A stretch of DNA of 60,220 bases from Thermotogae bacterium (GTDB taxonomy: Bacteria > Thermotogota > Thermotogae > Petrotogales > Petrotogaceae): positions 1 to 60,220 of the forward strand of contig JAKJGQ010000002.1 of assembly GCA_022704305.1 (NCBI GenBank), written 5' to 3'. The notes under the pieces are model-generated. The model had not been told where the DNA came from, did not search any database, and saw nothing but the letters and a program-made list of their open reading frames with translations. Shown here in pieces: positions 1 to 60,220 of the stretch. Both the position numbers and the translations under genes were made by a program. How positions within the stretch are numbered: the stretch's first letter is position 1; each line of letters starts with the position of its first letter.

Positions 1-233
1 AGACCTTTGTTTTTCAAAAATCCGAGAATATTGCAACTGTAGTGTCCCGTGGCTTCAAGCCCTACTTTTACTTTGTCCGGACATTTCTCAGTAGTCTTGA
101 TTTTGAAAAGCAAATCCTCAAATCCATCGATATTGTTCTGTATGGTGAACACATCAAACACAACTTTGCCGTTGGAATTTAAAATGATACAGTCGTGCTT
201 GTCCTTGGCAACGTCGATTCCAACATAAATCAT
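1..233 (-). CDS. IS110-family transposase, N-terminal part (runs off the left edge)
   Basis: Reading the minus strand from the ATG at 233 gives 77 residues with no stop. They begin MIYVGIDVAKDKHD and contain LEATGHY near residues 59-65. These are the first two acidic motifs (D7 and E60) of the DEDD RuvC-like catalytic domain of IS110-family transposases, which recombine a circular intermediate and leave no target duplication. A good ribosome site (GGAGGT, complement of 239-244) precedes the ATG. Only the N-terminus is visible, so I cannot say whether the serine-containing C-terminal Tnp domain is intact. The family call is firm; whether the copy is active is unknown. Confidence 0.9.
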   Translation of the reverse strand, partial: MIYVGIDVAKDKHDCIILNSNGKVVFDVFTIQNNIDGFEDLLFKIKTTEKCPDKVKVGLEATGHYSCNILGFLKNKG

Positions 234-430
234 ATGATACCTCCAAAGAGTTTATTTGATACTGTATGGATCCACAGGGCTCTTTACGTCTTGTAACCTC
301 GTTCTAAATAAACCGTCGCGCGGTATCTAACTAATTAACAAACTCGTAAAGGTCTGTGGTCGGAGCCTCCTTGAAACCGTCTAAGCGGTAGGTGAAATGA
401 CCGATCCACAGTATCCATTACAGTATAGCA
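234..430 (-). ncRNA. IS110 upstream non-coding region, candidate bridge RNA
   Basis: About 195 bases lie between the transposase start and the presumed element end, with no ORF. In the IS110 group the 5' non-coding end is known to encode a bridge RNA of roughly 150-200 nt on the transposase strand. Here a TATACT box (complement of 422-427) would start such an RNA near base 415. The transcript contains two small hairpins with the same ACCG/CGGT stem (complement of 376-389 and of about 315-327). The word GATCCACAG occurs near both ends (269-277 and 403-411). An imperfect inverted repeat (259-271 with 413-426) bounds the region. Location and size fit; the RNA itself is inferred. Confidence 0.45.
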
Positions 431-496
431 GATTTCTCAAAGTTCTTGGAGAGGAACTTTAATAACTACTACTTTTTATTATACGAGGTGAAAATA

Positions 497-1417
497 TTGA
501 AAATGTATGAAAAGTATCTTGATTGTTCTGAAGACGTCGCAGCTGCATTAAAAAATCATCTTCCGATAGTTGCACTTGAATCTACTATAATATCACATGG
601 TATGCCGTTTCCGCATAATATTGATACAGCAAAACAGGTGGAAAAAACAATAATTGATAGCGGAGCTGTACCTGCTACTATTGCAGTAATTGACGGTAGA
701 GTAAAAATTGGTCTTTCTGATGATGATATGAAATTTCTTGCTACATCAAAAGACATTATAAAAGCCAGCAGATTAGATCTTCCAGTTGCAGCAGCAACAA
801 GGATGAACGCTTCAACAACTGTTGCGGCAACAATGATATGTGCGCATATGGCTGGCATAAATGTTTTTGTAACAGGTGGAATCGGTGGCGTACACAGAGG
901 TGCTCAACAGACTTTTGACATTTCGGCTGATCTGCAAGAGCTTGCTCATACAAATGTTGCTGTTGTTTGTGCAGGAGCAAAAGCTATTCTTGATCTTAGA
1001 TTGACAATGGAGTATCTGGAAACTTTTGGTGTACCTGTCTTAGGTTGGAAAACCGATGAGCTTGCTGCTTTTTATTCGAGTAAAAGCGGAATAAAGGTGA
1101 ATTATAGGGTTGATGATGAAGTTACTGCGGCAAAAATAATAAAAGCTAAATGGGAAATGGGAATAGATGGCGGAGTTATCATTGCTAATCCGATTCCACA
1201 AGAGTATTCAATGGATCCAAGGGAGATAAACGATGCAATTGACAGGGCTCTTGAGGAAGCTGAACGAAATAAGATTTTTGGTAAAAAGCTTACTCCTTTT
1301 TTATTGGAAAAAATTAAAGAACTTACATCTGGTGAAAGTCTTGAGTCTAATATCGCATTAATAAAAAATAACGCCTATGTAGGCGCATTAATTGCCAGAG
1401 AACTGAATAAAAATTAA
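497..1417 (+). CDS. psuG: Pseudouridine-5'-phosphate glycosidase
   Basis: PsuG reversibly cleaves the C-glycosidic bond of pseudouridine 5'-phosphate to uracil and ribose 5-phosphate. The protein has the family hallmarks in order: LESTIISHGMP near the N-terminus, the VIDGRVKIGLS segment, FVTGGIGGVHRGAQ, CAGAKAILDL and VIIANPIPQEY. At about 306 residues it has normal length. I chose TTG 497 because GAGGTG (485-490) lies six bases upstream; ATG 503 is an alternative, and an upstream ATG at 446 adds non-conserved residues. No pseudouridine kinase (psuK) is adjacent. An IS110 element sits immediately upstream, so the original promoter or partner gene may have been displaced. It is the first gene of a tight plus-strand run. 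Confidence 0.93.
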   Translation: MKMYEKYLDCSEDVAAALKNHLPIVALESTIISHGMPFPHNIDTAKQVEKTIIDSGAVPATIAVIDGRVKIGLSDDDMKFLATSKDIIKASRLDLPVAAATRMNASTTVAATMICAHMAGINVFVTGGIGGVHRGAQQTFDISADLQELAHTNVAVVCAGAKAILDLRLTMEYLETFGVPVLGWKTDELAAFYSSKSGIKVNYRVDDEVTAAKIIKAKWEMGIDGGVIIANPIPQEYSMDPREINDAIDRALEEAERNKIFGKKLTPFLLEKIKELTSGESLESNIALIKNNAYVGALIARELNKN

Positions 1418-1438
1418 ATAAAACAGGGGGGACATAGG

Positions 1439-2257
1439 ATGAAAATAGGAATTATAGGTATAGGAACTATTGGAGGGATATTTTTAGAGAAGTGCCTAGC
1501 TACATCTTTTATAGAAAAAATAAATATATACGATAAAGAAAATGACAAGATTCAGCATTATAAAAATAATAGAATCAAGGTCTGCAAGTTTCCTTGCGAG
1601 GTTGTTGAAGAATCAGAAAATATTATACTTGCTGTAAGGCCTCAGGATTCAATGGAACTTTTTTCTGAAATATCCAAAAGTGATCTTTCTGGAAAGGTTA
1701 TAATCAGCACTATGTCAGGAGTATCAATTCAGGTACTCAGAAATAGTCTGGGATGTTCCAATATTCTGAGGATTATGCCCAACGTTGCATGTTCTGTCGG
1801 AAATGGAGTCATAGCAGCGGACTTTTCTGAATCTTTTGATGAAAACAGTAAGCCGGAACTGATTCAGCTTATATCAAAATTGGGAAAGATCTTCATCATG
1901 GATGAAAGGTACTTTCCTGCACTTACCTCTATAAGCGGTAGTGGTCCAGCTTTTATTTTTGTCATAATAGAGTCGTTTATAGATGCCGGTATAAAGATGG
2001 GGCTTTCTTATGACCTTGCATACTCTATTGTCATGGAGGTATTTGATGGATCGGTAGAAATGATGCGTCAGAGTAAAAAGCATCCTGCCGAATTAAAAAA
2101 CAAAGCCACTTCACCTGCAGGTACAACCATAGAAGGTATATATACTCTTGAAAATGAAGGGCTGCGGGGGACTATTATGAAAACTCTTATAGAGTGTTAT
2201 AATAAAGCCAAACAGTTTGACAGTTCATTAAAAGGAGGGATAAAACTTGAGGAATGA
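1439..2257 (+). CDS. proC: Pyrroline-5-carboxylate reductase
   Basis: This enzyme performs the last step of proline synthesis, NAD(P)H-dependent reduction of pyrroline-5-carboxylate. The N-terminal GIIGIGTIGG is the dinucleotide-binding glycine motif. AVRPQD, RIMPNVACSVGNG and the C-terminal SISGSGPAF and SPAGTTIEGI segments are diagnostic of the family. Its 272 residues match the usual length. A purine-rich ribosome site (GGGGGGAC) precedes the ATG, 21 bases after psuG. Its last 11 bases overlap the TTG start of the cobalamin-binding gene, so the two are translationally coupled. No proA or proB is present in the window. Confidence 0.93.
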   Translation: MKIGIIGIGTIGGIFLEKCLATSFIEKINIYDKENDKIQHYKNNRIKVCKFPCEVVEESENIILAVRPQDSMELFSEISKSDLSGKVIISTMSGVSIQVLRNSLGCSNILRIMPNVACSVGNGVIAADFSESFDENSKPELIQLISKLGKIFIMDERYFPALTSISGSGPAFIFVIIESFIDAGIKMGLSYDLAYSIVMEVFDGSVEMMRQSKKHPAELKNKATSPAGTTIEGIYTLENEGLRGTIMKTLIECYNKAKQFDSSLKGGIKLEE

Positions 2258-2930
2258 TCTGCAAGAAAGGTTTTTCAGATTACTCGAAACCGAGAGCAAA
2301 GACGATCTTATTTCTTTTATTTCAGAGCTCTTACAGCAGGAAAAGATGAAAGTATTTGATATCTACGATGAGCTTTTGATTCCTTCACTCAATGAGTGGT
2401 TTTGCCAGGAAAAGGAGCAACGTCTATGCGTTTGGCGTGAACATGTGAGAAGCAGTATTATAAGAGCAATTATAGAGATATCATATATCTATCTTTTAAA
2501 AGAAAGAAAAGAACTTTTGGAAAAAGGTGAGTTAGTGCTTTTAAATAAAAGAGTGAGTATAGTATGCCCTTCTGAAGAGTATCATGAAATAGGTGCCAGA
2601 ATTGTTGCAGATTATTTTTATATGAACGGCTATGATGTGCTTTTTGTCGGAGGAAATACTCCGAAAAATGAGTATGTTGATGCTATTGATATTATTAAGC
2701 CTGATTATATTGCCATAAGCGTTACTAACCCATATAATATTATTATTACTCAGAAGACGATAGAACATATAAGAAACGAAGCTAAGGCTAAGAACATAAA
2801 ACAGCCGGTAATTATTGTAGGAGGAAAGGCTTTTTATAATAAAGAGCATATTGCTATGCAGATCGGCGCAGATAAAGTACTCCACTCGTATGAAGATATA
2901 AAGGCATTGGCGGAGGTGGATAGAAAATGA
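2247..2930 (+). CDS. Stand-alone cobalamin-binding protein (CarH/MtaC-like sensor module)
   Basis: The N-terminal half (about residues 1-85) is helical and resembles the cap domain preceding many B12 domains, including a conserved-looking REH. The C-terminal half (about 100-225) is a Rossmann-like B12-binding domain. EYHEIG corresponds to the DxHxxG motif whose histidine coordinates cobalt from below; VGGNTP and IIVGGKAF complete the nucleotide-tail pocket. There is no MerR-type DNA-binding domain, kinase or methyltransferase, so the output is unknown. The TTG start at 2247 has AAAGGAGGG upstream and overlaps proC; the end overlaps the following ABC permease. Co-translation with an exporter suggests a cobalamin-dependent regulator or a corrinoid carrier. 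Confidence 0.75.
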   Translation: MRNDLQERFFRLLETESKDDLISFISELLQQEKMKVFDIYDELLIPSLNEWFCQEKEQRLCVWREHVRSSIIRAIIEISYIYLLKERKELLEKGELVLLNKRVSIVCPSEEYHEIGARIVADYFYMNGYDVLFVGGNTPKNEYVDAIDIIKPDYIAISVTNPYNIIITQKTIEHIRNEAKAKNIKQPVIIVGGKAFYNKEHIAMQIGADKVLHSYEDIKALAEVDRK

Positions 2931-4096
2931 ATCTGTCCTTGAAGCTTGCTATAAGATTTCTAAAATCCAATAAAGGTCAAACAGTGCTTATAATAGCTGG
3001 AATTGCAGTGGCTGTAGCCATACAGTTGTTCATAGGACTTCTTATAAAAGGCCTTCAGATAAGTCTTGTTCAAAAGACAACAGGCAATACTCCCCAGATA
3101 ACTATAACTTCTACTACTGACGATAAACTTATAAAGCAATGGGAAGAGTTAAGCGGAGAAATTCAATCCTATGCAAGCGAGTATGGTTTGAAAACTGTCA
3201 CACAGACTCTTACATTTCCCGTGGTAATAACTTTTTCCGGTAAAAGCTCTAATCTTCTCATAAGGGGATTTAATTTTGAAAGTTCAAAGCCATTATACGA
3301 TATCAGTAATAAATTAATAGTCGGTAATCTTCCGACTCATGACAATGAAGTTTTAATCGGAGATGAGCTTGCAAAAGATCTAGGAATAAAGATTGGAGAT
3401 AAACTTAATCTTTTTGTTTTTAGGCTCTTTAAGACCAAAGAGCTTTATGTTAGCGGTATATTTGATTTTGGAGTCTCTTCGATAAATAAAAACTGGATTG
3501 TTACTACACTTGAAAATGCACAGACGATAAATAATTCTCAGGAGTACGTTTCGGCTATAGAGATTACTGTTGATAAACTTTTTGAAGCCGATAAAATCTC
3601 AGCTTCTCTAAGAGAAAAGATTCAAAGACAGGATATCCTTTTTGAAGATTGGAAGAGTTCAAACGAACAACTTCTCAGCGGGCTTAATGGTCAAAGTATA
3701 TCCAGTATAATAATCCAGGTTTTTGTGATAATTTCTGTATGTCTTGGAATTGCAAGCGTACTTATAATAACAGTACTTCAGAAGTCAAAGGAAGTAGGAA
3801 TACTTAAAGCTATGGGATTAAAAGATTCCCAGGCAAGTCTTGTATTTCTGTCCGAAGGTTTTTTACTTGGAATGATGGGGGCAGTTGCAGGTATAGTATT
3901 AGGAGTTATACTGTTATTCTTTTTTACTACCTTTGCTGTAAACAGTGATGGTTCGCCAGTTGTTCCTATTATTTTTGATTATACTTTTATAGTAATATCT
4001 GGGATAATAGCCGTGGCAGCATCAACAATATCAGCTATCCTTCCGGCAAAAAAATCTTCAAAACTTTCTCCGGTTGAGGTGATAAGAAATGGCTGA
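2927..4096 (+). CDS. MacB/FtsX-type ABC transporter permease
   Basis: A four-helix MacB-fold permease of 389 residues. The first membrane segment (about residues 15-40) is followed by a large extracytoplasmic MacB_PCD domain (about 45-250). Three C-terminal helices (about 260-285, 310-340, 350-375) form the FtsX domain, which includes the coupling segment KSKEVGILKAMGLKDSQ and ends SPVEVIRNG, a typical terminus. Such proteins move lipoproteins, peptides or antibiotics by mechanotransmission, working as dimers with a separate ATPase. The ATG overlaps the cobalamin-binding gene stop, and the 3' end overlaps the ATPase gene by 8 bases, so this is a single transporter. The substrate is not predictable. 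Confidence 0.9.
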   Translation: MNLSLKLAIRFLKSNKGQTVLIIAGIAVAVAIQLFIGLLIKGLQISLVQKTTGNTPQITITSTTDDKLIKQWEELSGEIQSYASEYGLKTVTQTLTFPVVITFSGKSSNLLIRGFNFESSKPLYDISNKLIVGNLPTHDNEVLIGDELAKDLGIKIGDKLNLFVFRLFKTKELYVSGIFDFGVSSINKNWIVTTLENAQTINNSQEYVSAIEITVDKLFEADKISASLREKIQRQDILFEDWKSSNEQLLSGLNGQSISSIIIQVFVIISVCLGIASVLIITVLQKSKEVGILKAMGLKDSQASLVFLSEGFLLGMMGAVAGIVLGVILLFFFTTFAVNSDGSPVVPIIFDYTFIVISGIIAVAASTISAILPAKKSSKLSPVEVIRNG

Positions 4097-4775
4097 AGTC
4101 ATAAAGATGGAAAATATTAACAAGTACTATGGCGATTATATCAAAACACAAGTACTATATAATATAAACCTGCAAGTTGAGGAATCATCATTTAACTCAA
4201 TTATAGGGGCTTCAGGAAGCGGAAAATCTACGTTGCTTAATATTCTTGGTACTCTTGACAGGCCGTCTGACGGAAAGGTTTTTATTGACGGGAATGAAGT
4301 ATCAAGTTTAAATAATTCGCAATTGGCCATGATACGCAATAAATACATAGGATTTGTTTTTCAGTTTCATTATCTTTTAAGCGAGTTTACAGCGTTGGAA
4401 AATGTTCTTCTTCCATACCAGATTGGCAGAAAAACAGTACCTGATGAGATTAAAAAACGTGCTGAAGAACTTTTGGACATAGTTGGTTTAACAAAGGTAA
4501 AGAATAATCTTGGATCAAAAATGTCCGGAGGTCAGCAGCAGCGTACTGCAATTGCCAGAGCACTTATAAATAATCCGAAGGTAATTCTTGCCGATGAACC
4601 TACAGGCAATCTTGACTCTGAAAGTACCGAAAATGTATACACACTTTTTCGCGATATAAATAAGAAGTTCGGCACAACCTTTATTATTGTTACACATGAC
4701 CGTAAGATTGCAGAAAAAACAGATAGAATAATTGAAGTACGTGATGGTAAAATATTTTTGGATTATACCAAATAA
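4089..4775 (+). CDS. LolD/MacB-type ABC transporter ATPase
   Basis: The ATPase partner of the preceding permease, 228 residues, standard size for this family. It has an intact Walker A (GASGSGKST), Q-loop region (FVFQFHYLLSEFTALENVLLP), signature (MSGGQQQR), Walker B (VILADEPTGNLDS) and switch histidine (IIVTHDRK). The LLSEFTALENV stretch is typical of the MacB/LolD subfamily rather than importers. A GAGGTGA ribosome site for the gene lies inside the permease coding region. No LolC/E pair or lipoprotein gene is nearby, so a Lol role is unlikely in this lineage. Confidence 0.93.
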   Translation: MAEVIKMENINKYYGDYIKTQVLYNINLQVEESSFNSIIGASGSGKSTLLNILGTLDRPSDGKVFIDGNEVSSLNNSQLAMIRNKYIGFVFQFHYLLSEFTALENVLLPYQIGRKTVPDEIKKRAEELLDIVGLTKVKNNLGSKMSGGQQQRTAIARALINNPKVILADEPTGNLDSESTENVYTLFRDINKKFGTTFIIVTHDRKIAEKTDRIIEVRDGKIFLDYTK

Positions 4776-4792
4776 GGCTAAGGAGATTGTAG

Positions 4793-5794
4793 ATGATTTA
4801 TATAAAAAACGATAGTTTTGATCCCAAATTTAATCTGGCACTAGAAGAGTATGTTCTGAAGAACTTTCATAACGATACATACTTTCTTTTGTGGCAGGAT
4901 AATCCTACAGTAGTAGTAGGAAGAAATCAGAATACAATAGAAGAAGTTAATTTGGATTATGCAAATCAGAACAGTATTAATATAGTCAGAAGGCTCTCAG
5001 GAGGGGGTGCGGTATACCATGATCATGGAAATCTGAACTTCACTTTTATTGTCAAAGATGACTCCCATAAAGATAAAGATTTTAAGACCTTTACTATTCC
5101 AGTAATAATGGCTCTGGAGAAGCTTGGAGTAAAGGCTGATTTTACGGGAAGGAACGATATTACAATTAATGGAATGAAGTTTTCTGGTAATGCTCAGTAT
5201 CATTACAAAGGTTATGTATTGCATCATGGAACTATATTGTATAATTCAGATTTGAATATAGTTGCAAATGTGTTAAATGTAAAAAAGGAAAAAATTGAAT
5301 CAAAAGGTATAAAATCAATAAAATCCAGAGTTACAAATGTATATGAACATTTACAAAACAAAATAGATATAGCCACATTCAAAGAATTTTTAAAAAATTA
5401 TATATTTGAATATTCTAACTTACATTATAAACAACATATTCTAACTTCTACAGATATAAATAACATTAATGAGATTATGAAAAGCAGATACGATACTTGG
5501 GAATGGACTTATGGAAGTTCACCCGCATTTACAGTAAGAAATACTGTAAAACTTCCATGTGGCCTTTTTGACCTGCGCATAAATGTTCTAAACGGTACAA
5601 TAGATAACTTCAGACTTTACGGTGACTATTTCGGTATAGAAGATATTTCAGAGCTGGAAGAAGCTTTTAAGGGAAGACGATACGATATATATGAGATAGA
5701 AGATGTAGTTAAATCTTTAGACCTTAGCTCTTATGTAAGTGGCATAACTGTAGATGAATTTATCGATATTATAATAAACAAGCAGCCTTTATAA
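4793..5794 (+). CDS. lplA: Lipoate-protein ligase A
   Basis: LplA activates free lipoate with ATP and attaches it to lysines of lipoyl domains such as glycine-cleavage H protein. The catalytic domain shows FLLWQDNPTVVVGRNQN, the RRLSGGGAVYHDHGNLNFTF core and FSGNAQ followed by LHHGTIL. A C-terminal accessory domain (about residues 240-333) is present, giving the 333-residue bacterial LplA form. AAGGAG precedes the ATG, 17 bases after the ABC ATPase gene. The stop codon lies inside a perfect palindrome that terminates transcription from both sides. No lipoylated enzyme is encoded in the window. Confidence 0.93.
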   Translation: MIYIKNDSFDPKFNLALEEYVLKNFHNDTYFLLWQDNPTVVVGRNQNTIEEVNLDYANQNSINIVRRLSGGGAVYHDHGNLNFTFIVKDDSHKDKDFKTFTIPVIMALEKLGVKADFTGRNDITINGMKFSGNAQYHYKGYVLHHGTILYNSDLNIVANVLNVKKEKIESKGIKSIKSRVTNVYEHLQNKIDIATFKEFLKNYIFEYSNLHYKQHILTSTDINNINEIMKSRYDTWEWTYGSSPAFTVRNTVKLPCGLFDLRINVLNGTIDNFRLYGDYFGIEDISELEEAFKGRRYDIYEIEDVVKSLDLSSYVSGITVDEFIDIIINKQPL

Positions 5795-5806
5795 GGCTGC
5801 TTGTTT
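5776..5806. terminator. Bidirectional terminator between lplA and ridA
   Basis: Fourteen-base perfect arms (5776-5789 and 5793-5806) with a three-base loop contain AGCAGCC. The hairpin is flanked by T-rich sequence on the right and A-rich sequence on the left, so it can serve both convergent genes. It contains the lplA stop and touches the ridA stop. Confidence 0.9.
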
Positions 5807-6185
5807 ATTTGTGTGCTATTACCTCAATTTCTATATCTGCGTTTTTAGGAAGAGCACCGACCTGAAAAGCTGATCTTGCAGGAGGATTTGTCTTAAAAAA
5901 TTGTGCATAGACATCATTCATCTCGGAAAACTTTGATATATCTTTTAGAAATACTGTGACTTTGAGTACATTTTCTAAGGATGAACCGCTTTCCTCTAAA
6001 ATATTTTTAATATTAGAGAGAATAGTTTCAGTTGCCTTTTTTATATCCCCGGATATAAGCTGACCTGTTTTGATATCGACCGGAAGTTGCCCTGAAACAA
6101 ATAAAAGGTTTTCAAAGCCATTAGCTACTGAGTACGGGCCTATAGGACTTGGAGCGCATGCTGGATTAATAACTGTCTTTTTCAT
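5805..6185 (-). CDS. ridA: RidA family reactive-intermediate (enamine/imine) deaminase
   Basis: RidA hydrolyses reactive 2-aminoacrylate-type enamines produced by PLP enzymes such as threonine or cysteine lyases. The sequence shows family motifs APSPIGPYS, LLFVSGQLPVD, NILEESGSSLENVLKVTVFL and the C-terminal NPPARSAFQV with the substrate-contacting arginine, ending IEIEVIAHK. The chosen ATG at 6185 follows a GGAGGTG site; an in-frame ATG 15 bases upstream would include that site. At about 126 residues it has the standard trimeric RidA length. It is a single-gene unit facing lplA; a MalY/PatB-type PLP lyase lies about 4 kb away. Confidence 0.93.
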   Translation of the reverse strand: MKKTVINPACAPSPIGPYSVANGFENLLFVSGQLPVDIKTGQLISGDIKKATETILSNIKNILEESGSSLENVLKVTVFLKDISKFSEMNDVYAQFFKTNPPARSAFQVGALPKNADIEIEVIAHK

Positions 6186-6326
6186 GAAACACCTCCACAT
6201 TATTTATATACTTTAATTGTACTATATTGGGTTTAAAATATCAAACCGCATATAGGGATTCTTGCAAACTTATCTGAGTAATTTATCAGACATGAAAAAA
6301 ACAATGTGTATTTTAACGATTTACAT

Positions 6327-6350
6327 GTCGGAAAACTTAGGTTTTCCGAC
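6327..6350. repeat. Perfect hairpin in the ridA-ABC intergenic region
   Basis: The arms GTCGGAAAAC and GTTTTCCGAC (10 bp, loop TTAG) form a stable hairpin without a clear U-tract on either side. It lies in the 206-base space between ridA and the ABC gene pair. It may be an operator or a 3' stability element for the ABC transcript; I see no ORF here. Confidence 0.5.
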
Positions 6351-6361
6351 AATAATTATAT

Positions 6362-6393
6362 AATAATAGAGTGGAATGCTCCGCTCTATTATT
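6362..6393 (-). terminator. Likely terminator of the ABC exporter operon
   Basis: The arms AATAATAGAG-TGGA and TCCG-CTCTATTATT pair over 14 positions with one wobble and a four-base loop, just 14 bases past the stop of the last ABC gene. The T-rich right arm in the minus-strand transcript fits an intrinsic terminator, although the U-run is interrupted by A. Confidence 0.65.
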
Positions 6394-6406
6394 ATTCAAT
6401 CTGTCA

Positions 6407-8005
6407 TTATCCAATTTTTATTTCTTTATACGCTAACATATCCAAGTCATCACCGTGCGAGATGAAGATTGCCGTGTTCTTACTATCCTCCAAAATGTTT
6501 TTTAGTATATTTCTAGAATCTTTATCCAAATTACTTGTTGGCTCATCAAAAATATAAAGGTCTGATTTTTTTAGCAAACCTCTTATTATTGAAAGCTTTT
6601 GTTTTTCTCCTCCGGATAGATTACTTCCTCCCGGTTCAATTTTATACTCAAGCGGTTTATTAAAACCTAGCTGCTTAAATAGTTTTATAATCTCATCGGA
6701 ATTTATCTCATTATTTACTGATAAAATATTTTCTTGTACTGTACCCTGAAAAAAATATGGATCTTGTTCAATATACGCTATATGAGTCCTTATGGAATCT
6801 ATGTTGAAGTCTTTATATGTACTTTCGTTCAATTTAAGCTCTCCTTCATATTCGCAGTAAAGACCTGAAAGTAATTTTACAAGAGTAGACTTACCGGATC
6901 CGTTTTTCCCTGATATTCTTACCTTTTCTCCTTTAAACACTTTAAAATTGAGTTTCTCAAAGATCGGCTTGTTAGGTTCATAGCTAAAAGAAAGATTTTT
7001 TACTTCAAGTAAACAGATCTGTTCATCTAAAAATTTACCATCTGTTTTTTCGCTGTCTGTGTAGAATGTAATTATTCTTCGTGAATACTCCTTGTACATT
7101 TTGCGTGCCTTAATAAAGCTTTGGATATCCTCAATTATTTTCTGCAGTGGAATAAGATATATTACGTAACTTGCTATCTGTCCGGCATTTATTTTTCCTT
7201 TTGAAAGCATGTAAACTCCAAATATTACTATAACTACCTGAGATAGATAAGCAGATACTTTATTGAAAAAACTTATTTTTGATTTTAAGTAGATATCTTT
7301 CTTTGCCGTTTGAATAAAAAAATCTTTAAATAGCTTTTCTATTTTTGAAATATATGCATTTTGTATTCCGTTAGTTTTAAGATAGACAAAGTTGCTGGCT
7401 ATATCAGATTCATAAGAAGCTGCTTTTGACTTATAATCACTTTTCTGAACCATATACTTTGATTCCATGCTCCTTGTAAAGTATGTGACAACAACCGGAA
7501 GCAATGAAGCGAGTATCGCAACTATACCATAAACTATATTTTCAAAGATAAACCAAGATATAAATATCGATGAAAAAATTATTATAAAAGGCTTGGTAAT
7601 TAAATCAAGAAGAACTTCCTTGTAATTCAAAAGATCCTCTTCCCATCTAAAGGTAAGTTCAGCCCCTATCTTTTTTGCTTTTAGATAATCCTTGTCTAAA
7701 AAAATTCTGACTACCTGGCCGTGATGCTTGAGAGACTGCTCAAAATGTTTGATTATTCTTACTATTGAAAGTAAAGGTTCCATAAATATATTCAGAAGAA
7801 TAAGAATTACTAAAATTATAAGATCTTCCTGTATTAAAGTATAGTTTAGTTTAAGAATATTGTCTGCAAACTCTCCGAGAGTTTTGGCTGTAAGTGTTCT
7901 AAAAGCAATAACAGCACATTCATAGATGACAAACAAAGAAAAACTTGACCACATTGCTTTGAGGCAGTGTTTATAGGCTGCTTTTTTAGCCTGAGTATTT
8001 TCCAT
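6407..8005 (-). CDS. ABC exporter half-transporter (membrane + ATPase fusion), second subunit
   Basis: A 532-residue half-transporter: about six membrane helices in residues 15-300, then an ATPase domain (about 330-532). The nucleotide-binding motifs are intact: Walker A GKNGSGKST, Q-loop YIEQDPYFFQGTVQENIL, signature LSGGEKQKL, Walker B LYIFDEPTSNLD with the catalytic glutamate, and switch FISHG. It starts one base after the previous ABC gene ends, so the two probably form a heterodimeric type IV exporter. No peptidase C39 domain, peptide precursor or modification enzyme is nearby, which argues against a bacteriocin system. The substrate is unknown. Confidence 0.9.
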   Translation of the reverse strand: MENTQAKKAAYKHCLKAMWSSFSLFVIYECAVIAFRTLTAKTLGEFADNILKLNYTLIQEDLIILVILILLNIFMEPLLSIVRIIKHFEQSLKHHGQVVRIFLDKDYLKAKKIGAELTFRWEEDLLNYKEVLLDLITKPFIIIFSSIFISWFIFENIVYGIVAILASLLPVVVTYFTRSMESKYMVQKSDYKSKAASYESDIASNFVYLKTNGIQNAYISKIEKLFKDFFIQTAKKDIYLKSKISFFNKVSAYLSQVVIVIFGVYMLSKGKINAGQIASYVIYLIPLQKIIEDIQSFIKARKMYKEYSRRIITFYTDSEKTDGKFLDEQICLLEVKNLSFSYEPNKPIFEKLNFKVFKGEKVRISGKNGSGKSTLVKLLSGLYCEYEGELKLNESTYKDFNIDSIRTHIAYIEQDPYFFQGTVQENILSVNNEINSDEIIKLFKQLGFNKPLEYKIEPGGSNLSGGEKQKLSIIRGLLKKSDLYIFDEPTSNLDKDSRNILKNILEDSKNTAIFISHGDDLDMLAYKEIKIG

Positions 8006-8006
8006 C

Positions 8007-9614
8007 TTAATTCACCTCTCCAAGCTTAATAAGCTTATATGAATTAATATCATAAACGGTATCGCATAGACTTGTTATACGTTCATCATGAGAAATCAAA
8101 ATAATAGTTTTTTTAATGCTTTTCAAAAGATTAGCCAAATGTACAATACTTTCCTTATCGAGTCCGTTGGTAGGTTCATCAAGGATGAGTACAGAGGCAT
8201 GTCTGATAAGACCGGCTAAAAGATATATTTTTTTCCTTTCACCACCGGAAATATTGGAAAAGTTTTCTGCCTCAAGTACTTTTTCATTTATTTCAAAACG
8301 TTGCAAAATAACGTCTTCATCTTCTCGGATGCATTCACAGGCTTGTGCAATCATATTAAGAAGCTCTCCCGGAGGTATATTAAAGACAGGATCAGACTGT
8401 GCAATATATGTCACATGCTCATAGATTATTTCTTTAGGGACTGATCTTATATCTATACCATTAAACTTTACTGACCCAGTATAGTTCGTTTCCATTCCAA
8501 GCAGTATTTTTAATAAGGTAGATTTTCCCGTGCCATTCTTCCCGTTAATTCCTATAATCTTATTTTTGCAGATACTCATCTCTGCATTCCTAAAAACAAC
8601 ATTTTTCCCATAAGAAAATGAAAGGTCTTCTACCTCAAATATATCTGCATTTTCCTTGAGAGAAACGGTTTTTTCAATGCTCCCAGACGAGAGAACAGAT
8701 ACTCTTTCTCTGGCCTGCCTGAAAAGAAATATCTCAGAAAAGGCTTTGTATATACTGCCAGTACTCTGAAAAAAATTATTACTCAGAACAACTGTAATAA
8801 CGGCTTGTTCAATTGAAATATATTTTTGCAATGTGAAAATACCTATTATAGCGTAGCTTCCATATGTAAGCAAAGCATTTATAGAGTTATTTAGAGCTTC
8901 TTTTTGTCCAACCTTAATAAAATTTTTGCTGTATACCTCTACATTTTTTTGGTTAATAGAATTAAACTTATTTGCATACCAATTTTTTAAACCATTGACT
9001 TTTATACTGGCCAAGCCATTTTGTCCGGAGATGACAAAATTCATCCATTCTTCTCCGACCTCTGCAGCCTTTGTATATGACTGCTGTAAAAACTTTTTTA
9101 TGATATACGGTGGAATAAGTTGCGCAAATGAAATTCCAAGAAAAATTAAAGCCAGAAATTTATTGAATGAAGTTATAAAGAAAAAATATACAGCTCCCGA
9201 AACTATACCGGTTGAAATTGCTGGAAGTGTATCTGCGATAAAGCTCATGACTTTCTCCAGATCCTTTGAAAGTCTTTCTCGTATTTTACCTGGATCCATT
9301 TTTAGTAATTCTACAAGCTCTTGCTTAAACAAGAGCTTGTAGACCAAGATCCGAAAACCATTTTTATCCTTGAGTTCTTTTTGATTTTTAAAAATATCAA
9401 AAAAATAAAAAAATAGCTGAAATCCAATAATAAGTAGTATAAATGCAACTGACCTATTTGCAAGGCTTTTTATATCTTGTTTAACCGCACTTCCAATAAG
9501 CTTAGAAGAAAGATTGGCGCATGCAAGTGTAAAAATAAGTATTAAGAAGCCTTCAAAAGTTTTTAATACAGAACATACAAAAAGTTTTTCGTATGGCAGT
9601 TTGAATTTAGACAT
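8007..9614 (-). CDS. ABC exporter half-transporter (membrane + ATPase fusion), first subunit
   Basis: Partner of the adjacent half-transporter, 535 residues, with an exporter-type membrane region (about 10-310) and ATPase domain (about 325-535). It has Walker A GKNGTGKST, signature ISGGERKKI, Walker B SVLILDEPTNGLD and switch ILISHDER. Both subunits retain the Walker B glutamate, so neither site is obviously degenerate, unlike many heterodimeric exporters. The ATG follows a GGGGGAC ribosome site. The 193 bases upstream, shared with the divergent aminotransferase gene, are AT-rich and must hold both promoters. Confidence 0.9.
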   Translation of the reverse strand: MSKFKLPYEKLFVCSVLKTFEGFLILIFTLACANLSSKLIGSAVKQDIKSLANRSVAFILLIIGFQLFFYFFDIFKNQKELKDKNGFRILVYKLLFKQELVELLKMDPGKIRERLSKDLEKVMSFIADTLPAISTGIVSGAVYFFFITSFNKFLALIFLGISFAQLIPPYIIKKFLQQSYTKAAEVGEEWMNFVISGQNGLASIKVNGLKNWYANKFNSINQKNVEVYSKNFIKVGQKEALNNSINALLTYGSYAIIGIFTLQKYISIEQAVITVVLSNNFFQSTGSIYKAFSEIFLFRQARERVSVLSSGSIEKTVSLKENADIFEVEDLSFSYGKNVVFRNAEMSICKNKIIGINGKNGTGKSTLLKILLGMETNYTGSVKFNGIDIRSVPKEIIYEHVTYIAQSDPVFNIPPGELLNMIAQACECIREDEDVILQRFEINEKVLEAENFSNISGGERKKIYLLAGLIRHASVLILDEPTNGLDKESIVHLANLLKSIKKTIILISHDERITSLCDTVYDINSYKLIKLGEVN

Positions 9615-9807
9615 TTTTTGTCCCCCCAGAATTTTTATTTCCTGTAAAAAGCTTATGAAAGTTAAAAAAATATTTTTTAATAGTTTATAAATTAATACTA
9701 CTATTTTAATTTCTTTTTTGCAAACTGTTGATAGTGTTGTTTATTATATCCATATATAATGTTTTTGAGATATAATCTAATTAAATAGGATATATAGGGG
9801 GGAGATT

Positions 9808-10992
9808 ATGAAAAAATACAATTTTGAGGATATTCATGAAAGAAGAGGAACCCATAGCATAAAGTATGATTTTCTTAAAACTTTTTATACTAAAGAAGAT
9901 CTTTTATCCATGTGGGTTGCAGATATGGATTTCCAAACCGCTGACGAGATAATTGATACAGTTGTAAATGTTGCCAAAACTGGTATATATGGCTACTGCG
10001 GTATTGATGATGACTTTTATAACTCCATAATTCATTGGTTTTCAGAAAGACGTAACCTTGTGCTCGATAAAGAATGGATAATGTTTGTTCCTGGTATTGT
10101 TCCAGCTATTAGTATTTCACTTCTTGGCTTAACCGTACCTGGTGACAAGATCATTTTGCAGCCTCCAGTTTACTATCCTTTTTACTCATGCATTGAGAAT
10201 AACGGAAGAAGAGTAGTTTTTAATAATCTCATCAATGAAAATGGATACTATAAAATGGACTTTGAAGCTCTTGAAAGATCTATTGACGTTAATACCAGAG
10301 TTTTGATCTTATGTAATCCACATAATCCGGTTGGAAGAGTCTGGACAGAAAACGAACTGTCTATGCTTGGTGAGATCTGTAAAAAGAATGATCTTATAAT
10401 ATTTTCTGATGAGATTCACTCTGACTTGATCTATGAAAAAGATAAGTTTAAGTCTATTTTTAGTCTTAACGAAGATCTTCGTGAGCGAACAGTAACTTTT
10501 TTTGCTCCAAGCAAAACATTTAACCTTGCTGGCCTTTCAACTTCATTTATGGTTGTTCCTAACCGTTCTTTGAGAGGCAAGATGCAGTCCATCATGAACT
10601 CTCTTGCTCTTAACAATATAAATATGTTTGGATTAAATGCTCTTATTGCCGCCTACTCCCACGGAGGGGAATGGCTTGATCAGCTTTTAAACTATCTTAA
10701 GGGAAATATTGACTATGTACTTGATTTTTTTGAAAAAAAACTTCCTCAAGTAAAAATATTTAAACCTGAAGGAACTTATCTGTTATGGATGGACTTCAGA
10801 TTTTTGGGAATGAATGATGAGGAATTATCAAAGTTCTTTATTGAAAAAGCTGGAGTTGCTTTGGATGATGGGTATATTTTTGGAAAACCTGGAAGTGGAT
10901 TTCAAAGAATGAATATTGCATGTAGCAGAAAAATTATCTGTAAGGCATGCGATCAGATATATGAAGCGATAAAATTATTAGAAAACTGTTAA
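9808..10992 (+). CDS. MalY/PatB-type PLP-dependent C-S lyase (cystathionine beta-lyase-like aminotransferase)
   Basis: A fold type I PLP enzyme of 394 residues. The N-terminal sequence ending LLSMWVADMDF is the signature of the MalY/PatB subgroup, which cleaves cystathionine or cysteine conjugates. PPVYYPFY and CNPHNPVGRVW contact the cofactor. SDEIHSDL carries the PLP-nitrogen-binding aspartate, and APSKTFNLAGL carries the Schiff-base lysine. The GGGGGGAG ribosome site is strong. Cystathionine beta-lyase activity is the best guess, but MalY-like proteins can also be regulators. Upstream TATAAT boxes (9755-9760, 9771-9776) are candidates but lack a well-spaced -35. Confidence 0.88.
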   Translation: MKKYNFEDIHERRGTHSIKYDFLKTFYTKEDLLSMWVADMDFQTADEIIDTVVNVAKTGIYGYCGIDDDFYNSIIHWFSERRNLVLDKEWIMFVPGIVPAISISLLGLTVPGDKIILQPPVYYPFYSCIENNGRRVVFNNLINENGYYKMDFEALERSIDVNTRVLILCNPHNPVGRVWTENELSMLGEICKKNDLIIFSDEIHSDLIYEKDKFKSIFSLNEDLRERTVTFFAPSKTFNLAGLSTSFMVVPNRSLRGKMQSIMNSLALNNINMFGLNALIAAYSHGGEWLDQLLNYLKGNIDYVLDFFEKKLPQVKIFKPEGTYLLWMDFRFLGMNDEELSKFFIEKAGVALDDGYIFGKPGSGFQRMNIACSRKIICKACDQIYEAIKLLENC

Positions 10993-11000
10993 AACATGAT

Positions 11001-11032
11001 GTTTACAGATGTAAACTTATTTATGATATACT
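11001..11032 (+). promoter_or_regulatory. Promoter with palindromic operator upstream of the helicase-like operon
   Basis: The perfect inverted repeat GTTTAC-AGAT-GTAAAC (11001-11016) includes a TTTACA -35-like hexamer. It is followed after 19 bases by TATACT (11027-11032). A TetR-family gene is the third gene of this operon, so autoregulation through this site is a reasonable inference. Confidence 0.5.
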
Positions 11033-11067
11033 TATAGGAGTGCGTTATTTTATGGGGGTAGATAGGG

Positions 11068-14000
11068 TTGCTTTTTTTAGAAGAGAAGATAAAATCTGCA
11101 TATAACAATCTTTATGAATTTATCCGGAACAGTAATTTAATCGATTTTAAAACGGATAGCACATCCTATCTAGAGTTTTTTACAGATAACATAAAATTTT
11201 CTTCAAATGGTTTTAAATCACGGAAAGAGTTTGAAATCAACTTTGAAAAAACTCCAGCGGATAACATTCAACTGTTTTTCAAGGATGAAAAGACTTTTTA
11301 TATCCGTTCTGACGAAAAAGACAAAAAATTAGTATTGGAGCATATTTTATCTGATAATGCTTTTTCAAAGAAAAGCACAGGAATTAGCATCCTATATCTA
11401 TCGTATGGTACATTAAAATGGAAAAATCATGTTTTTTCTCAAAAACATTTGTTTTCACCAGTATTTCTTATGCCTATTTCAGTTTTAAGAAAAAATGAAA
11501 ATCAGTATCTTCTTAAAATTCATAGTGAGCAATTTATTTTTAATCCTTTTCTTAAGGATTCGCTTGTCGATATGTTAGACTGTTCTTTACTTGATAATCA
11601 TGCTGAAAGTTTTTTCAAGGATATGCCCGAAAAAATACCGATTGACTGGGAAATAAACCAACGTTTATTTTTATCTCTTTTCAACATTGAAAGATACATG
11701 AACTTCAAAGAGCTTGAAAACAGAAAAGAACGACTTCTGTCTTTATCTATCGTAAAGACACTTTATTCGTCAGATGAAAAATCATATACGACTGTAGAAA
11801 AAGAAAAAATCTACAGACCTATGAAAATTTTACCTGTAAGCATACTTGACAAATCACAGCAAAATGCAGTAAAGCTTTATAAAAAAAACAATGATAATTA
11901 TGCTGTTTTTTCTTCATCATTTTCAGAAAAAAATGAAGTGACAGTTAATATAATACTTCAGGCATTGGCAGAGCAAAAAAATGTTTTGTACGTTTATTCT
12001 CAGGAGCAGTCTGCTTCTCAACTCAAAAAAGCATTAAAGGAACGATATTTAGATAATATCTATATATCTCCCGAGCAAACCAGCGGTAAAAATACCGATA
12101 CTTTAAAAAAGATACTTACCTCTTTGGACAGCTTGGATATATCTACTCGCAAATCTGATACTTCGACTGCAGAAGACGATCTGATTTCTCAGTATGAGAA
12201 ATCAGAAAATATTCTTTCAGAATACTACATTACTCTGAATACATTTCTGGGTAAGACAGGTCTTAAAGTTTCGGAAGTTTTTGAAAGATACTTAGTTTTT
12301 ACTTTCAAACGTAATCCGACGTACCGTATTCCAAACGTTAAGAGTATGTCCATTGAAAGTTTCAGTGAAAATCAAAGCATTTTAAATGAATTTTCCTTAT
12401 ATAGCGATATATATAAAATATACAATGATCATCCGTTAAGAGAACTTTGCCTTGAACATTTTGAGGATGTTTCATCAGTTGATTCCTTGAAGCCTTTGTT
12501 TACAGAGTACTTAAAATACCTTAATTTCATTGATTCATACATAAAAAAACTGATACCCGAAAGTAAGAATACAATAGATTCTTCTTATATTGATAGTTTC
12601 ATTGAAATTCTAAGGTTATTAAAAGAACTGGAATTAATAGATCTTACTATAAAGACACTTTTTACCAAAAGCCGTGAAACGCTTCTTACTTTCTGCGAAA
12701 AACTTAAATTTTTCTGCGACTCTTATGAACTTGCAAGAAAAAGATTCACAGAAGAAATTTTTTTCAGTATCCCTGAAACTGAGCTTATGCTTGAACATTA
12801 TATTGCCAACAAAGATAAGCAGTTTAGAAATTTTTTACCACAATTTTCTATAGCCAAGAAGTATTTTATTAAAAATCTTAGAGCTCCATCTGATAAACCA
12901 AATATTGATGTTTTTATAAGCGATCTGCACAGAACTTTTTCTGAAAGACAGGAGCTGCTTGCAGATTCAGATTTTACAAATATTGTAGGAGCATACCTAA
13001 AAAATTCCCGTCCTAATATTGCTGTTCTTAAAAAAATTGTGGATGACCTGCGAAGCATTCTCATTCTTATAGATACATCTAAAATACCTTTTTATATTGT
13101 ACAGAACTATGAGCAGGTTACTGATTCAGAGATAAATTATCTCAAGACAGATTTTTCTGCTTTTAAAAAGATTATTCCTTCAGTACATTGCCCGGACTCT
13201 CTTATAAGCCAAAAGATAGAACTAACTGAAAAAATAGTTAACAATTCTTTTATGATAGTACAATGGTTCGAATTTACAAAATGGCTGGAAAAACTTACCG
13301 GAAAAGAACTAAATGCTTTTCTGGATTATTTTTGTTCAGAAAATTTTGATATTTCGGTTATATCAGAGGTATATGAAGAAACCTTCCTTTTGTCATGCAT
13401 CGAGAATATATTCATTAATTTTCCGGTACTACGAAACTGTGACCCAAAATACTTTTCTGATATCTCTAAAAAATATAGAGTATACTCTGAACAGTACGTG
13501 GAAAAAAATCTTTATGATTTCACTGGAAAATATAAAAATAAGAGTATAGAACCTGAAAAAATACTTGAACTGAGAAAACTGCTTTTCTCCAATATCCAAG
13601 ACATCAGCTCAGCTGATCTTAAAAAAATTATTAATGATAATTTTAATATTATAAAAGAGATAGTACCTCTTGTCATTCTTCCTATTCTTTCTGTACCGGA
13701 TTATTTTTTCATGGCTGAAGAAATTTTTGACCTGATAATAATAGATGATGCTTCAACCATCTATTCGGAGGATGTTTTGCCCTTGTTTCTAAAAGGTAAG
13801 AGGTTTATACTTGCTGGCGATATTGGTGCTTCTTCACCTTCCAAAGCATCATTTTCTGTAGATAATTTTTTCAACATACGTTCCTTTGAAACAGATATAA
13901 AAAATAATTTTAGCAAAAATATACTCGAACTTGCTCTTGAATCGGATATGCCTGCTGTAAAGCTTACACGAAGTTATAATCGTCTTTACAACAGACTTAC

Positions 14001-15210
14001 CACACTGATGGCAGACAATCTTTATAATCGTGAAATTGTTTTCTATCCAGATATACCCAAAACTACCGAAGGACTGTACCTTAGTTTGGTGGAAAAAAAC
14101 GATCCACATATTGAAGATAAAAATTTCAATGAAGCCATGCAAGTAATCAATCTTATAAATGAGTACAGAAAGAGGTTCCCGAAATATACTATAGGAGTAG
14201 TTACACTTAATTCCCAGCAGAAAGATCTTATTTATTCTGTTCTAAAAGACATAGATGCCAGTGAACCTATTGCAAAAAGTATTTTAGGGCTCATAAAAGA
14301 TGATATTGTTTCAATTGAAGATCATTCGGTTTTGCTCAACGAAAAAAAAGATATCATTATTTTTTCTACCGTGGTATCTTCCTCAACACTTTTTTCCAAT
14401 ATAGAAAAGCTTTCTGCATATGATCTGCTCGAAGAGAAAAAACGTTTTAATACAATTGTTTCTTGTGCGACACATTTGTTACATCTTGTGACTTCGATAG
14501 ATAGCCAGAGCTTTGAAAAATTAAAGACTTTTCCTCAGTGTGTATTTTTTTATAATTTCTTTTCAGCCTTTTTTACAAGAGAAAGCTCGCTAGACTTTTC
14601 AGAGTCTTCACAACGCAAAGAAAACCTTTTTCTTGATTTTTTATGTATAAAGCTTTCAAACGAAGGTCATCAGTGTTTTATACGTAATGACTCATCTGAA
14701 AAGTTTATTCAGTTTAAAAACTCTGAATCAATAATTATTGAGTATGATTTTGAAATTGCAAGAACATGCTTGAATGGAAATGAACGTGAATGCCTTAGAA
14801 ACAGTTATTTTGAACAAAACAACATAAAACCTTACCGTATATGGCTTATAGACTGGGTAAAAGATTTCGCAAAGCAGTATAAGGAACTCATAAAGTTTAT
14901 TGAAACAGCAGAAACTCATACCTTTGTTTCGACTAACAGAAAAAAACGTCAATCTTTCGCTGCTATCGATAAAGAAGATATATGTTCTTCTATTCAAAGC
15001 ATACTTGAACTTTCTTCTCTTTCAGAAAAAGAGATAAAACGTGAAGTAATAAAAAAATTTGGATTTTCAAGATTAACAAAAGAAATGTCAAGCCTCATAG
15101 AAACTTATATTCAGGAACTTCTTCAGAAGGAAATAATTTGTTTCAGTAAGGAGGATAACAGTTATTCAATCAACATTACAGATAAGTCTCAGAGCTTACA
15201 AGAAAGCTGA
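11068..15210 (+). CDS. Degenerate DUF4011 / SF1 helicase / Vsr-like nuclease / DUF3320 protein
   Basis: A 1380-residue protein whose domain order matches large DUF4011 helicase-nucleases. A DUF4011 region (about 1-240) includes SNLIDF, TGISILYLSYGTLKW and SLFNIERYMNFKEL. An SF1 motor covers about 255-1145, a Vsr-like REase region about 1170-1300 and a DUF3320-like tail about 1305-1370. The motor is recognisable from LDKSQQNAV, VLYVYSQEQSASQLKKAL, DLIIIDDASTIYSEDVLP, KRFILAGD, a TRSYN segment and IGVVTLNSQQ. The catalytic residues are not: the P-loop is replaced by SSSFSEKNEVTV, DEAS is DDAS, QLPPT is IGASSPS, the QGxE motif is SVLLNEK, and TRA is SCA. In the nuclease the usual ECDG is IIEYD. 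The frame is open throughout, so it looks maintained. The start is TTG after GGGGGT. Confidence 0.75.
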   Translation: MLFLEEKIKSAYNNLYEFIRNSNLIDFKTDSTSYLEFFTDNIKFSSNGFKSRKEFEINFEKTPADNIQLFFKDEKTFYIRSDEKDKKLVLEHILSDNAFSKKSTGISILYLSYGTLKWKNHVFSQKHLFSPVFLMPISVLRKNENQYLLKIHSEQFIFNPFLKDSLVDMLDCSLLDNHAESFFKDMPEKIPIDWEINQRLFLSLFNIERYMNFKELENRKERLLSLSIVKTLYSSDEKSYTTVEKEKIYRPMKILPVSILDKSQQNAVKLYKKNNDNYAVFSSSFSEKNEVTVNIILQALAEQKNVLYVYSQEQSASQLKKALKERYLDNIYISPEQTSGKNTDTLKKILTSLDSLDISTRKSDTSTAEDDLISQYEKSENILSEYYITLNTFLGKTGLKVSEVFERYLVFTFKRNPTYRIPNVKSMSIESFSENQSILNEFSLYSDIYKIYNDHPLRELCLEHFEDVSSVDSLKPLFTEYLKYLNFIDSYIKKLIPESKNTIDSSYIDSFIEILRLLKELELIDLTIKTLFTKSRETLLTFCEKLKFFCDSYELARKRFTEEIFFSIPETELMLEHYIANKDKQFRNFLPQFSIAKKYFIKNLRAPSDKPNIDVFISDLHRTFSERQELLADSDFTNIVGAYLKNSRPNIAVLKKIVDDLRSILILIDTSKIPFYIVQNYEQVTDSEINYLKTDFSAFKKIIPSVHCPDSLISQKIELTEKIVNNSFMIVQWFEFTKWLEKLTGKELNAFLDYFCSENFDISVISEVYEETFLLSCIENIFINFPVLRNCDPKYFSDISKKYRVYSEQYVEKNLYDFTGKYKNKSIEPEKILELRKLLFSNIQDISSADLKKIINDNFNIIKEIVPLVILPILSVPDYFFMAEEIFDLIIIDDASTIYSEDVLPLFLKGKRFILAGDIGASSPSKASFSVDNFFNIRSFETDIKNNFSKNILELALESDMPAVKLTRSYNRLYNRLTTLMADNLYNREIVFYPDIPKTTEGLYLSLVEKNDPHIEDKNFNEAMQVINLINEYRKRFPKYTIGVVTLNSQQKDLIYSVLKDIDASEPIAKSILGLIKDDIVSIEDHSVLLNEKKDIIIFSTVVSSSTLFSNIEKLSAYDLLEEKKRFNTIVSCATHLLHLVTSIDSQSFEKLKTFPQCVFFYNFFSAFFTRESSLDFSESSQRKENLFLDFLCIKLSNEGHQCFIRNDSSEKFIQFKNSESIIIEYDFEIARTCLNGNERECLRNSYFEQNNIKPYRIWLIDWVKDFAKQYKELIKFIETAETHTFVSTNRKKRQSFAAIDKEDICSSIQSILELSSLSEKEIKREVIKKFGFSRLTKEMSSLIETYIQELLQKEIICFSKEDNSYSINITDKSQSLQES
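15148..15166 (+). promoter_or_regulatory. Ribosome site followed by a probable ATT start codon
   Basis: AAGGAGG at 15148-15154 lies nine bases before ATT 15164 in the acetyltransferase frame. No ATG, GTG or TTG exists in that frame between this site and ATG 15233. The residues in between match the conserved N-terminus of the family. Confidence 0.6.
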
Positions 15211-15709
15211 CGTTATTAACTTTAATGAGGTCATGAATGATGAAAGTATACTCATAAATCTTTTTACGCAAATTACTTTTCCTACAAATGCTGAGAAAGA
15301 AGAAGCATGGATTGACTCTTTTTCACCTGATTCTTTGTGTGAATATATTCTGGCTGTTCAGAAAAATGATACTGGTAAGTTTATAGGTGGTATAGAAATA
15401 AATAACTTGGATCTGAAAAACAGAAACTGTACGATAGCTGTCTATATGCATCCAGATTATCTTGGAAAGGGAGTTGGTACACAAGCCATCAATATTCTTT
15501 TAGACTTTCTTTTTCAAAGATTTTCTCTTAACAAGATAAAGCTTAATGTTTTTGATTATAATGAAAGAGCTATAAAAAGCTATAAAAAAGTTGGTTTTGT
15601 TGAAGAAGGCGTATTAAGACAGGAACTGTTTACTTTGAATAAGTATCACGATATTGTTATGATGTCCATTTTGAAACAGGAGTGGAACCGACATGACGCA
15701 AAGAACTAA
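15164..15709 (+). CDS. GNAT (RimJ/RimL-like) acetyltransferase with apparent ATT start
   Basis: A GNAT N-acetyltransferase of about 181 residues. The acetyl-CoA loop is YLGKGVGTQAI, and the C-terminal NERAIKSYKKVGFVEEGVLRQ is typical of RimJ/RimL-like enzymes acting on protein N-termini or small amines. The first ATG (15233) would remove strand 1. The sequence upstream of it in the same frame reads ISLRAYKKADVINFNEV, the standard RimL-type opening, and an AAGGAGG site lies just before it. The best placed codon is ATT 15164, a rare start known for infC. The gene overlaps the helicase-like gene by 47 bases and the TetR gene by 17, so all three are coupled. Confidence 0.8.
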   Translation: MQSTLQISLRAYKKADVINFNEVMNDESILINLFTQITFPTNAEKEEAWIDSFSPDSLCEYILAVQKNDTGKFIGGIEINNLDLKNRNCTIAVYMHPDYLGKGVGTQAINILLDFLFQRFSLNKIKLNVFDYNERAIKSYKKVGFVEEGVLRQELFTLNKYHDIVMMSILKQEWNRHDAKN

Positions 15710-16280
15710 CAAAACCACTGAAAATAAGTTTAGAAAATTGACTGAACTTTCCAAAACAGAGCTTCTTAAAACAGGAATACGTAAGTTTAACTTTGAAAAA
15801 GTAATAAGTTCTTGCGGATTAAGCAAAGCAACAGTATATAAAAAGTTCAAAAACAAAAAAGAATTTATCAGACATGTCATTAAGCAGTTGTTCATTGATC
15901 TTACGGGACCGTTTGAAGATTATATTTCCGATCTGAACTCACTTGACTCGATAATAGATAAAATTTTGAATGCAGCAGCAAATCTTGATAAAATAATGAT
16001 AAAGTATCACTTTGCTGACGTTTTAAATTCTGAAGAAATTACCTCTCTGATAAATGATCTTTACTATGACACCTTTGGAAAGGTAATTCTGAAAAAAATT
16101 TCCCAGCTGCAGCAAATTCATGAAATAAGAAGCGATATAGATGGAGATATAATTCTTGAGTTCGTTACTTCCGTTACAAAAGGTTTAAGTAAGTTGATGT
16201 TCGTAAAAAGCTTTGAAATGACAGGTCTTAGTTACAGAAAATTGCTGATAAGCGCTTTAAAGGATGGTTCAAATGATTGA
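15693..16280 (+). CDS. TetR/AcrR-family transcriptional regulator
   Basis: A 195-residue TetR-type repressor. The helix-turn-helix (about residues 30-65) reads FNFEKVISSCGLSKATVYKKFKNKKEFI, matching the TetR_N consensus in which recognition helix 3 is SKATVYKKF. The C-terminal 130 residues form an all-helical ligand domain with no assignable effector. It is embedded in the helicase-GNAT-regulator operon, overlapping both neighbours by a few bases. A perfect palindrome covers the operon promoter, so it is probably an autorepressor of this operon. Confidence 0.88.
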   Translation: MTQRTNKTTENKFRKLTELSKTELLKTGIRKFNFEKVISSCGLSKATVYKKFKNKKEFIRHVIKQLFIDLTGPFEDYISDLNSLDSIIDKILNAAANLDKIMIKYHFADVLNSEEITSLINDLYYDTFGKVILKKISQLQQIHEIRSDIDGDIILEFVTSVTKGLSKLMFVKSFEMTGLSYRKLLISALKDGSND

Positions 16281-17421
16281 CTATATTGTTTTATGTGCAG
16301 TAGGGATAGAAAAAGTACTATGCAACGAAATAAAGCATCTTGGCTATAAAATAGAAAGAACTCTTCCCGGAAAAATTTACGTAAAGGCTGATGAGGCTTT
16401 TATCTATACAGCCAATATCAATCTGAGAACTGCAGAAAGAATTATGATGGTCTTAAAAACTTTTCAAGCCATAACTTTTGACAGTCTTTATGAAAATATA
16501 AAGAGCATCAGATGGTCTGACTACATACCTAAAAATACAAATGTCGAAATTACCAAATTAAGTTCTGTAAAATCACAGTTGTATGCATTGAGTTCTATAC
16601 AGTCTGTTTCACATAAGGCTGTTTATGACAGTTTAAAGCTTTCGTACAATCAAACAGAGCACTTATCCAAAGATACACAGGCTGTAGAGATAAGACTTTA
16701 TCTTAATAACGATATCGCAGAGGTATGTCTGGATCTTTCCGGTGAGCCTCTTCACAAAAGAGGCTACAGAAAACTTGTAAGTCAGGCTCCTCTTAAAGAG
16801 ACTATAGCTAGCGCAATGCTGCTTACGAGCGGATGGAAGAGAAAGTTTCCGTTATATGATCCTTTCTGTGGTTCAGGAACCATACCAATAGAGGCTGCTC
16901 TGTATGCTATGAATATAGCACCTGGTCTGTACAGAAGTTTTTCTGTGCAAAATCTTAAATTTTACAGTCAGGATCAATTTATAAAAGCAAAGCAGCTTGC
17001 TGTTTCTAAAATACGAGAGTATGACGCTTCTGAGTTTTCAATATGTGCAAGTGACAAGGACAAGGAAATTATTAGCTGTGCAATAAAAAATGCAGATAAT
17101 TTTAAACTTGCTCAGTATATCACCTTTATGACTGAGAGTATGGAAAAACTTATTGATCGTTCAGGTATTGGATATGTGGTTACTAACCCGCCATATGGAA
17201 AAAGAATACGCGACGAAAAGTATGCTGCAAAAGTATATGAACAGATGCGTTATCTGAAAAAAGTCTTTAAGTCTTGGACGTACGTTATAATTACCGACAG
17301 TGATGATTTTGAAAGCTACTTTGATATGAAAGCATCTAAAAAGCTTACTATTCATAACGGTAGTATTGTGAATACAGTTTATACTTTTGATAATGCTTCT
17401 GAAAAATCTGTAATCTCTTAA
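16273..17421 (+). CDS. RlmL/RlmK-N-type THUMP-domain 23S rRNA guanine-N2 methyltransferase
   Basis: An SAM-dependent methyltransferase of about 382 residues. An N-terminal ferredoxin-like/THUMP region (about 1-155) contains LCAVGIEKVLCNEIKHLGY and DLSGEPLHKRGYR. A Rossmann domain follows, with YDPFCGSGTIPIEAAL as the SAM motif and TNPPYGKRI as the N-methylation NPPY motif. This matches the single-domain YpsC/RlmL-N group that makes m2G in 23S rRNA. The RlmK half found in E. coli is absent, as is normal outside Proteobacteria. I prefer ATG 16273, ten bases after AAGGA; ATG 16264 is too close to that site. Confidence 0.87.
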   Translation: MIDYIVLCAVGIEKVLCNEIKHLGYKIERTLPGKIYVKADEAFIYTANINLRTAERIMMVLKTFQAITFDSLYENIKSIRWSDYIPKNTNVEITKLSSVKSQLYALSSIQSVSHKAVYDSLKLSYNQTEHLSKDTQAVEIRLYLNNDIAEVCLDLSGEPLHKRGYRKLVSQAPLKETIASAMLLTSGWKRKFPLYDPFCGSGTIPIEAALYAMNIAPGLYRSFSVQNLKFYSQDQFIKAKQLAVSKIREYDASEFSICASDKDKEIISCAIKNADNFKLAQYITFMTESMEKLIDRSGIGYVVTNPPYGKRIRDEKYAAKVYEQMRYLKKVFKSWTYVIITDSDDFESYFDMKASKKLTIHNGSIVNTVYTFDNASEKSVIS

Positions 17422-17437
17422 AACGGCGGTGGTGTTT

Positions 17438-18676
17438 TTGAAAAAAGTATATATACAGTTTATAGCCTTAATTCTATTTTTATGCGTTTCAGCCTATGCT
17501 TCTCAGGCATCTCCTGAAAAAAATGGTTTTTTCTTTTTTAAAGACGACGTTCAGGATACTTATCAAAAAGATCTTAAAGATTTTATTGTTGATTTTCCGG
17601 GAATTTGCGGATGTGAAATACTCTCAGAGGATAAGAGTGTTTTTTTCTCCCTTGAAAGTAGTAAGCTTTTCATTCCAGCTTCACTAAATAAACTGATAAC
17701 AGCATTTTCTGCACTTGAAACCTTCGGTCCGGAGTACAGATATCCTACAAAAATTTCTTCTGATTCAAAACCAACACCTGTTTTCGGAGGAAACATTTAC
17801 ATAAAAGGCTTTGGAAATCCTGTACTTAACCCGCAAAAATATAAAGACGTACTTTCTTATATTGTAAAAACTTACGCTATTAAGGAGCTTAACGGCGATA
17901 TAGTAATTGATTTTTCGTATTTTGATCAATCACAGTACTATGGAAAGGGATGGATGTGGGATGATCCACAGCCTCAGATTTCCGCTTTAAATCTCTGGCT
18001 TGAAAATTATTCGATCTTTATGAACAAGCCATACTCTTTAATAGAAGATATGATTGGTTATTATACTCTTGCATCGTTGAAAGATTTCGGTGTGGTTTTC
18101 AATGGAAAGATAAAAAATGGTAAAATGCCTGAAAACAAAACTCTTCTTTATACTCATCAATCCGAAGAGCTTTTTGATATAGTAAAAATTATGCTTGAAA
18201 AAAGCGATAACTATATTGCAGAACACATCTTCAGAAGTATTGGCGCGAATATTTACGGGCTTGGAAGTACCGAAAATTCTGTTAAAGTTTATGAAAATCT
18301 ACTTTTTTCCAAACTTGGATTACTCAAAAAAAATTATATTATTGCTGATGGTTCTGGACTGTCTATGTACAACCTTCTTTCTCCGCAGCTTCTGAACTCG
18401 CTTAACTATTTTATGTACACTAAGTATAAGGAAAAATATCTTGATATTTTGGCAACTCCCGGAGAAAAAAGCACTATAGAAAATAGATTCAAATTCAGTA
18501 CTTTATGGGCAAAAACCGGTACTTTATACTCTGATTCAGGGATAAGCGGCATTATAAAAACTAAAAAAAATAATCTGTATTTTTTCACACTTATGGAAAA
18601 TAATTATACTTCTTCTAACTTCGAAATAAAAGAATTTGAAACAAAGTTTCTAACTCTTTTGTACGAAAATTATTAA
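17438..18676 (+). CDS. dacB: PBP4-type D-alanyl-D-alanine carboxypeptidase/endopeptidase (peptidase S13)
   Basis: A low-molecular-weight penicillin-binding protein that trims or cleaves peptide cross-links of peptidoglycan outside the membrane. It has an N-terminal signal sequence (IQFIALILFLCVSAYA). The S13 catalytic triad motifs are PASLNK (SxxK, nucleophile serine), SDN (SxN) and AKTGTL (KTG), in the correct order and spacing. IKGFGNPVL and VIDFSYF lie in the inserted domain. At about 412 residues it is close to usual PBP4 length. I favour TTG 17438 after GGTGGTG; GTG 17429 is also possible. It is the last gene of the operon and ends at a shared terminator. Confidence 0.88.
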   Translation: MKKVYIQFIALILFLCVSAYASQASPEKNGFFFFKDDVQDTYQKDLKDFIVDFPGICGCEILSEDKSVFFSLESSKLFIPASLNKLITAFSALETFGPEYRYPTKISSDSKPTPVFGGNIYIKGFGNPVLNPQKYKDVLSYIVKTYAIKELNGDIVIDFSYFDQSQYYGKGWMWDDPQPQISALNLWLENYSIFMNKPYSLIEDMIGYYTLASLKDFGVVFNGKIKNGKMPENKTLLYTHQSEELFDIVKIMLEKSDNYIAEHIFRSIGANIYGLGSTENSVKVYENLLFSKLGLLKKNYIIADGSGLSMYNLLSPQLLNSLNYFMYTKYKEKYLDILATPGEKSTIENRFKFSTLWAKTGTLYSDSGISGIIKTKKNNLYFFTLMENNYTSSNFEIKEFETKFLTLLYENY

Positions 18677-18705
18677 AAAAGAAGCCTCATTTAGAGGCTT
18701 CTTTT
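18677..18705. terminator. Bidirectional terminator between dacB and pfp
   Basis: Perfect 12-bp arms (18677-18688 and 18694-18705; core AAGCCTC) enclose a five-base loop. An A-run lies on the left and a T-run on the right. It immediately follows the dacB stop and reaches the stop of the convergent phosphofructokinase gene. Confidence 0.92.
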
Positions 18706-19922
18706 TATCTTATAAGTCTAAGTTTAGCATATCTTGGTGTACCGTTCAATATAGGAGGATAGTACTCTCCTTCGATAAGAGGCTTGGCATACTTTATAAA
18801 CTCTGTTGTAACATCCATTCCGTCATCTGTGATAAATTCATTAGGAATAGTTTTGGTGTTATTTGCGACTTCTGAAAGATCCACAAGATCATATGTAACA
18901 TAATATGGTTCATCGCTTATACGGTTTATACTTACCATATATCCGTTTTTCCCTTGTAAAGCATAATGTACAGCCATGCTTCCTACAAGAACTGCTTCAT
19001 TAACATCTGTATAGCATGAAAGATGACCTCCGCTTCTCTGTAGATAATCAGGAACAGCTGTATGTACTTTTAGTTTAAGTTCTTCTGAAATTATTGAGGA
19101 TATTGTACTGCCTACTCCCCCTAGTTGTTTGTTTCCGAAACTGTCTGTTGCTCCGAAATGGGCAACAAGATTACCTTTATCATCGTTAAGACCCTCTGCT
19201 ACAACTATTGAACAGTAACCTGTCCTTCTTACGGTATTATCTACTTTGGTAATAAACTTTTCTCTGTTAAATGGAACTTCGGGTATAAGAACTATATGAG
19301 GTCCGTAGTTTGCATTTACTCTTGCAAGGCTCGCTGAAGCGGCAAGCCAGCCTGCATGTCTGCCCATTGTTTCAAGAATAAAAACTTTTGTTGAATCAGC
19401 AGACATGCTTTTTACATCCAGTGAAGCTTCAAGAATAGCTGTTGCAAGATACTTGGCCGAAGATCCGTACCCTGGAGAATGATCAGTACCGTAAAGATCG
19501 TTATCGATTGTTTTTGGAATACCTATTACACTAAGATCAAATCCTATTTTTTTTGAGTAATTATAAATTTTATTTGCAGTATCCATGGAATCGTTACCAC
19601 CATTATAGAAAAAATATCCTATATTGTACTTTGAAAAAACCTCAAATATCTTTTTAAATTCATCTTCATGAGATTCGGAAAGCTTACGCCTGCACGAACC
19701 AAAAGCACTAGCAGGAGTGGTTTTTAAAAGATCAATTTCATAAGGCTCTTCACAGTCCATGTCAGCAAGATCATCTCCAATTATACCGTTTATGCCGTTA
19801 AGACCTACATAAACCTTACCAATTTCTCCACAGGAAAAACACTTTTTTATAACTCCGTATGCTGAAGCATTAATAACACTTGTTACACCGCCAGATTGAG
19901 CGTAGACTGCATTTTTGATCAT
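18705..19922 (-). CDS. pfp: Phosphofructokinase, PPi-dependent type by signature residues
   Basis: A PFK-A superfamily enzyme of 405 residues catalysing fructose 6-phosphate phosphorylation. The phosphoryl-donor loop reads GGNDS, with Asp where ATP enzymes have the second Gly of GGDGS. The catalytic segment reads PKTIDND, with Lys where ATP enzymes have Gly. These two changes are the established marks of pyrophosphate use. ETMGRHAGWLAA and the C-terminal PDYLQRSG bind the sugar phosphate. The length and GGNDSMDTANKI pattern resemble the long clade found in Dictyoglomus and relatives. The ATG follows AAAGGAG. The next gene upstream is cas6, 51 bases away, with no evident functional link. Confidence 0.88.
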   Translation of the reverse strand: MIKNAVYAQSGGVTSVINASAYGVIKKCFSCGEIGKVYVGLNGINGIIGDDLADMDCEEPYEIDLLKTTPASAFGSCRRKLSESHEDEFKKIFEVFSKYNIGYFFYNGGNDSMDTANKIYNYSKKIGFDLSVIGIPKTIDNDLYGTDHSPGYGSSAKYLATAILEASLDVKSMSADSTKVFILETMGRHAGWLAASASLARVNANYGPHIVLIPEVPFNREKFITKVDNTVRRTGYCSIVVAEGLNDDKGNLVAHFGATDSFGNKQLGGVGSTISSIISEELKLKVHTAVPDYLQRSGGHLSCYTDVNEAVLVGSMAVHYALQGKNGYMVSINRISDEPYYVTYDLVDLSEVANNTKTIPNEFITDDGMDVTTEFIKYAKPLIEGEYYPPILNGTPRYAKLRLIR

Positions 19923-19973
19923 ACTTATCTACTCCTTTATGATATTAGGCAAACATTTTGTATGTAATAGTAT

Positions 19974-20810
19974 TTAAATAACTGTATTTGAGAAAACCTC
20001 TTTTTCATACACGTCATGAGGTTTATAATCATCTGTTAAAATCGAATCATCGCTTTTATCAATGGCTTCATATGCCTGATTATGATCAGCCGGAATAATC
20101 ATACCAAATCCCTGAGAGTTCTTTGCTCCTAATCCGGAATCAAAAGCAAGACGGATAAGATTCTTATTTCCTGAAAGCACAAAGTATCCTGTCCAGCCTT
20201 TTATTATTATTCCCTTATAAAACAGAAGCTTCTCGTTTTTTTCAGTTACTCCGTATGGAGATATATCAAACGTATTATCTTCTGAAAAGTCTATACCTAA
20301 AACAGAAGCTTTTCGTTTTATATTTTCGCTTATAAGATTTCTGAAGTTGTCTGAATAAGGCGAAAAGTAATGTGTATACTTATTTTTGTTTGGAAGCGTT
20401 ATAGTACTATAAACGGTTATAGGTGAAACAGTTTTCACCATAATGGGCGAATTCACTTCGGTTTTAAGAATAACATGACTTTTCAGCCTAAATAGATTAT
20501 TTTCTATCCTAAAAAGCTCTTTTTCAGAAAAAGCCTTTGATACACAATCCATTAATTCTTCTATGGGAGAAGCAAAGTATACCATAAAAGAACCTTTGAA
20601 CTTAAGTCTTTTATTGTCAACTCGGAAGCTTTCATAAGGATAGATTCTAGAAAAAGTAAATATTTTCTTTTCTCTTTCATCTGAATTTATAGAAGAACCG
20701 AAATATTGCGAAAGCAGATTGTAGAACATTCCTTGCAAAGGCCTGTTATAATGAACTGGAAGATCAACCAATTCATCAGTAGCAGGTTCAAATACCATTT
20801 TTAATATCAT
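19974..20810 (-). CDS. cas6: CRISPR-associated endoribonuclease Cas6 (orphan)
   Basis: Cas6 cuts pre-crRNA within each repeat to make crRNA guides. This 278-residue protein has two ferredoxin-like halves. VHYNRPLQGMFYNLLS in the N-terminal half includes a histidine at the position where Cas6 proteins often carry the catalytic one. IKGWTGYFVLSG is followed by the glycine-rich G-loop GLGAKNSQGFGMI, the family hallmark, near residues 225-250. The final 30 residues are an acidic, non-conserved tail. No cas1, cas2, interference gene or repeat array exists in this window, so it must act in trans or be a remnant. A strong AGGGGG site precedes the ATG. Confidence 0.88.
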   Translation of the reverse strand: MILKMVFEPATDELVDLPVHYNRPLQGMFYNLLSQYFGSSINSDEREKKIFTFSRIYPYESFRVDNKRLKFKGSFMVYFASPIEELMDCVSKAFSEKELFRIENNLFRLKSHVILKTEVNSPIMVKTVSPITVYSTITLPNKNKYTHYFSPYSDNFRNLISENIKRKASVLGIDFSEDNTFDISPYGVTEKNEKLLFYKGIIIKGWTGYFVLSGNKNLIRLAFDSGLGAKNSQGFGMIIPADHNQAYEAIDKSDDSILTDDYKPHDVYEKEVFSNTVI

Positions 20811-20961
20811 AATATATCCCCCTTGATATACCTTTAAAATATAATGAATACACTTAAATATTATATCATAATTTCTATAATATTTGTATGTAAAACGAAA
20901 TTTATTTAATTCTAATTATGTTTTAAGTTAACTAAAAAGAAATCTTTTGATCGTAGCTAAG

Positions 20962-21003
20962 AAAAAATCATGGTTTCTGAATATCTAGAAACCATGATTT
21001 TTT
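20962..21003 (-). terminator. Terminator downstream of the sugar ABC ATPase gene
   Basis: Seventeen-base perfect arms (20962-20978 and 20987-21003; core ATCATGGTTTCT) with an eight-base loop end in a six-base U-run on the minus transcript. The rest of the 216-base interval up to cas6 is AT-rich with no ORF. Confidence 0.92.
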
Positions 21004-21026
21004 AATACAGAATATATATCTACCTA

Positions 21027-22130
21027 TTAAAAAATTGCCTGCTGAGAATCTTTATCAAAGATATGCATTTTCTCCATATCAAAAACGATATCAAGCTTCT
21101 GATCAGATTTTGCCATGGATTTTGGATCAACCTTGGCTGTTATTACCTGCTTACCAATAGTAAGATGTAAAAGTGTTTCACTTCCCAAAGGCTCAACCAC
21201 ATCAACAGTTGAAGTAACAGTGTTATTATCGGTAGCAGCAACTGCATATAACTTATCGTATACATCTTCAGGTCTTATACCAAATACAACTTCTTTATCA
21301 ATATAAGGCTTAAGGATATCTTCAAACTTTTTCGGGACTTTTATGTTCATATTCTCAGCAGTGAGCCACATGGAACCATTCTGAGTGCTCAATTTCGCAT
21401 TAAGAAAGTTCATTGCAGGTGTACCTATAAATCCAGCAACAAACATATTGCTCGGTTTATGGTATACTTCGAACGGATCTCCTATCTGATGGATAATTCC
21501 ATCTTTCATAATAACAATTTTATCTGCCATAGTCATAGCTTCAACCTGATCGTGGGTAACATAAACAATCGTGGCATTCAATCTTGAGTGGAGTTTTTTC
21601 AGTTCGCTTCTCATTTGGACTCTTAATTTGGCATCAAGGTTTGAAAGAGGTTCGTCAAAAAGGAAGACTTTGGGGTTTCTTACAATAGCTCTTCCTACTG
21701 CGACTCTCTGTCTCTGTCCACCAGAAAGCTGTTTAGGCTTTCTGTCTAAAAGATGCTCTATATCAAGTATTCGTGCGGCTTCTTTAACTCTTTTTTCTAT
21801 CTCATCTTTAGGCATTTTTCTTAATTTTAGTCCAAAAGCCATGTTATCGTATATAGACATATGAGGATAAAGAGCATAATTCTGGAAAACCATTGCTATA
21901 TCTCTGTCTTTTGGTTCAATATCGTTAACAATCTTATCGCCTATCTTTATAGTTCCTGCTGAAATATCCTCAAGACCTGCTATCATTCGCAGTGTGGTGG
22001 TTTTGCCGCATCCAGAAGGTCCGAGAAGAACTACAAACTCTCTGTCCTTAATTTCTATGTTAGCGTCTTTTACAGCTTTAAAACCATTAGGATACACCTT
22101 ATCGATATGTTCAAGAATAACGTCTGCCAT
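21027..22130 (-). CDS. Carbohydrate ABC importer ATPase (MsmX/UgpC/MalK family)
   Basis: A 367-residue CUT1-type ATPase that powers sugar ABC importers. The ATPase domain carries Walker A GPSGCGKTT, Q-loop MVFQNYALYPHMS, signature LSGGQRQR, Walker B VFLFDEPLSNLDAKLR and switch YVTHDQVEAM. The C-terminal MOP/TOBE domain has FGIRPEDVYD. No permease or binding protein for sugars is adjacent. It therefore probably serves several importers in trans, as MsmX does in Bacillus. It starts 14 bases after a Phd/YefM-type gene and is very likely transcribed with it. Confidence 0.92.
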   Translation of the reverse strand: MADVILEHIDKVYPNGFKAVKDANIEIKDREFVVLLGPSGCGKTTTLRMIAGLEDISAGTIKIGDKIVNDIEPKDRDIAMVFQNYALYPHMSIYDNMAFGLKLRKMPKDEIEKRVKEAARILDIEHLLDRKPKQLSGGQRQRVAVGRAIVRNPKVFLFDEPLSNLDAKLRVQMRSELKKLHSRLNATIVYVTHDQVEAMTMADKIVIMKDGIIHQIGDPFEVYHKPSNMFVAGFIGTPAMNFLNAKLSTQNGSMWLTAENMNIKVPKKFEDILKPYIDKEVVFGIRPEDVYDKLYAVAATDNNTVTSTVDVVEPLGSETLLHLTIGKQVITAKVDPKSMAKSDQKLDIVFDMEKMHIFDKDSQQAIF

Positions 22131-22144
22131 ACTACACCTCCATA

Positions 22145-22402
22145 CTATTCTTCGTTAAAATCTAAAAAAAATTTTTCTATTTCTTTTACTCTTGAAAGAT
22201 CCCCAGCTTCCACAAGATATAAATCTTTTATCTGGTCAACAAACTCCATAAGGCTTACAAACTTATCATAATCAACAATTATGGCCTGAGGAAGTCCGTT
22301 TTTGGTAATAACAATATTTTTTTTCTTTGTTTCGTCCATAACTTTTGAAAACTTAGCTTTTGCTTCTGCAAGACTGTAAAATTCAAGATCTTTAAGATTC
22401 AT
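22145..22402 (-). CDS. Phd/YefM-family antitoxin-like protein without a toxin
   Basis: An 85-residue protein whose N-terminus, YSLAEAKAKFSKVMDE then IVITKNGLPQAIIVDYDKF, is the dimeric DNA-binding fold of Phd/YefM antitoxins. The short C-terminal segment ending KEIEKFFLDFNEE would normally bind the toxin. No RelE, YoeB, Doc or PIN gene lies on either side: the flanks are the sugar ATPase and an HD phosphohydrolase. The start at 22402 follows AGGGGCG. A longer frame reading into the promoter is possible but would place the start inside the -35 box. Likely role: a promoter-binding autoregulator of this two-gene operon. Confidence 0.85.
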   Translation of the reverse strand: MNLKDLEFYSLAEAKAKFSKVMDETKKKNIVITKNGLPQAIIVDYDKFVSLMEFVDQIKDLYLVEAGDLSRVKEIEKFFLDFNEE

Positions 22403-22413
22403 TCTTCGCCCCT

Positions 22414-22450
22414 TGACTATAATTATAGTCATTTGGTTTATGATTGTCAA
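22414..22450 (-). promoter_or_regulatory. Near-consensus promoter with palindromic operator for the phd-msmX operon
   Basis: On the minus strand TTGACA (complement of 22445-22450), a 17-base spacer and TATAAT (complement of 22422-22427) form a consensus sigma-70 promoter. An 18-bp perfect palindrome, TGACTATAATTATAGTCA (22414-22431), covers the -10 box. That is the classic location for Phd/YefM autorepression. Confidence 0.85.
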
Positions 22451-22456
22451 GTACCT

Positions 22457-22990
22457 TTATAAACTTTCCTCTTTAAAGGCCTTTAAAGCTATCTCAAAAA
22501 AACTTTCCAAGGTTATGCCCAACTGTTCAATCTTTAAAATGTTTTCACGACTTGCACCTTTTGCAAAACTTTTATCTTTAAACTTCTTCTTTAAAGAAGA
22601 TACCTTAAGATCACGGATGTCTTGAGAAGGAATAACAAGTACCGCAGCTGTTATAAATCCTGAAAGAGGGTCAGCTGCGTATAATGCAATTTCTATAGGA
22701 GCATTAAGAACTTTTTTATCATTATGGGCAAGTACTGCGTTCTCCATTTCCTCATCAATAGCTCCCTTAAGCATTTCCACTGTCTTTAGAGCATGTTGAT
22801 CAACATTATGCTTAGTGAGTTCATAGTCCAGATCATGAATAAGACCTGTAACTTCCCATTTGACAGGATCGAAGCCTAAAAAAACTGCCAGATGCTTCAT
22901 TATTGCCCCAACTGCTTTTGAATGCTTTATAAGTGTTTCAGTACTTATGTTCTGATATAAAAGCTCTGTTGCTTCTTCTTTATTAAGCAT
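22457..22990 (-). CDS. HD-domain phosphohydrolase
   Basis: A 177-residue HD-superfamily protein. The metal ligands can be followed as H in LIKHSKAVGAIM, HD in TGLIHDLDYE, H in the VLAHND region and D in LYAADPLSG. This layout is typical of small bacterial HDIG hydrolases of unknown substrate. A strong AAGGAGG site precedes the ATG, which is 76 bases from the divergent cNMP-binding regulator gene. The gene ends only a few bases before the Phd promoter, so it is a separate transcription unit reading into that promoter. No nucleotide specificity can be assigned. Confidence 0.85.
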   Translation of the reverse strand: MLNKEEATELLYQNISTETLIKHSKAVGAIMKHLAVFLGFDPVKWEVTGLIHDLDYELTKHNVDQHALKTVEMLKGAIDEEMENAVLAHNDKKVLNAPIEIALYAADPLSGFITAAVLVIPSQDIRDLKVSSLKKKFKDKSFAKGASRENILKIEQLGITLESFFEIALKAFKEESL

Positions 22991-23007
22991 AGCAAGCCTC
23001 CTTATGC

Positions 23008-23049
23008 CTAAGTATAATTATCATGATATACTTGTAATGATAATACTTA
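23008..23049. promoter_or_regulatory. Divergent promoter region with imperfect inverted repeat
   Basis: The arms TAAGTATAATTATCAT and ATGATAATACTTA are related as inverted repeats with a three-base insertion. They lie in the short gap between the HD gene and the cNMP-binding regulator gene. TATAAT-like hexamers face both ways. A regulatory role is inferred from position only. Confidence 0.4.
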
Positions 23050-23066
23050 CGTTTGAGGTGAAAAAG

Positions 23067-24272
23067 ATGGAAAGCATTACAGTAAAGAAAGGACAGTACA
23101 TTTACGAGGCCGGAAGTATCTCGGAAAATATTTATAGACTTGTATCTGGTAAAATAGAGATTTCTCACAACGGAAATAAAAATATTATTGAAACTGGAAC
23201 CTTTGGAGAGTGGATAATAGCCGGTGCAAAATGCTATGATTCTGCATATACTTTAACTGATTGCCAGATTCAGATACTAACCCCCGAGGATCTTAATTCG
23301 CTTGACTCTAAAGAAAATATTTATTTTGAAATGTTTGAATCTCTTACAAAAAGGCTTACCTTCCTTGATGAATGCATAAGCAGTCAGATTGATCAGGAGA
23401 GTGCAATTAATACTTTTAAAAGATTTCATCCTCATCACAAGTTAAGAACAGAATCAAAATTTCTAGACTTTTTCAGCAAAATGAAGTTCCTTTACAATCA
23501 GGAAAACTATCAGCAGGCTTTAAACGAAGTATATGCTTTCAAATCCGACTATATAGACTATCCGCTCCGTGATGAACTTGATATTTGGAAGGCCATAATC
23601 ACCTTTCATTTAGATCCCGAGAAAGCCAAACACCTTTACAACACATTTGATCATGCAAAATACTCTAAAAAATTATCTTTTACATATCTTAAAAATCTTC
23701 TTGAAAACAAAAACGACACTCTTTTGAGTTTATACGAAAAATATGGGATACATGTTCCGCCTAATACTATTCTGATAGCAGAAGGTGAAAATCCAAATAA
23801 TGAAGGATATCTTTTATTGGACGGTGGAATGAAAGTCGGCCGCTATTCTGGAAAAAAAGAAGTTCTTCTTTCTATAATCCAAAAAGGCGATTTCTTTGGC
23901 GAAGCAGGGATGTTTAATTCCAACTGCCGTATGGCAACAGTATATACCGACGTTTACTGTGATGTGGTGAAAATGTCAGGTGAAAAGTTAAAATCAGTTA
24001 TTTCGCAGTTTCCCGCATTGGGTATGAAGATGGTAAAATGTCAAATAAGCAGAATAACTTTTTTGGATGAGCTTTTTAAAACAGTTTGTATTACCAATAA
24101 GAGAGAACGTATTACAAGCATAATTGATACATACCTGGAAAAATTTATAACCGTAGGAATAACTCTGAATGAGTTTACATCACTAACAAACTGTACTCAA
24201 AGGGAAGTACTTGAAATATTCAGCAACCGAAAGATTAAAATCGATTCCACAGGCCATATAAAGACATCATGA
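23067..24272 (+). CDS. Regulator with two cyclic-nucleotide-binding domains (Crp/Fnr-like)
   Basis: A 401-residue protein with a cNMP-binding beta-barrel at each end of a helical middle (about 120-230). The second barrel (about 232-340) contains GDFFGEAGMFNSNCRMATV, matching the phosphate-binding cassette with its conserved Arg. The first barrel (about 1-110) has FGEWIIAGAKCYDSAYTL and lacks that Arg-Ala pair, so only one site looks able to bind. A C-terminal segment (about 350-401) resembles the Crp winged helix, with NCTQREVLEIFSNR at the recognition-helix position. I chose ATG 23067 after GAGGTG; 21 upstream in-frame residues are not conserved-looking. It ends one base from the convergent aldolase gene. 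Confidence 0.75.
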   Translation: MESITVKKGQYIYEAGSISENIYRLVSGKIEISHNGNKNIIETGTFGEWIIAGAKCYDSAYTLTDCQIQILTPEDLNSLDSKENIYFEMFESLTKRLTFLDECISSQIDQESAINTFKRFHPHHKLRTESKFLDFFSKMKFLYNQENYQQALNEVYAFKSDYIDYPLRDELDIWKAIITFHLDPEKAKHLYNTFDHAKYSKKLSFTYLKNLLENKNDTLLSLYEKYGIHVPPNTILIAEGENPNNEGYLLLDGGMKVGRYSGKKEVLLSIIQKGDFFGEAGMFNSNCRMATVYTDVYCDVVKMSGEKLKSVISQFPALGMKMVKCQISRITFLDELFKTVCITNKRERITSIIDTYLEKFITVGITLNEFTSLTNCTQREVLEIFSNRKIKIDSTGHIKTS

Positions 24273-24273
24273 C

Positions 24274-24909
24274 TCACTGTTTGTAATTTTTAAGATATTT
24301 CTGCCTTAACTGTGTGGCTTGCTCGGGAGAAATAACCGAAACATTTCCACATGAAAGAGCAACTATATAGATCTGAGCAGTTTTTTCACAGACAAGCGAT
24401 GCTGTAATTGCTTCGTTGATAGAATCACCTATGGTAACTAAACCGTGATTCTTCATAATTGTTGCATTGTTCTTTCCCATAGCCGTTACAACATTATACG
24501 CAAGTTCTTCTGAACCGGCTGACGCAAACTGTGCAACCAGAATTTCTTCACCACAGATCATAACTGAATCTTCTATAAGAGAAGGGATTTTTTCACACAC
24601 CAGTGAAACAGCACTTGAAAAAACTGGATGAGTATGAATTACTGCTTTTATATCCTTTCTGGCATTGTAAAGTGCAATATGCATTTTGAGTTCAGAAGAA
24701 GGTTTATGCTCTGAAAGTACTATCTGCCCCTTCATGTCCGTAACTGCTATGTCTTTACGTGTAAGCTTTTCATATGGAAAGTTCGAGGGAGTAATAAAGA
24801 TTCTTTCGCCATCACTGACAGAAACGTTTCCCCATGTTCCTTTTACTAAATTTTCAGCTACTATTCTTTTACATCCTTCAATCACACTATCTTTATATTC
24901 GTCAAACAT
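24274..24909 (-). CDS. Class II aldolase (L-fuculose-1-phosphate aldolase-like)
   Basis: A 211-residue member of the AraD/FucA zinc-dependent aldolase/epimerase family, forming DHAP and a lactaldehyde-type product or acting on related sugar phosphates. TWGNVSVSD binds phosphate, PSSELKMH supplies the catalytic acid, and HTHPVFS plus KNHG supply the zinc histidines. Fuculose, rhamnulose and methylthioribulose aldolases cannot be told apart by these motifs, and no fucose or methionine-salvage gene is adjacent. The ATG follows AAGGAGG, and the gene is divergent from the debranching enzyme gene with 53 bases between starts. Confidence 0.87.
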   Translation of the reverse strand: MFDEYKDSVIEGCKRIVAENLVKGTWGNVSVSDGERIFITPSNFPYEKLTRKDIAVTDMKGQIVLSEHKPSSELKMHIALYNARKDIKAVIHTHPVFSSAVSLVCEKIPSLIEDSVMICGEEILVAQFASAGSEELAYNVVTAMGKNNATIMKNHGLVTIGDSINEAITASLVCEKTAQIYIVALSCGNVSVISPEQATQLRQKYLKNYKQ

Positions 24910-24962
24910 CTATTTCCTCCTTAAGTCTGCTTATAATCAGATTATATCAAAGAGGTGATATA

Positions 24963-26879
24963 GTGTCAATTCTGAAAAATTATTCTGAAATGGAGTACCT
25001 TATCGCAAATGGACTTGGTGGAAGTTCTTCGGCATGCGCTAGCGGACTGAACACCAGAAGATACCATTCTATACTTTCCGCAGCACTCAATCCTCCAGTT
25101 AACAGAAGGATATTTGTATCACGAGCCTCAGAAATAGCTGTTGTAGAAGATTCAACATATATATTAAGTACTTTAAAGACTGTTAACGGTTTTTTAGAAA
25201 GCGGTTATGAAAATATATTATCGTTCAAGTATGAAGGATTTCCTGTATGGGAATTCAAGACAGGTTCAAATATAATAGAAAAAAGTATCTTTATGATAAA
25301 AAATAGAAATATGAGTGTTCTGTTCTATAAAAATATCTTTGGAAAAGAGCTAACTCTTACTATAACTCCATATTTTAATGACCGCGATGTTCACTCTAAT
25401 ACTCTTCCTGGAAGCATTAGAATAAATATCTTAAAGTTTTCTCAGAATTTTGTTTTATTTGGAACAAACTTTCTTAACTCCATATCTTTGAAAACTGATG
25501 GAGAGATCCAAGAGTATTCACATACTTTAAACAACGTTTTCTATGATGCAGAAAATGAACGGGGACTTTTTGCATATGAGGAAATTATTTCCAAGGTACG
25601 TATAACAAAAAAACTGCATCCACAGGAAAGCTTTTATATAATCTTTGGTGCCAACGATGATGTAAGTGATGTTGATCCCTTTACTGCCCTCACTTCTGAA
25701 AAGGAAAGAATTATTAGTATTTCAAGTTCTTCTTCTGATAATACCATAAAACGATTGCTTATTGCAGCCGATACCTTTATAATGAAAAGGAAAAGTACTG
25801 GAAAACATACTATAATCGCAGGCTTTCCATGGTTCACTGATTGGGGCAGAGATACCATGATTGCTCTTGAAGGTCTATTGCTCTATACTAGGAATTACTC
25901 TATTGCTAAAGAAGTAATAGAGAATTTTGTAAATAATCTTCAAAATGGACTTATTCCAAATGTATTTGATGATTATTCTGGACAACCCAAAGGATACAAT
26001 ACTGCTGATGCCACCCTCTGGCTTTTTTATGCATTATATAAATACTATACGTTTACACATAATGATATATTTTTGAAGAAAATGTATCCATACTTATATG
26101 AAATTATAAAAAAACATATTTCAGGAACAGATTATAACATACATATGGATGATGACTATCTTATATATGCAGGAAATAAAAATACTCAGCTCACATGGAT
26201 GGATGTGAAAGTTGAAGATTGGTCTGTAACTCCGAGATATGGAAAAACTGTTGAAGTTAACGCTCTATGGTTTAATGCTTTAAATATAATGACCTATTTT
26301 TCAAAAATATTGAATGCTGAGTTTGAGTATGAGTACCTTATTGAAAAGGTAAAGTCTAGCTTTAATGAAAAATTCTGGAATTCAAAAGATAACTGTCTTT
26401 ACGACGTTATAAACGAAGAAGGAAAGGACTTTAGCTTCAGACCAAATCAGATATTTGCTGTCAGTCTCCCATTTGATATTCTTTCGAGAGAAAAAGAAAG
26501 ACTGATTATTGATAAGGTTTTAGAAGAACTTTATATCCCATATGGTCTGCGAACCCTTTCACCCAAAGATCCAAGATATATTGGCATATATGTTGGCGAC
26601 AGATGGACACGTGATGGTGCTTATCATCAGGGAAATGCTTGGCCTTATCTTCTGGGACATTTCCTGTATGCTTTCTTGAAGATAAATGACTTTTCAAAAG
26701 AAGCAAAAATTATAGTAAAAAAGCTGCTCTCTCCGATTGAAGATATGATAAATACCGACTGGTGTGGAACCGTTCCAGAAATCATAGAGGGAAACTGGCC
26801 TCACGAAAAAAAAGGATGCTTTTCACAGGCTTGGTCTGTAGGAGAAATATTAAGAATAATCCTCGAAGTAAACAAATAG
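24963..26879 (+). CDS. Glycogen debranching enzyme (amylo-alpha-1,6-glucosidase type)
   Basis: A 638-residue protein with the archaeal/bacterial GDE architecture. The N-terminal domain (about 5-230) starts EYLIANGLGGSSSACASGLNTRRYH. The C-terminal (alpha/alpha)6 glucosidase domain (about 270-638) contains FPWFTDWGRDTMIALEG, TADATLWLFYAL, QLTWMDVK and VEVNALWFNAL, including the acidic residues expected of the catalytic pocket. It removes alpha-1,6-linked branches of glycogen. The start is GTG 24963 with GAGGTG six bases upstream; the longer open frame to the left overlaps the aldolase promoter and is not conserved-looking. No glgP or glgB is nearby. Confidence 0.92.
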   Translation: MSILKNYSEMEYLIANGLGGSSSACASGLNTRRYHSILSAALNPPVNRRIFVSRASEIAVVEDSTYILSTLKTVNGFLESGYENILSFKYEGFPVWEFKTGSNIIEKSIFMIKNRNMSVLFYKNIFGKELTLTITPYFNDRDVHSNTLPGSIRINILKFSQNFVLFGTNFLNSISLKTDGEIQEYSHTLNNVFYDAENERGLFAYEEIISKVRITKKLHPQESFYIIFGANDDVSDVDPFTALTSEKERIISISSSSSDNTIKRLLIAADTFIMKRKSTGKHTIIAGFPWFTDWGRDTMIALEGLLLYTRNYSIAKEVIENFVNNLQNGLIPNVFDDYSGQPKGYNTADATLWLFYALYKYYTFTHNDIFLKKMYPYLYEIIKKHISGTDYNIHMDDDYLIYAGNKNTQLTWMDVKVEDWSVTPRYGKTVEVNALWFNALNIMTYFSKILNAEFEYEYLIEKVKSSFNEKFWNSKDNCLYDVINEEGKDFSFRPNQIFAVSLPFDILSREKERLIIDKVLEELYIPYGLRTLSPKDPRYIGIYVGDRWTRDGAYHQGNAWPYLLGHFLYAFLKINDFSKEAKIIVKKLLSPIEDMINTDWCGTVPEIIEGNWPHEKKGCFSQAWSVGEILRIILEVNK

Positions 26880-26906
26880 ACGGAGAATATTCTCCGTCTA
26901 TTTGTT
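26871..26906. terminator. Bidirectional terminator, 36-base perfect palindrome
   Basis: The sequence is its own reverse complement over 36 bases, with centre AGAATATTCT and ends AACAAATAGACGG. It contains the stop codon of the debranching enzyme gene and ends three bases before the stop of the convergent binding-protein gene. Confidence 0.88.
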
Positions 26907-26909
26907 AGT

Positions 26910-28130
26910 TTACCACTTAATCCATTCCGGCTTTTCCCAGTCACCTGTTTTATATTTCTCAGGATAAACTGCTTTCCATGCACCGTTCTTTTGCCATTGA
27001 AAGATAATACCTGTAGCTCCGTCTTCCCCACCATATCTGAGATCATGGAACTCATCAAATACAACAGGAGCAACACCTTTTTGACCACCCATTGGGAAAT
27101 ACACTTTTTCAAGTGATTTTATAACATCATCTTTATTGTTGGGATCCTTAGCCATTTCAAGTGCGTCTTTAAGAACGTATAAAGCATTGTAGGCTGGGAA
27201 GGATATAAAACCAGGAGCCATTGAATATATTTTTTTATGTTCTTCAAAAAATCTCATAGTATTTGTAGTAAGTGGTGCAGGGCCACCGTTAGGATATGCC
27301 GATGTCTCATACAGACACTTTCCACTAGTCTGTTCATAAAACTCCGGTTTAAGAGCAGCTGCTATTGCTCCTACAAGCGCCGCATTTACCTTAAGGTCAT
27401 ACCACTGTTTTGCAAACTGAATACCGTCTTGAGTCACTATTGCATCGATTATGATCTGAGCTCCTGCATCAGTTGCCTTCTTAAAAGTTGCAGAAAAATC
27501 ATTTGTTCCTGCAGGAAAATAATCAGTGTAGACGATCTCAACTCCTGCTTTTTTAGCTATTTCAGCTGCTGTTTCCGCTATTTGCTTAGCATATACTAAA
27601 TCAACAGATATAATAGCCGCTTTTTTGATACCGTATTTCGGAACGAGTGAGTTAGCAATAAACTCACCGATTGATCTTCCCTGGGCTATAGAATCCAAAG
27701 TTCCAACTCTGAAATAGTATTTGTATTTATTATAGTCTTTTCTGATAAAATTTATTATATCAGGGCTTGCCGCACCTGTTCCTAGCCATATTATTTTTCT
27801 CATAGCCATTTCATCCATTGAAGCTAAAACAGGTCCTGTACCTACTCCTCCAATAAGAAAATCTATTCTATCTCTTGTAACCAACTTCATTATTCCGCTT
27901 TTCATTTTTTCAGCACTATTTTCATCATCCTGATATACAAGTTCGATCTTCTTACCTAATATTCCACCTGCAGCATTTATTTCTTTTGCAGCCATATCAA
28001 CAGCATTTTTTACCCATACACCGTTTTCCTGCTGTAAAGTAGCTATTACCCCAATCTTCCATGTTGAAGCAGAAAGTACTGTTAATACAGTTAAAAGTGA
28101 AAAAAGAGTTAATAAAAAAAGCTTTTTCAT
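26910..28130 (-). CDS. livK: Branched-chain amino acid-type ABC transporter, substrate-binding protein
   Basis: A periplasmic-binding protein of 406 residues with signal peptide MKKLFLLTLFSLLTVLTVLS. The mature part has the LivJ/LivK family fold: IGVIATLQQENGVWVKNAVDMA, EINAAGGILGKKIELVYQDDE and the ligand-loop segment GTGAASPD. The C-terminal lobe ends in an aromatic-rich KPEWIKW. It is the last gene of a five-gene liv operon, an arrangement that differs from enteric bacteria where the binding protein is first. The substrate could be Leu/Ile/Val, another amino acid, or amide/urea-type compounds, since the family is broad. Confidence 0.9.
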   Translation of the reverse strand: MKKLFLLTLFSLLTVLTVLSASTWKIGVIATLQQENGVWVKNAVDMAAKEINAAGGILGKKIELVYQDDENSAEKMKSGIMKLVTRDRIDFLIGGVGTGPVLASMDEMAMRKIIWLGTGAASPDIINFIRKDYNKYKYYFRVGTLDSIAQGRSIGEFIANSLVPKYGIKKAAIISVDLVYAKQIAETAAEIAKKAGVEIVYTDYFPAGTNDFSATFKKATDAGAQIIIDAIVTQDGIQFAKQWYDLKVNAALVGAIAAALKPEFYEQTSGKCLYETSAYPNGGPAPLTTNTMRFFEEHKKIYSMAPGFISFPAYNALYVLKDALEMAKDPNNKDDVIKSLEKVYFPMGGQKGVAPVVFDEFHDLRYGGEDGATGIIFQWQKNGAWKAVYPEKYKTGDWEKPEWIKW

Positions 28131-28147
28131 CTTCCATCCTCCTTATA

Positions 28148-28855
28148 TTATATGCCTAAATAGGCATTACGAATAGAGTTATCTTTTGTAAGATCTTTGG
28201 GATTACCTTCCCACTTAATCTTACCGTGCTCAAATATCGATATCTTATCAGCAATTGGCATTACCATCGTTGCATCCTGCTCAACAATAAGTATGGTTTT
28301 TCCTGTACTTCTTATTTTGTTTATTCCTTCAAAAATCTGTTCCTTAATAACGTGTGCAAGACCCATCGAAGGTTCATCCAGCAAAAGCACCTTTGGATTG
28401 AGCATTATAGCTCTTCCTATCGCAAGCATCTGCTGTTCACCACCACTCATAGTACCGGCTTTCTGAGTTATTCGTTCTTTAAGTCTTGGAAAAATTTCGA
28501 AAACAAATTCCATACTGTTCTTTTTACTTTTTGTGCTTTCATAAACCATAGCAATTTCGAGATTTTCCTTCACACTCAGATCTGGAAAAAGTCTCCTGTT
28601 CTCGGGCGAAAGTGAAACTCCCATTCGTGCAATTTCAAATGTCTTTCTGCCTGTGATCTCATTACCTAAGAAAAAAATACTTCCTTTGGCTGGAAAAACT
28701 GAACCGGTGATTACCTTAAGCAAAGTCGATTTTCCGGAACCATTTGGTCCAAGCACAGCGTGGCACTCACCTTCGTTTATATCAAGATTCATATCTTCAA
28801 GTACTACGGCTTTAGCATAACCTGCGGTTATATTCTTTAAACTAAGGATTAACAA
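28148..28855 (-). CDS. livF: LivF-type ABC transporter ATPase
   Basis: The second ATPase of the HAAT importer, about 235 residues. It has Walker [10 protein letters not shown], signature MSGGEQQML, Walker [12 protein letters not shown] and switch [10 protein letters not shown], with the [18 protein letters not shown]-loop typical of LivF. I place the start at TTG 28855, giving MLILSLKNI, since AAGGAGGGG lies just upstream. A longer frame adds residues encoded inside livG. It overlaps the livG 3' end by 14 bases. Confidence 0.93.
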
Positions 28856-29591
28856 GAGCTGCCCCTCCTTTTCCCAGATAAGATTCAATAACCTGCTCAT
28901 TTTTAATTATTTCTTCGGGAGTACCTTGGGCAATTACCTGACCATAATCAACTGCAACTACTCTTTCCACTATTTTCATAAACTCTTTCAGCCTATGCTC
29001 AATAAGAATAATAGAAGTACCTTTTTCATTAATTTTGATTATTACATTAGCAATAGGCTCTATTTCAGAGTGTGTAAGCCCCGCAAACGGTTCATCAAGT
29101 AAAACAACTTCGGGTTTAACAGCCAAAGCCTTTGCTACTTCTAGCTTTTTTAAATACCCCTGAGGAAGCAGTTGAGTTTTTACTTTTCTCACTTCAGAAA
29201 GCTCACATACTTCAATTACGTGATCTATCCATTCTTTTCTCTCTTTTTCATTTTTTATAAACTGCTTCATTCTGGGTGAAAGAGTAGCAACTTTTATATT
29301 TTCATATACTTCCAGATCTTTAAATGGTTTAACTATCTGAAAAGTTCTTACAAGCCCCATACAGGCAATTTTTTCTGGTTGATATCCCACAATATCTTTA
29401 CTATTAAAGATTATTTCTCCGCTATCAGGAAGTATGAATCCTGATATAAGATTAAATATAGTAGTTTTACCTGCACCATTAGGACCGAGTATACCAAGTC
29501 TTTCACCTTTTTCCAGAGAAAAGCTTATATCGTTGCTTGCTCTTAATCCACCAAAATTTTTATTAAGATTTTTTATCTCCAGTATGCTCAT
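28842..29591 (-). CDS. livG: LivG-type ABC transporter ATPase
   Basis: The first ATPase of the HAAT importer, 249 residues. [21 protein letters not shown] is split between Walker A and the LivG-typical [28 protein letters not shown] is the Q-loop. The signature is atypical, [11 protein letters not shown] instead of LSGGQ-like, where most LivG proteins read LSYGxQR. Walker B is [11 protein letters not shown] and the switch ILIEHRLK. The degraded signature suggests one asymmetric nucleotide site in the LivG/LivF dimer. GAGGTGG precedes the ATG, and four bases overlap livM. Confidence 0.9.
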
Positions 29592-30544
29592 TTTCCACCT
29601 CTTACTTCCGTACTTGTTTTTAGTCCTTTAGGCTTTAAAAAATTTGAAAGTCCGTTAAAAACACCGTTTGGTAGAAACAATGCCGAAAAAATAAGTAAAA
29701 GTGTATATATTATCTGGTTATAATCACCAAAATCTCTCAGAAGTTCAGAAGCAAATGTAAGAAAAAATCCTCCAAGCGCTGCTGGAACAATTCCGCCTAT
29801 TCCGCCTACAACTGCCATAATCATAGAGTTAAGAGAAAGCGGATATACTATATCAGGACCAATATAGCCAAAATTATGTGCTACAAGTGTACCGGCCATT
29901 CCTGCAAAAGATGCCGAAAGTGCAAAAGCCGAAACCTTATAAAAAGTGGTATTGATTCCTATTGCCCTGCATGCATCCTCATCTGATTTTAAAGCTTTTA
30001 ATATAAGCCCAAAATTCGATCTGCTTATTTTAAACATCGTATAAACTGCAAGTACTGCAAATATGAGCAGAAAATAATAGCTTTTGTTTGGATCATCAGT
30101 AAGGTAGGTTATCCCTATCATCCCTTCTTCTCCACCTGTATACTGAGACATTGATATTGTAAGTTTTTCAAATATCGATGCAACAGCAAGAGTTGCAAGA
30201 GCAAAGTAAGGACCTTTAAGTCTGAGAGTTGGGATACCTATAACTACGCCAAAAATAGCTGATACAATTGCTGATATTGGAAGAGATAGATATACAGGAA
30301 TAGGAAAAGCTTTGCTTATAAAACCTACCATATACCCACCAATTGCAATAAAAGCAGCATGTCCAAAATTTTCTTTACCGGTATAACCTGAAAGTAGATC
30401 CCAACTTGAAGCATAAACTGAGTATATGAGAGCTATAGAAAATACCCATATAAGATACTGGTCATTAAATACAACTGGAAAAATGAACATAAATACTATT
30501 CCTATAAGAATCAAAATAACTCTTAAATCCTTAAATTTTTTCAC
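29588..30544 (-). CDS. livM: LivM-type ABC transporter permease
   Basis: A 318-residue polytopic permease with about nine to ten membrane segments. The conserved motif [21 protein letters not shown] occurs near residues 52-72 and [14 protein letters not shown] near 110-123. The EAA-like coupling segment is [29 protein letters not shown]. It pairs with LivH to form the translocation pore. The start is GTG 30544 with GGCGGTG upstream; the gene sits 11 bases after livH and overlaps livG by four. Confidence 0.92.
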
Positions 30545-30555
30545 AATTCACCGCC

Positions 30556-31413
30556 TTACGCTACTTTTTTTCCCATGAAGCCTGTAGGTTTAAACACCAG
30601 AAATAAGAATACTATAACAAGAAAAACCACTTCGGTCATACTCGATGTCCATACTAATGCAACAAACTGTTCAAGATACGCCATGAAAATTGCTGCAAGT
30701 ATACTTCCCCATATACTCCCAAGTCCTCCCAAAATAACTATTGAAAAAGCTTTTATTAATGTTGGCAGCCACATTCCAAGATTTATTGAAAGAAAGGGAG
30801 ATATTACGATCCCAGCAAGTCCAGATAATCCAGCTGAAAGAGCCGAGGTGACTATAAATATCAGTGAAGTATTTACTCCAAGCAGCTGCGCCGCATACTT
30901 ATCCTGCGAAGTTGCAAGTATCAACTTTCCAAATTTTGTTTTGTTAATGAAAAACATCACAATAACTATAGAAACAACCGATACAAAAAAAGCAAAGATC
31001 CTTGAACCTGGAATTATTTCACCCAGAAGGAGCATACTTTGGTCATAAAACGGTTTTATACTATAATGGCTTGTTCCGAAGACAAGTTTGAAAAGATACT
31101 GTGTAAAGTATGCCGAACCTAATGTAAGTATGAGAATATATATACTCTCACCCTTTCGTTGGAGATACAGTATCGGGTATTTCATCAAAAAAACACCGAT
31201 CAGCATTACCGATAAAAGAGACAGTATTACCGAAAAAAAGGCAGGAATGCCAATACTTATAAAAAAATAGGCAAGGTAAGCTCCTACCATGTAATATGCT
31301 CCATGATAAAGATTTACTATTCCCGCTACTCCAAAAGTAAGCGAAAAACCTAATGCTATCAGTGCATATATAGAAGCATTTACTGCACCATTGATAAGCA
31401 GGTTAGCAATCAC
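30556..31413 (-). CDS. livH: LivH-type ABC transporter permease
   Basis: A 285-residue inner-membrane permease. The N-terminus, INGAVNASIYALIALGFSLTFG followed by GIVNLYHGAYYMVGAYLAYF, is the LivH hallmark. The coupling loop is ATSQDKYAAQLLGVNTSLIF, and GGLGSIWGSILAA lies near the C-terminus. I prefer the GTG at 31413, because GAGGGGTG sits seven bases upstream; a TTG at 31431 would lie before that site. It is the first gene of the operon, preceded by a leader with inverted and direct repeats. Confidence 0.9.
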   Translation of the reverse strand: MIANLLINGAVNASIYALIALGFSLTFGVAGIVNLYHGAYYMVGAYLAYFFISIGIPAFFSVILSLLSVMLIGVFLMKYPILYLQRKGESIYILILTLGSAYFTQYLFKLVFGTSHYSIKPFYDQSMLLLGEIIPGSRIFAFFVSVVSIVIVMFFINKTKFGKLILATSQDKYAAQLLGVNTSLIFIVTSALSAGLSGLAGIVISPFLSINLGMWLPTLIKAFSIVILGGLGSIWGSILAAIFMAYLEQFVALVWTSSMTEVVFLVIVFLFLVFKPTGFMGKKVA

Positions 31414-31448
31414 CAGTGTCACCCCTCTCAAAATAATATTTTATATAC

Positions 31449-31493
31449 GATATGATTCATTTCTCATGTAATATGTGAATCATATCTCATGTA
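31449..31493 (-). promoter_or_regulatory. Inverted and direct repeats in the liv operon leader
   Basis: Arms GATATGATTCA (31449-31459) and TGAATCATATC (31476-31486) form an 11-bp perfect inverted repeat with a 16-base spacer. TCTCATGTA recurs at 31462-31470 and 31485-31493, 23 bases apart, about two helical turns. A TATAAT (complement of 31497-31502) lies just upstream on the transcript. This suits an operator or a structured leader; the regulator is unknown. Confidence 0.5.
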
Positions 31494-31511
31494 TATATTA
31501 TACTTAACAAA

Positions 31512-31546
31512 AAATAAATACCAAACTCGATATTTGGTATTTATTT
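31512..31546 (-). terminator. Terminator downstream of the M16-like gene
   Basis: Fourteen-base perfect arms (31512-31525 and 31533-31546; core ATACCAAA) with loop CTCGATA are followed on the minus transcript by a U-rich run. It lies 136 bases beyond the stop of the upstream M16-like gene. The intervening 3' region has no ORF. Confidence 0.8.
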
Positions 31547-31682
31547 AGAAATTATAGGTAATATGTCCGAATAACCATAACTAAACATATATTACATAAA
31601 AATTACTTTGTTTTCATTACATTAAATATTTTCTTCTTTTCAAAATTATAAGATGCAATCTGAAAATAATTCAAATTACCCG

Positions 31683-32711
31683 TCAAGTCATAAAAAAAAT
31701 ATCGTCAGTTTTTTCTTTTTCGATGTTCCCATATAGACCTATATAAAATTTATTTTCTGTATACTGAAGAAGCAAATCCCTGAAATCACAAAAATTAGAA
31801 TTGTTGAGCGTATAAGAAATATCTTTAATTGAATACTCTTCATATATACCTTTTACTCTAAGTTTTTCAAAGTAATTTTCTTCTATATGCATGAGGTAGA
31901 GATTCAAAAAGTTTTTACCCCATATGAAATCGGTTTCTGTGAAAGATGTGACTTTACGTATAAATGAACTTTTCAATTGAGCAAAATCGGTTTGAACACT
32001 TTGCTGATTTGTATTTATGACAAAACCGCAGAAAAGTCTTTTGTCAAAATAGACGTTCATAAAGCTGGCTTTCTGAGAGTTAACAATAACTGGACTTTTT
32101 TCTCTGAAAAGAATACTCATTATTTCTGCGAAAACAAGTTTCTCTATACTTTGACACTCCTGTGTATAGCCTAAGGTAAGATAAACTTCTTGAATGGGAA
32201 GTTCAAGTATTTTAATCCTTTTTTTTTCATATGGATCAGCTGACTCTTTAATTATATTCTTTTTTTCTAGAAGTTCCTGCATATAGGAGTTTATAGCAAG
32301 AGTATCAGAAAAATTAAGGAAAACAAAAGTACCCTTTAAAACCTCTGAAGTGTTTTCCTCTTTGAAAAAATTCCTCATGAAGAATAGATTTCTAAGCATA
32401 CGATCTTCAAGTGAATAAATAGAATTTTTATTAATATATGCTGTTCCATGGAACTCAAATCTTTTCAAAGCATCAAATATATGTTCTATATTTTTTTCAA
32501 ATGTTGAAATACAAATATAAAGATAATTTTCACTCCGACGTTGGGAGAGAATATAAGCAATACCCTTAAGAGAAGAATGAATATGAACTATAAGTCGGCA
32601 TGCAAAAGAATCAAATATATCTTGTCTAACAGGATTCATTCTTAAAATTATACCAACAGAGGCAGATTGCGAAAAAATATCTGAATTAAGCAACACATAA
32701 CTGCTCTGCAT
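31683..32711 (-). CDS. Unrecognised protein, possibly an inactive M16 (insulinase-like) peptidase homologue
   Basis: About 342 residues, without signal peptide or membrane segment. I do not recognise it with certainty. The overall pattern resembles a two-domain M16 half. The N-terminal domain has a SENYLYICISTFEKNIEHIFDAL strand-helix unit. The C-terminal domain runs YLTLGYTQECQSIEKLVFAEIMSILF, NVYFDKRLFCGFVINTN and EENYFEKLRVKGIYEEYSIKDI, ending FYIGLYGNIEK. The M16 zinc motif HxxEH is absent: the only nearby histidines are in LIVHIHSSLKG, with no glutamate. If the assignment holds, it is a non-catalytic homologue. ATG 32711 is preferred after GGAGG; ATG 32729 overlaps that site. The gene stands alone. 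Confidence 0.4.
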   Translation of the reverse strand: MQSSYVLLNSDIFSQSASVGIILRMNPVRQDIFDSFACRLIVHIHSSLKGIAYILSQRRSENYLYICISTFEKNIEHIFDALKRFEFHGTAYINKNSIYSLEDRMLRNLFFMRNFFKEENTSEVLKGTFVFLNFSDTLAINSYMQELLEKKNIIKESADPYEKKRIKILELPIQEVYLTLGYTQECQSIEKLVFAEIMSILFREKSPVIVNSQKASFMNVYFDKRLFCGFVINTNQQSVQTDFAQLKSSFIRKVTSFTETDFIWGKNFLNLYLMHIEENYFEKLRVKGIYEEYSIKDISYTLNNSNFCDFRDLLLQYTENKFYIGLYGNIEKEKTDDIFFMT

Positions 32712-32819
32712 AAGATTATCATCCTCCATATTTTAAATAACAATTTTTTCTCTTTACATAATTATATCATGTAATTTACAAAAAAAACTTGAATTTAACA
32801 TAGAATACTATTAACAAAA

Positions 32820-32839
32820 AATCCCGTAAAAACGGGATT
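32820..32839 (-). terminator. Terminator of the malic enzyme gene
   Basis: The hairpin AATCCCGT-AAAA-ACGGGATT has 8-bp perfect arms and is followed by U-rich sequence on the minus transcript. It overlaps the stop codon of the malic enzyme gene. Confidence 0.88.
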
Positions 32840-34073
32840 ATTTTTTTGTACTAATGTTGAATTTTTGTATAAGCTCGTTTCTTCGTTTTTCTATATCAAT
32901 TGTCTTTCTGGCAAGACCTTGATCAACCGCAGTTCTTGAAACTGCAGCAGCAACATTCGGTGCAACATTGGGGTTATATGCACTGGGAATAATATAATCA
33001 AAATCAAGTTCTGCTTCAGTTACGAGACCAGATATGGCATAAGCAGCATTTATCTTCATTTCATCTGTTATCTTCCTTGCTCTGACATCTATAGCTCCTC
33101 TGAAAATACCAGGAAAAACAAGTACGTTATTGACCTGATTGGGTGTATCAGAACGTCCTGTCGCAGCAATTCTGGCACCAAATGAAATAGCCTGATGATA
33201 AGATATTTCTGGATCTGGATTAGAAAGAGCAAAAACAATCGGATCACGGTTCATACTTCTAATTACTTTTTCGTCAAAAGCTCCTGGCTTAGAAACACCT
33301 ATAAGCACATCTGCCCCTTTGACCACTGTATAGAGATCTCCTTTAATCATTTGATGGTTAGTACTCTCCGAAAGATACTGTTGAATTCTGTTAAGATTTA
33401 CCATACCTTTATAGAGAACACCGTTTAAGTCTACCATAAAAATATTCTTTGCTCCCGCCTTAACAAGAAGCCTGCCTATTGCTGATCCTGCGGCCCCACA
33501 GCCATTCACAACAATTTTTGCACTTTCGATCTGCCTGCTTGTAAGTTTTAAAGCATTTATAAGACCGGCAAGAACAGCCACGGCGGTACCGTGCTGGTCA
33601 TCATGAAAAACTGGTATATCCATTATCTCTTTAAGCTCATCTTCAATATCGTAGCACTTGGGAGAAGATATATCTTCAAGGTTAATACCAGCAAATGTAG
33701 GCTCAAGAAGTTTTACAATCTCAATTATTTTTTTGGGATCTTTAGTATCAAGACATATAGGTATAGCATCAACATCGCCAAACCTTTTGAAAAGAACTGC
33801 TTTTCCCTCCATAACAGGCATAGCAGCCTGTGGACCGATATCCCCTAATCCAAGAACTCTTGTTCCGTCAGTAACTACTGCTACCATGTTTCCTCTGCAT
33901 GTAAGTTCAAAAGAAAGATTATTCTCTTCTTTTATTGCAAGACATGGCTGAGCTACTCCCGGAGTGTAAGCTATACTCAAATCATAGGGCGAGTTAAGAG
34001 GAACTTTTGAAACAACTCCAAGTTTTCCGTTATTTTCTCGATGAAGTTTTAGAGACTCTGCTTTTAAATCCAT
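32838..34073 (-). CDS. Malic enzyme (oxidative decarboxylating malate dehydrogenase)
   Basis: Converts malate to pyruvate and CO2 with NAD(P)+. This is the short 411-residue prokaryotic form. YDLSIAYTPGVAQPC lies near the N-terminus, VTDGTRVLGLGDIGPQAAMPVMEGK carries the catalytic lysine region, and INLEDISSPKCYDIE holds the metal-binding acids. FHDDQHGTAVAVLAGL and the Rossmann VVNGCGAAGSAIGRLL follow. Coenzyme preference cannot be settled by eye. AAGGAG precedes the ATG. It is the last gene after the radical SAM, coiled-coil and zinc-ribbon genes, with only 23 bases to the latter. Confidence 0.92.
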   Translation of the reverse strand: MDLKAESLKLHRENNGKLGVVSKVPLNSPYDLSIAYTPGVAQPCLAIKEENNLSFELTCRGNMVAVVTDGTRVLGLGDIGPQAAMPVMEGKAVLFKRFGDVDAIPICLDTKDPKKIIEIVKLLEPTFAGINLEDISSPKCYDIEDELKEIMDIPVFHDDQHGTAVAVLAGLINALKLTSRQIESAKIVVNGCGAAGSAIGRLLVKAGAKNIFMVDLNGVLYKGMVNLNRIQQYLSESTNHQMIKGDLYTVVKGADVLIGVSKPGAFDEKVIRSMNRDPIVFALSNPDPEISYHQAISFGARIAATGRSDTPNQVNNVLVFPGIFRGAIDVRARKITDEMKINAAYAISGLVTEAELDFDYIIPSAYNPNVAPNVAAAVSRTAVDQGLARKTIDIEKRRNELIQKFNISTKK

Positions 34074-34096
34074 ATCTTTTCTCCTTCAACAATCAT

Positions 34097-34435
34097 TTAA
34101 TCTTCGGATATTTCATCCTCATCCTCTGAATCATCTTCATACTCTTTGCTATTTTCTCCAAACTTGTAGTTTTTGCTATTCTTCTTTATACCGCTGTCTT
34201 CATCCTTTTCTGCTTCAGACAGTTCTGGAATAGAAGCTTCCACCTTCTTCCATTCACTTATGTTATCGTAATCATCAGGAGCACTTATATCCTGCTGATT
34301 GTAGTTAATATCTTTGATTATCGGTTTTTCCTTGCTTTGAAAGTGATGAAATCCATCCTTGTTTTTTGGACATCGTGTATTTCTTGTATCCGGAGATAGC
34401 TTTATTCCACAGTGCTGACAATAAAGTTCAGGCAT
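34097..34435 (-). CDS. Small zinc-ribbon protein with acidic low-complexity tail
   Basis: A 112-residue hypothetical protein. The N-terminus has YCQHCGIKL followed by a CPKNKDGFHHF segment, so cysteines and histidines could bind one zinc ion. The rest is polar and ends in a run of Asp/Glu (DDSEDEDEISED), probably disordered. I do not recognise a family. The ATG at 34435 follows GGGGTGAT; a longer frame overlapping the previous gene is less likely. It lies in an operon with a coiled-coil gene and a radical SAM gene upstream and malic enzyme downstream. Confidence 0.65.
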   Translation of the reverse strand: MPELYCQHCGIKLSPDTRNTRCPKNKDGFHHFQSKEKPIIKDINYNQQDISAPDDYDNISEWKKVEASIPELSEAEKDEDSGIKKNSKNYKFGENSKEYEDDSEDEDEISED

Positions 34436-34439
34436 ACGA

Positions 34440-34787
34440 TCACCCCTGTTTATCAATTTCTTTACTGCGTAAATCTTCCTGCATAGTATAATAACCTGAT
34501 GTTATGGCCTTTTTGCCTGTCTGAAGCTTCATCTGATCCACTTTTATATTTATCAGTTTATCTTTTAACAGTTTCTGTCTTTCAATATCCTTATTATAGA
34601 TGTTTTCAATTTTTTTTGCAACTTGTGGAAAAACGATATATTTTTCAATTTTGATAAATAATTGCATCCGTAAATCCAGCATCTGGTTTAGCATATCAAA
34701 ATCCTGCATCTGTAATGATTTGTCTATTGCTTGTTCTACCTGGTCCAGATCTGTACTTATCATTAAAATATCCTCTTCTTCGTTCAT
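34440..34787 (-). CDS. Small helical/coiled-coil protein (weakly FliT-like)
   Basis: A 115-residue all-helical protein with no cysteine cluster or signal. The heptad-like pattern DQVEQAIDKSLQMQDFDMLNQMLDLR then VAKKIENIYNKDIERQKLLKDKL, with aromatic GYYT near the C-terminus, is reminiscent of flagellar export chaperone FliT. That resemblance is weak and could be shared by any helical hairpin. The start overlaps the end of the radical SAM gene by four bases, implying translational coupling. Confidence 0.55.
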   Translation of the reverse strand: MNEEEDILMISTDLDQVEQAIDKSLQMQDFDMLNQMLDLRMQLFIKIEKYIVFPQVAKKIENIYNKDIERQKLLKDKLINIKVDQMKLQTGKKAITSGYYTMQEDLRSKEIDKQG

Positions 34788-36145
34788 AAATCACCAGCCT
34801 TTCTTTTTACAAATTTTGAACGTTCAATATGCAAATAATCCTTTATTTCCTGCATTTGTACATTATCAATACCCTTGCGCCACCAGAACGGAAGATACTT
34901 GTTGTTAAGCAAAAAAGGATCGGTATCAGATGAAAATATCTCTTGCTCCAAAAGATCATAATGATCCTTGGTACCAGGTATCGGAGTATATTCGTTAACT
35001 ATTGGGAGTATTTCAAGATCAAAACAAAAATTTATTGCATTGTATATATCGTCCTTATTCTGCTGAGGAAGATTACCTATTATATATGCACCAATATCGG
35101 TGGATGAAAAACCCGCATTCTTAAGATTACCAACAGCGTTTACAAGATCAGCATTTGAAACTTTTCCGCCTGTTTTTTTCTGCAAAGAAGAGTCTGATGT
35201 TTCATATCCCAGACGAATTGTTTTAAAGTTTGCTTTTTTAAGAAGCTCCGCAACAAGAGGAGAAACTTTTTTGGCATGAATACCGTTAGGCAGATGATAA
35301 CGTGTCTCAAAGGTTGATAACATTTCTAAAAGTTCTTGCAGCTGCGGATGCAGTAAAAAAGCATCATCAAAGAAAACCACATCTTTTATGCTTTTCTTTG
35401 AAATTACCAATTCAACATTATTTTTTATACGTTCAACACTTCTGTACTTATACGACCACATATTAGGAGTCATACAGTAAGAACATCTGTATGGACAGCC
35501 TATTGAACTTAATAGAACCGCATACTGAAGATCTGATTTGTAAAGATCATACGCAGGATCAAGCTCTTCAAACCAATCAAAAGAGTCATAATCCTGTTCA
35601 AAATATTTAAGAAGCTCTATAACCGGAGAAAGACCTGTACCAGGGAGTACTTTGACATTTAATGGTGAAAAAGTAGAACGCGCATGCTCAGGAAGAATAT
35701 TGGTATATATGCCTCCAAGAAAAACGGGCGTATCAGGAAAAATCCTTCTGACATGTTCAACTGTATCTACTGTACCTTTATACCAATAGGTCATAGTGGT
35801 CGTAAGAAGAACTGCATCAATATTTTGTTTAGAATAAGTACTGAGCTTATCCATAAAAATTTCTTCTGGAAACCCATATCTTTTGAATTTTCGTGGTATA
35901 TCTTTTATGATCTGGGGTTTGTCTATCTCATGACAGACAAAACTTCCCATACCGTACTCCAGTTTCCTGCATGAAGAAGAAAAAGGCTTTACTTCTTCAT
36001 CAAACCTGTCAAGACAGTCAATAAGGAAAACTTCATGTCCATACCTTCTCAGAATAGCCGCCACATACAATAATCCCACCGGCTTGAGCCAGTAATCAAA
36101 AGCAGCGGAATCTTCAATCCAAGGATTAATAAGCAAAAATCTCAA
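34784..36145 (-). CDS. B12-binding-domain radical SAM enzyme
   Basis: A 453-residue radical SAM protein. The N-terminal cobalamin-binding-like domain (about 1-150) starts MRFLLINPWIEDSAAFDYWLK-type sequence and contains VLLTTTMTYWY. The radical SAM core has the cluster motif GCPYRCSYC (near residues 213-221), then VFFDDAFLLHPQ and IRLGYETSD, a typical SAM-contact strand. The C-terminus contains the EYTPIPGTKDH signature of this clade. Such proteins methylate unactivated carbons or act in lipid, antibiotic or tRNA modification; the substrate is unknown. The start is TTG 36145 after GGGAGGA. It heads the operon with the coiled-coil and zinc-ribbon genes. Confidence 0.85.
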   Translation of the reverse strand: MRFLLINPWIEDSAAFDYWLKPVGLLYVAAILRRYGHEVFLIDCLDRFDEEVKPFSSSCRKLEYGMGSFVCHEIDKPQIIKDIPRKFKRYGFPEEIFMDKLSTYSKQNIDAVLLTTTMTYWYKGTVDTVEHVRRIFPDTPVFLGGIYTNILPEHARSTFSPLNVKVLPGTGLSPVIELLKYFEQDYDSFDWFEELDPAYDLYKSDLQYAVLLSSIGCPYRCSYCMTPNMWSYKYRSVERIKNNVELVISKKSIKDVVFFDDAFLLHPQLQELLEMLSTFETRYHLPNGIHAKKVSPLVAELLKKANFKTIRLGYETSDSSLQKKTGGKVSNADLVNAVGNLKNAGFSSTDIGAYIIGNLPQQNKDDIYNAINFCFDLEILPIVNEYTPIPGTKDHYDLLEQEIFSSDTDPFLLNNKYLPFWWRKGIDNVQMQEIKDYLHIERSKFVKRKAGDL

Positions 36146-36181
36146 CTAGTTCCTCCCTTTTTATACAATAATAATAAAGTG

Positions 36182-36199
36182 CGCTCCGTTCAAGGAGCG
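36182..36199 (-). terminator. Hairpin after the sugar kinase gene, likely terminator
   Basis: CGCTCC-GTTCAA-GGAGCG (6-bp GC-rich stem) lies 47 bases beyond the kinase stop and before the radical SAM gene. The following U-run on the minus transcript is interrupted (CACTTTATTATT), so termination may be partial. Confidence 0.5.
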
Positions 36200-36245
36200 A
36201 TAAAAATATTTATTTAATTTTACCATGTTATTTCTTTCCTGATGT

Positions 36246-37103
36246 TTAAAATTTGTATTCATTATAGTACTTCTTGGCAAGTTGCATTGAAACATCATCT
36301 TTAAAGATCTTTGTACTATACTCGAAAAGTTTTTCTGAAATGGCGCTGCTGAACTTTGGTGCCATAAAAACTCCTCCAAAGAATATTATTTCTTTAAGAT
36401 CCTTAATGTTTTTTTCAAGCTCTTTAACCCTTTTAAACAGAATTTCACTTCCATTTTCTATAAGCATATCTACAAGTCTGGAATCTTTGTTTAGAAGAAC
36501 TGCAGAAAAAGAGGCTATAAGTGCTTTAAAATTTTTGTCATTTTGAAGATTAACCAGCTGAAAATACTCCTTTACATCAAAAAAACTTAGAAGCTCATCA
36601 AAAATCGGATCATACTCGCAAAGACCATCACGGTAAAGAAGAGCATATCTTATTATTTCTTTTGAAAACCAATAAGCACTTGCTTCATCAGCAAACAGAT
36701 GTCCCCAACCGCCATTTCTGTACTCATTACCATATCCATCCTGTCCATAGACTATCGATCCTGTTCCGCAAATTATCACAACACCCTTTTCCCTGCCGAA
36801 AACAATATCATAAACCGCCTGAACGTCTGTCATAAGAATTTTTTTCTCTGCTGGAAAAGTAATATCAAGTATCTCCAGCAGCTTACGTTTTCTGATAGGA
36901 TCACCAAGACCAGAAAAACCTCCGGCTATAACATCGGTCTGCCCAAAGTCCCTCTTTACTTCAGTAAAAATACTTATAAGCATATCCTCGGACATTGAGG
37001 TAAGATTAACCCCATAAGGATAGATCTTGCTCTTTATCTCATAATCAGATATAAAACTTACTTTAAGCGAGCCTCCCCCTCCATCCATGCCGATAACCTT
37101 CAT
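36246..37103 (-). CDS. BadF/BcrA-type N-acetyl-sugar kinase (GlcNAc/MurNAc kinase candidate)
   Basis: A 285-residue ASKHA-fold kinase. The phosphate 1 loop is GMDGGGGSLKVSF, the phosphate 2 loop ICGTGSIVYG, and the family segment GGWGHLFADEASAYWFS follows; the adenosine region is FFGGVFMAP. BadF/BcrA kinases include GlcNAc kinases and MurK of Clostridium, which phosphorylates both GlcNAc and MurNAc. It is the final gene of the namZ-nagZ-murQ-gntR set and overlaps the regulator gene by four bases. MurQ needs MurNAc 6-phosphate and no PTS is present, so MurNAc kinase activity is the best inference. Confidence 0.82.
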   Translation of the reverse strand: MKVIGMDGGGGSLKVSFISDYEIKSKIYPYGVNLTSMSEDMLISIFTEVKRDFGQTDVIAGGFSGLGDPIRKRKLLEILDITFPAEKKILMTDVQAVYDIVFGREKGVVIICGTGSIVYGQDGYGNEYRNGGWGHLFADEASAYWFSKEIIRYALLYRDGLCEYDPIFDELLSFFDVKEYFQLVNLQNDKNFKALIASFSAVLLNKDSRLVDMLIENGSEILFKRVKELEKNIKDLKEIIFFGGVFMAPKFSSAISEKLFEYSTKIFKDDVSMQLAKKYYNEYKF

Positions 37104-37900
37104 ATGCTTCTCCTTACAAGCTTCAGCTTATACTTATCCCCTCTATATATAGATTCAACATACTCTATACACTTATTGTGAGCCACATAAGTATATCGAT
37201 GACGTAAAAGACCGTAGTTCATATCCTTCATATCCAACATTCTCAATTCAGACTGTGAGAGTCTTGCTATTTCTATAATCTCCTGAGCATACTCAAACTT
37301 TATATCAAATTCATCCTTAAGAGTCTTGTATATTGAAAGTCTTGAAAAATCTCTTTCAACAAGGCTTAATATACGTATATCCACAAGAGGGTTAAGATAA
37401 CATTTTTCAATTCCGTAAGGCTCGTCATCGAGATATCTTACTCTCTCTATAAGCAGAACCATTCCTTTGGTTGGCATCTCAAATTTTTCAAAAACATAGC
37501 TTGGAGGAGAAATCAGTGTATTATGCAGAACTAGTGAGCTGACTTTCCTTCCTTCCTGGGAAGCTTCCTCTGAAAGTCCTGCAAGAGAGCTTATCTCTTC
37601 TTCTCTCTTTTTTTGAATAATATAGGTTCCTCTTCCTTTATGTGAAGAAAGTATTCTTTCCCTTTTAAGTTCTTGAAGTGCGTTACGCATAGTCAAACGG
37701 CTTACATTAAACTCTTGACAAAGCTCGTTTTCCGTTGGAAGCTTCTCTTCATATTCATTTTTTTCTATTCTGGCCTTTAATATCTGATATATTTTATAGT
37801 ATATCGGTATATTATTCAGATTAAGTGCTTGTGTGTTTGTCTCATCTTTTCCAATGCCATCCGGATATTTCCGTCCGCTGTCCTGAGCGTTTTTTCGCAT
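37100..37900 (-). CDS. GntR/HutC-family regulator with UTRA ligand domain
   Basis: A transcription factor of up to 266 residues. The winged helix (about 30-95) reads IPIYYKIYQILKARIE, LPTENELCQEFNVSRLTMRNALQEL and KGRGTYI, the GntR consensus. The UTRA domain (about 115-260) binds the effector, usually a sugar phosphate such as GlcNAc-6P in NagR. The ATG at 37900 follows GGAGGGTG but lies 85 bases inside murQ, leaving 27 extra N-terminal residues. An internal CTG near 37819 would give a conventional N-terminus, so the start is uncertain. It probably represses both divergent arms of the peptidoglycan-sugar locus. Confidence 0.87.
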   Translation of the reverse strand: MRKNAQDSGRKYPDGIGKDETNTQALNLNNIPIYYKIYQILKARIEKNEYEEKLPTENELCQEFNVSRLTMRNALQELKRERILSSHKGRGTYIIQKKREEEISSLAGLSEEASQEGRKVSSLVLHNTLISPPSYVFEKFEMPTKGMVLLIERVRYLDDEPYGIEKCYLNPLVDIRILSLVERDFSRLSIYKTLKDEFDIKFEYAQEIIEIARLSQSELRMLDMKDMNYGLLRHRYTYVAHNKCIEYVESIYRGDKYKLKLVRRSI

Positions 37901-38733
37901 AATTCTCTTTCACCCTCCGTAAGTGCCATAAGTATTGCAACCGGTACATTTTTTTCAGATGCGATTATTATCTGTTTTGCTTTTTCATAACTAATACCGG
38001 CAATGCCGCCAACAATTCTTATAGCTCTGTCCATAAGCTTCTCATTCATTATTTTGACACCAATCATATAATTACCAAAAACCCGACCGGTTTTTATCAT
38101 AGTTGCTGTGCTTATCATATTCAGTATAAGTTTTTGGGCTGTCCCGGCTTTGAGTCTTGTACTTCCTGTAAGCACTTCAGGACCAGTATATGCACTTATA
38201 ACAATATCAGCCGAATCAGAAAGCCTTGGATCTGAAACATTACATATCAAGCAAGTACTGCAACCAACAGTTTTAGCATAACTCAGCGCACCTTTTACAA
38301 ATGGCGTTCTACCACTTGCAGTGATTCCTATAACTACATCGTCTGTCTTCAAAGATATCTGTTTAAGAGCATTTTCACCTGTTTCAGAACTATCCTCAGC
38401 ATTTTCAACCGCATTTACAAATGCTTTATCGCCTCCGGCTAGAATGGGAACAAAAATTCCCTCATCTACACCGAAAGTTGGAATAATCTCAGCACTGTCA
38501 AGAACTGCAAGCCTCCCGCTGGTACCTGCTCCAACATATACTACTCGTGCAAAACTTTTAACTGCCTTTATACAAAATTCAACGGTTCTCTCTATTTGTG
38601 GGATACATTCGGAAACTGCTTTTGGCACTTTAGAATCTTCGGCATTCATCACTTCAAGTATTTGATACACATTCATGCTATCCAGATTCACGGTATCAGG
38701 ATTAGGTTTTTCCGTATCCAGTTTTTCAAACAT
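37816..38733 (-). CDS. murQ: N-acetylmuramic acid 6-phosphate etherase
   Basis: MurQ splits the lactyl ether of MurNAc 6-phosphate to give GlcNAc 6-phosphate and D-lactate, the key step of MurNAc catabolism. The 305-residue SIS-fold protein shows NAEDSKVPKAV, VVYVGAGTSGRLAVLDSAEIIPTFG, ITASGRTPFVKGAL and TRLKAGTAQKLILNMIST, all diagnostic. GAGGTG precedes the ATG three bases after nagZ. The 3' end overlaps the regulator gene. With NagZ, NamZ and a kinase alongside, the pathway from the disaccharide to GlcNAc 6-phosphate is complete on paper. Confidence 0.95.
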   Translation of the reverse strand: MFEKLDTEKPNPDTVNLDSMNVYQILEVMNAEDSKVPKAVSECIPQIERTVEFCIKAVKSFARVVYVGAGTSGRLAVLDSAEIIPTFGVDEGIFVPILAGGDKAFVNAVENAEDSSETGENALKQISLKTDDVVIGITASGRTPFVKGALSYAKTVGCSTCLICNVSDPRLSDSADIVISAYTGPEVLTGSTRLKAGTAQKLILNMISTATMIKTGRVFGNYMIGVKIMNEKLMDRAIRIVGGIAGISYEKAKQIIIASEKNVPVAILMALTEGERELCEKTLRTADGNIRMALEKMRQTHKHLI

Positions 38734-38736
38734 ATC

Positions 38737-40287
38737 TCACACCTCGTCGCTGTTATATTCTTTAACACTGATTTTTCCGGAAGGTTTGATCTGACCATTT
38801 AAAACCTTAAGAAGCGAGCTCTGTGAAACCAGTTCATAACCATATGTCAACAAAGAGTTTCTAACTCCTTTTATGAAACAGTCGTAGGGATTTCTTAAAG
38901 CTATTATAAGCGATTTGGGAGAAATTTTACATAGTTCTTCGACAAGCTTTCTCTGACCCGTTTTCAAATGCGCATTTTCTGTAAAAACTATATTTACTTT
39001 GGAACAATTAATATCTTTCAAAAGATCTTTTATCCCATCAAGCTTGATTTCAGGATCTATTACACAGATTTCTTTCTTGAATAGCTGTCCAATTTGTCTT
39101 GCAACCATAGGAATACCCTCATTAGGACCATCTTCTACTTGAACCTGTCTGGTAAGCCTTACCGAAAAAACCTTCCCAACGTCATCACTTTTTAGAGGAA
39201 GAATTGATTCGTCAGATATTCTGCTGGTCACTGACCTATCGGTGATTTTTTGAATCAGCTCCAAACTTTTTTTGGATCCTATGTCCGAAATACAGTATTC
39301 TTGATTTGGAAAATCATTAGCTTTTTCTGAAAACTTTTCTATTCTTGTAAAAGATTCTGAAACTCTTTCATAAACAGTCTCATCCTTTTGAACCATACTG
39401 CACAGATAGTTGTATACGCGAATTTGCACAAGAGGATCATGGCAAAAAGTAAGAACGTCCATTCCGGCTTTTAAAGACATAATCATGGCTTGTTCGGGTG
39501 AATAGTAATTGCTCACTCCTCCCATGGAAAGATCATCCGATACCAAAACGCCTTTGTATCCGAGTTTCTGCCTTGCCAATACGGTAAGGACTTCATATGA
39601 AAGGGAAGCTGGTTCCTTGACTCTCTGAATAGACGGAATATATATGTGTGACGGCATTATAGATTCGCATGCAAGTTCTCTGAAAGGTCTGAGTTCGAAT
39701 TCCATAAGCTCTTTTTCGTTAATATCAAGAATAGGAAGATCAATGTGAGCATCTACACTTACCCTGCCTTTACCGGGAAAATGCTTTAGACATGTCATCA
39801 CACCTTCTTCATGCATTGCATTCACAAATTGTTTTGAGTTCTCAATAACCTTGTCTATAGAATCAGAATAACTTCTCACTCCTATTCCTGGATTTTTAGG
39901 ATTACAGTTAATATCCACCACCGGAGCAAGATTCCAATTTATGCCTATGGCTTTCATCTCTCTGGCTAATATCTTAGAAACATCATAGATACAATCAGGA
40001 TCATTTACAGCAGTCAAAGCCATTGAACCGGGGGAAACAGAAAATCCTTCCCGCAAACGGCTCACTATCCCGCCCTCTTGATCAATTGATATAAGAGGTT
40101 TGTATCCTAAAAAAGTATTTATATCGTCCACAAGCTTTTTGATTTGTTGAGGACTTACTATATTCCTTGCAAAAAGAATTATAGCCCCAGGCATTATATG
40201 TCCCAGTAGGCGCTTGGTTTCATCATCCAGAACTGCCGAAGGAATACCTATCATAAATAATTTTCCGTTTTTACTCTCCTGCATCAT
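38737..40287 (-). CDS. nagZ: Beta-N-acetylglucosaminidase (GH3, NagZ-like)
   Basis: A GH3 glycosidase that removes terminal GlcNAc from GlcNAc-MurNAc or GlcNAc-anhydroMurNAc. Its 516 residues comprise a catalytic TIM barrel (about 1-330) and a second alpha/beta domain (about 370-500), the two-domain NagZ form of Gram-positive bacteria. SIDQEGGIVSRL, KHFPGKG (KHFPGHG in most homologues), the mobile-loop DAHIDLP with its catalytic His, and VSDDLSMGGV with the nucleophile Asp are all visible. There is no signal peptide, so it should act in the cytoplasm on imported disaccharides. GGAGGGA precedes the start within the end of namZ. Confidence 0.93.
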   Translation of the reverse strand: MMQESKNGKLFMIGIPSAVLDDETKRLLGHIMPGAIILFARNIVSPQQIKKLVDDINTFLGYKPLISIDQEGGIVSRLREGFSVSPGSMALTAVNDPDCIYDVSKILAREMKAIGINWNLAPVVDINCNPKNPGIGVRSYSDSIDKVIENSKQFVNAMHEEGVMTCLKHFPGKGRVSVDAHIDLPILDINEKELMEFELRPFRELACESIMPSHIYIPSIQRVKEPASLSYEVLTVLARQKLGYKGVLVSDDLSMGGVSNYYSPEQAMIMSLKAGMDVLTFCHDPLVQIRVYNYLCSMVQKDETVYERVSESFTRIEKFSEKANDFPNQEYCISDIGSKKSLELIQKITDRSVTSRISDESILPLKSDDVGKVFSVRLTRQVQVEDGPNEGIPMVARQIGQLFKKEICVIDPEIKLDGIKDLLKDINCSKVNIVFTENAHLKTGQRKLVEELCKISPKSLIIALRNPYDCFIKGVRNSLLTYGYELVSQSSLLKVLNGQIKPSGKISVKEYNSDEV

Positions 40288-40289
40288 TA

Positions 40290-41399
40290 TTAGTCCCTCC
40301 CATACAACAAAATATCTTCATTACTCTGCATAAACTCCTTGCTTTCTTTTTCCCACGAATCGAAACTGAACTTTTCACTATTTTCTATACTGAGTCTGAA
40401 TTTTCTATCTGCTGTAAGCTTGTCCATACCTTCGTTAATTAAAAGCTTACCGGATCTGAAACAGTATTGTAGGATACTATGACTTATGACAAAAAAATTA
40501 TCTTTCAGCGAAGGGAAAAATTCTGCTCCAAAACACAACTCTGCCTTATATTTTCTATCGAATGGAACAAAAGTTCTTTCCCTAACTTTTAAATCTGGAA
40601 ACTTATTATGAAGATACGCTACGAGTCCTCTGCTGTCCACCCATGGTGCACCAATATACTCAAAAGGTTTATATGTTCCTCTTCCTTCGCTCAAATTTGT
40701 TTGCTCAAAAAAGCAAAAACCAGCATACGCCAATAAAGAGTTAAAGGTAGGTAAGGCTGGTGACGGAACATTCCAAAGTTCATTTCCTTGACAAAAGTAC
40801 TCTCCATTCCATCCAGCACATTTTATTATTCTCAAATCAAGATCTAGCGAGTACTTTTTCTTTATGTACAGGGCTAGTTCTCCATTTGTTAAGCCATATG
40901 AAGCAGGTAAAAAGCAATCTCCTACAAATGAGGAAAGTTCAGGAAGAATTACTTTGCCAAACACATACCTTCCCAAAGGATTGGGTCTGTCAAGAATCAT
41001 AAATATCTTACCTTGATCTGCAGCCGCTTTCATACAGTAAAACATTGTATATATAAACGTGTAAAATCTTAAACCAACTGATTCAATGTCAAAAATCAAA
41101 GCATCCAGACCATCATAATCATTTTGAGATGGATAATTATTTTTCCCGTAAAGACTTTTTACAGGAATTCTACCTGTCCCATAAAAGGAATCCTCAATAT
41201 GCTGACCATCTGGCAGACCATATATTCCATGCTCCGGAGAAAATATCTTACTTACCTTTATTCCTTTGTCTATAAACATTTCCAAAGCATTTTCCATTCT
41301 ACGTGTAAAAAAAGAATAGTTTATTATAAGTCCCAGTTTTTTACCTCTTATCTGTCTAAAATCATTTTCTGCTAAAATGTCAATACCGTTATACCAAAT
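40290..41399 (-). CDS. namZ: Exo-beta-N-acetylmuramidase NamZ (DUF1343, GH171), apparent ATT start
   Basis: NamZ releases MurNAc from the non-reducing end of peptidoglycan fragments, as shown for Bacillus YbbC. FSPEHGIYG, DALIFDIESVGLRFYTFIYTM, LDRPNPLG, SYGLTNGELALY and NLSEGRGTYKPFEYIGAPW are characteristic. The first ATG (41297) would remove a conserved opening that reads GIDILAENDFRQIRGKKLGLI in frame upstream. Between the in-frame stop at 41420 and that ATG there is no ATG, GTG or TTG. ATT 41399 sits six bases after GGAGGG and about 30 bases after a promoter. The resulting 369 residues have no signal peptide, implying a cytoplasmic role. Confidence 0.88.
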   Translation of the reverse strand: MWYNGIDILAENDFRQIRGKKLGLIINYSFFTRRMENALEMFIDKGIKVSKIFSPEHGIYGLPDGQHIEDSFYGTGRIPVKSLYGKNNYPSQNDYDGLDALIFDIESVGLRFYTFIYTMFYCMKAAADQGKIFMILDRPNPLGRYVFGKVILPELSSFVGDCFLPASYGLTNGELALYIKKKYSLDLDLRIIKCAGWNGEYFCQGNELWNVPSPALPTFNSLLAYAGFCFFEQTNLSEGRGTYKPFEYIGAPWVDSRGLVAYLHNKFPDLKVRERTFVPFDRKYKAELCFGAEFFPSLKDNFFVISHSILQYCFRSGKLLINEGMDKLTADRKFRLSIENSEKFSFDSWEKESKEFMQSNEDILLYGRD

Positions 41400-41405
41400 A
41401 GTAAT

Positions 41406-41442
41406 CCCTCCATGTACTTACTTTGTACTATCTTATATTCTA
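41406..41442 (-). promoter_or_regulatory. namZ promoter -10 box, leader and ribosome site
   Basis: On the minus strand TTGACA (complement of 41461-41466), an 18-base spacer and TAGAAT (complement of 41437-41442) form a good promoter. The leader is only about 30 bases and contains GGAGGG (complement of 41406-41411) directly before the ATT start. Confidence 0.65.
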
Positions 41443-41459
41443 AATGTTTATCTATATGC

Positions 41460-41494
41460 TTGTCAAACATATTTTTGTATAATGTATATACAAA
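41460..41494. promoter_or_regulatory. Divergent promoter with GntR-like operator (namZ operon / ABC importer operon)
   Basis: TTTGTATA (41474-41481) and TATACAAA (41487-41494) form an 8-bp inverted repeat with a five-base spacer, the size expected for a HutC-type operator. It lies just upstream of the namZ -35 and overlaps a plus-strand TTGTCA-17-TGTATA promoter candidate for the importer genes. The remaining bases to the importer start are AT-rich with no ORF. Confidence 0.55.
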
Positions 41495-41651
41495 TACATT
41501 CAATATCGACTTATATTTACTCTTTTCCAGATCTAAGCATATATAATCACATCTAAACAGATTTGATAATTCAGGTTAAGTATAATAGCATTAAAACGTG
41601 TTGTTGATGTGCAAGTATACAAGGGATAATTTTTATCTAAGGAGGGATTGT

Positions 41652-43397
41652 ATGAAACGTTTTTTATCTGTTTTACTGCTAACAGTTGCTTTTTTTACCA
41701 TGTGCCTTGCTGCTCCTTTTGTAGAGGACTCTGTACTTACAGCCCAGGGTTCAAAAAATGGTGGAACGTTACGTTTGGCTCTGCCTTCTGCACCTCAGTC
41801 ATTTAATTTTTACGGTGTTCTGGATAATTCGGCGTATACTGTTATAAACCAGTTTTTGGCAGGGCTTGTAGATCTTCATCCTGTCACTAATGTAGTAAGA
41901 CCAGGCTTGGCCGAATCCTGGGAATTTTCTAAAGATTATATGGAAATAACTTTTAAGCTGCGCGATGTAAAATGGTCTGATGGAGTACCTTTTACGGCTG
42001 ATGATGTACTGTTTACCATGGATTATTTTGTTATGAATAAGGTTGCAAAAGGTAATTCCGTAGACAGATTTACTGCTGCCGGAAAACAAGTTGAGTGGGT
42101 TAAGATCAATCCCAAAACAGTTAAAGCAGTTTTACCAGCTCCTATGCCCGGTATATTCCAGTCCTTGGCACAAGCTAATATCTACCCCAAACATAAGCTT
42201 GAAGCAAAGATTGACAAATCAAATCCTGACTCAGTGAACAAAGTCTGGCTGACAGATACTCCAACAAAGGACTTTGCTTCTATAGGCCCTTATATGCTTT
42301 CTGACTATATTGTCGATCAAAAAGTAGTTCTCAAGAAAAATCCGAATTACTGGAAGGTTGATTCAAAAAATAATAAGCTTCCGTACTTCGATTCCCTTGA
42401 ATATCTTATAGTGAAAGATGCAGAAGTGCGTACAGCTATGTTTATGTCCGGACAGCTTGATTGGATGGATGTAGAAGCAACTGCTTATCCTACGTTGAAA
42501 CAAAAAGAACTTTCTGGCGCACCATTTACAATATTTCTTGCAGAACCTACCAAAAATGTTCCAAGTCCTGTCCATATAGCATTTAATTTTGATGCTTCAA
42601 ATATCAATCTGAAAAATCTTTTCAGCAATACTAAGTTCAGACAGGCAATGGAATTTGCTCTTGACAGATACAGAATAATCGATGAAGTATATCAGGGACT
42701 GGCAGTTCTTGGTGGTGTTCCTGTACTTCCTTCAAACAAGGCTTTTTATAATCCAAAAATTGAAAGCATACGCAGAGGCTTTGATCTTTCCAAAGCTGCC
42801 ACCTACCTTGATGAGTTGGGAATCAAGGATACTAATAAAGACGGGATACGCGAGTTCAAAGACGGTACAAAAGTTGAGTTTACTCTTTTGGTTGCCAACT
42901 CTCCTGTAGATCATCAGGATGTAGGCTTAGTATTTAAAGAGAATGTTGAAAAGCTAGGTATAAAGATCAATCTACAGGTTCTGGATGCAACCTTGGTTGG
43001 ACAGAAGTTCGGTTCTGGTGATTTTGAAGCCGGTATTAGGGCTTTTGGAAATCAACCTGACCCTGAACTCCGAAAGGCTATATGGCAGCCTGGAAGACAG
43101 CTTTATTATTTTCACAGGACAACTATGAACCAAAATACCAAGGAACCAGATCAGACATATATGTATGACTGGGAAAAAGAAGTTTTTGAAATGTTTGAAA
43201 AGGGTGCGGTAACAATGAACCCTGAACTGAGGAAATCTTATTACGATAAATGGCAGGAGCTCTATGCAGAGTATCTACCAGTAATATTTGTATGTAAAGG
43301 CAAGAATCTTTACGGAGCCAACAAAACTTTAGGTAATGCATATCAGGCAAAAGACGGTTTGGTTTATTTTTCCACATGGACAGCTTACAGAAAATAA
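41652..43397 (+). CDS. ABC importer substrate-binding protein, family 5 (OppA/DppA type)
   Basis: A 581-residue extracytoplasmic binding protein with signal peptide MKRFLSVLLLTVAFFTMCLA. It contains the SBP family 5 marks GGTLRLALPSAPQSFN, LAESWEFSKDYMEITFKLRDVKWSDG, GPYMLSDY, VVLKKNPNYWK and FRQAMEFALDR. In Thermotogota many proteins of this family bind oligosaccharides rather than peptides. The divergent neighbours handle GlcNAc-MurNAc sugars, so a muropeptide or amino-sugar disaccharide ligand is plausible. The ATG at 41652 follows GGAGGG; the longer frame upstream is not signal-like. A 60-base gap to the permease gene may allow higher expression of this component. Confidence 0.9.
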   Translation: MKRFLSVLLLTVAFFTMCLAAPFVEDSVLTAQGSKNGGTLRLALPSAPQSFNFYGVLDNSAYTVINQFLAGLVDLHPVTNVVRPGLAESWEFSKDYMEITFKLRDVKWSDGVPFTADDVLFTMDYFVMNKVAKGNSVDRFTAAGKQVEWVKINPKTVKAVLPAPMPGIFQSLAQANIYPKHKLEAKIDKSNPDSVNKVWLTDTPTKDFASIGPYMLSDYIVDQKVVLKKNPNYWKVDSKNNKLPYFDSLEYLIVKDAEVRTAMFMSGQLDWMDVEATAYPTLKQKELSGAPFTIFLAEPTKNVPSPVHIAFNFDASNINLKNLFSNTKFRQAMEFALDRYRIIDEVYQGLAVLGGVPVLPSNKAFYNPKIESIRRGFDLSKAATYLDELGIKDTNKDGIREFKDGTKVEFTLLVANSPVDHQDVGLVFKENVEKLGIKINLQVLDATLVGQKFGSGDFEAGIRAFGNQPDPELRKAIWQPGRQLYYFHRTTMNQNTKEPDQTYMYDWEKEVFEMFEKGAVTMNPELRKSYYDKWQELYAEYLPVIFVCKGKNLYGANKTLGNAYQAKDGLVYFSTWTAYRK

Positions 43398-43460
43398 TAT
43401 GATATAAACGTATGGGGTGTATAAACACCCCATACTTTAAAGAAACAGGAGGCTTTATAA

Positions 43461-44429
43461 ATGTGGTCTTTTATAGTAAGAAGAGTGCTTATAATTATTC
43501 CTATGATGTTTATAATCTCAATACTCTGTTTTGCTATCACAGAGCTCCAACCTGGTGATTTTCTTACGCAGTATCTTGATAATCCGCGAATATCTGCAGA
43601 GCAGATAGAGCTTATGCGTCACAGATACGGTCTTGATAAGCCTGCATATGAAAGGTACTTTATGTGGATAGGAAATATACTGACAAAAGGTGATTTTGGG
43701 TATTCCTTCGCTTTTGAGCGTCCGGTAGGAGATCTTATCTGGGAAAGAATGGGATGGACAGTAATTATTGCCCTTCTGACAATGATTTTCCAGTGGATTC
43801 TAGCTGTACCTATGGGTATATACTCTGCACTTCATCCTTATTCCGTAGGCGATTACTCTCTTACTGTTCTTGGATTTGTCGGTTTATCTATACCTGATTT
43901 TTTTCTGGCGCTTTTATTTATGATTTTCATGTTAAATATAGGATCAACCAATATTGGAGGTCTTTTCTCCCCACAGTTCATAGGAGCTTCTTGGTCATTT
44001 GCCAAGTTCTGGGATCTTCTAGGCCACCTCTGGATGCCTCTTGTAGTAGTAGGATTAGGAGGATTGGCAGGTTTAATGAGAGTAATGCGCGGAAATATGC
44101 TTGATGTTGTTGGTTCACCATACATAACTGCTTTGCGTGCTCATGGACTTGATGAAAAAACGGTCAAACGTCATGCCATAAAGAATGCATTGAATCCTAT
44201 GGTAAGTATTGCAGGAGCTGAACTTCCAAATGTTTTCAGCGGAACCATCATAATTGCCATAGTACTTAACATTCCAACAATGGGACCTTTTTTTTACAGT
44301 GCACTGCTTAACCACGATCAGTATCTTGTAATGACTTTTCTTATGTTTATAGCTCTTATAACCCAGATTGCAAATCTATTTGCTGATATTGCTCTGGCTA
44401 TGCTTGATCCACGTATAAGAATGAATTGA
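43461..44429 (+). CDS. Opp/Dpp-type ABC permease, DppB subunit
   Basis: A 322-residue six-helix permease. The N-terminal RRVLIIIPMMFIISILCFAI is the first membrane segment, followed by the family motif LMRHRYGLDKPAYERYFMWIG. The C-terminal transport domain carries the coupling loop ALRAHGLDEKTVKRHAIKNALNP. It pairs with the DppC-like subunit to make the pore. A strong AGGAGG site precedes the ATG. Confidence 0.93.
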   Translation: MWSFIVRRVLIIIPMMFIISILCFAITELQPGDFLTQYLDNPRISAEQIELMRHRYGLDKPAYERYFMWIGNILTKGDFGYSFAFERPVGDLIWERMGWTVIIALLTMIFQWILAVPMGIYSALHPYSVGDYSLTVLGFVGLSIPDFFLALLFMIFMLNIGSTNIGGLFSPQFIGASWSFAKFWDLLGHLWMPLVVVGLGGLAGLMRVMRGNMLDVVGSPYITALRAHGLDEKTVKRHAIKNALNPMVSIAGAELPNVFSGTIIIAIVLNIPTMGPFFYSALLNHDQYLVMTFLMFIALITQIANLFADIALAMLDPRIRMN

Positions 44430-44439
44430 GGTGTTTTTT

Positions 44440-45531
44440 ATGAACAGTACTGGAAAAAGGATAATGAAAAGTTTTTTCAGGCATAAGCTTGGCATGATAG
44501 GACTTGTAATACTCATATTGATGTATCTTATGGTTCTTATGGCGGACTTCATCTCGCCCTACAACTACGCAACCACAAGCTCCGGATACGTAAACGCACC
44601 TCCGACCAAAATACACTTTTTCGATGAGTCGGGTAAGTTCCGTGGTCCTTTCATATACGCTTTAAAAAAATCAAGAGATCCTGTTACTTATATGTTAAGT
44701 TTTACGGAAGATAAATCAAGGATAGTTCCTGTAAAATTTTTCGTGAAGGGAGATGAATATAGTTTTTGGGGAATATGGAAAACAAATATTCATCTTTTTG
44801 GAGTTGAGGAACCTTCCTCGTCTGCGATGTTGCTTCTTTTTGGTGCTGATAGATTTGGAAGGGATCTTTTTTCCCGCACTATGGCAGGAAGTAAAGTATC
44901 AATGACTGTAGGGTTAATCGGAACGTTTATAAGCGTTGTAATAGGGGCAATAATTGGTGCACTGTCAGGATTTTACGGAGGCTGGATAGATATTTTATTA
45001 CAGAGATTTATAGAACTTTTACGTTCTTTCCCAAGAATACCTTTATGGTTGGCTTTTGCAACTATCCTTCCGCCTAACTGGCCAAGTACGTGGGTCTATA
45101 TGGGCATTGTTGCTGTTCTTTCTTTGATAGGATGGATGGGAATTGCAAGAGTGGTCAGAGGCATGGTTCTAAGTCTTCGGGAGAAAGATTTTGTTCTTGC
45201 AGCAAAAATATCTGGAGTATCAGGTTATAAGATAGTAATCAAACACCTTATTCCAAACACTCTAAGTTATCTTATAGTAGTTACAACGCTCTCTATTCCG
45301 GGAATGATACTTGGCGAGAGCTCAATAAGTTTTCTTGGACTTGGCATAAAAGAGCCTATGACAAGTTGGGGACTTCTTTTAAAACAGGCACAGTCACTAA
45401 GTGCATTACAGACTACTCCATGGCTTGTGATTCCCGGCATATTTATAATGCTGGCTGTTCTTTCATTCAACTTTGTAGGTGATGCTCTACGTGATGCCGT
45501 GGATCCCTATAGGACGGTAGATAAACTATGA
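44440..45531 (+). CDS. Opp/Dpp-type ABC permease, DppC subunit with a long extracytoplasmic insert
   Basis: A 363-residue permease. The first helix (about residues 18-38) is followed by an insert of roughly 90 residues before GADRFGRDLFSRTMAGSKVS, much longer than in E. coli DppC. Long inserts here are common in sugar-transporting members from Thermotogota and related thermophiles. The coupling loop is AKISGVSGYKIVIKHLIPNTL, and the C-terminus ends GDALRDAVDPY. ATG 44440 is preferred after TGAGGTG; a GTG nine bases upstream is too close to it. The stop overlaps the next ATG by four bases. Confidence 0.92.
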   Translation: MNSTGKRIMKSFFRHKLGMIGLVILILMYLMVLMADFISPYNYATTSSGYVNAPPTKIHFFDESGKFRGPFIYALKKSRDPVTYMLSFTEDKSRIVPVKFFVKGDEYSFWGIWKTNIHLFGVEEPSSSAMLLLFGADRFGRDLFSRTMAGSKVSMTVGLIGTFISVVIGAIIGALSGFYGGWIDILLQRFIELLRSFPRIPLWLAFATILPPNWPSTWVYMGIVAVLSLIGWMGIARVVRGMVLSLREKDFVLAAKISGVSGYKIVIKHLIPNTLSYLIVVTTLSIPGMILGESSISFLGLGIKEPMTSWGLLLKQAQSLSALQTTPWLVIPGIFIMLAVLSFNFVGDALRDAVDPYRTVDKL

Positions 45532-46523
45532 CTTACGAAAACAAAGTAATAGATGTAAAAAACCTTAAGACATATTTCCGCGGGTATGACGGTATGATAA
45601 AAGCTGTGGATGGGATATCTTTTTTCTTGAAAAAGGGAGAAGTACTTTCGCTTGTCGGAGAAAGCGGATGTGGAAAATCAGTAACGGTAAATACCATAAT
45701 GGGACTTATAAAATCTCCTCCAGCAACAGTATCTGGAGAAATTATATACAATGGAAAAAATTTAGTCGGACTGAAACAGAATGAGTTTAAAAACATACGC
45801 GGAAATAAGATTTCTATGATCTTTCAGGAACCAATGTCTTCTTTTGATCCTCTCTATACTATAGGTCAACAGATAAATGAGATAGTAAAAACACATATAA
45901 CGTCAAACAATGAAGAATCTAAAAAACTCATTATTCATGCACTCAAAAACGTTAATATACCTGAACCGGAAAAAAGATACAACGAGTATCCTCATGAGAT
46001 GAGTGGAGGAATGCTGCAGAGAATTCTTATCGCTATGGCTTTAATAACTAATCCAGATATAATAATTGCTGATGAACCCACAACAGCACTTGATGTGACG
46101 ATTCAGGCACAGGTATTGAAGCTGATGAAAGAGTTACAGAAACAGTATAACAGCTCTATAATATTTATTACTCATGATCTGGGTATAGTCTCAGAAATTG
46201 CTGATAGGGTTCATGTTATGTATGCAGGAAAAATAATCGAAAAAGCTTCTGTACAGGAAATATTTGACCATCCACTTCATCCTTATACCCAAGGTCTTTT
46301 AAACTCAAGAGTTAAAAAAGAGTATAAAGGTCGTGATCTGCCATTTATAGAGGGATATGTCCCAAAACCAAATGAATTTCCCAATGGATGCCGTTTTAAC
46401 CCAAGATGCCCTTTCAAAAAAGATATATGTACTTCAGAAGAACCCAAAGAATCTTTAATTAATGAAGAGCATTCTGTTTGCTGCTGGCTTTACAAGGAAG
46501 GTGAAAACAATGAAAATTCTTGA
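45528..46523 (+). CDS. Opp/Dpp-type ABC ATPase, DppD subunit
   Basis: A 331-residue ATPase. It has Walker A GESGCGKSV, Q-loop MIFQEPMSSFDPLYTIGQQ, signature MSGGMLQRI, Walker B IIIADEPTTALDVTIQ and switch FITHDLGI. The oligopeptide-transporter C-terminal domain has CRFNPRCPFKKDIC, whose cysteines bind an Fe-S cluster in related proteins. It is translationally coupled to the permease gene and overlaps the second ATPase gene by 14 bases. Confidence 0.94.
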   Translation: MTYENKVIDVKNLKTYFRGYDGMIKAVDGISFFLKKGEVLSLVGESGCGKSVTVNTIMGLIKSPPATVSGEIIYNGKNLVGLKQNEFKNIRGNKISMIFQEPMSSFDPLYTIGQQINEIVKTHITSNNEESKKLIIHALKNVNIPEPEKRYNEYPHEMSGGMLQRILIAMALITNPDIIIADEPTTALDVTIQAQVLKLMKELQKQYNSSIIFITHDLGIVSEIADRVHVMYAGKIIEKASVQEIFDHPLHPYTQGLLNSRVKKEYKGRDLPFIEGYVPKPNEFPNGCRFNPRCPFKKDICTSEEPKESLINEEHSVCCWLYKEGENNENS

Positions 46524-47499
46524 AGCTATCTCGTTAAAGAAATATTTTCCTATAAGATCCGGAGTTTTTCTTCAGGTATGTGGAAACGTTAAAGCATTAG
46601 AAAAAGCAGACATCAAAATAGAGCAAGGGCAGACTATAGGGGTAGTCGGCGAGTCTGGATGCGGCAAAAGCACTCTCGGAAAGCTACTGCTTAAACTATA
46701 TGATCCTACTGATGGCAAGATCATTTACACAGATAAAGAGAACAACTCTTACGATATTACTTCGAGAATAAGCAAGACGGTTGCCTCAAAATTCCGACGG
46801 GATGTTCAGATGATTTTTCAGAATCCTTTTGATTCACTTGATCCTCGAATGAATATATACGATATAATAAAAGAACCTATTGCAGCTAACGGCATGTATA
46901 AAAACAAAAGAGAAATGAACAACTATATCGCTTCATTACTTACAGGAGTCGGACTTTATCCGGAATACGCATCACGTTATCCGCACGAATTTTCAGGTGG
47001 TCAACGGCAAAGAATTGCTATTGCAAGAGCCATGGCCGTAATGCCAAGACTAATAGTGTGTGATGAACCTACATCCGCTCTGGATGTATCAGTTCAAAGC
47101 CAAATCATCAATCTTTTAAAGCATATTCAGCAGGAAAACAGGATGTCGCTTATTTTTATTTCTCATAACCTTGATGTAGTACACCATATGAGCGATAGGA
47201 TAATAGTAATGTACCTTGGAAATATTGTTGAAAGCTGTGCCTCTGAAGAACTTTTTAACAATCCACTTCATCCTTATACAAAGACTCTCATGTCATGTAT
47301 TCCTGCTTGGAATCCCAAAGAAAAAAAACTTGGGAAAACCATAACTGATGGTGAACCTCCAAGTCCTATAAATCCACCAAATGGCTGTCCTTTTCATCCG
47401 CGTTGTCCAGTAAAAATGGATGAATGTGAAAAAGTCAAGCCTATGGCATATGACTGTGGGGAGGGACACTCAGTGTCTTGCCACCTCTATAAAAAATAA
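46510..47499 (+). CDS. Opp/Dpp-type ABC ATPase, DppF subunit
   Basis: A 329-residue ATPase completing the importer. It has Walker A GESGCGKST, Q-loop MIFQNPFDSLDPRMN, signature FSGGQRQRI, Walker B LIVCDEPTSALDVSVQSQ and switch FISHNLDV. The C-terminal domain carries CPFHPRCPVKMDEC. ATG 46510 is chosen since AAGGAAGGTG lies just upstream; the longer frame lies inside the preceding gene. It is the last gene of the five-gene unit and is followed by a shared terminator. Confidence 0.94.
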   Translation: MKILEAISLKKYFPIRSGVFLQVCGNVKALEKADIKIEQGQTIGVVGESGCGKSTLGKLLLKLYDPTDGKIIYTDKENNSYDITSRISKTVASKFRRDVQMIFQNPFDSLDPRMNIYDIIKEPIAANGMYKNKREMNNYIASLLTGVGLYPEYASRYPHEFSGGQRQRIAIARAMAVMPRLIVCDEPTSALDVSVQSQIINLLKHIQQENRMSLIFISHNLDVVHHMSDRIIVMYLGNIVESCASEELFNNPLHPYTKTLMSCIPAWNPKEKKLGKTITDGEPPSPINPPNGCPFHPRCPVKMDECEKVKPMAYDCGEGHSVSCHLYKK

Positions 47500-47504
47500 T
47501 AATG

Positions 47505-47539
47505 AACGCCAGACAGAAGAATACTCTTTGTCCGGCGTT
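47505..47539. terminator. Bidirectional terminator between the ABC importer and sua5
   Basis: AACGCC (47505-47510) pairs with GGCGTT (47534-47539), and the stem extends through GACA/TGTC with one mismatch. A six-base T-run follows on the right and A-rich sequence lies on the left. The stop of the convergent gene begins just beyond it. Confidence 0.8.
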
Positions 47540-47541
47540 TT

Positions 47542-48576
47542 TTAACCGATTATCTTTGAAGCAGCTTTTCTCAATCTGTTCATTATAGCTATTCCTATCG
47601 CCTTATCCGGAACACCTTCAATAATTATGGCATCATGAGATTTTTCATACTTTCTGAACATGGAAAATATTTTTGCGCCAATCTCGTATAGATTATTGAT
47701 CGTTCCAATGCACTGCTTATCGTAGCCTATTGACTCAAATATATCTGCATGCTCTTTGAGAAATAAAAATATAGGATTCTCATAAAATGAAAGATTATCA
47801 GAAATTTGTAAAAGATCTATTTTCTGCTTATATTCAAAAAGAACTACCGGAACACAAGGACTGTAATGCCTGTACTTCATTCCTGGAGCAAGTGCTACAT
47901 CAACAGTGCTCTGACCGTAAACAAAATCAGGTATAATAACTTTACCGAAGACTTCCTCTATCTTTTCAGGGGGAATGGGTCCGGGTCTTAAAATAACCGG
48001 AGTATTTCCGGTAACATCAACCACGGTAGACTCTATACCAAATTTCAAATTTCCTGAAGTAATTATATAGTCAACCTTCCCATTCATATCTTCTATTACA
48101 TCTTCTGCATTGGTAGGACTGGGACGGCCTGATATATTGGCACTCGGAGCTGCTATCGGAAAACCTGAAAGTTCTATGAACTTTTGTGCAACCGGATGTG
48201 CAGGGAATCTTATTCCCACACTTTGTCTGGAAGCTGTGACTATATCTGGAATTATATCTCGCTTTTCCAGTACAAAGGTAATTGGACCGGGTACAAACTC
48301 ACTGACCATATAAAGCAACTGGTCGCTTATATGAGCATACCTTTTGAATCCATCTATACAAGAAACATGGACAATCAAAGGATTATCAGAAGGACGGCCC
48401 TTTGCTGCAAAAATTTTCTGCACGGCATTCTTGCTTATGGCGTTTGCACCCAAACCATAAACAGTTTCGGTCGGAAAAACAACCGTGGAATCATCCTTTA
48501 TTTTTTCTGCTGCTTCTATAAGCTTTGATATATCTGGATTGAAATCATCTACCTCTATCTTTTTGGTCTGAATAAA
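47542..48576 (-). CDS. Threonylcarbamoyl-AMP synthase (Sua5/YwlC)
   Basis: Makes threonylcarbamoyl-AMP from threonine, bicarbonate and ATP, the first step of t6A tRNA modification. The YrdC domain (about 15-200) shows VVFPTETVYGLGANA, KGRPSDNPLIVH, VGIRFPAHPVAQ, SANISGRPSPTNAEDV and GIESTVVDV. A linker with APGMKYRHYSP leads to the Sua5 C-terminal domain, so it is the long Sua5 form (about 344 residues). ATG 48576 follows AAGGTGATT; two earlier in-frame ATGs lack a good site. It stands alone between the importer and glnA. Confidence 0.93.
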   Translation of the reverse strand, partial: FIQTKKIEVDDFNPDISKLIEAAEKIKDDSTVVFPTETVYGLGANAISKNAVQKIFAAKGRPSDNPLIVHVSCIDGFKRYAHISDQLLYMVSEFVPGPITFVLEKRDIIPDIVTASRQSVGIRFPAHPVAQKFIELSGFPIAAPSANISGRPSPTNAEDVIEDMNGKVDYIITSGNLKFGIESTVVDVTGNTPVILRPGPIPPEKIEEVFGKVIIPDFVYGQSTVDVALAPGMKYRHYSPCVPVVLFEYKQKIDLLQISDNLSFYENPIFLFLKEHADIFESIGYDKQCIGTINNLYEIGAKIFSMFRKYEKSHDAIIIEGVPDKAIGIAIMNRLRKAASKIIG

Positions 48577-48866
48577 CATATTAATCACCTTCATAAATTT
48601 TACCTGCAGACTATGTATGTACAAAAATATTATATATTCATTATTTGAAGTTTTGATTCATATTTTTTTAAATTGTAGACTCAATTTACATTTTCAGGAC
48701 TATGAAAGTTTTTTCATGTAGGACTCAGAATTTCTTTGATTTTCAAAGAAAAAATATGATATTGATTTTTCCGTAATACCCATAGTCAATAAATTACTTT
48801 ATGCAAAATAGCTTTTTAAATTTTTCAATGTTAGAATTTTATTATTACAGAAAAAGGAGGTAACAT
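48577..48866. promoter_or_regulatory. Divergent sua5-glnA intergenic region
   Basis: About 290 AT-rich bases with no ORF hold the promoters for both genes. A TATAAT (complement of 48629-48634) could serve sua5. Small inverted repeats (ATGAAA-GTTT-TTTCAT around 48706-48721, and CTTTGA-TTT-TCAAAG around 48736-48750) lie upstream of glnA. No recognised glutamine riboswitch or TnrA/GlnR site was found. Confidence 0.4.
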
Positions 48867-50222
48867 ATGAATCTCAGTATTTACGATGGAAAGATAGCGA
48901 ATATCGATTATTTGGACCTTCTGATGATTGATATACACGGTAATATCAGACACGTTAGCCTACCAAAAAATTATGTTTCTGAAAAGGTGATTAAAGAAGG
49001 AATAGGTTTTGACGCATCAAACTTTGGATTTGCAAAGATAGCGAAATCAGATATGGTAGCTGTTCCGGATATGAATACCGCTTTTCTTGAAGAAAAAGAA
49101 GGATATAAAATATTGCATGTGTTTTGTGATGTAATAAACCCATCTACCGGAGAGATATTTGACCAGTACCCAAGAAACATAATCAAAATGACGAAAGACT
49201 ACCTCACCAAAAATATGATAGCCGAAGATTTAAAAATGCTCGTAGAACTTGAGTTTTACGTTTTTGACACAGTCAATTATTCCAGTGGAATTGATCATTC
49301 TTATTATAATGTCGAAAGTATTGAAGGAATAGGTGAAAGCTATAATACAGAAGCACGATTCGACATCAAGGCCGGATATCACAGACTTTATCCTGAAGAG
49401 AAATACTTTACATTCAGAAATGCTATTGTTGATCAAATGCAGGCTATAGGGATACCTGTAAAGTACCATCATCATGAAGTTGGAGCTTCTCAGCTAGAAA
49501 TTGAACTTGATTTTATATCAATAGATCAGGTTGCAGATAAGGTCAGCCTCACAAAATGGATTATAAAGTCTATTGCTCAGGAGTTTGACTTCAAGGTCAC
49601 CTTTATGCCTAAGCCTATGTATAAGATGCCTGGTAGCGGTATGCACGTTCACCAGTTTATGGAAAAAGGCGGAGCAAGTATTTTCATTGGAGATAAGATT
49701 CACGGACTGAGTGAACTTGCGCTTAATTATCTCTGTGGTATACTTGACCACAGTTTGTCTGGTTCGCTGTTAGGGTTTACCAACCCAAGTACCAACTCGT
49801 ACAGAAGACTTGTGCCTGGTTATGAAGCGCCTATAAGCGCTACTTTTGCACAAGGAAGCAGAAGCGCTGCGATAAGAATACCTGGATATCTTAAGAAAAA
49901 TTCAGTCAGAATAGAGTACAGAACAGCTGATGCTTCATGTAATATTTACTATGCACTTTCCGCAATGGTACTTGCTGGAATAGATGGTATCAACAAGAAA
50001 AGCGATCCTGTTAAAAAAGGCTATAATTCAGATGTTGAGCTTGAGGATAAGATTTTTCCAATTGATCTCAGAGCGGTTCTTAGTGGTCTTAAGAAAGACA
50101 GCGAGTATCTTAGGGTTGTTTTCCCAGAATCTCTTATCAATGAATGGATAAAAATAAAGTCCAAGGAAGCAGAGTATATTTATAATGCTCCCACTTCACA
50201 GGAATACGAGCTTTACTTCTAA
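48867..50222 (+). CDS. glnA: Glutamine synthetase, type I
   Basis: Forms glutamine from glutamate, ammonia and ATP. The 451-residue GSI protein shows the beta-grasp start, IGFDASNFGFAKIAKSDM, the metal-binding ELEFYVF, HHEVGASQLEIEL, the GSGMHVHQ active-site segment, NSYRRLVPGYEAP and SAAIRIPGY then RIEYRTADASCN. There is no extra GSI-beta insert or obvious adenylylation motif, consistent with GSI-alpha. A perfect AAGGAGGT site precedes the ATG. The gene ends at the start of a long terminator stem shared with fliJ. Confidence 0.93.
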   Translation: MNLSIYDGKIANIDYLDLLMIDIHGNIRHVSLPKNYVSEKVIKEGIGFDASNFGFAKIAKSDMVAVPDMNTAFLEEKEGYKILHVFCDVINPSTGEIFDQYPRNIIKMTKDYLTKNMIAEDLKMLVELEFYVFDTVNYSSGIDHSYYNVESIEGIGESYNTEARFDIKAGYHRLYPEEKYFTFRNAIVDQMQAIGIPVKYHHHEVGASQLEIELDFISIDQVADKVSLTKWIIKSIAQEFDFKVTFMPKPMYKMPGSGMHVHQFMEKGGASIFIGDKIHGLSELALNYLCGILDHSLSGSLLGFTNPSTNSYRRLVPGYEAPISATFAQGSRSAAIRIPGYLKKNSVRIEYRTADASCNIYYALSAMVLAGIDGINKKSDPVKKGYNSDVELEDKIFPIDLRAVLSGLKKDSEYLRVVFPESLINEWIKIKSKEAEYIYNAPTSQEYELYF

Positions 50223-50269
50223 AATAACAACAAAAAACAGGCGTTAAGCCTGTTTTTTGTTGTTATTTT
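50221..50269. terminator. Bidirectional terminator between glnA and fliJ
   Basis: Perfect 22-bp arms (50221-50242 and 50248-50269; core AACAGGC) with loop GTTAA are rich in A on the left and T on the right. The right arm is also the coding sequence for the last residues of FliJ. Confidence 0.95.
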
Positions 50270-50720
50270 CATCAGAATTTGTTTTATTACGTAAAAATTT
50301 ATTCTGAGCTACTTCATCCATCTCTTTACTTTCAATCTTTCTCAGCTCAGTCATAAAATCATCATATTTTCTTTCTCTTAGCTTTTCAAGCACTTCCCTT
50401 TCATTCTTCTTTTTTAGATACTCTTGGCGCGCCACATTTTCTTCAGAAAGTTTTTTCTGAAGAAACTTTATCAAACGGATTCTTTCTTTTTTAAGAAACT
50501 CCCGATACTCTATAAGCTGCTGAAGTTTTTGGGGAGAAATTGTAAACTTAAGCTCATTATTAAATTCCCTTTCAAATTCACTTATCTTTAAATCAATCGT
50601 ATGAATTCTTTCTTCAACTTCCTGCCTTTCTTTTATCTTCTTTGAAAGCTCTTCCCTAGCTAGATCTTCAAATTTTTTTCTTAACTTCATTATTCTCTCA
50701 AGGCTGAAGTTAAACCTCAT
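50244..50720 (-). CDS. fliJ: Flagellar export protein FliJ
   Basis: A 158-residue, almost wholly coiled-coil protein. The N-terminal FNFSLERIMKLRKKFEDLAREEL and the C-terminal VLEKLRERKYDDFMTELRKIESKEMDEVAQNKF fit FliJ, the central stalk of the flagellar type III export ATPase that interacts with FlhA and FliI. No other flagellar gene is in the window. The start overlaps the end of the AAA+ regulator gene by four bases. The C-terminal Asn/Lys tail is encoded by the terminator arm. Confidence 0.85.
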   Translation of the reverse strand: MRFNFSLERIMKLRKKFEDLAREELSKKIKERQEVEERIHTIDLKISEFEREFNNELKFTISPQKLQQLIEYREFLKKERIRLIKFLQKKLSEENVARQEYLKKKNEREVLEKLRERKYDDFMTELRKIESKEMDEVAQNKFLRNKTNSDENNNKKQA

Positions 50721-52357
50721 GATTTTATACCATATCTGTCCAGCTTATAATAAAGGTTTCTCACTGTCAGACCGAGTCTTTTTGCCGCTTCTGTTTTGTT
50801 TCCGTGACAAACTTCAAGCATTTCTATTATAATTTTTTTCTCATATTCATCCAAAAGTTCTTTTATATTACCGGTACTGCGCTCATTGCTTTCGACAATA
50901 TCTGGTATATGTGCAGAGGTTATTATTCTGTCAGCAGGACCAAGATTAAGAATGGCTCGATCAATAAGATTTTCCAGTTCTCTAATATTACCTAGCCAGT
51001 TGTAGTTAAGAAGTTTGCTTAAAGAATCCTCAGTAAAATCATAAATTATCCTTCCGTACTTTTGATTCAATGCGTGAAGTATCTGTTTTGCAAGCGCCGG
51101 GATATCTTCTTTTCTTTCTCGTAAAGGCGGAATATTAATGGTCACCACAGAAATTTTATAATATATTTCAGAAGAAAACTTACCTATGCTTGAAAGAGTT
51201 TTAAGATCATCAGGACTTGAAAATATCAATCTCACATCCGGCTTATAGTCATAACATTGACTATCAAACTCATTATCCTTAAGGTATTTTAGAATCTTTG
51301 ACTGAACAAACGGAGTAGCTGACTGTATATTCTCAATAAACAAAGTTCCTCCATCTGCCTTTATAAAATAACTTCTTTCTCCGAAAAGAAATTCTTCTTG
51401 TTTATCAGGCATAACAAGACCAAGATTTATCTTTAAATATGGTTTTGAAGAACGTTCGCTTAAATTGTGAATGGCCTGTGCAAGAACTTCTTTTCCTACT
51501 CCGACCTCACCCTGTATTAAAATATTTACTTTTGTTTCTGCAGCTTTTTGAGATTGCTTGATGACATTTTGCATAGCAGAAGAAACCGCGACAATATCGT
51601 TGAACGTATGTCTAGCTTTTTCTTTTTTAAGAAGTCTTTTAGTAGCCTCCAACTCATTAAGCAGATTTTGAATTTCCGATATGTCGTGAATTACACCAAC
51701 ACTTCCCTTAAAATCATTTTTGACAAATATCGGTGTAACAGAAGCAATCACATCTTTTTTATTTTGACCAACCTGCATTTTTACATTCAAAATCGGTTTT
51801 TTTTCGCGTGCACATTTTATATGAAGACTCTCTCCCTCAGCAATATCTATTGTAGCAGGTTTACCTATTACTTCACGAGGAGTAAGTCCGGTTATCTTGG
51901 TATACGCTCTGTTAACCATGACAATACGCCCCTCTTCATCAGCCACAGATATAGCATCGGTTGTAGAATCAATAACCGATGTAAGCATCGCTTCTATCTC
52001 ACGAAGATTAGTTACTTCCTCAGCCAGCTTCTGTACTGTAGTAACATCTCTGAAAACAGCAACCGAAGCAACTATCTCATTTTCTTCATTTCTTATAGGA
52101 AATCTAGAAGTAATAATGACTTTATTTCCAAGATTTTGAAGACGGTCAAGCTCTGATACGCCTGTCCTTAAAATTACATGCAGCCGGGTATTAGGAATTG
52201 TATCCACAACATTTTTATATAAGACAGCATCTTTCTCTACTCCAAGAATACCGCAGGCTGAATTGTTGAAAAATATTATATCCTCTCTCTCATCAACTGC
52301 CAGTATACCCTCCTGAAGCTGATTAAGTATCTCTAAAACAAGTTGTTCTTTAGTCAA
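50717..52357 (-). CDS. PAS-PAS-AAA+-Fis regulator, TyrR-like, lacking GAFTGA
   Basis: A 546-residue regulator. Two PAS domains (about 1-110 and 120-235) contain GILAVDEREDIIFFNNSA and DAISVADEEGRIVMVNRAYTKITG. An AAA+ domain of the sigma-54-activator type (about 255-485) and a C-terminal Fis helix-turn-helix (EVCHGNKTEAAKRLGLTVRNLYYKL) follow. Walker A is GEVGVGKE. The stretch after FLFGE goes directly to RSYFIKADGGTLFIENI, so the GAFTGA loop that contacts sigma-54 is deleted, and the Walker B pair DE reads EN. It resembles TyrR, which acts with the housekeeping sigma factor. The start is TTG 52357 after GGGGTGA. It overlaps fliJ by four bases. Confidence 0.85.
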   Translation of the reverse strand: MTKEQLVLEILNQLQEGILAVDEREDIIFFNNSACGILGVEKDAVLYKNVVDTIPNTRLHVILRTGVSELDRLQNLGNKVIITSRFPIRNEENEIVASVAVFRDVTTVQKLAEEVTNLREIEAMLTSVIDSTTDAISVADEEGRIVMVNRAYTKITGLTPREVIGKPATIDIAEGESLHIKCAREKKPILNVKMQVGQNKKDVIASVTPIFVKNDFKGSVGVIHDISEIQNLLNELEATKRLLKKEKARHTFNDIVAVSSAMQNVIKQSQKAAETKVNILIQGEVGVGKEVLAQAIHNLSERSSKPYLKINLGLVMPDKQEEFLFGERSYFIKADGGTLFIENIQSATPFVQSKILKYLKDNEFDSQCYDYKPDVRLIFSSPDDLKTLSSIGKFSSEIYYKISVVTINIPPLRERKEDIPALAKQILHALNQKYGRIIYDFTEDSLSKLLNYNWLGNIRELENLIDRAILNLGPADRIITSAHIPDIVESNERSTGNIKELLDEYEKKIIIEMLEVCHGNKTEAAKRLGLTVRNLYYKLDRYGIKS

Positions 52358-52383
52358 AATAGTTCACCCCAATATATTAATAA

Positions 52384-53316
52384 TTAATCGTCTATTAGCT
52401 TATGTTCCTGTACCCAACCATTAATGAGTTCAAGCTCCTGCATCACATCTACTACAGCTTCATATTCACTTTTTTTGAGAAATCTGTCCATTTCTGGAAA
52501 ATTCTTTGTATGGTTTACAGGAACATATTGATCCATAAGACTAACAGCAATTCTATCTGAAAGGTCATACTTTATAAACTTAAGAGCCTGGATAGCCTGC
52601 TGGATGTTAGACGGCAGCACCAGTATTCTTAATATTATACCTCTTTTAAGAATATTTTCATTATCTAAAATAAAATCATTGCCTATCTGCCTGTACATTT
52701 CAAAAATAGCCTGTTCACATACAGTCCAGTAATCTTTTACTCCTGAATACTTTTTCCCGATAGCGTTGCTTGTATACCTTATATCTGCAAGATATATATC
52801 CACCACCCCATCAAGCAGTTTGAGCGTTTCAACACTTTCGTAAGATGAAGTATTCCATACAATAGGAAGTCTAAACCCTTTTTCTATTGCTATTATAAGA
52901 GCATCATATATAAACGGAAGATAAGCGGTCGCCGTTATAAGATCGAGATTTACTGCTTTTTTATTATTTTGTATCTCAAGAAAAATTTCTGAAAGCCCTT
53001 CTACTGTAATCTCTTTGCCAAATCCTTCTTGACTGAACTTAAAGTTTTGACAGTAAATACAGTTCATATTACAGTTGCTAAAAAAAATACCGCCTGCGCC
53101 GGTTTTACCGGTAAGAGGAGGTTCTTCCCCGGGATAAAGAACATACTCTGATATTCTAGTCATATCTCTTACTTTACAGTATCCTGGTTTTTCGGTTCTG
53201 TCAACCATACATCTGTGTGGACAAAGATCACAGCTCCTCAATTTCTTGTAAAGGAGCTCTTTTCTTCTTTTGAGCTCACCTGTTTTATAAAGATTTATAT
53301 AAGAAGGCTCATTCAC
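52384..53316 (-). CDS. PflA/PflX-like radical SAM protein
   Basis: A 310-residue radical SAM protein of the pyruvate formate-lyase-activating-like PflX group. An N-terminal cysteine cluster (CDLCPHRC, then GYCKV) precedes the SAM cluster motif FSNCNMNCIYCQN (near residues 80-92). PIVWNTSSYESVE and VDIYLADIRYTSN are conserved in the group. The physiological substrate is unknown for most members, and no glycyl-radical enzyme is nearby. It overlaps rnc by eight bases. Confidence 0.88.
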   Translation of the reverse strand: MNEPSYINLYKTGELKRRKELLYKKLRSCDLCPHRCMVDRTEKPGYCKVRDMTRISEYVLYPGEEPPLTGKTGAGGIFFSNCNMNCIYCQNFKFSQEGFGKEITVEGLSEIFLEIQNNKKAVNLDLITATAYLPFIYDALIIAIEKGFRLPIVWNTSSYESVETLKLLDGVVDIYLADIRYTSNAIGKKYSGVKDYWTVCEQAIFEMYRQIGNDFILDNENILKRGIILRILVLPSNIQQAIQALKFIKYDLSDRIAVSLMDQYVPVNHTKNFPEMDRFLKKSEYEAVVDVMQELELINGWVQEHKLIDD

Positions 53317-54034
53317 TTTTTAACTCCTCTGTAAGAATTTTTTGGCATGCTTGTTTTGCTGCAAGCTGCTCTGCAATTTTTTTTGACTGGCCATTTCCTG
53401 TACCACAGCTTAAACCGTTTATTCTTACTTCTATTGTGTAAAGTCTTGTATGGTCGGGACCGTTAGAATCAATCAGCACATATTCGGGAAGCACCTTATA
53501 CTTTTCTTGGGTAATCTCCTGAAGCTTGGTTTTATAATCTAAAAACAGTACACCATTTATAGCCTCTTTTACATAAAAATCTATATACTTTAAGATAAAT
53601 GATTTTGCATACTCATAACCCAATGACAAATAAATTGCAGCAATTAATGCTTCAGTTGTATCAGCAAGTATGGAAGATTTCATCCTGCCGCCGTACTTTT
53701 CCTCACCAGAACCTAAAAAGATATACTTTTCCACACCTATTTCTTTGGCTACTTCAGACAGCACAACCTCACTCGCAACTGTTGCCCTGATTTTTGACAT
53801 ATCTCCTTCTGAAAGTTTATACTCAAGATAAAGATACTCCGAAAGAACCAGCTCAAGAACAGCATCTCCCAGAAATTCTAGTCTTTCATTAGAAGAAATA
53901 TGCCTATCTTTATTACTTTTTTCAAAAACATAAGATGTATGGCATAAGGAGTTAAATATAAGCTGTTCATTAATCCCCTGAGGAAGATTAAACTCTTTAA
54001 TTGCGTTTTCTATAACTTTTTTTTCATTAAACAT
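53309..54034 (-). CDS. rnc: Ribonuclease III
   Basis: Cleaves double-stranded RNA in rRNA and mRNA processing. The 241-residue protein has the signature ERLEFLGDAVLELVLSEYLY with the catalytic acidic residues, a second acidic site in ADTTEALIAAIYLSLGY, and a C-terminal dsRNA-binding domain ending SKKIAEQLAAKQACQKIL. GGAGAAG precedes the ATG. It lies between the ricT-like and PflX-like genes in the housekeeping run. Confidence 0.95.
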   Translation of the reverse strand: MFNEKKVIENAIKEFNLPQGINEQLIFNSLCHTSYVFEKSNKDRHISSNERLEFLGDAVLELVLSEYLYLEYKLSEGDMSKIRATVASEVVLSEVAKEIGVEKYIFLGSGEEKYGGRMKSSILADTTEALIAAIYLSLGYEYAKSFILKYIDFYVKEAINGVLFLDYKTKLQEITQEKYKVLPEYVLIDSNGPDHTRLYTIEVRINGLSCGTGNGQSKKIAEQLAAKQACQKILTEELKSE

Positions 54035-54053
54035 GTCTTCTCCTTTGTACTGA

Positions 54054-54977
54054 CTACTTTCCGTTCGTTATATCTTCTGAGTCTTCTTCATAGAAAGCTT
54101 GTTCCTTGTTCTTCCCTCTGAATGACTCTTTCTCTGTTTCAAAAGTAATAAAACTATTATTTTTAAAAAAGTCAAATGGTACTTTAATAAGAATGGGCTG
54201 ATTCTCCTCAATGGTCTGTAAAGTTACTTCTTTCAAAAAAACATTAACAGTTATTACCCTAGCCGGTTTTCCGTCATACTCTATGGTTGTGTTCTCATAA
54301 GGAACACCCTGCATTACTTCTTCGTAAAACTGATTTTCATATTTGAGACAACAAAGGAGCTTTCCGCATCTTCCAGAAATTTTAGCTGTATTTATCATCA
54401 TTTGTTGAGTTTTTGCTAATTCCATTTTTATTGAATCAAACTCCCTTAAAAATCTACAGCAGCATGAAACCTGTCCACACAGTCCTAGAGAGCCTTTTAT
54501 TTTGACTTCGTCACGGATACCAACTTGTCTCAGTTCAATCCTGACTCTGTACTTTTTTGCAAGTTCTTTTACCAGCTCACGAAAATCAACTCTGGAGTCA
54601 GCTCCAAAATAGATTACTAGCCTTGACTTATCGAAAGTATACTTCGATTTAAGACATCTCATCTTCAGATTAAGCTCTTTTACTTTTTCTTTGGTATATT
54701 CCGTCACTTCACATGCTTCACATAGTGCTTTGTTATACTCTACCATATCTTCTGACGTAAGTCTGCGTATTATAGTTGTAGGTTCGTATCCAATTTGATC
54801 AAAGCTCATCTCTCTAGGACCAAAAACAACTTTTCCGATATCTTCTCCAAGTTCTGTATTTATTATAACAAGATCACCTTTTTTTATTTCTTCTTGATCT
54901 CCAATATAAGAAAAATAGTATATTTTCTCTAACTCCATCTGTTCTATACCATAAACATTTGCTGTCATTTCAAGCAT
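54054..54977 (-). CDS. ricT: PSP1-domain protein (RicT/YaaT)
   Basis: A 307-residue PSP1 protein. Bacillus RicT (YaaT) works in the Y-complex that controls RNase Y and sporulation-related phosphorylation and can carry an Fe-S cluster. The cysteine-rich core LGLCGQVSCCCRFLREF and ISGRCGKLLCCLKYENQFYEEVM is diagnostic. The C-terminal tail after about residue 270 is polar and charged. AAGGAGGAT precedes the ATG. The order yaaR-holB-ricT is the same as in Bacillus. Confidence 0.92.
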   Translation of the reverse strand: MLEMTANVYGIEQMELEKIYYFSYIGDQEEIKKGDLVIINTELGEDIGKVVFGPREMSFDQIGYEPTTIIRRLTSEDMVEYNKALCEACEVTEYTKEKVKELNLKMRCLKSKYTFDKSRLVIYFGADSRVDFRELVKELAKKYRVRIELRQVGIRDEVKIKGSLGLCGQVSCCCRFLREFDSIKMELAKTQQMMINTAKISGRCGKLLCCLKYENQFYEEVMQGVPYENTTIEYDGKPARVITVNVFLKEVTLQTIEENQPILIKVPFDFFKNNSFITFETEKESFRGKNKEQAFYEEDSEDITNGK

Positions 54978-54990
54978 TCTATTATCCTCC

Positions 54991-56004
54991 TTATTTCAAA
55001 AGAAAAAAACATTCAGCTATCCTGAAAAAATGTGAAAATACTTCAAGTTCAAAATTAAATTTAGATACTGTTGCAGCGCTTAACACCTCAAAATGCCTTA
55101 TTGTGTCGTAAATAATATTGCTGTTAAAATTAAGATTCTGTGTTCCGAAAAAAATAGCTGCCCCGGAGTTATCCATATACTTCCATCTGGTTCCAAGCTT
55201 ACAGACAAATGCATCATGAAGAAAAGAAATACCGTTTTTGGATAGGTACTTAAGAAATTCAAGCGGATCTACAGTCTCTTTTACACGACCAACACTTGCA
55301 ACAGTATTAAAAAAATTCTTTTCATTCATTGCAGAAATAACTGTCAAAAACCGGAAGTATGAAAAAATGAATCCTAATCGCTCCGGCACCGTACTTAAGC
55401 CTACAGAAAGACTATCTATAAGAAAGTCTATATCGGTAGTATCAAAATAATTTTTTGCAGTTTCAACTATACTTTCTTTATCAGATTCCAGAAGATATCT
55501 AATTATTTCATAATCAGAGTTTATAACCGGAGCAATCAAATTAAGATTTTCCTTAAATCTTTCTGATAACTCCTTCCTCATTTCCATGGGAAAAGGAATA
55601 TTTATCTTTAAAAATCTGCTTTTTACTGTGGAAAGAAGAGAGTTCCATCTGGTTGTAAAAGCTATTATAATCATAAAATCGGGAGGCTCTTCAAGAATCT
55701 TCAGAAAAGCATTGATTGCTTCGACTGTCATAGTCTCTATATCATTTATTATAACAACTTTTTTATCAGAATAAACCGGACGACAAAGACTAAACTCCTT
55801 TATTTCACGTACAGAGTCAATTTTTATATTTCCTTTATCAGGCTTAATTGTCATTACTTCATAAGGACTTAGTCCCTCTGTTCTTTTAGAAATTTCTACT
55901 GCAACATGCTTGTTAAGAGTACCGTCAAAAGAAACCATACACAAGGAACATCCTTTATATGAGTTCATGTTAATAATGATTTTTTCTAACCATTCTTCAA
56001 ACAT
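54991..56004 (-). CDS. holB: DNA polymerase III delta-prime-like clamp-loader subunit
   Basis: A 337-residue AAA+ clamp-loader protein. The segment VVIINDIETMTVEAINAFLKILEEPP and the sensor-like STVKSRFLKINIP (SRC equivalent) match HolB. The P-loop region reads SFDGTLNKHVA and lacks GxxxxGK[ST], as expected since delta-prime does not hydrolyse ATP. The zinc-binding cysteines of E. coli delta-prime are not obvious. The C-terminal half is poorly conserved. It sits between yaaR and ricT, a position conserved in several phyla. Confidence 0.85.
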   Translation of the reverse strand: MFEEWLEKIIINMNSYKGCSLCMVSFDGTLNKHVAVEISKRTEGLSPYEVMTIKPDKGNIKIDSVREIKEFSLCRPVYSDKKVVIINDIETMTVEAINAFLKILEEPPDFMIIIAFTTRWNSLLSTVKSRFLKINIPFPMEMRKELSERFKENLNLIAPVINSDYEIIRYLLESDKESIVETAKNYFDTTDIDFLIDSLSVGLSTVPERLGFIFSYFRFLTVISAMNEKNFFNTVASVGRVKETVDPLEFLKYLSKNGISFLHDAFVCKLGTRWKYMDNSGAAIFFGTQNLNFNSNIIYDTIRHFEVLSAATVSKFNFELEVFSHFFRIAECFFLLK

Positions 56005-56016
56005 TTTTATCTCCGC

Positions 56017-56490
56017 TCAACGGTACAGATCAACCAAAAGACCATTTACTTCACCTATTCTTGAAGCATAAAAAAGAGTATCTTTCTCTTTTTTGAACAC
56101 TGCCTGGGTTATCTGACCTATCTTCTCATCAATTACTTCAGCTATAACGTGAAGTCTGGGATAATCCACATCCATTCCCAGTTCTTCTTTAATTTTATAA
56201 AGTTTTTTTTCAATCTTTTGTAAATACTCTTTTATAGCACTTTTATATCTTTTCAAATTCCATTCTGTTGGTGAACGAACAAAAGAATTCCCAAATCCAA
56301 AAATCATATCTATTAATTTCTTAAGTTCCTTCTCTGTAAGCTCATAGTCCTTAGTAAGTAGTATATCAAAAAAATCATCTGAACTTTCTTCACTTTTTCC
56401 TGTTGATGAAGATTTTTTCTTATTAACTTTTTTATTCTTTATCTTTTCACTTTCCGGATTTTTATTATCAGAAGCAGGATTAATAAACAT
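56017..56490 (-). CDS. yaaR: YaaR family protein (DUF327)
   Basis: A 157-residue protein of unknown function. The first 45 residues are Lys/Ser/Glu rich and probably disordered. The conserved domain includes MIFGFGNSFVRSPTEWNLKRYKSAIKEYLQKI, RLHVIAEVIDEKIGQITQAVF and EVNGLLVDLYR, as in Bacillus YaaR. It is adjacent to holB, as usual, and follows ispG by three bases. Confidence 0.9.
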   Translation of the reverse strand: MFINPASDNKNPESEKIKNKKVNKKKSSSTGKSEESSDDFFDILLTKDYELTEKELKKLIDMIFGFGNSFVRSPTEWNLKRYKSAIKEYLQKIEKKLYKIKEELGMDVDYPRLHVIAEVIDEKIGQITQAVFKKEKDTLFYASRIGEVNGLLVDLYR

Positions 56491-56493
56491 ATA

Positions 56494-57537
56494 TCACCTT
56501 CCGTAAATCATTTTTTGTATTTCATCCATTAATTCCTTCTCCAAATTGGATCTTTCAACTTTTTTTACTATCTTTCCTTTTACAAATATCACTCCGGCTC
56601 CGCCGCTTCCTGCAATTGCTATATCAGCATCTTTTGCTTCTCCGGGACCATTGACTACGCATCCCATAACTGCTATCGTGATTTGCTGATGAATTTCTGC
56701 CGTCATTATCTTTACCTTTTCAGCCAGATCAGCAACGTCTATCTGAGTTCTAGCACACGTAGGACACGCAATTACTCTTGGTCCTTTAAGATATCCCAAA
56801 AGAGTCAGCATTTTTTTGGCTGCAGTTACCTCCTGAAGAGGATCTCCCGAAATAGATACTCTGATTGTATCACCTATTTTATTAAATAAAAGAGAACCTA
56901 TTCCGGCAGATGAGAGAATAATAGAGTCCTCCCATACTCCTGCCTCAGTAACTCCAAGGTGCATCGGATAATCAACCTTTCCGGCAACATAAAGATTTGC
57001 ATTATAAGTCTCCATAGCATCAGATGATTTCAACGAAAGAACAACGTCACCAAATTCCATGGACTCAAGTATTCTTAACTCTTCAAGACAGCTTTCGGCA
57101 AGTGCTTTATACCCTTCAAGATGTGAAAATTCTTTTTTTATCGAGCCAGAATTTACACCTATCCTTATTGGGACTCCGTACTCTCTTGCAGTATTTACCA
57201 CTTCTCGAACTTTCCATTCTGCGCCTATATTCCCAGGGTTAAGTCTTATTTTAGAAGCTCCTGCTTTAATTGATTCAACAGCCACTCTGTAATCAAAGTG
57301 TATATCTGCACACAACGGAACCTTTGAACTTGCACATATTATTCTAAAAGACTCTATATCATCAAGAGATCTTACAGATACTCTTATTAACTGAGCTCCA
57401 AGTTCATACAGATTATTGATTTGATTAAGAGTAGAGCTTATATCCAAAGTATCAGTATTTGTCATAGATTGAATTACAATTTCATGCTCGCCGCCTATAA
57501 AAATATTTTTGACTTTTACAGTTTTTTTTGAAAACAT
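56494..57537 (-). CDS. ispG: (E)-4-hydroxy-3-methylbut-2-enyl-diphosphate synthase
   Basis: IspG (GcpE) converts MEcPP to HMBPP in the MEP isoprenoid pathway using a 4Fe-4S cluster. The 347-residue bacterial form shows VQSMTNTDT, PLCADIHFDYRVA, KIRLNPGNIG, PIRIGVNSGS, HLGVTEAG, the cluster cysteines in ACPTCARTQID and MGCVVNGPGEAKDADIAI. It sits between rseP and yaaR. Dxr is encoded two genes upstream in the same operon, so two MEP enzymes are co-expressed. Confidence 0.96.
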   Translation of the reverse strand: MFSKKTVKVKNIFIGGEHEIVIQSMTNTDTLDISSTLNQINNLYELGAQLIRVSVRSLDDIESFRIICASSKVPLCADIHFDYRVAVESIKAGASKIRLNPGNIGAEWKVREVVNTAREYGVPIRIGVNSGSIKKEFSHLEGYKALAESCLEELRILESMEFGDVVLSLKSSDAMETYNANLYVAGKVDYPMHLGVTEAGVWEDSIILSSAGIGSLLFNKIGDTIRVSISGDPLQEVTAAKKMLTLLGYLKGPRVIACPTCARTQIDVADLAEKVKIMTAEIHQQITIAVMGCVVNGPGEAKDADIAIAGSGGAGVIFVKGKIVKKVERSNLEKELMDEIQKMIYGR

Positions 57538-57544
57538 ACTCCAC

Positions 57545-59065
57545 CTACTTCATAAATCTTGTAATATCGTTAAAAGTAACGTACACCATCAGAACCATAA
57601 GTAAAGCAAATCCTATAAAATGAACTATTGCCTCTACTTTAGGATTTACCTTTCTGCGGCTTATCATCTCATAAAGAGAAAATACTATTCGTCCTCCATC
57701 TAATGCAGGTAAAGGAAGAAGATTAAATATTCCTAGATTCAACGTTATAAGGGCAATAAGGCTTAATATGCTTTCTATTCCAGCCTGAGCAGCCTGACCA
57801 ATTATATTGGCTATTCCCACTGGCCCCATGAGATCATTTGTGTCGGCTTTACCTGTAAAAAGCTGCCCTATGGACTGAAGCATTGCTTTAAGCAGACTGT
57901 TTGCCCATTGTATCGAAACTCCTATAACTTCGGCTCCCTTTGGTCTCCATTTTCCATACCCCTGGGCTACAGCATTAACAGAAGAAAGGAGTTGCATAAA
58001 CTCACTTTTTTCAATATTAATAATAATCTCATTACCTTCTCTTAGAATTTTTATAAAGATATCGTTCCCCAAAAAAGGAGAAAAGTATTTTGTTGTACGG
58101 TTTGCCTCTGTCTGAAGATAAAACTGCCCTGAAGAAAGAGACAACTTAGTTATGCTTTCAAGAAAGTCGGTTCCTCCATTTATTTCAAAATCATCTATTG
58201 CTATTATCTTATCGCCTTTTTGAAATTTTCCCTGATTAATATTTATGATATTTGAGAATACTGCGAAATATACACCTATAGTATAACGTTCTTTTTCAGT
58301 AGAATAGGAACTAAGCTTTCCTCTTAAAAAAGTTTCTCCTTCAAACTCAAGATTGATAGGGTCACCTGCTTCAAGTCTTGAAAAAACCTCACCTATTTTA
58401 TCCGATCCGTTGATTTTTAAAAGTTCTTTATTGGAAAGTTCTTCAAGATTTCCTTCGTATTCAAAGTAATCAAGTACTATAGTATCCACTTGTTCCGTAT
58501 AAGAAGGAAAAACAGAAAGCTCCTTTATCTTGCCGGAACTCACAACCTGCATATCAACTTTTTTACCTTCTGCAATATTAAGACTCAAAATAGAACGGTC
58601 AAAAGCATACCCAGAGTTAACTTTTTTGATGATATCTCCAGAAAGTAAGCCTGCTTCATCGGCAGGAGAACCAGGTATTACTTTTTCAATTACTACCTCA
58701 TTGAATCCATACACCATCCCGGAAAATCCTATGACAATATAGCCCAGAAGAATTGAAAATAAAGGTCCAGCAAGTGCAATAACAAGCTTTTGCCATGGTT
58801 TTTTGTTTATAAAAAGTCCATTATCAGAAGGATCATAGTTTTCATTTCCGTTGTCTTCTCCTGCAAGTCTCACATAGCCACCTAAAGGAAAAACATTGAA
58901 TCTGAACTGAGTATACTTGCCTTTAAGCTTAAAAAGCGCAGGACCAAAACCAATGGCAAACTCTTCAACTCTTGTTTTCAGTGAAACAGCCGCCAGATAA
59001 TGTCCAAATTCGTGAACAACAACTAAAACAGTTATTATAAGCAAAAACCATACTATAGCCATCAT
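57545..59065 (-). CDS. rseP: Site-2 protease RseP (RIP metalloprotease)
   Basis: An intramembrane zinc protease that cuts anti-sigma factors or remnant signal peptides. The N-terminal helix contains VVVHEFGHYLAA with the HExxH zinc site. FAIGFGPALFKLKGKYTQFRFNVFPLGGYV follows, and the third zinc ligand lies in LNLGIFNLLPLPALDGGRIVF. Two PDZ-like regions (about 115-185 and a second more diverged one around 215-345) lie between the membrane segments, giving 506 residues. It overlaps dxr by four bases. Confidence 0.94.
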   Translation of the reverse strand: MMAIVWFLLIITVLVVVHEFGHYLAAVSLKTRVEEFAIGFGPALFKLKGKYTQFRFNVFPLGGYVRLAGEDNGNENYDPSDNGLFINKKPWQKLVIALAGPLFSILLGYIVIGFSGMVYGFNEVVIEKVIPGSPADEAGLLSGDIIKKVNSGYAFDRSILSLNIAEGKKVDMQVVSSGKIKELSVFPSYTEQVDTIVLDYFEYEGNLEELSNKELLKINGSDKIGEVFSRLEAGDPINLEFEGETFLRGKLSSYSTEKERYTIGVYFAVFSNIININQGKFQKGDKIIAIDDFEINGGTDFLESITKLSLSSGQFYLQTEANRTTKYFSPFLGNDIFIKILREGNEIIINIEKSEFMQLLSSVNAVAQGYGKWRPKGAEVIGVSIQWANSLLKAMLQSIGQLFTGKADTNDLMGPVGIANIIGQAAQAGIESILSLIALITLNLGIFNLLPLPALDGGRIVFSLYEMISRRKVNPKVEAIVHFIGFALLMVLMVYVTFNDITRFMK

Positions 59066-60210
59066 CTATCACCACCAATAATTTCATATGTTTTTCTTCT
59101 GAAAAGTTCATCATAAAAACTTATTTCTTCAAGATCATTGAGCTCTGTTTTAGATTCATTAACCGAGCTTATCACAGCATAAACCAGTTTATAAATATCT
59201 GGAAAGCTTATCCGCTTATTTAAAAACATCTCTACTGCAGCTTCATCACTTGCATTGTAGGCTATATGAAGCAACTGATTCCCAAGAATATCAAAAGCAA
59301 GCTTCAACGAAGGGTACCTCTGATAGTCAACATTTTCAAAAAGTAACGGTTCTGAATACAGATCAGGTCCTCCATAATCCAATCTTGAACGTTGCGGATA
59401 GGTGATTGAATATGCAATCGGTATTCTCATATCAGCTCGGCCATAGTGGATCTTGTATACTCCGTCAGTAAATTTTACAGCAGAATGCACCATGCTTTTT
59501 CTGTTAATAAGAACCTTAATAGAAGAAGTTTTAAAAAGATAAAATGCTTCCATTACTTCTAATCCTTTATTTATCATACTTGCAGAATCAACAGTGATTC
59601 TGGCTCCCATTTTCCAAACAGGATGGCTGAGAACTTTTTCAGGAGTTATACTGGTGAAATTTTCTAAGGGAAGATCCCTCAAAGAACCACCCGATGCTGT
59701 TATAATTAACTCTTGAATAGCACTCTTTTCACCCTGCAAAAGCTGAAAAATTGCACTGTGCTCACTATCCACAGGAATTATCTGTGTAGAGTACCTTTGA
59801 GCTGCATTAAAAATCATGTTCCCACCGCATACTATCGATTCTTTGTTTGCAAGACACACTCTTTCAGAATTTCTTATTGCGCATAAAGTGTTTGAAAGAC
59901 TTCTAAAACCTGAGGATCCCACTACTGTTATATCAGGACAAAGCTCTTCTATGCTGCTATTGATGCTTTCAAAACCTCTCCTTATAACAGTGCTATTATA
60001 CTTCTGTGGAACAGCAACATTATTATCCGCAACACAACAGAATCTTGGAGAGAACTCTTCTATTATTGGAACAGCTCTTTCCCATCTGGAATTAAGAGAG
60101 ATACCAACTACTCTGTATTCAAAGCCTTGAGCATTTAAAGTCCTTAATACATCGAGTGTCTGGTCTCCTATACTCCCTGTGGCTCCGACGATAAATACCT
60201 TTTTTGACAA
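59062..60210 (-). CDS. dxr: 1-deoxy-D-xylulose-5-phosphate reductoisomerase
   Basis: Converts DXP to MEP with NADPH, the committed step of the MEP pathway. The 382-residue protein has the NADPH motif FIVGATGSIGDQTLDVL, LANKESIVCGG, IPVDSEHSAIFQLLQGE, TASGGSLRD with the substrate-binding loop, HPVWKMGARITVDSASMINKGLEVMEA and IHYGRADMRIPIAYS. It appears complete, starting at TTG 60210 with AGGTG upstream. The operon probably continues beyond the right edge. Confidence 0.95.
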   Translation of the reverse strand: MSKKVFIVGATGSIGDQTLDVLRTLNAQGFEYRVVGISLNSRWERAVPIIEEFSPRFCCVADNNVAVPQKYNSTVIRRGFESINSSIEELCPDITVVGSSGFRSLSNTLCAIRNSERVCLANKESIVCGGNMIFNAAQRYSTQIIPVDSEHSAIFQLLQGEKSAIQELIITASGGSLRDLPLENFTSITPEKVLSHPVWKMGARITVDSASMINKGLEVMEAFYLFKTSSIKVLINRKSMVHSAVKFTDGVYKIHYGRADMRIPIAYSITYPQRSRLDYGGPDLYSEPLLFENVDYQRYPSLKLAFDILGNQLLHIAYNASDEAAVEMFLNKRISFPDIYKLVYAVISSVNESKTELNDLEEISFYDELFRRKTYEIIGGDR

Positions 60211-60220
60211 CTTAGCACCT

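Follow-up and report, generated by a model that had tools for sequence, protein, structure and literature searches.

Start codon of namZ

The namZ frame of this Petrotogaceae genome carries a conserved N-terminus upstream of its first ATG, which raises the question of where its translation begins. In the window (the whole stretch of 60,220 nucleotides that was analysed), stop-to-stop reading gives an intact namZ frame of 375 codons at 40290-41417 on the minus strand. A scan of this entire frame finds no ATG, GTG or TTG ahead of the ATG at 41297, which is codon 41. The features of the region are as follows.

41437..41466, minus strand: candidate promoter TTGACA-N18-TAGAAT, 11 of 12 consensus matches, conserved in the sister species G001
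41418..41420, minus strand: TAA in the namZ frame, upstream of the ATT, read from the sequence
41406..41411, minus strand: namZ Shine-Dalgarno GGAGGG, spacer 6, duplex -12.0 kcal/mol, conserved in G001
41397..41399, minus strand: putative namZ ATT start codon, in the column of the ATG of Petrotogaceae and Mesotoga-type relatives, identical in the sister species
41295..41297, minus strand: first in-frame namZ ATG, within the NamZ domain, without Shine-Dalgarno (duplex +0.2 kcal/mol)
40290..41399, minus strand: predicted namZ coding sequence from the ATT, exo-beta-N-acetylmuramidase, 369 aa, PF07075 and PF20732 above cut-off
38737..40287, minus strand: nagZ-like GH3 gene downstream of namZ, ordinary ATG start with its own Shine-Dalgarno

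The sequence-only reading had placed the start at the ATT, six bases from GGAGGG, with an in-frame stop at 41420 and no standard start before 41297, and all of these coordinates agree. The Shine-Dalgarno duplex compares with a median of -10.6 kcal/mol for ATG starts, and mRNA structure around the start is ordinary (z = 0.54). Counted from the candidate promoter at 41466-41437, the leader would be roughly 30 bases long, in line with the earlier estimate, though promoter-like sites of any quality are expected in similar numbers in shuffled sequence.

Both NamZ domains are found by profile search, PF07075 (NamZ_N) with 195 bits and PF20732 (NamZ_C) with 99.7 bits. The PF07075 match starts with frame residue 29, and a start at 41297 would therefore cut into the domain. 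Translation from this ATG, with the upstream stretch untranslated, has in its favour that the codon is the first standard start in the frame, but it has no Shine-Dalgarno and would lose the first NamZ strand, which is conserved in the protein across genera; we regard it as very improbable. In the neighbourhood, namZ heads a muropeptide-recycling run of the nagZ-like GH3 gene, a murQ-like SIS gene, a GntR regulator and a BadF-like kinase, the last two named by eye from the sequence.

At 41413 lies an ATG out of frame with namZ; it opens 13 codons across the namZ start (window 41413-41372, minus strand), a frame that is conserved in G001 and is possibly a competing or regulatory upstream frame. 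The same conservation could fit a start at 41413 followed by ribosomal frameshifting into the namZ frame. However, the 13 codons hold no slippery heptamer, no Shine-Dalgarno precedes the ATG, and the start codon of the relatives aligns with the ATT at 41399 and not with 41413, so this route is exceedingly unlikely.

Conservation of the ATT codon

G001 is a sister species, an uncultured Petrotoga MAG (CALMRR010000148.1), independently assembled and 97% identical at namZ; it is the one genome in the sister-species comparison. About 120 bases spanning the namZ leader and start are identical in G001, including the ATT and the upstream TAA. The sequence-only reading would have been overturned by an ATG at 41399 on resequencing, and this independent assembly has ATT. 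The genome comes from a metagenome assembly in 244 contigs, fragmented and 80% complete, which leaves room for a sequencing error or the decayed start of a pseudogene. As G001 carries the same start region, a sequencing error is very unlikely; the 375-codon frame is moreover intact and 98% conserved in protein, and error or decay together are scarcely credible.

In more distant relatives, NamZ (45-50% identity) begins with M-x-x-x-G-[IL]-D and has a good ATG. In other Petrotogaceae and Mesotoga-type relatives this ATG lies four codons ahead of Gly-[Ile/Leu]-Asp, the exact position of the ATT at 41399. The AUU is thus genus-specific, with ATG in relatives of other genera.

Judged from these sequence features, namZ is very probably translated from the AUU at 41399, as one member of a set of genes with apparent AUU, AUC or AUA starts (together AUH) that in Petrotogaceae makes up about 2% of the genes sampled.

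A second case in the window

15137..15709, plus strand: GNAT acetyltransferase frame, apparent ATT start at 15164-15166, AGGAGG upstream

The two ATT cases reported for this window both stand. The GNAT ATT at 15164 has a Shine-Dalgarno energy of -11.1 and aligns with ATG or GTG in all ten of ten relatives, and the first ATG of the frame, at 15233, has a poor Shine-Dalgarno. Its start region is identical in G001, as are those of infC, addB, the MocR-like regulator and the gene with CTG; the G001 comparison takes in five of the ten AUH cases of the genome sample, the other five coming from its second half. In addB (L095), the ATC at 3368 aligns with the ATG of relatives, and AUH occupies the ancestral start column in the three of three genes tested (namZ, GNAT, addB). 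Since the GNAT and namZ start regions are conserved in the sister species and their ATTs lie on the start column of relatives, more than chance is at work.

From the ATT, the first 47 bases or so of the GNAT frame lie over the 3' end of an upstream 1380-aa gene (window 15164-15210). From this overlap, translational coupling of GNAT to the upstream gene is possible.

AUH starts across the genome and the family

Bacterial AUH starts are known from a handful of genes per genome, mostly infC. The sample of the own genome (G000) covers 685 kb of 2.04 Mb, about a third, with 559 coding frames. Frames lacking a standard start supported by a Shine-Dalgarno, but with a Shine-Dalgarno plus AUH, were curated by eye, yielding ten AUH starts and one CUG, about 2% of sampled genes. 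Several automatic candidates were dropped on reading, among them frames that have a good ATG or GTG slightly further in, and a transposase. Cases outside the window, with gene names that represent a reading of the sequence and not profile hits, include the following.

L094:350: MocR-like regulator, ATT start
L195:9992: histidine phosphatase, ATT start, reads MRLLIIRHGQS
L200:3451: LPG-synthase-like membrane protein, ATT start
L195:3211: phosphotriesterase-like protein, ATT start, or the next codon, ATA
L095, 3368: addB, ATC start
L188:16233: ECF transporter S-component, ATC start
L083:6279: infC, ATA start
L199:8516: P-loop protein, ATA start, RFFTFSGPPSSGKT
L102:8475: small membrane protein, CTG start

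In six other Petrotogaceae (503 frames), curation gives about nine or ten AUH starts, mostly ATA, whereas five genomes of other families (463 frames) yield about one AUH candidate and three with CTG. The difference has a Fisher P of 0.007 on these curated counts, made by one reader from samples of 100-200 kb for each relative. The proposal that real ATT initiation recurs in this lineage, which an absence of further cases would have contradicted, is supported by the AUH starts in both the own-genome third and the six Petrotogaceae.

In a codon-blind test, orphan frames were taken, the best Shine-Dalgarno was chosen regardless of codon, and the codon at the spacing of standard genes was read. 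AUH stands at the position set by the Shine-Dalgarno in 6 of 12 orphan frames in G000 (expected 11%, P = 0.001) and in half of the 14 from other Petrotogaceae (7; expected 18%, P = 0.006), and in none of the seven from other Thermotogota families. This strict version misses namZ, infC and the MocR-like gene because a spurious Shine-Dalgarno lies further in. Median Shine-Dalgarno energies are -12.8 for AUH starts against -10.6 for ATG starts, a comparison biased by the selection threshold.

Common gene finders accept only ATG, GTG and TTG, and where AUH starts are used the N-termini of real genes are therefore misannotated in these Petrotogaceae genomes.

Initiation factor IF3 and the initiator tRNA

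The classical IF3-controlled gene is infC, which has an AUH start with a strong Shine-Dalgarno in nearly all Thermotogota examined; their recovery validates the detection. Among the nine Petrotogaceae sequences read, the infC start is ATA in eight and ATT in one.

Inspection of IF3, which the sequence-only reading had recommended, reveals that a codon-contacting residue has changed from Arg to Leu throughout the family. Where other Thermotogota have the motif MFRGRE[MI] in the alignment, Petrotogaceae have MFLGRDI (own IF3 at L083 5737-6285, G000:C166). A DNA pattern for MFLGRDI matches IF3 in all 21 Petrotogaceae genomes searched. Among 82 genomes from other families, none gives a match in IF3, and the Arg version of the pattern has no match in any Petrotogaceae genome searched. 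One further MFLGRDI match, in G091 of another family, is located outside IF3.

Alignment with Thermus IF3 (chain 5lmn_X) identifies the changed residue as Arg123, adjoining Gly124 and Arg125. Of the other codon-contacting arginines, Arg91 is kept in Petrotogaceae and the Arg159 position is occupied by Arg or Lys. Thermus Arg123 corresponds to Arg131 of E. coli; the infC362 allele there, reportedly R131P, is given no evidential weight here. In Thermus 30S complexes, Arg123 touches the start codon at the U+2 backbone and, at a later stage, the +4 base; the authors of that work suggest that it may play an indirect part in codon discrimination (PMC5037330). Start codons other than AUG, GUG and UUG are discriminated against by IF3 (PMC4611024). 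The initiator tRNA in Petrotogaceae has a normal CAU anticodon and the GGG:CCC stem, which rules out an altered initiator; a GAU-like match in G001 is no tRNA.

Proposed mechanism and origin of the AUH excess

At the namZ AUU, the initiator tRNA (CAU) would pair with A1 and U2 and mismatch at the third base, a mismatch that the strong, well-spaced Shine-Dalgarno could compensate. From measured AUH cases and the known biology of AUU starts, a namZ yield well below that of AUG and dependent on free IF3 is proposed. The family-wide Leu in IF3 could have lowered stringency, letting AUH starts accumulate. We infer ribosome initiation at the AUU, its reduced rate, its control by IF3 and the relaxation of AUH rejection by the IF3 change.

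A tentative account of the family, possible but short of probable, is that its IF3 is naturally relaxed: Arg123 was replaced by Leu in the ancestor, and AUH starts then spread to about 2% of genes, which annotation truncates or misses. We hypothesize a causal link between the AUH excess and the IF3 change. Because the latter is one evolutionary change, the correlation is in effect one data point.

AT-rich mutational drift, tolerated where low expression is harmless and leaving IF3 stringency unchanged, is a live alternative as the source of the excess, and one we hold to be about as credible. In its favour, Petrotogaceae genomes have a low GC content (0.25-0.37), AUH starts turn up in genes unrelated to one another, and the namZ AUU is specific to the genus. 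Against drift, G056, a genome of another family with 30% GC, has about one AUH candidate in 87 frames, and the strong Shine-Dalgarnos at AUH starts suggest functional starts. A family with AUH starts at about 2% of the genes sampled, together with a fixed change at a codon-contacting IF3 residue, would be a natural experiment on the evolution of start-codon stringency.

Relation to known non-canonical starts

AUH starts as such are already known; what is new here is their excess across the lineage, together with the change in IF3. Autoregulated infC resembles namZ in its AUH start, strong Shine-Dalgarno and lack of a standard alternative, whereas namZ is metabolic and has no feedback on IF3. 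In S. aureus, cvfC1 (AUU), ccpN (AUA) and infC (AUA) have extended Shine-Dalgarnos, and in poor medium the tested AUH sites reach about 10% of the output of AUG (PMC13009471). Like namZ, cvfC1 and ccpN combine AUH and an extended Shine-Dalgarno with conservation among close relatives; they were shown by ribosome profiling and reporters, as two new cases in a genome (PMC13009471), where a third of G000 gives about ten.

The GTC start of Streptomyces sigR is likewise non-canonical and expected to be rejected by IF3, but it is GTC rather than ATT and has a demonstrated regulatory role (PMC5472188). Like namZ, Borrelia burgdorferi pncA (BBE22) is an enzyme gene with an AUU start and a conserved N-terminus upstream of the first standard start; there the AUU is experimentally proved, in a single reported gene (PMC13398362).

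Other possible unusual starts

Apparent ATA starts, each preceded by a Shine-Dalgarno in a frame that lacks a usable standard codon, are seen in tsaD (L107:7311-8351, G004) and rsmH (L110:18569-19495, G012; other Petrotogaceae). Possible CTG starts lie at L102:8475, L218:1573-2259 and L223:4720-5646, and thus also in families with normal IF3, where the genes are QueT-like and mraY. A radical-SAM-like frame on the minus strand of L051 (offset 3867) has the Shine-Dalgarno GAGGTGATATTT followed by ACG, which may be an unusual start. In the hydroxylamine reductase-like gene at L094:12556-14193 (G000:C161), the Cys motif of the N-terminus, MFCYQCSEA, is encoded ahead of a TGA in a different frame, and this arrangement suggests either a frameshift or an error of assembly close to an ACA-rich repeat.

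Follow-up and report, generated by a model that had tools for sequence, protein, structure and literature searches.

The window analyzed here, a stretch of 60,220 nucleotides from a Thermotogae bacterium of the family Petrotogaceae, contains the gene of a regulator that is real, conserved and uncoupled from sigma-54, and what stands out is that its orthologs, some coupled and some uncoupled, form a series across the phylum. Judged by its sequence, the protein probably represents, in the Petrotogaceae, an ancient enhancer-binding protein of the Thermotogota with the layout PAS-PAS-AAA+-Fis, which formerly served as an activator of sigma-54 RNA polymerase. The best reading, in which we place good confidence, is that of a DNA-binding regulator that binds ATP without hydrolysing it, acts at main-sigma promoters and is cut loose from sigma-54. 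In this lineage, neither sigma-54 nor the loop by which the regulator would contact it has been retained. As the protein is nevertheless strongly conserved, it most likely now controls ordinary promoters.

Until now, sigma-54-uncoupled regulators were known as individual cases. The ortholog family described here covers coupled and uncoupled forms across a phylum, with three separate loop losses, and usually represents the sole activator retained in genomes after the loss of sigma-54. It can serve as a natural experiment on the loss of a sigma factor and on the role of the activator left behind. In the literature searched, no report on this ortholog family or on the loss of sigma-54 inside the Thermotogota was found. 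As a caution, loop-less proteins should not be annotated as sigma-54 activators.

The regulator gene and its AAA+ domain

The gene was confirmed as an ORF of 546 amino acids at positions 50717–52357 of the reverse strand, on which all features of the window described below are also located. It starts with a TTG codon at 52357, preceded by the Shine-Dalgarno sequence GGGGTG, and ends with a stop codon at 50717–50719. The Pfam search resulted in the domain order PAS-PAS-AAA+-lid-Fis helix-turn-helix and thus recovered the two PAS domains and the Fis helix-turn-helix of the initial annotation. PAS1 (residues 9–106; 52040–52333) resembles the cytoplasmic PAS of CitA-type kinases and matches the structure of the CitA cytoplasmic PAS, which suggests a role in signal transmission, and PAS2 (residues 125–226; 51680–51985) is the domain most conserved within the family. 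They are followed by the AAA+ sigma-54 interaction domain (PF00158, Sigma54_activat; residues 256–407; 51137–51592), detected with 101 bits against a cut-off of 20.2, the AAA+ lid domain (AAA_lid_14; residues 413–496; 50870–51121), in which the sensor II Arg is kept, and the Fis-type helix-turn-helix (HTH_8; residues 502–542; 50732–50854). Residues 255–470 match the solved VpsR structure; an AlphaFold2 model calculated from a three-row alignment has a mean pLDDT of 41.6, too low for interpretation.

Within the AAA+ domain, FLFG joins ERSYFIKADGGTLFIEN directly, and the L1 loop with the GAFTGA motif is absent at the FG-ERSYF junction (residues 325–331; 51365–51385), as the initial annotation had noticed. 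Compared with the Kosmotoga-type ortholog (G021; 49% identity over the full length), the gap amounts to 13 residues including GAFTGA. The Walker B motif (GTLFIEN, residues 337–343; 51329–51349) reads FIEN, in agreement with the change from DE to EN described there, and the Walker A motif GEVGVGKE (residues 283–290; 51488–51511) is intact. Two changes had been overlooked, namely the shortened L2/pre-sensor-I region, in which two further residues are missing between residues 365 and 366 (51260–51265) relative to the G021 protein, and the lost Arg finger, at whose position Lys401 (51155–51157) is found.

All 21 Petrotogaceae orthologs share the loop deletion and the replacement of the catalytic Walker B Glu by Asn, and since the same changes recur throughout the family, they can be taken as neither chance nor sequencing errors. 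The Arg finger is likewise replaced by Lys in 21/21, whereas the Gly and the Lys of Walker A, the switch Asn and the sensor II Arg are retained in 21/21. The two usual Arg finger positions were assigned after PspF; the 51 orthologs that retain the loop all have Leu or Ile at the first of these, which is for this reason not part of the change.

From these sequence motifs we infer that ATP binding is retained, and the pattern of the Rhodobacter capsulatus NtrC, i.e., ATP binding without hydrolysis, fits best because Walker A is kept and the catalytic Glu is replaced. The retained Walker A and sensor II would also suit an AAA+ domain that still has some other mode of ATP hydrolysis and acts as a remodeller of an alternative partner, e.g., a repressor or a different polymerase, and the uncoupled orthologs of families f9 (g29 and g30, eight genomes) and f6 (three genomes) have kept the Walker B DE in 11/11 and the Arg finger in 10/11 cases. 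Within the Petrotogaceae, however, both replacements, Asn for Glu and Lys for Arg, are fixed in 21/21, and such a remodelling activity is improbable.

Orthologs, loop state and sigma-54 in the Thermotogota

A search with the whole protein in 103 Thermotogota genomes revealed 84 genomes with a match at E ≤ 1e-40. G026 was left out due to a partial match at the paralog level, and the orthologs of the remaining 83 genomes, one per genome, were aligned, among them the partial rows of G001 and G002, both close to a contig end, and that of G040, whose frame is broken before the helix-turn-helix. A single starred branch (support 97) separates the 83 orthologs from 21 other PF00158 proteins in a tree that was calculated by a fast method from the AAA+ to helix-turn-helix part only and contains some long branches. 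The same domain set was found in 5/5 orthologs checked. The regulator frame is unbroken in 20 of the 21 Petrotogaceae genomes; in G040 (L100, 2941–4604) it is divided into 471 and 96 amino acids in different frames, by either a frameshift or an assembly error.

For the detection of rpoN, a profile was built from nine Thermotogota RpoN proteins. It resulted in a strong match (E ≤ 7e-17) in 62 of the 103 genomes, in weak fragment matches only (E 5e-6 to 1e-3) in 24 further genomes and in none in 17, and a search with the Pfam RpoN DNA-binding domain agrees with this in outline. The assumption of the initial annotation that Thermotogota lack RpoN thus fails for the phylum, which corrects a belief about these bacteria, and holds for the window genome and its relatives outside Marinitoga. 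The passages available from Francke et al. (2011; PMC3162934) already report sigma-54 for a part of the Thermotogae and describe activators with defective loops in two genomes without sigma-54. Within the Petrotogaceae, rpoN is present only in eight members, i.e., seven Marinitoga and G053. With the Pfam and the Thermotogota profile, no rpoN was found in the window genome (80% complete), the genome check proposed by the initial annotation, and no convincing match was obtained in its genus mate G054 (94% complete). All eleven other Petrotogaceae outside Marinitoga (g5) and G053, which are at 99% completeness, gave weak fragment matches only.

The incompleteness of the window genome and the retention of rpoN in its Marinitoga relatives leave room for a divergent, undetected rpoN through which sigma-54 activation continues. 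The agreement of the 11 nearly complete relatives under both profiles speaks against it, as does the statement, in the sections seen of PMC3162934, that changes of GAFTGA mostly abolish sigma-54 activation, and we regard this explanation as hardly credible.

The sigma-54 proteins of families f8 and f9 are very short (L103, L104 and the rpoN matches of G056–G072, G074–G076 and G085), with open frames of about 300–335 amino acids and a reduced core-binding region, and the genomes that encode them often have a single activator. Furthermore, an activator of 642 amino acids with an intact GAFTGA was found in G086:C127 (L256; f10, no clear rpoN); in the other f10 genomes activator matches are absent or weaker, and contamination of the assembly is possible.

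The 83 genomes with the ortholog comprise 57 with rpoN, of which 49 have an intact loop, and 26 in which no rpoN was found, of which 24 have lost it. The two exceptions with an intact loop, G003 (71% complete) and G102 (82%), are incomplete assemblies in which rpoN may have been missed; the eight genomes with rpoN and a lost loop are the seven Marinitoga and G053. On a tree computed with the loop region left out, three loop changes are needed, located on the Petrotogaceae stem (21 genomes), in f6 (3) and in g29 and g30 of f9 (8), and the starred branches force at least two. We take f9 to be the Fervidobacteriaceae, with g29 and g30 being presumably Thermosipho-like. In the lineages with loop loss, sigma-54 is absent in some or all members, and G085, the sister of g29 and g30, retains both loop and rpoN. 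The form of decay differs, with a clean deletion in the Petrotogaceae (f1), GAFLGA or GAFFGA in g30, DAFMGT, GTFIGT, a PFLD-like sequence or a deletion in g29, and a scrambled or deleted loop in f6.

The association of loop and rpoN in the two-by-two counts is mostly shared descent. A paired sign test on the tree gave two pairs in the same and none in the opposite direction (p 0.5), which is not significant because only two pairs are informative. The loss of rpoN by itself does not account for loop loss either, since eight genomes with rpoN lack the loop as well. By parsimony, uncoupling in the Petrotogaceae would have preceded the loss of sigma-54, as every one of the 21 members, the eight with rpoN included, is without the loop. 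In this family, the loop loss goes together with the shortened L2 region and the Walker B and Arg finger replacements. The paralogous activators examined in the rpoN-containing Marinitoga and G053 carry G[AS]FTGA in 10/10 cases.

A single PF00158 protein (E ≤ 1e-25) was detected in 19/19 sigma-54-less genomes of f1 (g2, g3, g4, g6, g7) and f9 (g29, g30); in these 19 genomes the ortholog appears to be the sole activator retained after sigma-54 was lost. At the same threshold, two such proteins each are present in G000, which also shows weaker PF00158 matches, and in G054, and f6 comprises one genome with one and two genomes with two. A tentative scenario, which we consider possible and rather less than probable, starts from a bifunctional ancestor that served sigma-54 as well as main-sigma promoters. 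In the Petrotogaceae its second job would have prevailed, and loop and hydrolysis would have been discarded before sigma-54, freeing the latter to be lost. If true, the regulon transferred to the main sigma factor could be read from a comparison between orthologs whose sole difference is their coupling.

Located near a contig end of G000 (C182, L257; 10732–13803, reverse strand) is a frame of 1023 amino acids with Rpb2 domain 6 and Rpb1 domains 2 (NADFDGD) and 5, i.e., a putative fused beta/beta'-like accessory polymerase. It is adjoined by genes for a protein of 282 amino acids (9909–10757, reverse strand) and a sigma-54-activator-like AAA+ protein (8581–9912, reverse strand) with GAYTDA and no helix-turn-helix found, and a Cas6 gene lies beyond; rpoN was not detected in this genome. 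Such an accessory polymerase, if paired with an AAA+ partner of its own, deserves a separate look.

Selection, neighbouring genes and promoters

Seven Petrotogaceae (f1) pairs were analyzed with our own simple counting script for dN/dS, which ranged from 0.024 to 0.072 for the whole protein and from 0 to 0.03 for the helix-turn-helix and PAS2; the values point to strong purifying selection on the regulator. With the loop left out, four coupled groups had mean divergence ratios of AAA+ to helix-turn-helix of 0.29, 0.46, 0.43 and 0.53, and five uncoupled groups had ratios of 2.66, 1.84, 2.02, 1.13 and 1.07. The AAA+ domain is thus more conserved than the helix-turn-helix in coupled lineages, whereas this order is reversed in uncoupled ones, and selection appears to have shifted away from the AAA+ engine, towards the parts responsible for DNA binding and sensing. 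A faster AAA+ domain, together with the missing active-site residues and sigma-54 loop, would also be expected of a decaying remnant that became functionless once sigma-54 was lost. Given the low dN/dS of the whole protein and of its helix-turn-helix and PAS2, the nearly always unbroken frame and the fixed Asn, Lys and Walker A Lys, such a remnant is very improbable.

In the window, fliJ (50244–50720) overlaps the stop codon of the regulator gene by ATGA. A radical SAM gene (52384–53316), PflX-like by eye and linked to the regulator in the family, lies directly upstream, followed further upstream in the same apparent operon by genes for RNase III, PSP1 and a DNA polymerase III delta'-like protein (53309–56004). 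The gene fliJ directly follows the regulator gene in all 21 Petrotogaceae loci, at a distance of between -4 and +33 bases wherever the regulator frame is unbroken (20 loci), and a first scan placed the radical SAM gene ahead of the regulator in 19 of them. In the other two loci it is located further upstream (G049) or in one frame with the regulator (G041). The latter, from Marinitoga lauensis (L008, 5017–7650; L025, 1501–4134), comprises 878 amino acids and may be a genuine fusion or result from a sequencing indel.

For the 62 other orthologs, flanks of about 1.5–3 kb, in some cases shorter, were searched, and neither fliJ nor the radical SAM gene was present in them. The link to fliJ noted in the initial annotation is therefore a trait of the Petrotogaceae, not of the orthologs in general, and as such says little about the ancestral function. 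Outside the Petrotogaceae no common neighbour was found; the adjoining genes, housekeeping genes by eye, differ between families, so the neighbourhood gives no shared target. A recruitment of the regulator to flagellar genes in the Petrotogaceae, reflected in the cluster of radical SAM, regulator and fliJ, would suit the position of fliJ directly after the regulator gene in all 21 loci. However, housekeeping genes (RNase III, polymerase subunit) belong to the cluster in the window as well, the arrangement is missing near the 62 other orthologs, and fliJ need not be a target because it shares an operon with the regulator; we consider a flagellar regulator unlikely.

To find genes activated by the ancestral protein, genomes with a single activator were searched for the sigma-54 promoter patterns TGGCAC-N5-TTGCW (25 genomes, 30 loci read) and TTGGCA-N6-TTGC (23 genomes, 70 loci read). 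Among the loci read, no clean intergenic match ahead of a gene was found in the rpoN-containing f8 and f9 genomes, and with the second pattern no match with a convincing target in Marinitoga G039, in G053 and in G021. In the f7 control G008, this pattern gave two clear intergenic matches among seven loci read; matches of the TTGGCACG type there precede small genes by 26 and 39 bases (L281, L287). One intergenic match each was also obtained in genomes without rpoN, with TTGGCA-N6-TTGC in G046 and with TGGCAC-N5-TTGCW in G081. The negative result is weak, since the promoters of these genomes may differ from the consensus.

Proposed mode of action and comparison with known regulators

Under the preferred reading, the regulator would bind ATP without productive hydrolysis, and the nucleotide would stabilise the oligomer. 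PAS2 may sense a small intracellular signal, with PAS1 as transmitter, and the helix-turn-helix would bind operators near main-sigma promoters, where the protein may repress or recruit polymerase directly, like TyrR, HupR and VpsR.

Among these, HupR is a response regulator with a receiver domain, and VpsR has a receiver-type N-terminus, c-di-GMP as ligand and no PAS. As far as described in the parts seen of PMC3162934 and PMC10274813, GAFTGA-less activators act at sigma-70 promoters. Their use of ATP differs, since in the available text of PMC10274813 the R. capsulatus NtrC needs binding and not hydrolysis, VpsR (printed there as VspR) has no need for ATP and the Caulobacter NtrC seems to need hydrolysis. 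The window regulator resembles the NtrC of R. capsulatus and Caulobacter and HupR in the deleted or defective L1 loop, which in these proteins goes along with sigma-70 promoters according to the same two excerpts. It differs from NtrC, described there as a response regulator with a receiver domain, in having two PAS domains and no receiver. With VpsR of Vibrio cholerae it shares the enhancer-binding fold and a defective GAFTGA, VpsR being active at sigma-70 promoters (PMC3162934, PMC10274813, sections seen).

The AAA+ enhancer-binding fold, the Fis-type helix-turn-helix and the defective GAFTGA are also common to TyrR of E. coli and DhaR, which are sigma-70 dependent according to the text seen of PMC3162934. 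The regulator reached 180 bits with the NCBIfam model of TyrR (cut-off 576) and 231 bits with that of DhaR (cut-off 551). Unlike TyrR, which has an ACT domain in the part of PMC6375630 available, it shows no ACT family among its Pfam matches. The initial description as TyrR-like therefore suits the way of working and not the family membership.

The best NCBIfam match is PrdR with 277 bits, below the cut-off of 795, and the PAS/AAA+/Fis layout is shared with PrdR and other PAS-type activators of the Clostridia. In the passages seen of PMC6615313, these are sigma-54 dependent with TTGGCAT-N5-TTGCT promoters, and many Clostridia activators, including PrdR, are predicted to bind TGT-N10-12-ACA. 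Of the features of a sigma-54-dependent activator, PF00158 is present in the window regulator, and GAFTGA, the Walker B DE and Arg finger and a genomic sigma-54 are absent. By its AAA+ domain, helix-turn-helix and lost L1 loop, the predicted protein fits the GAFTGA-less enhancer-binding proteins.
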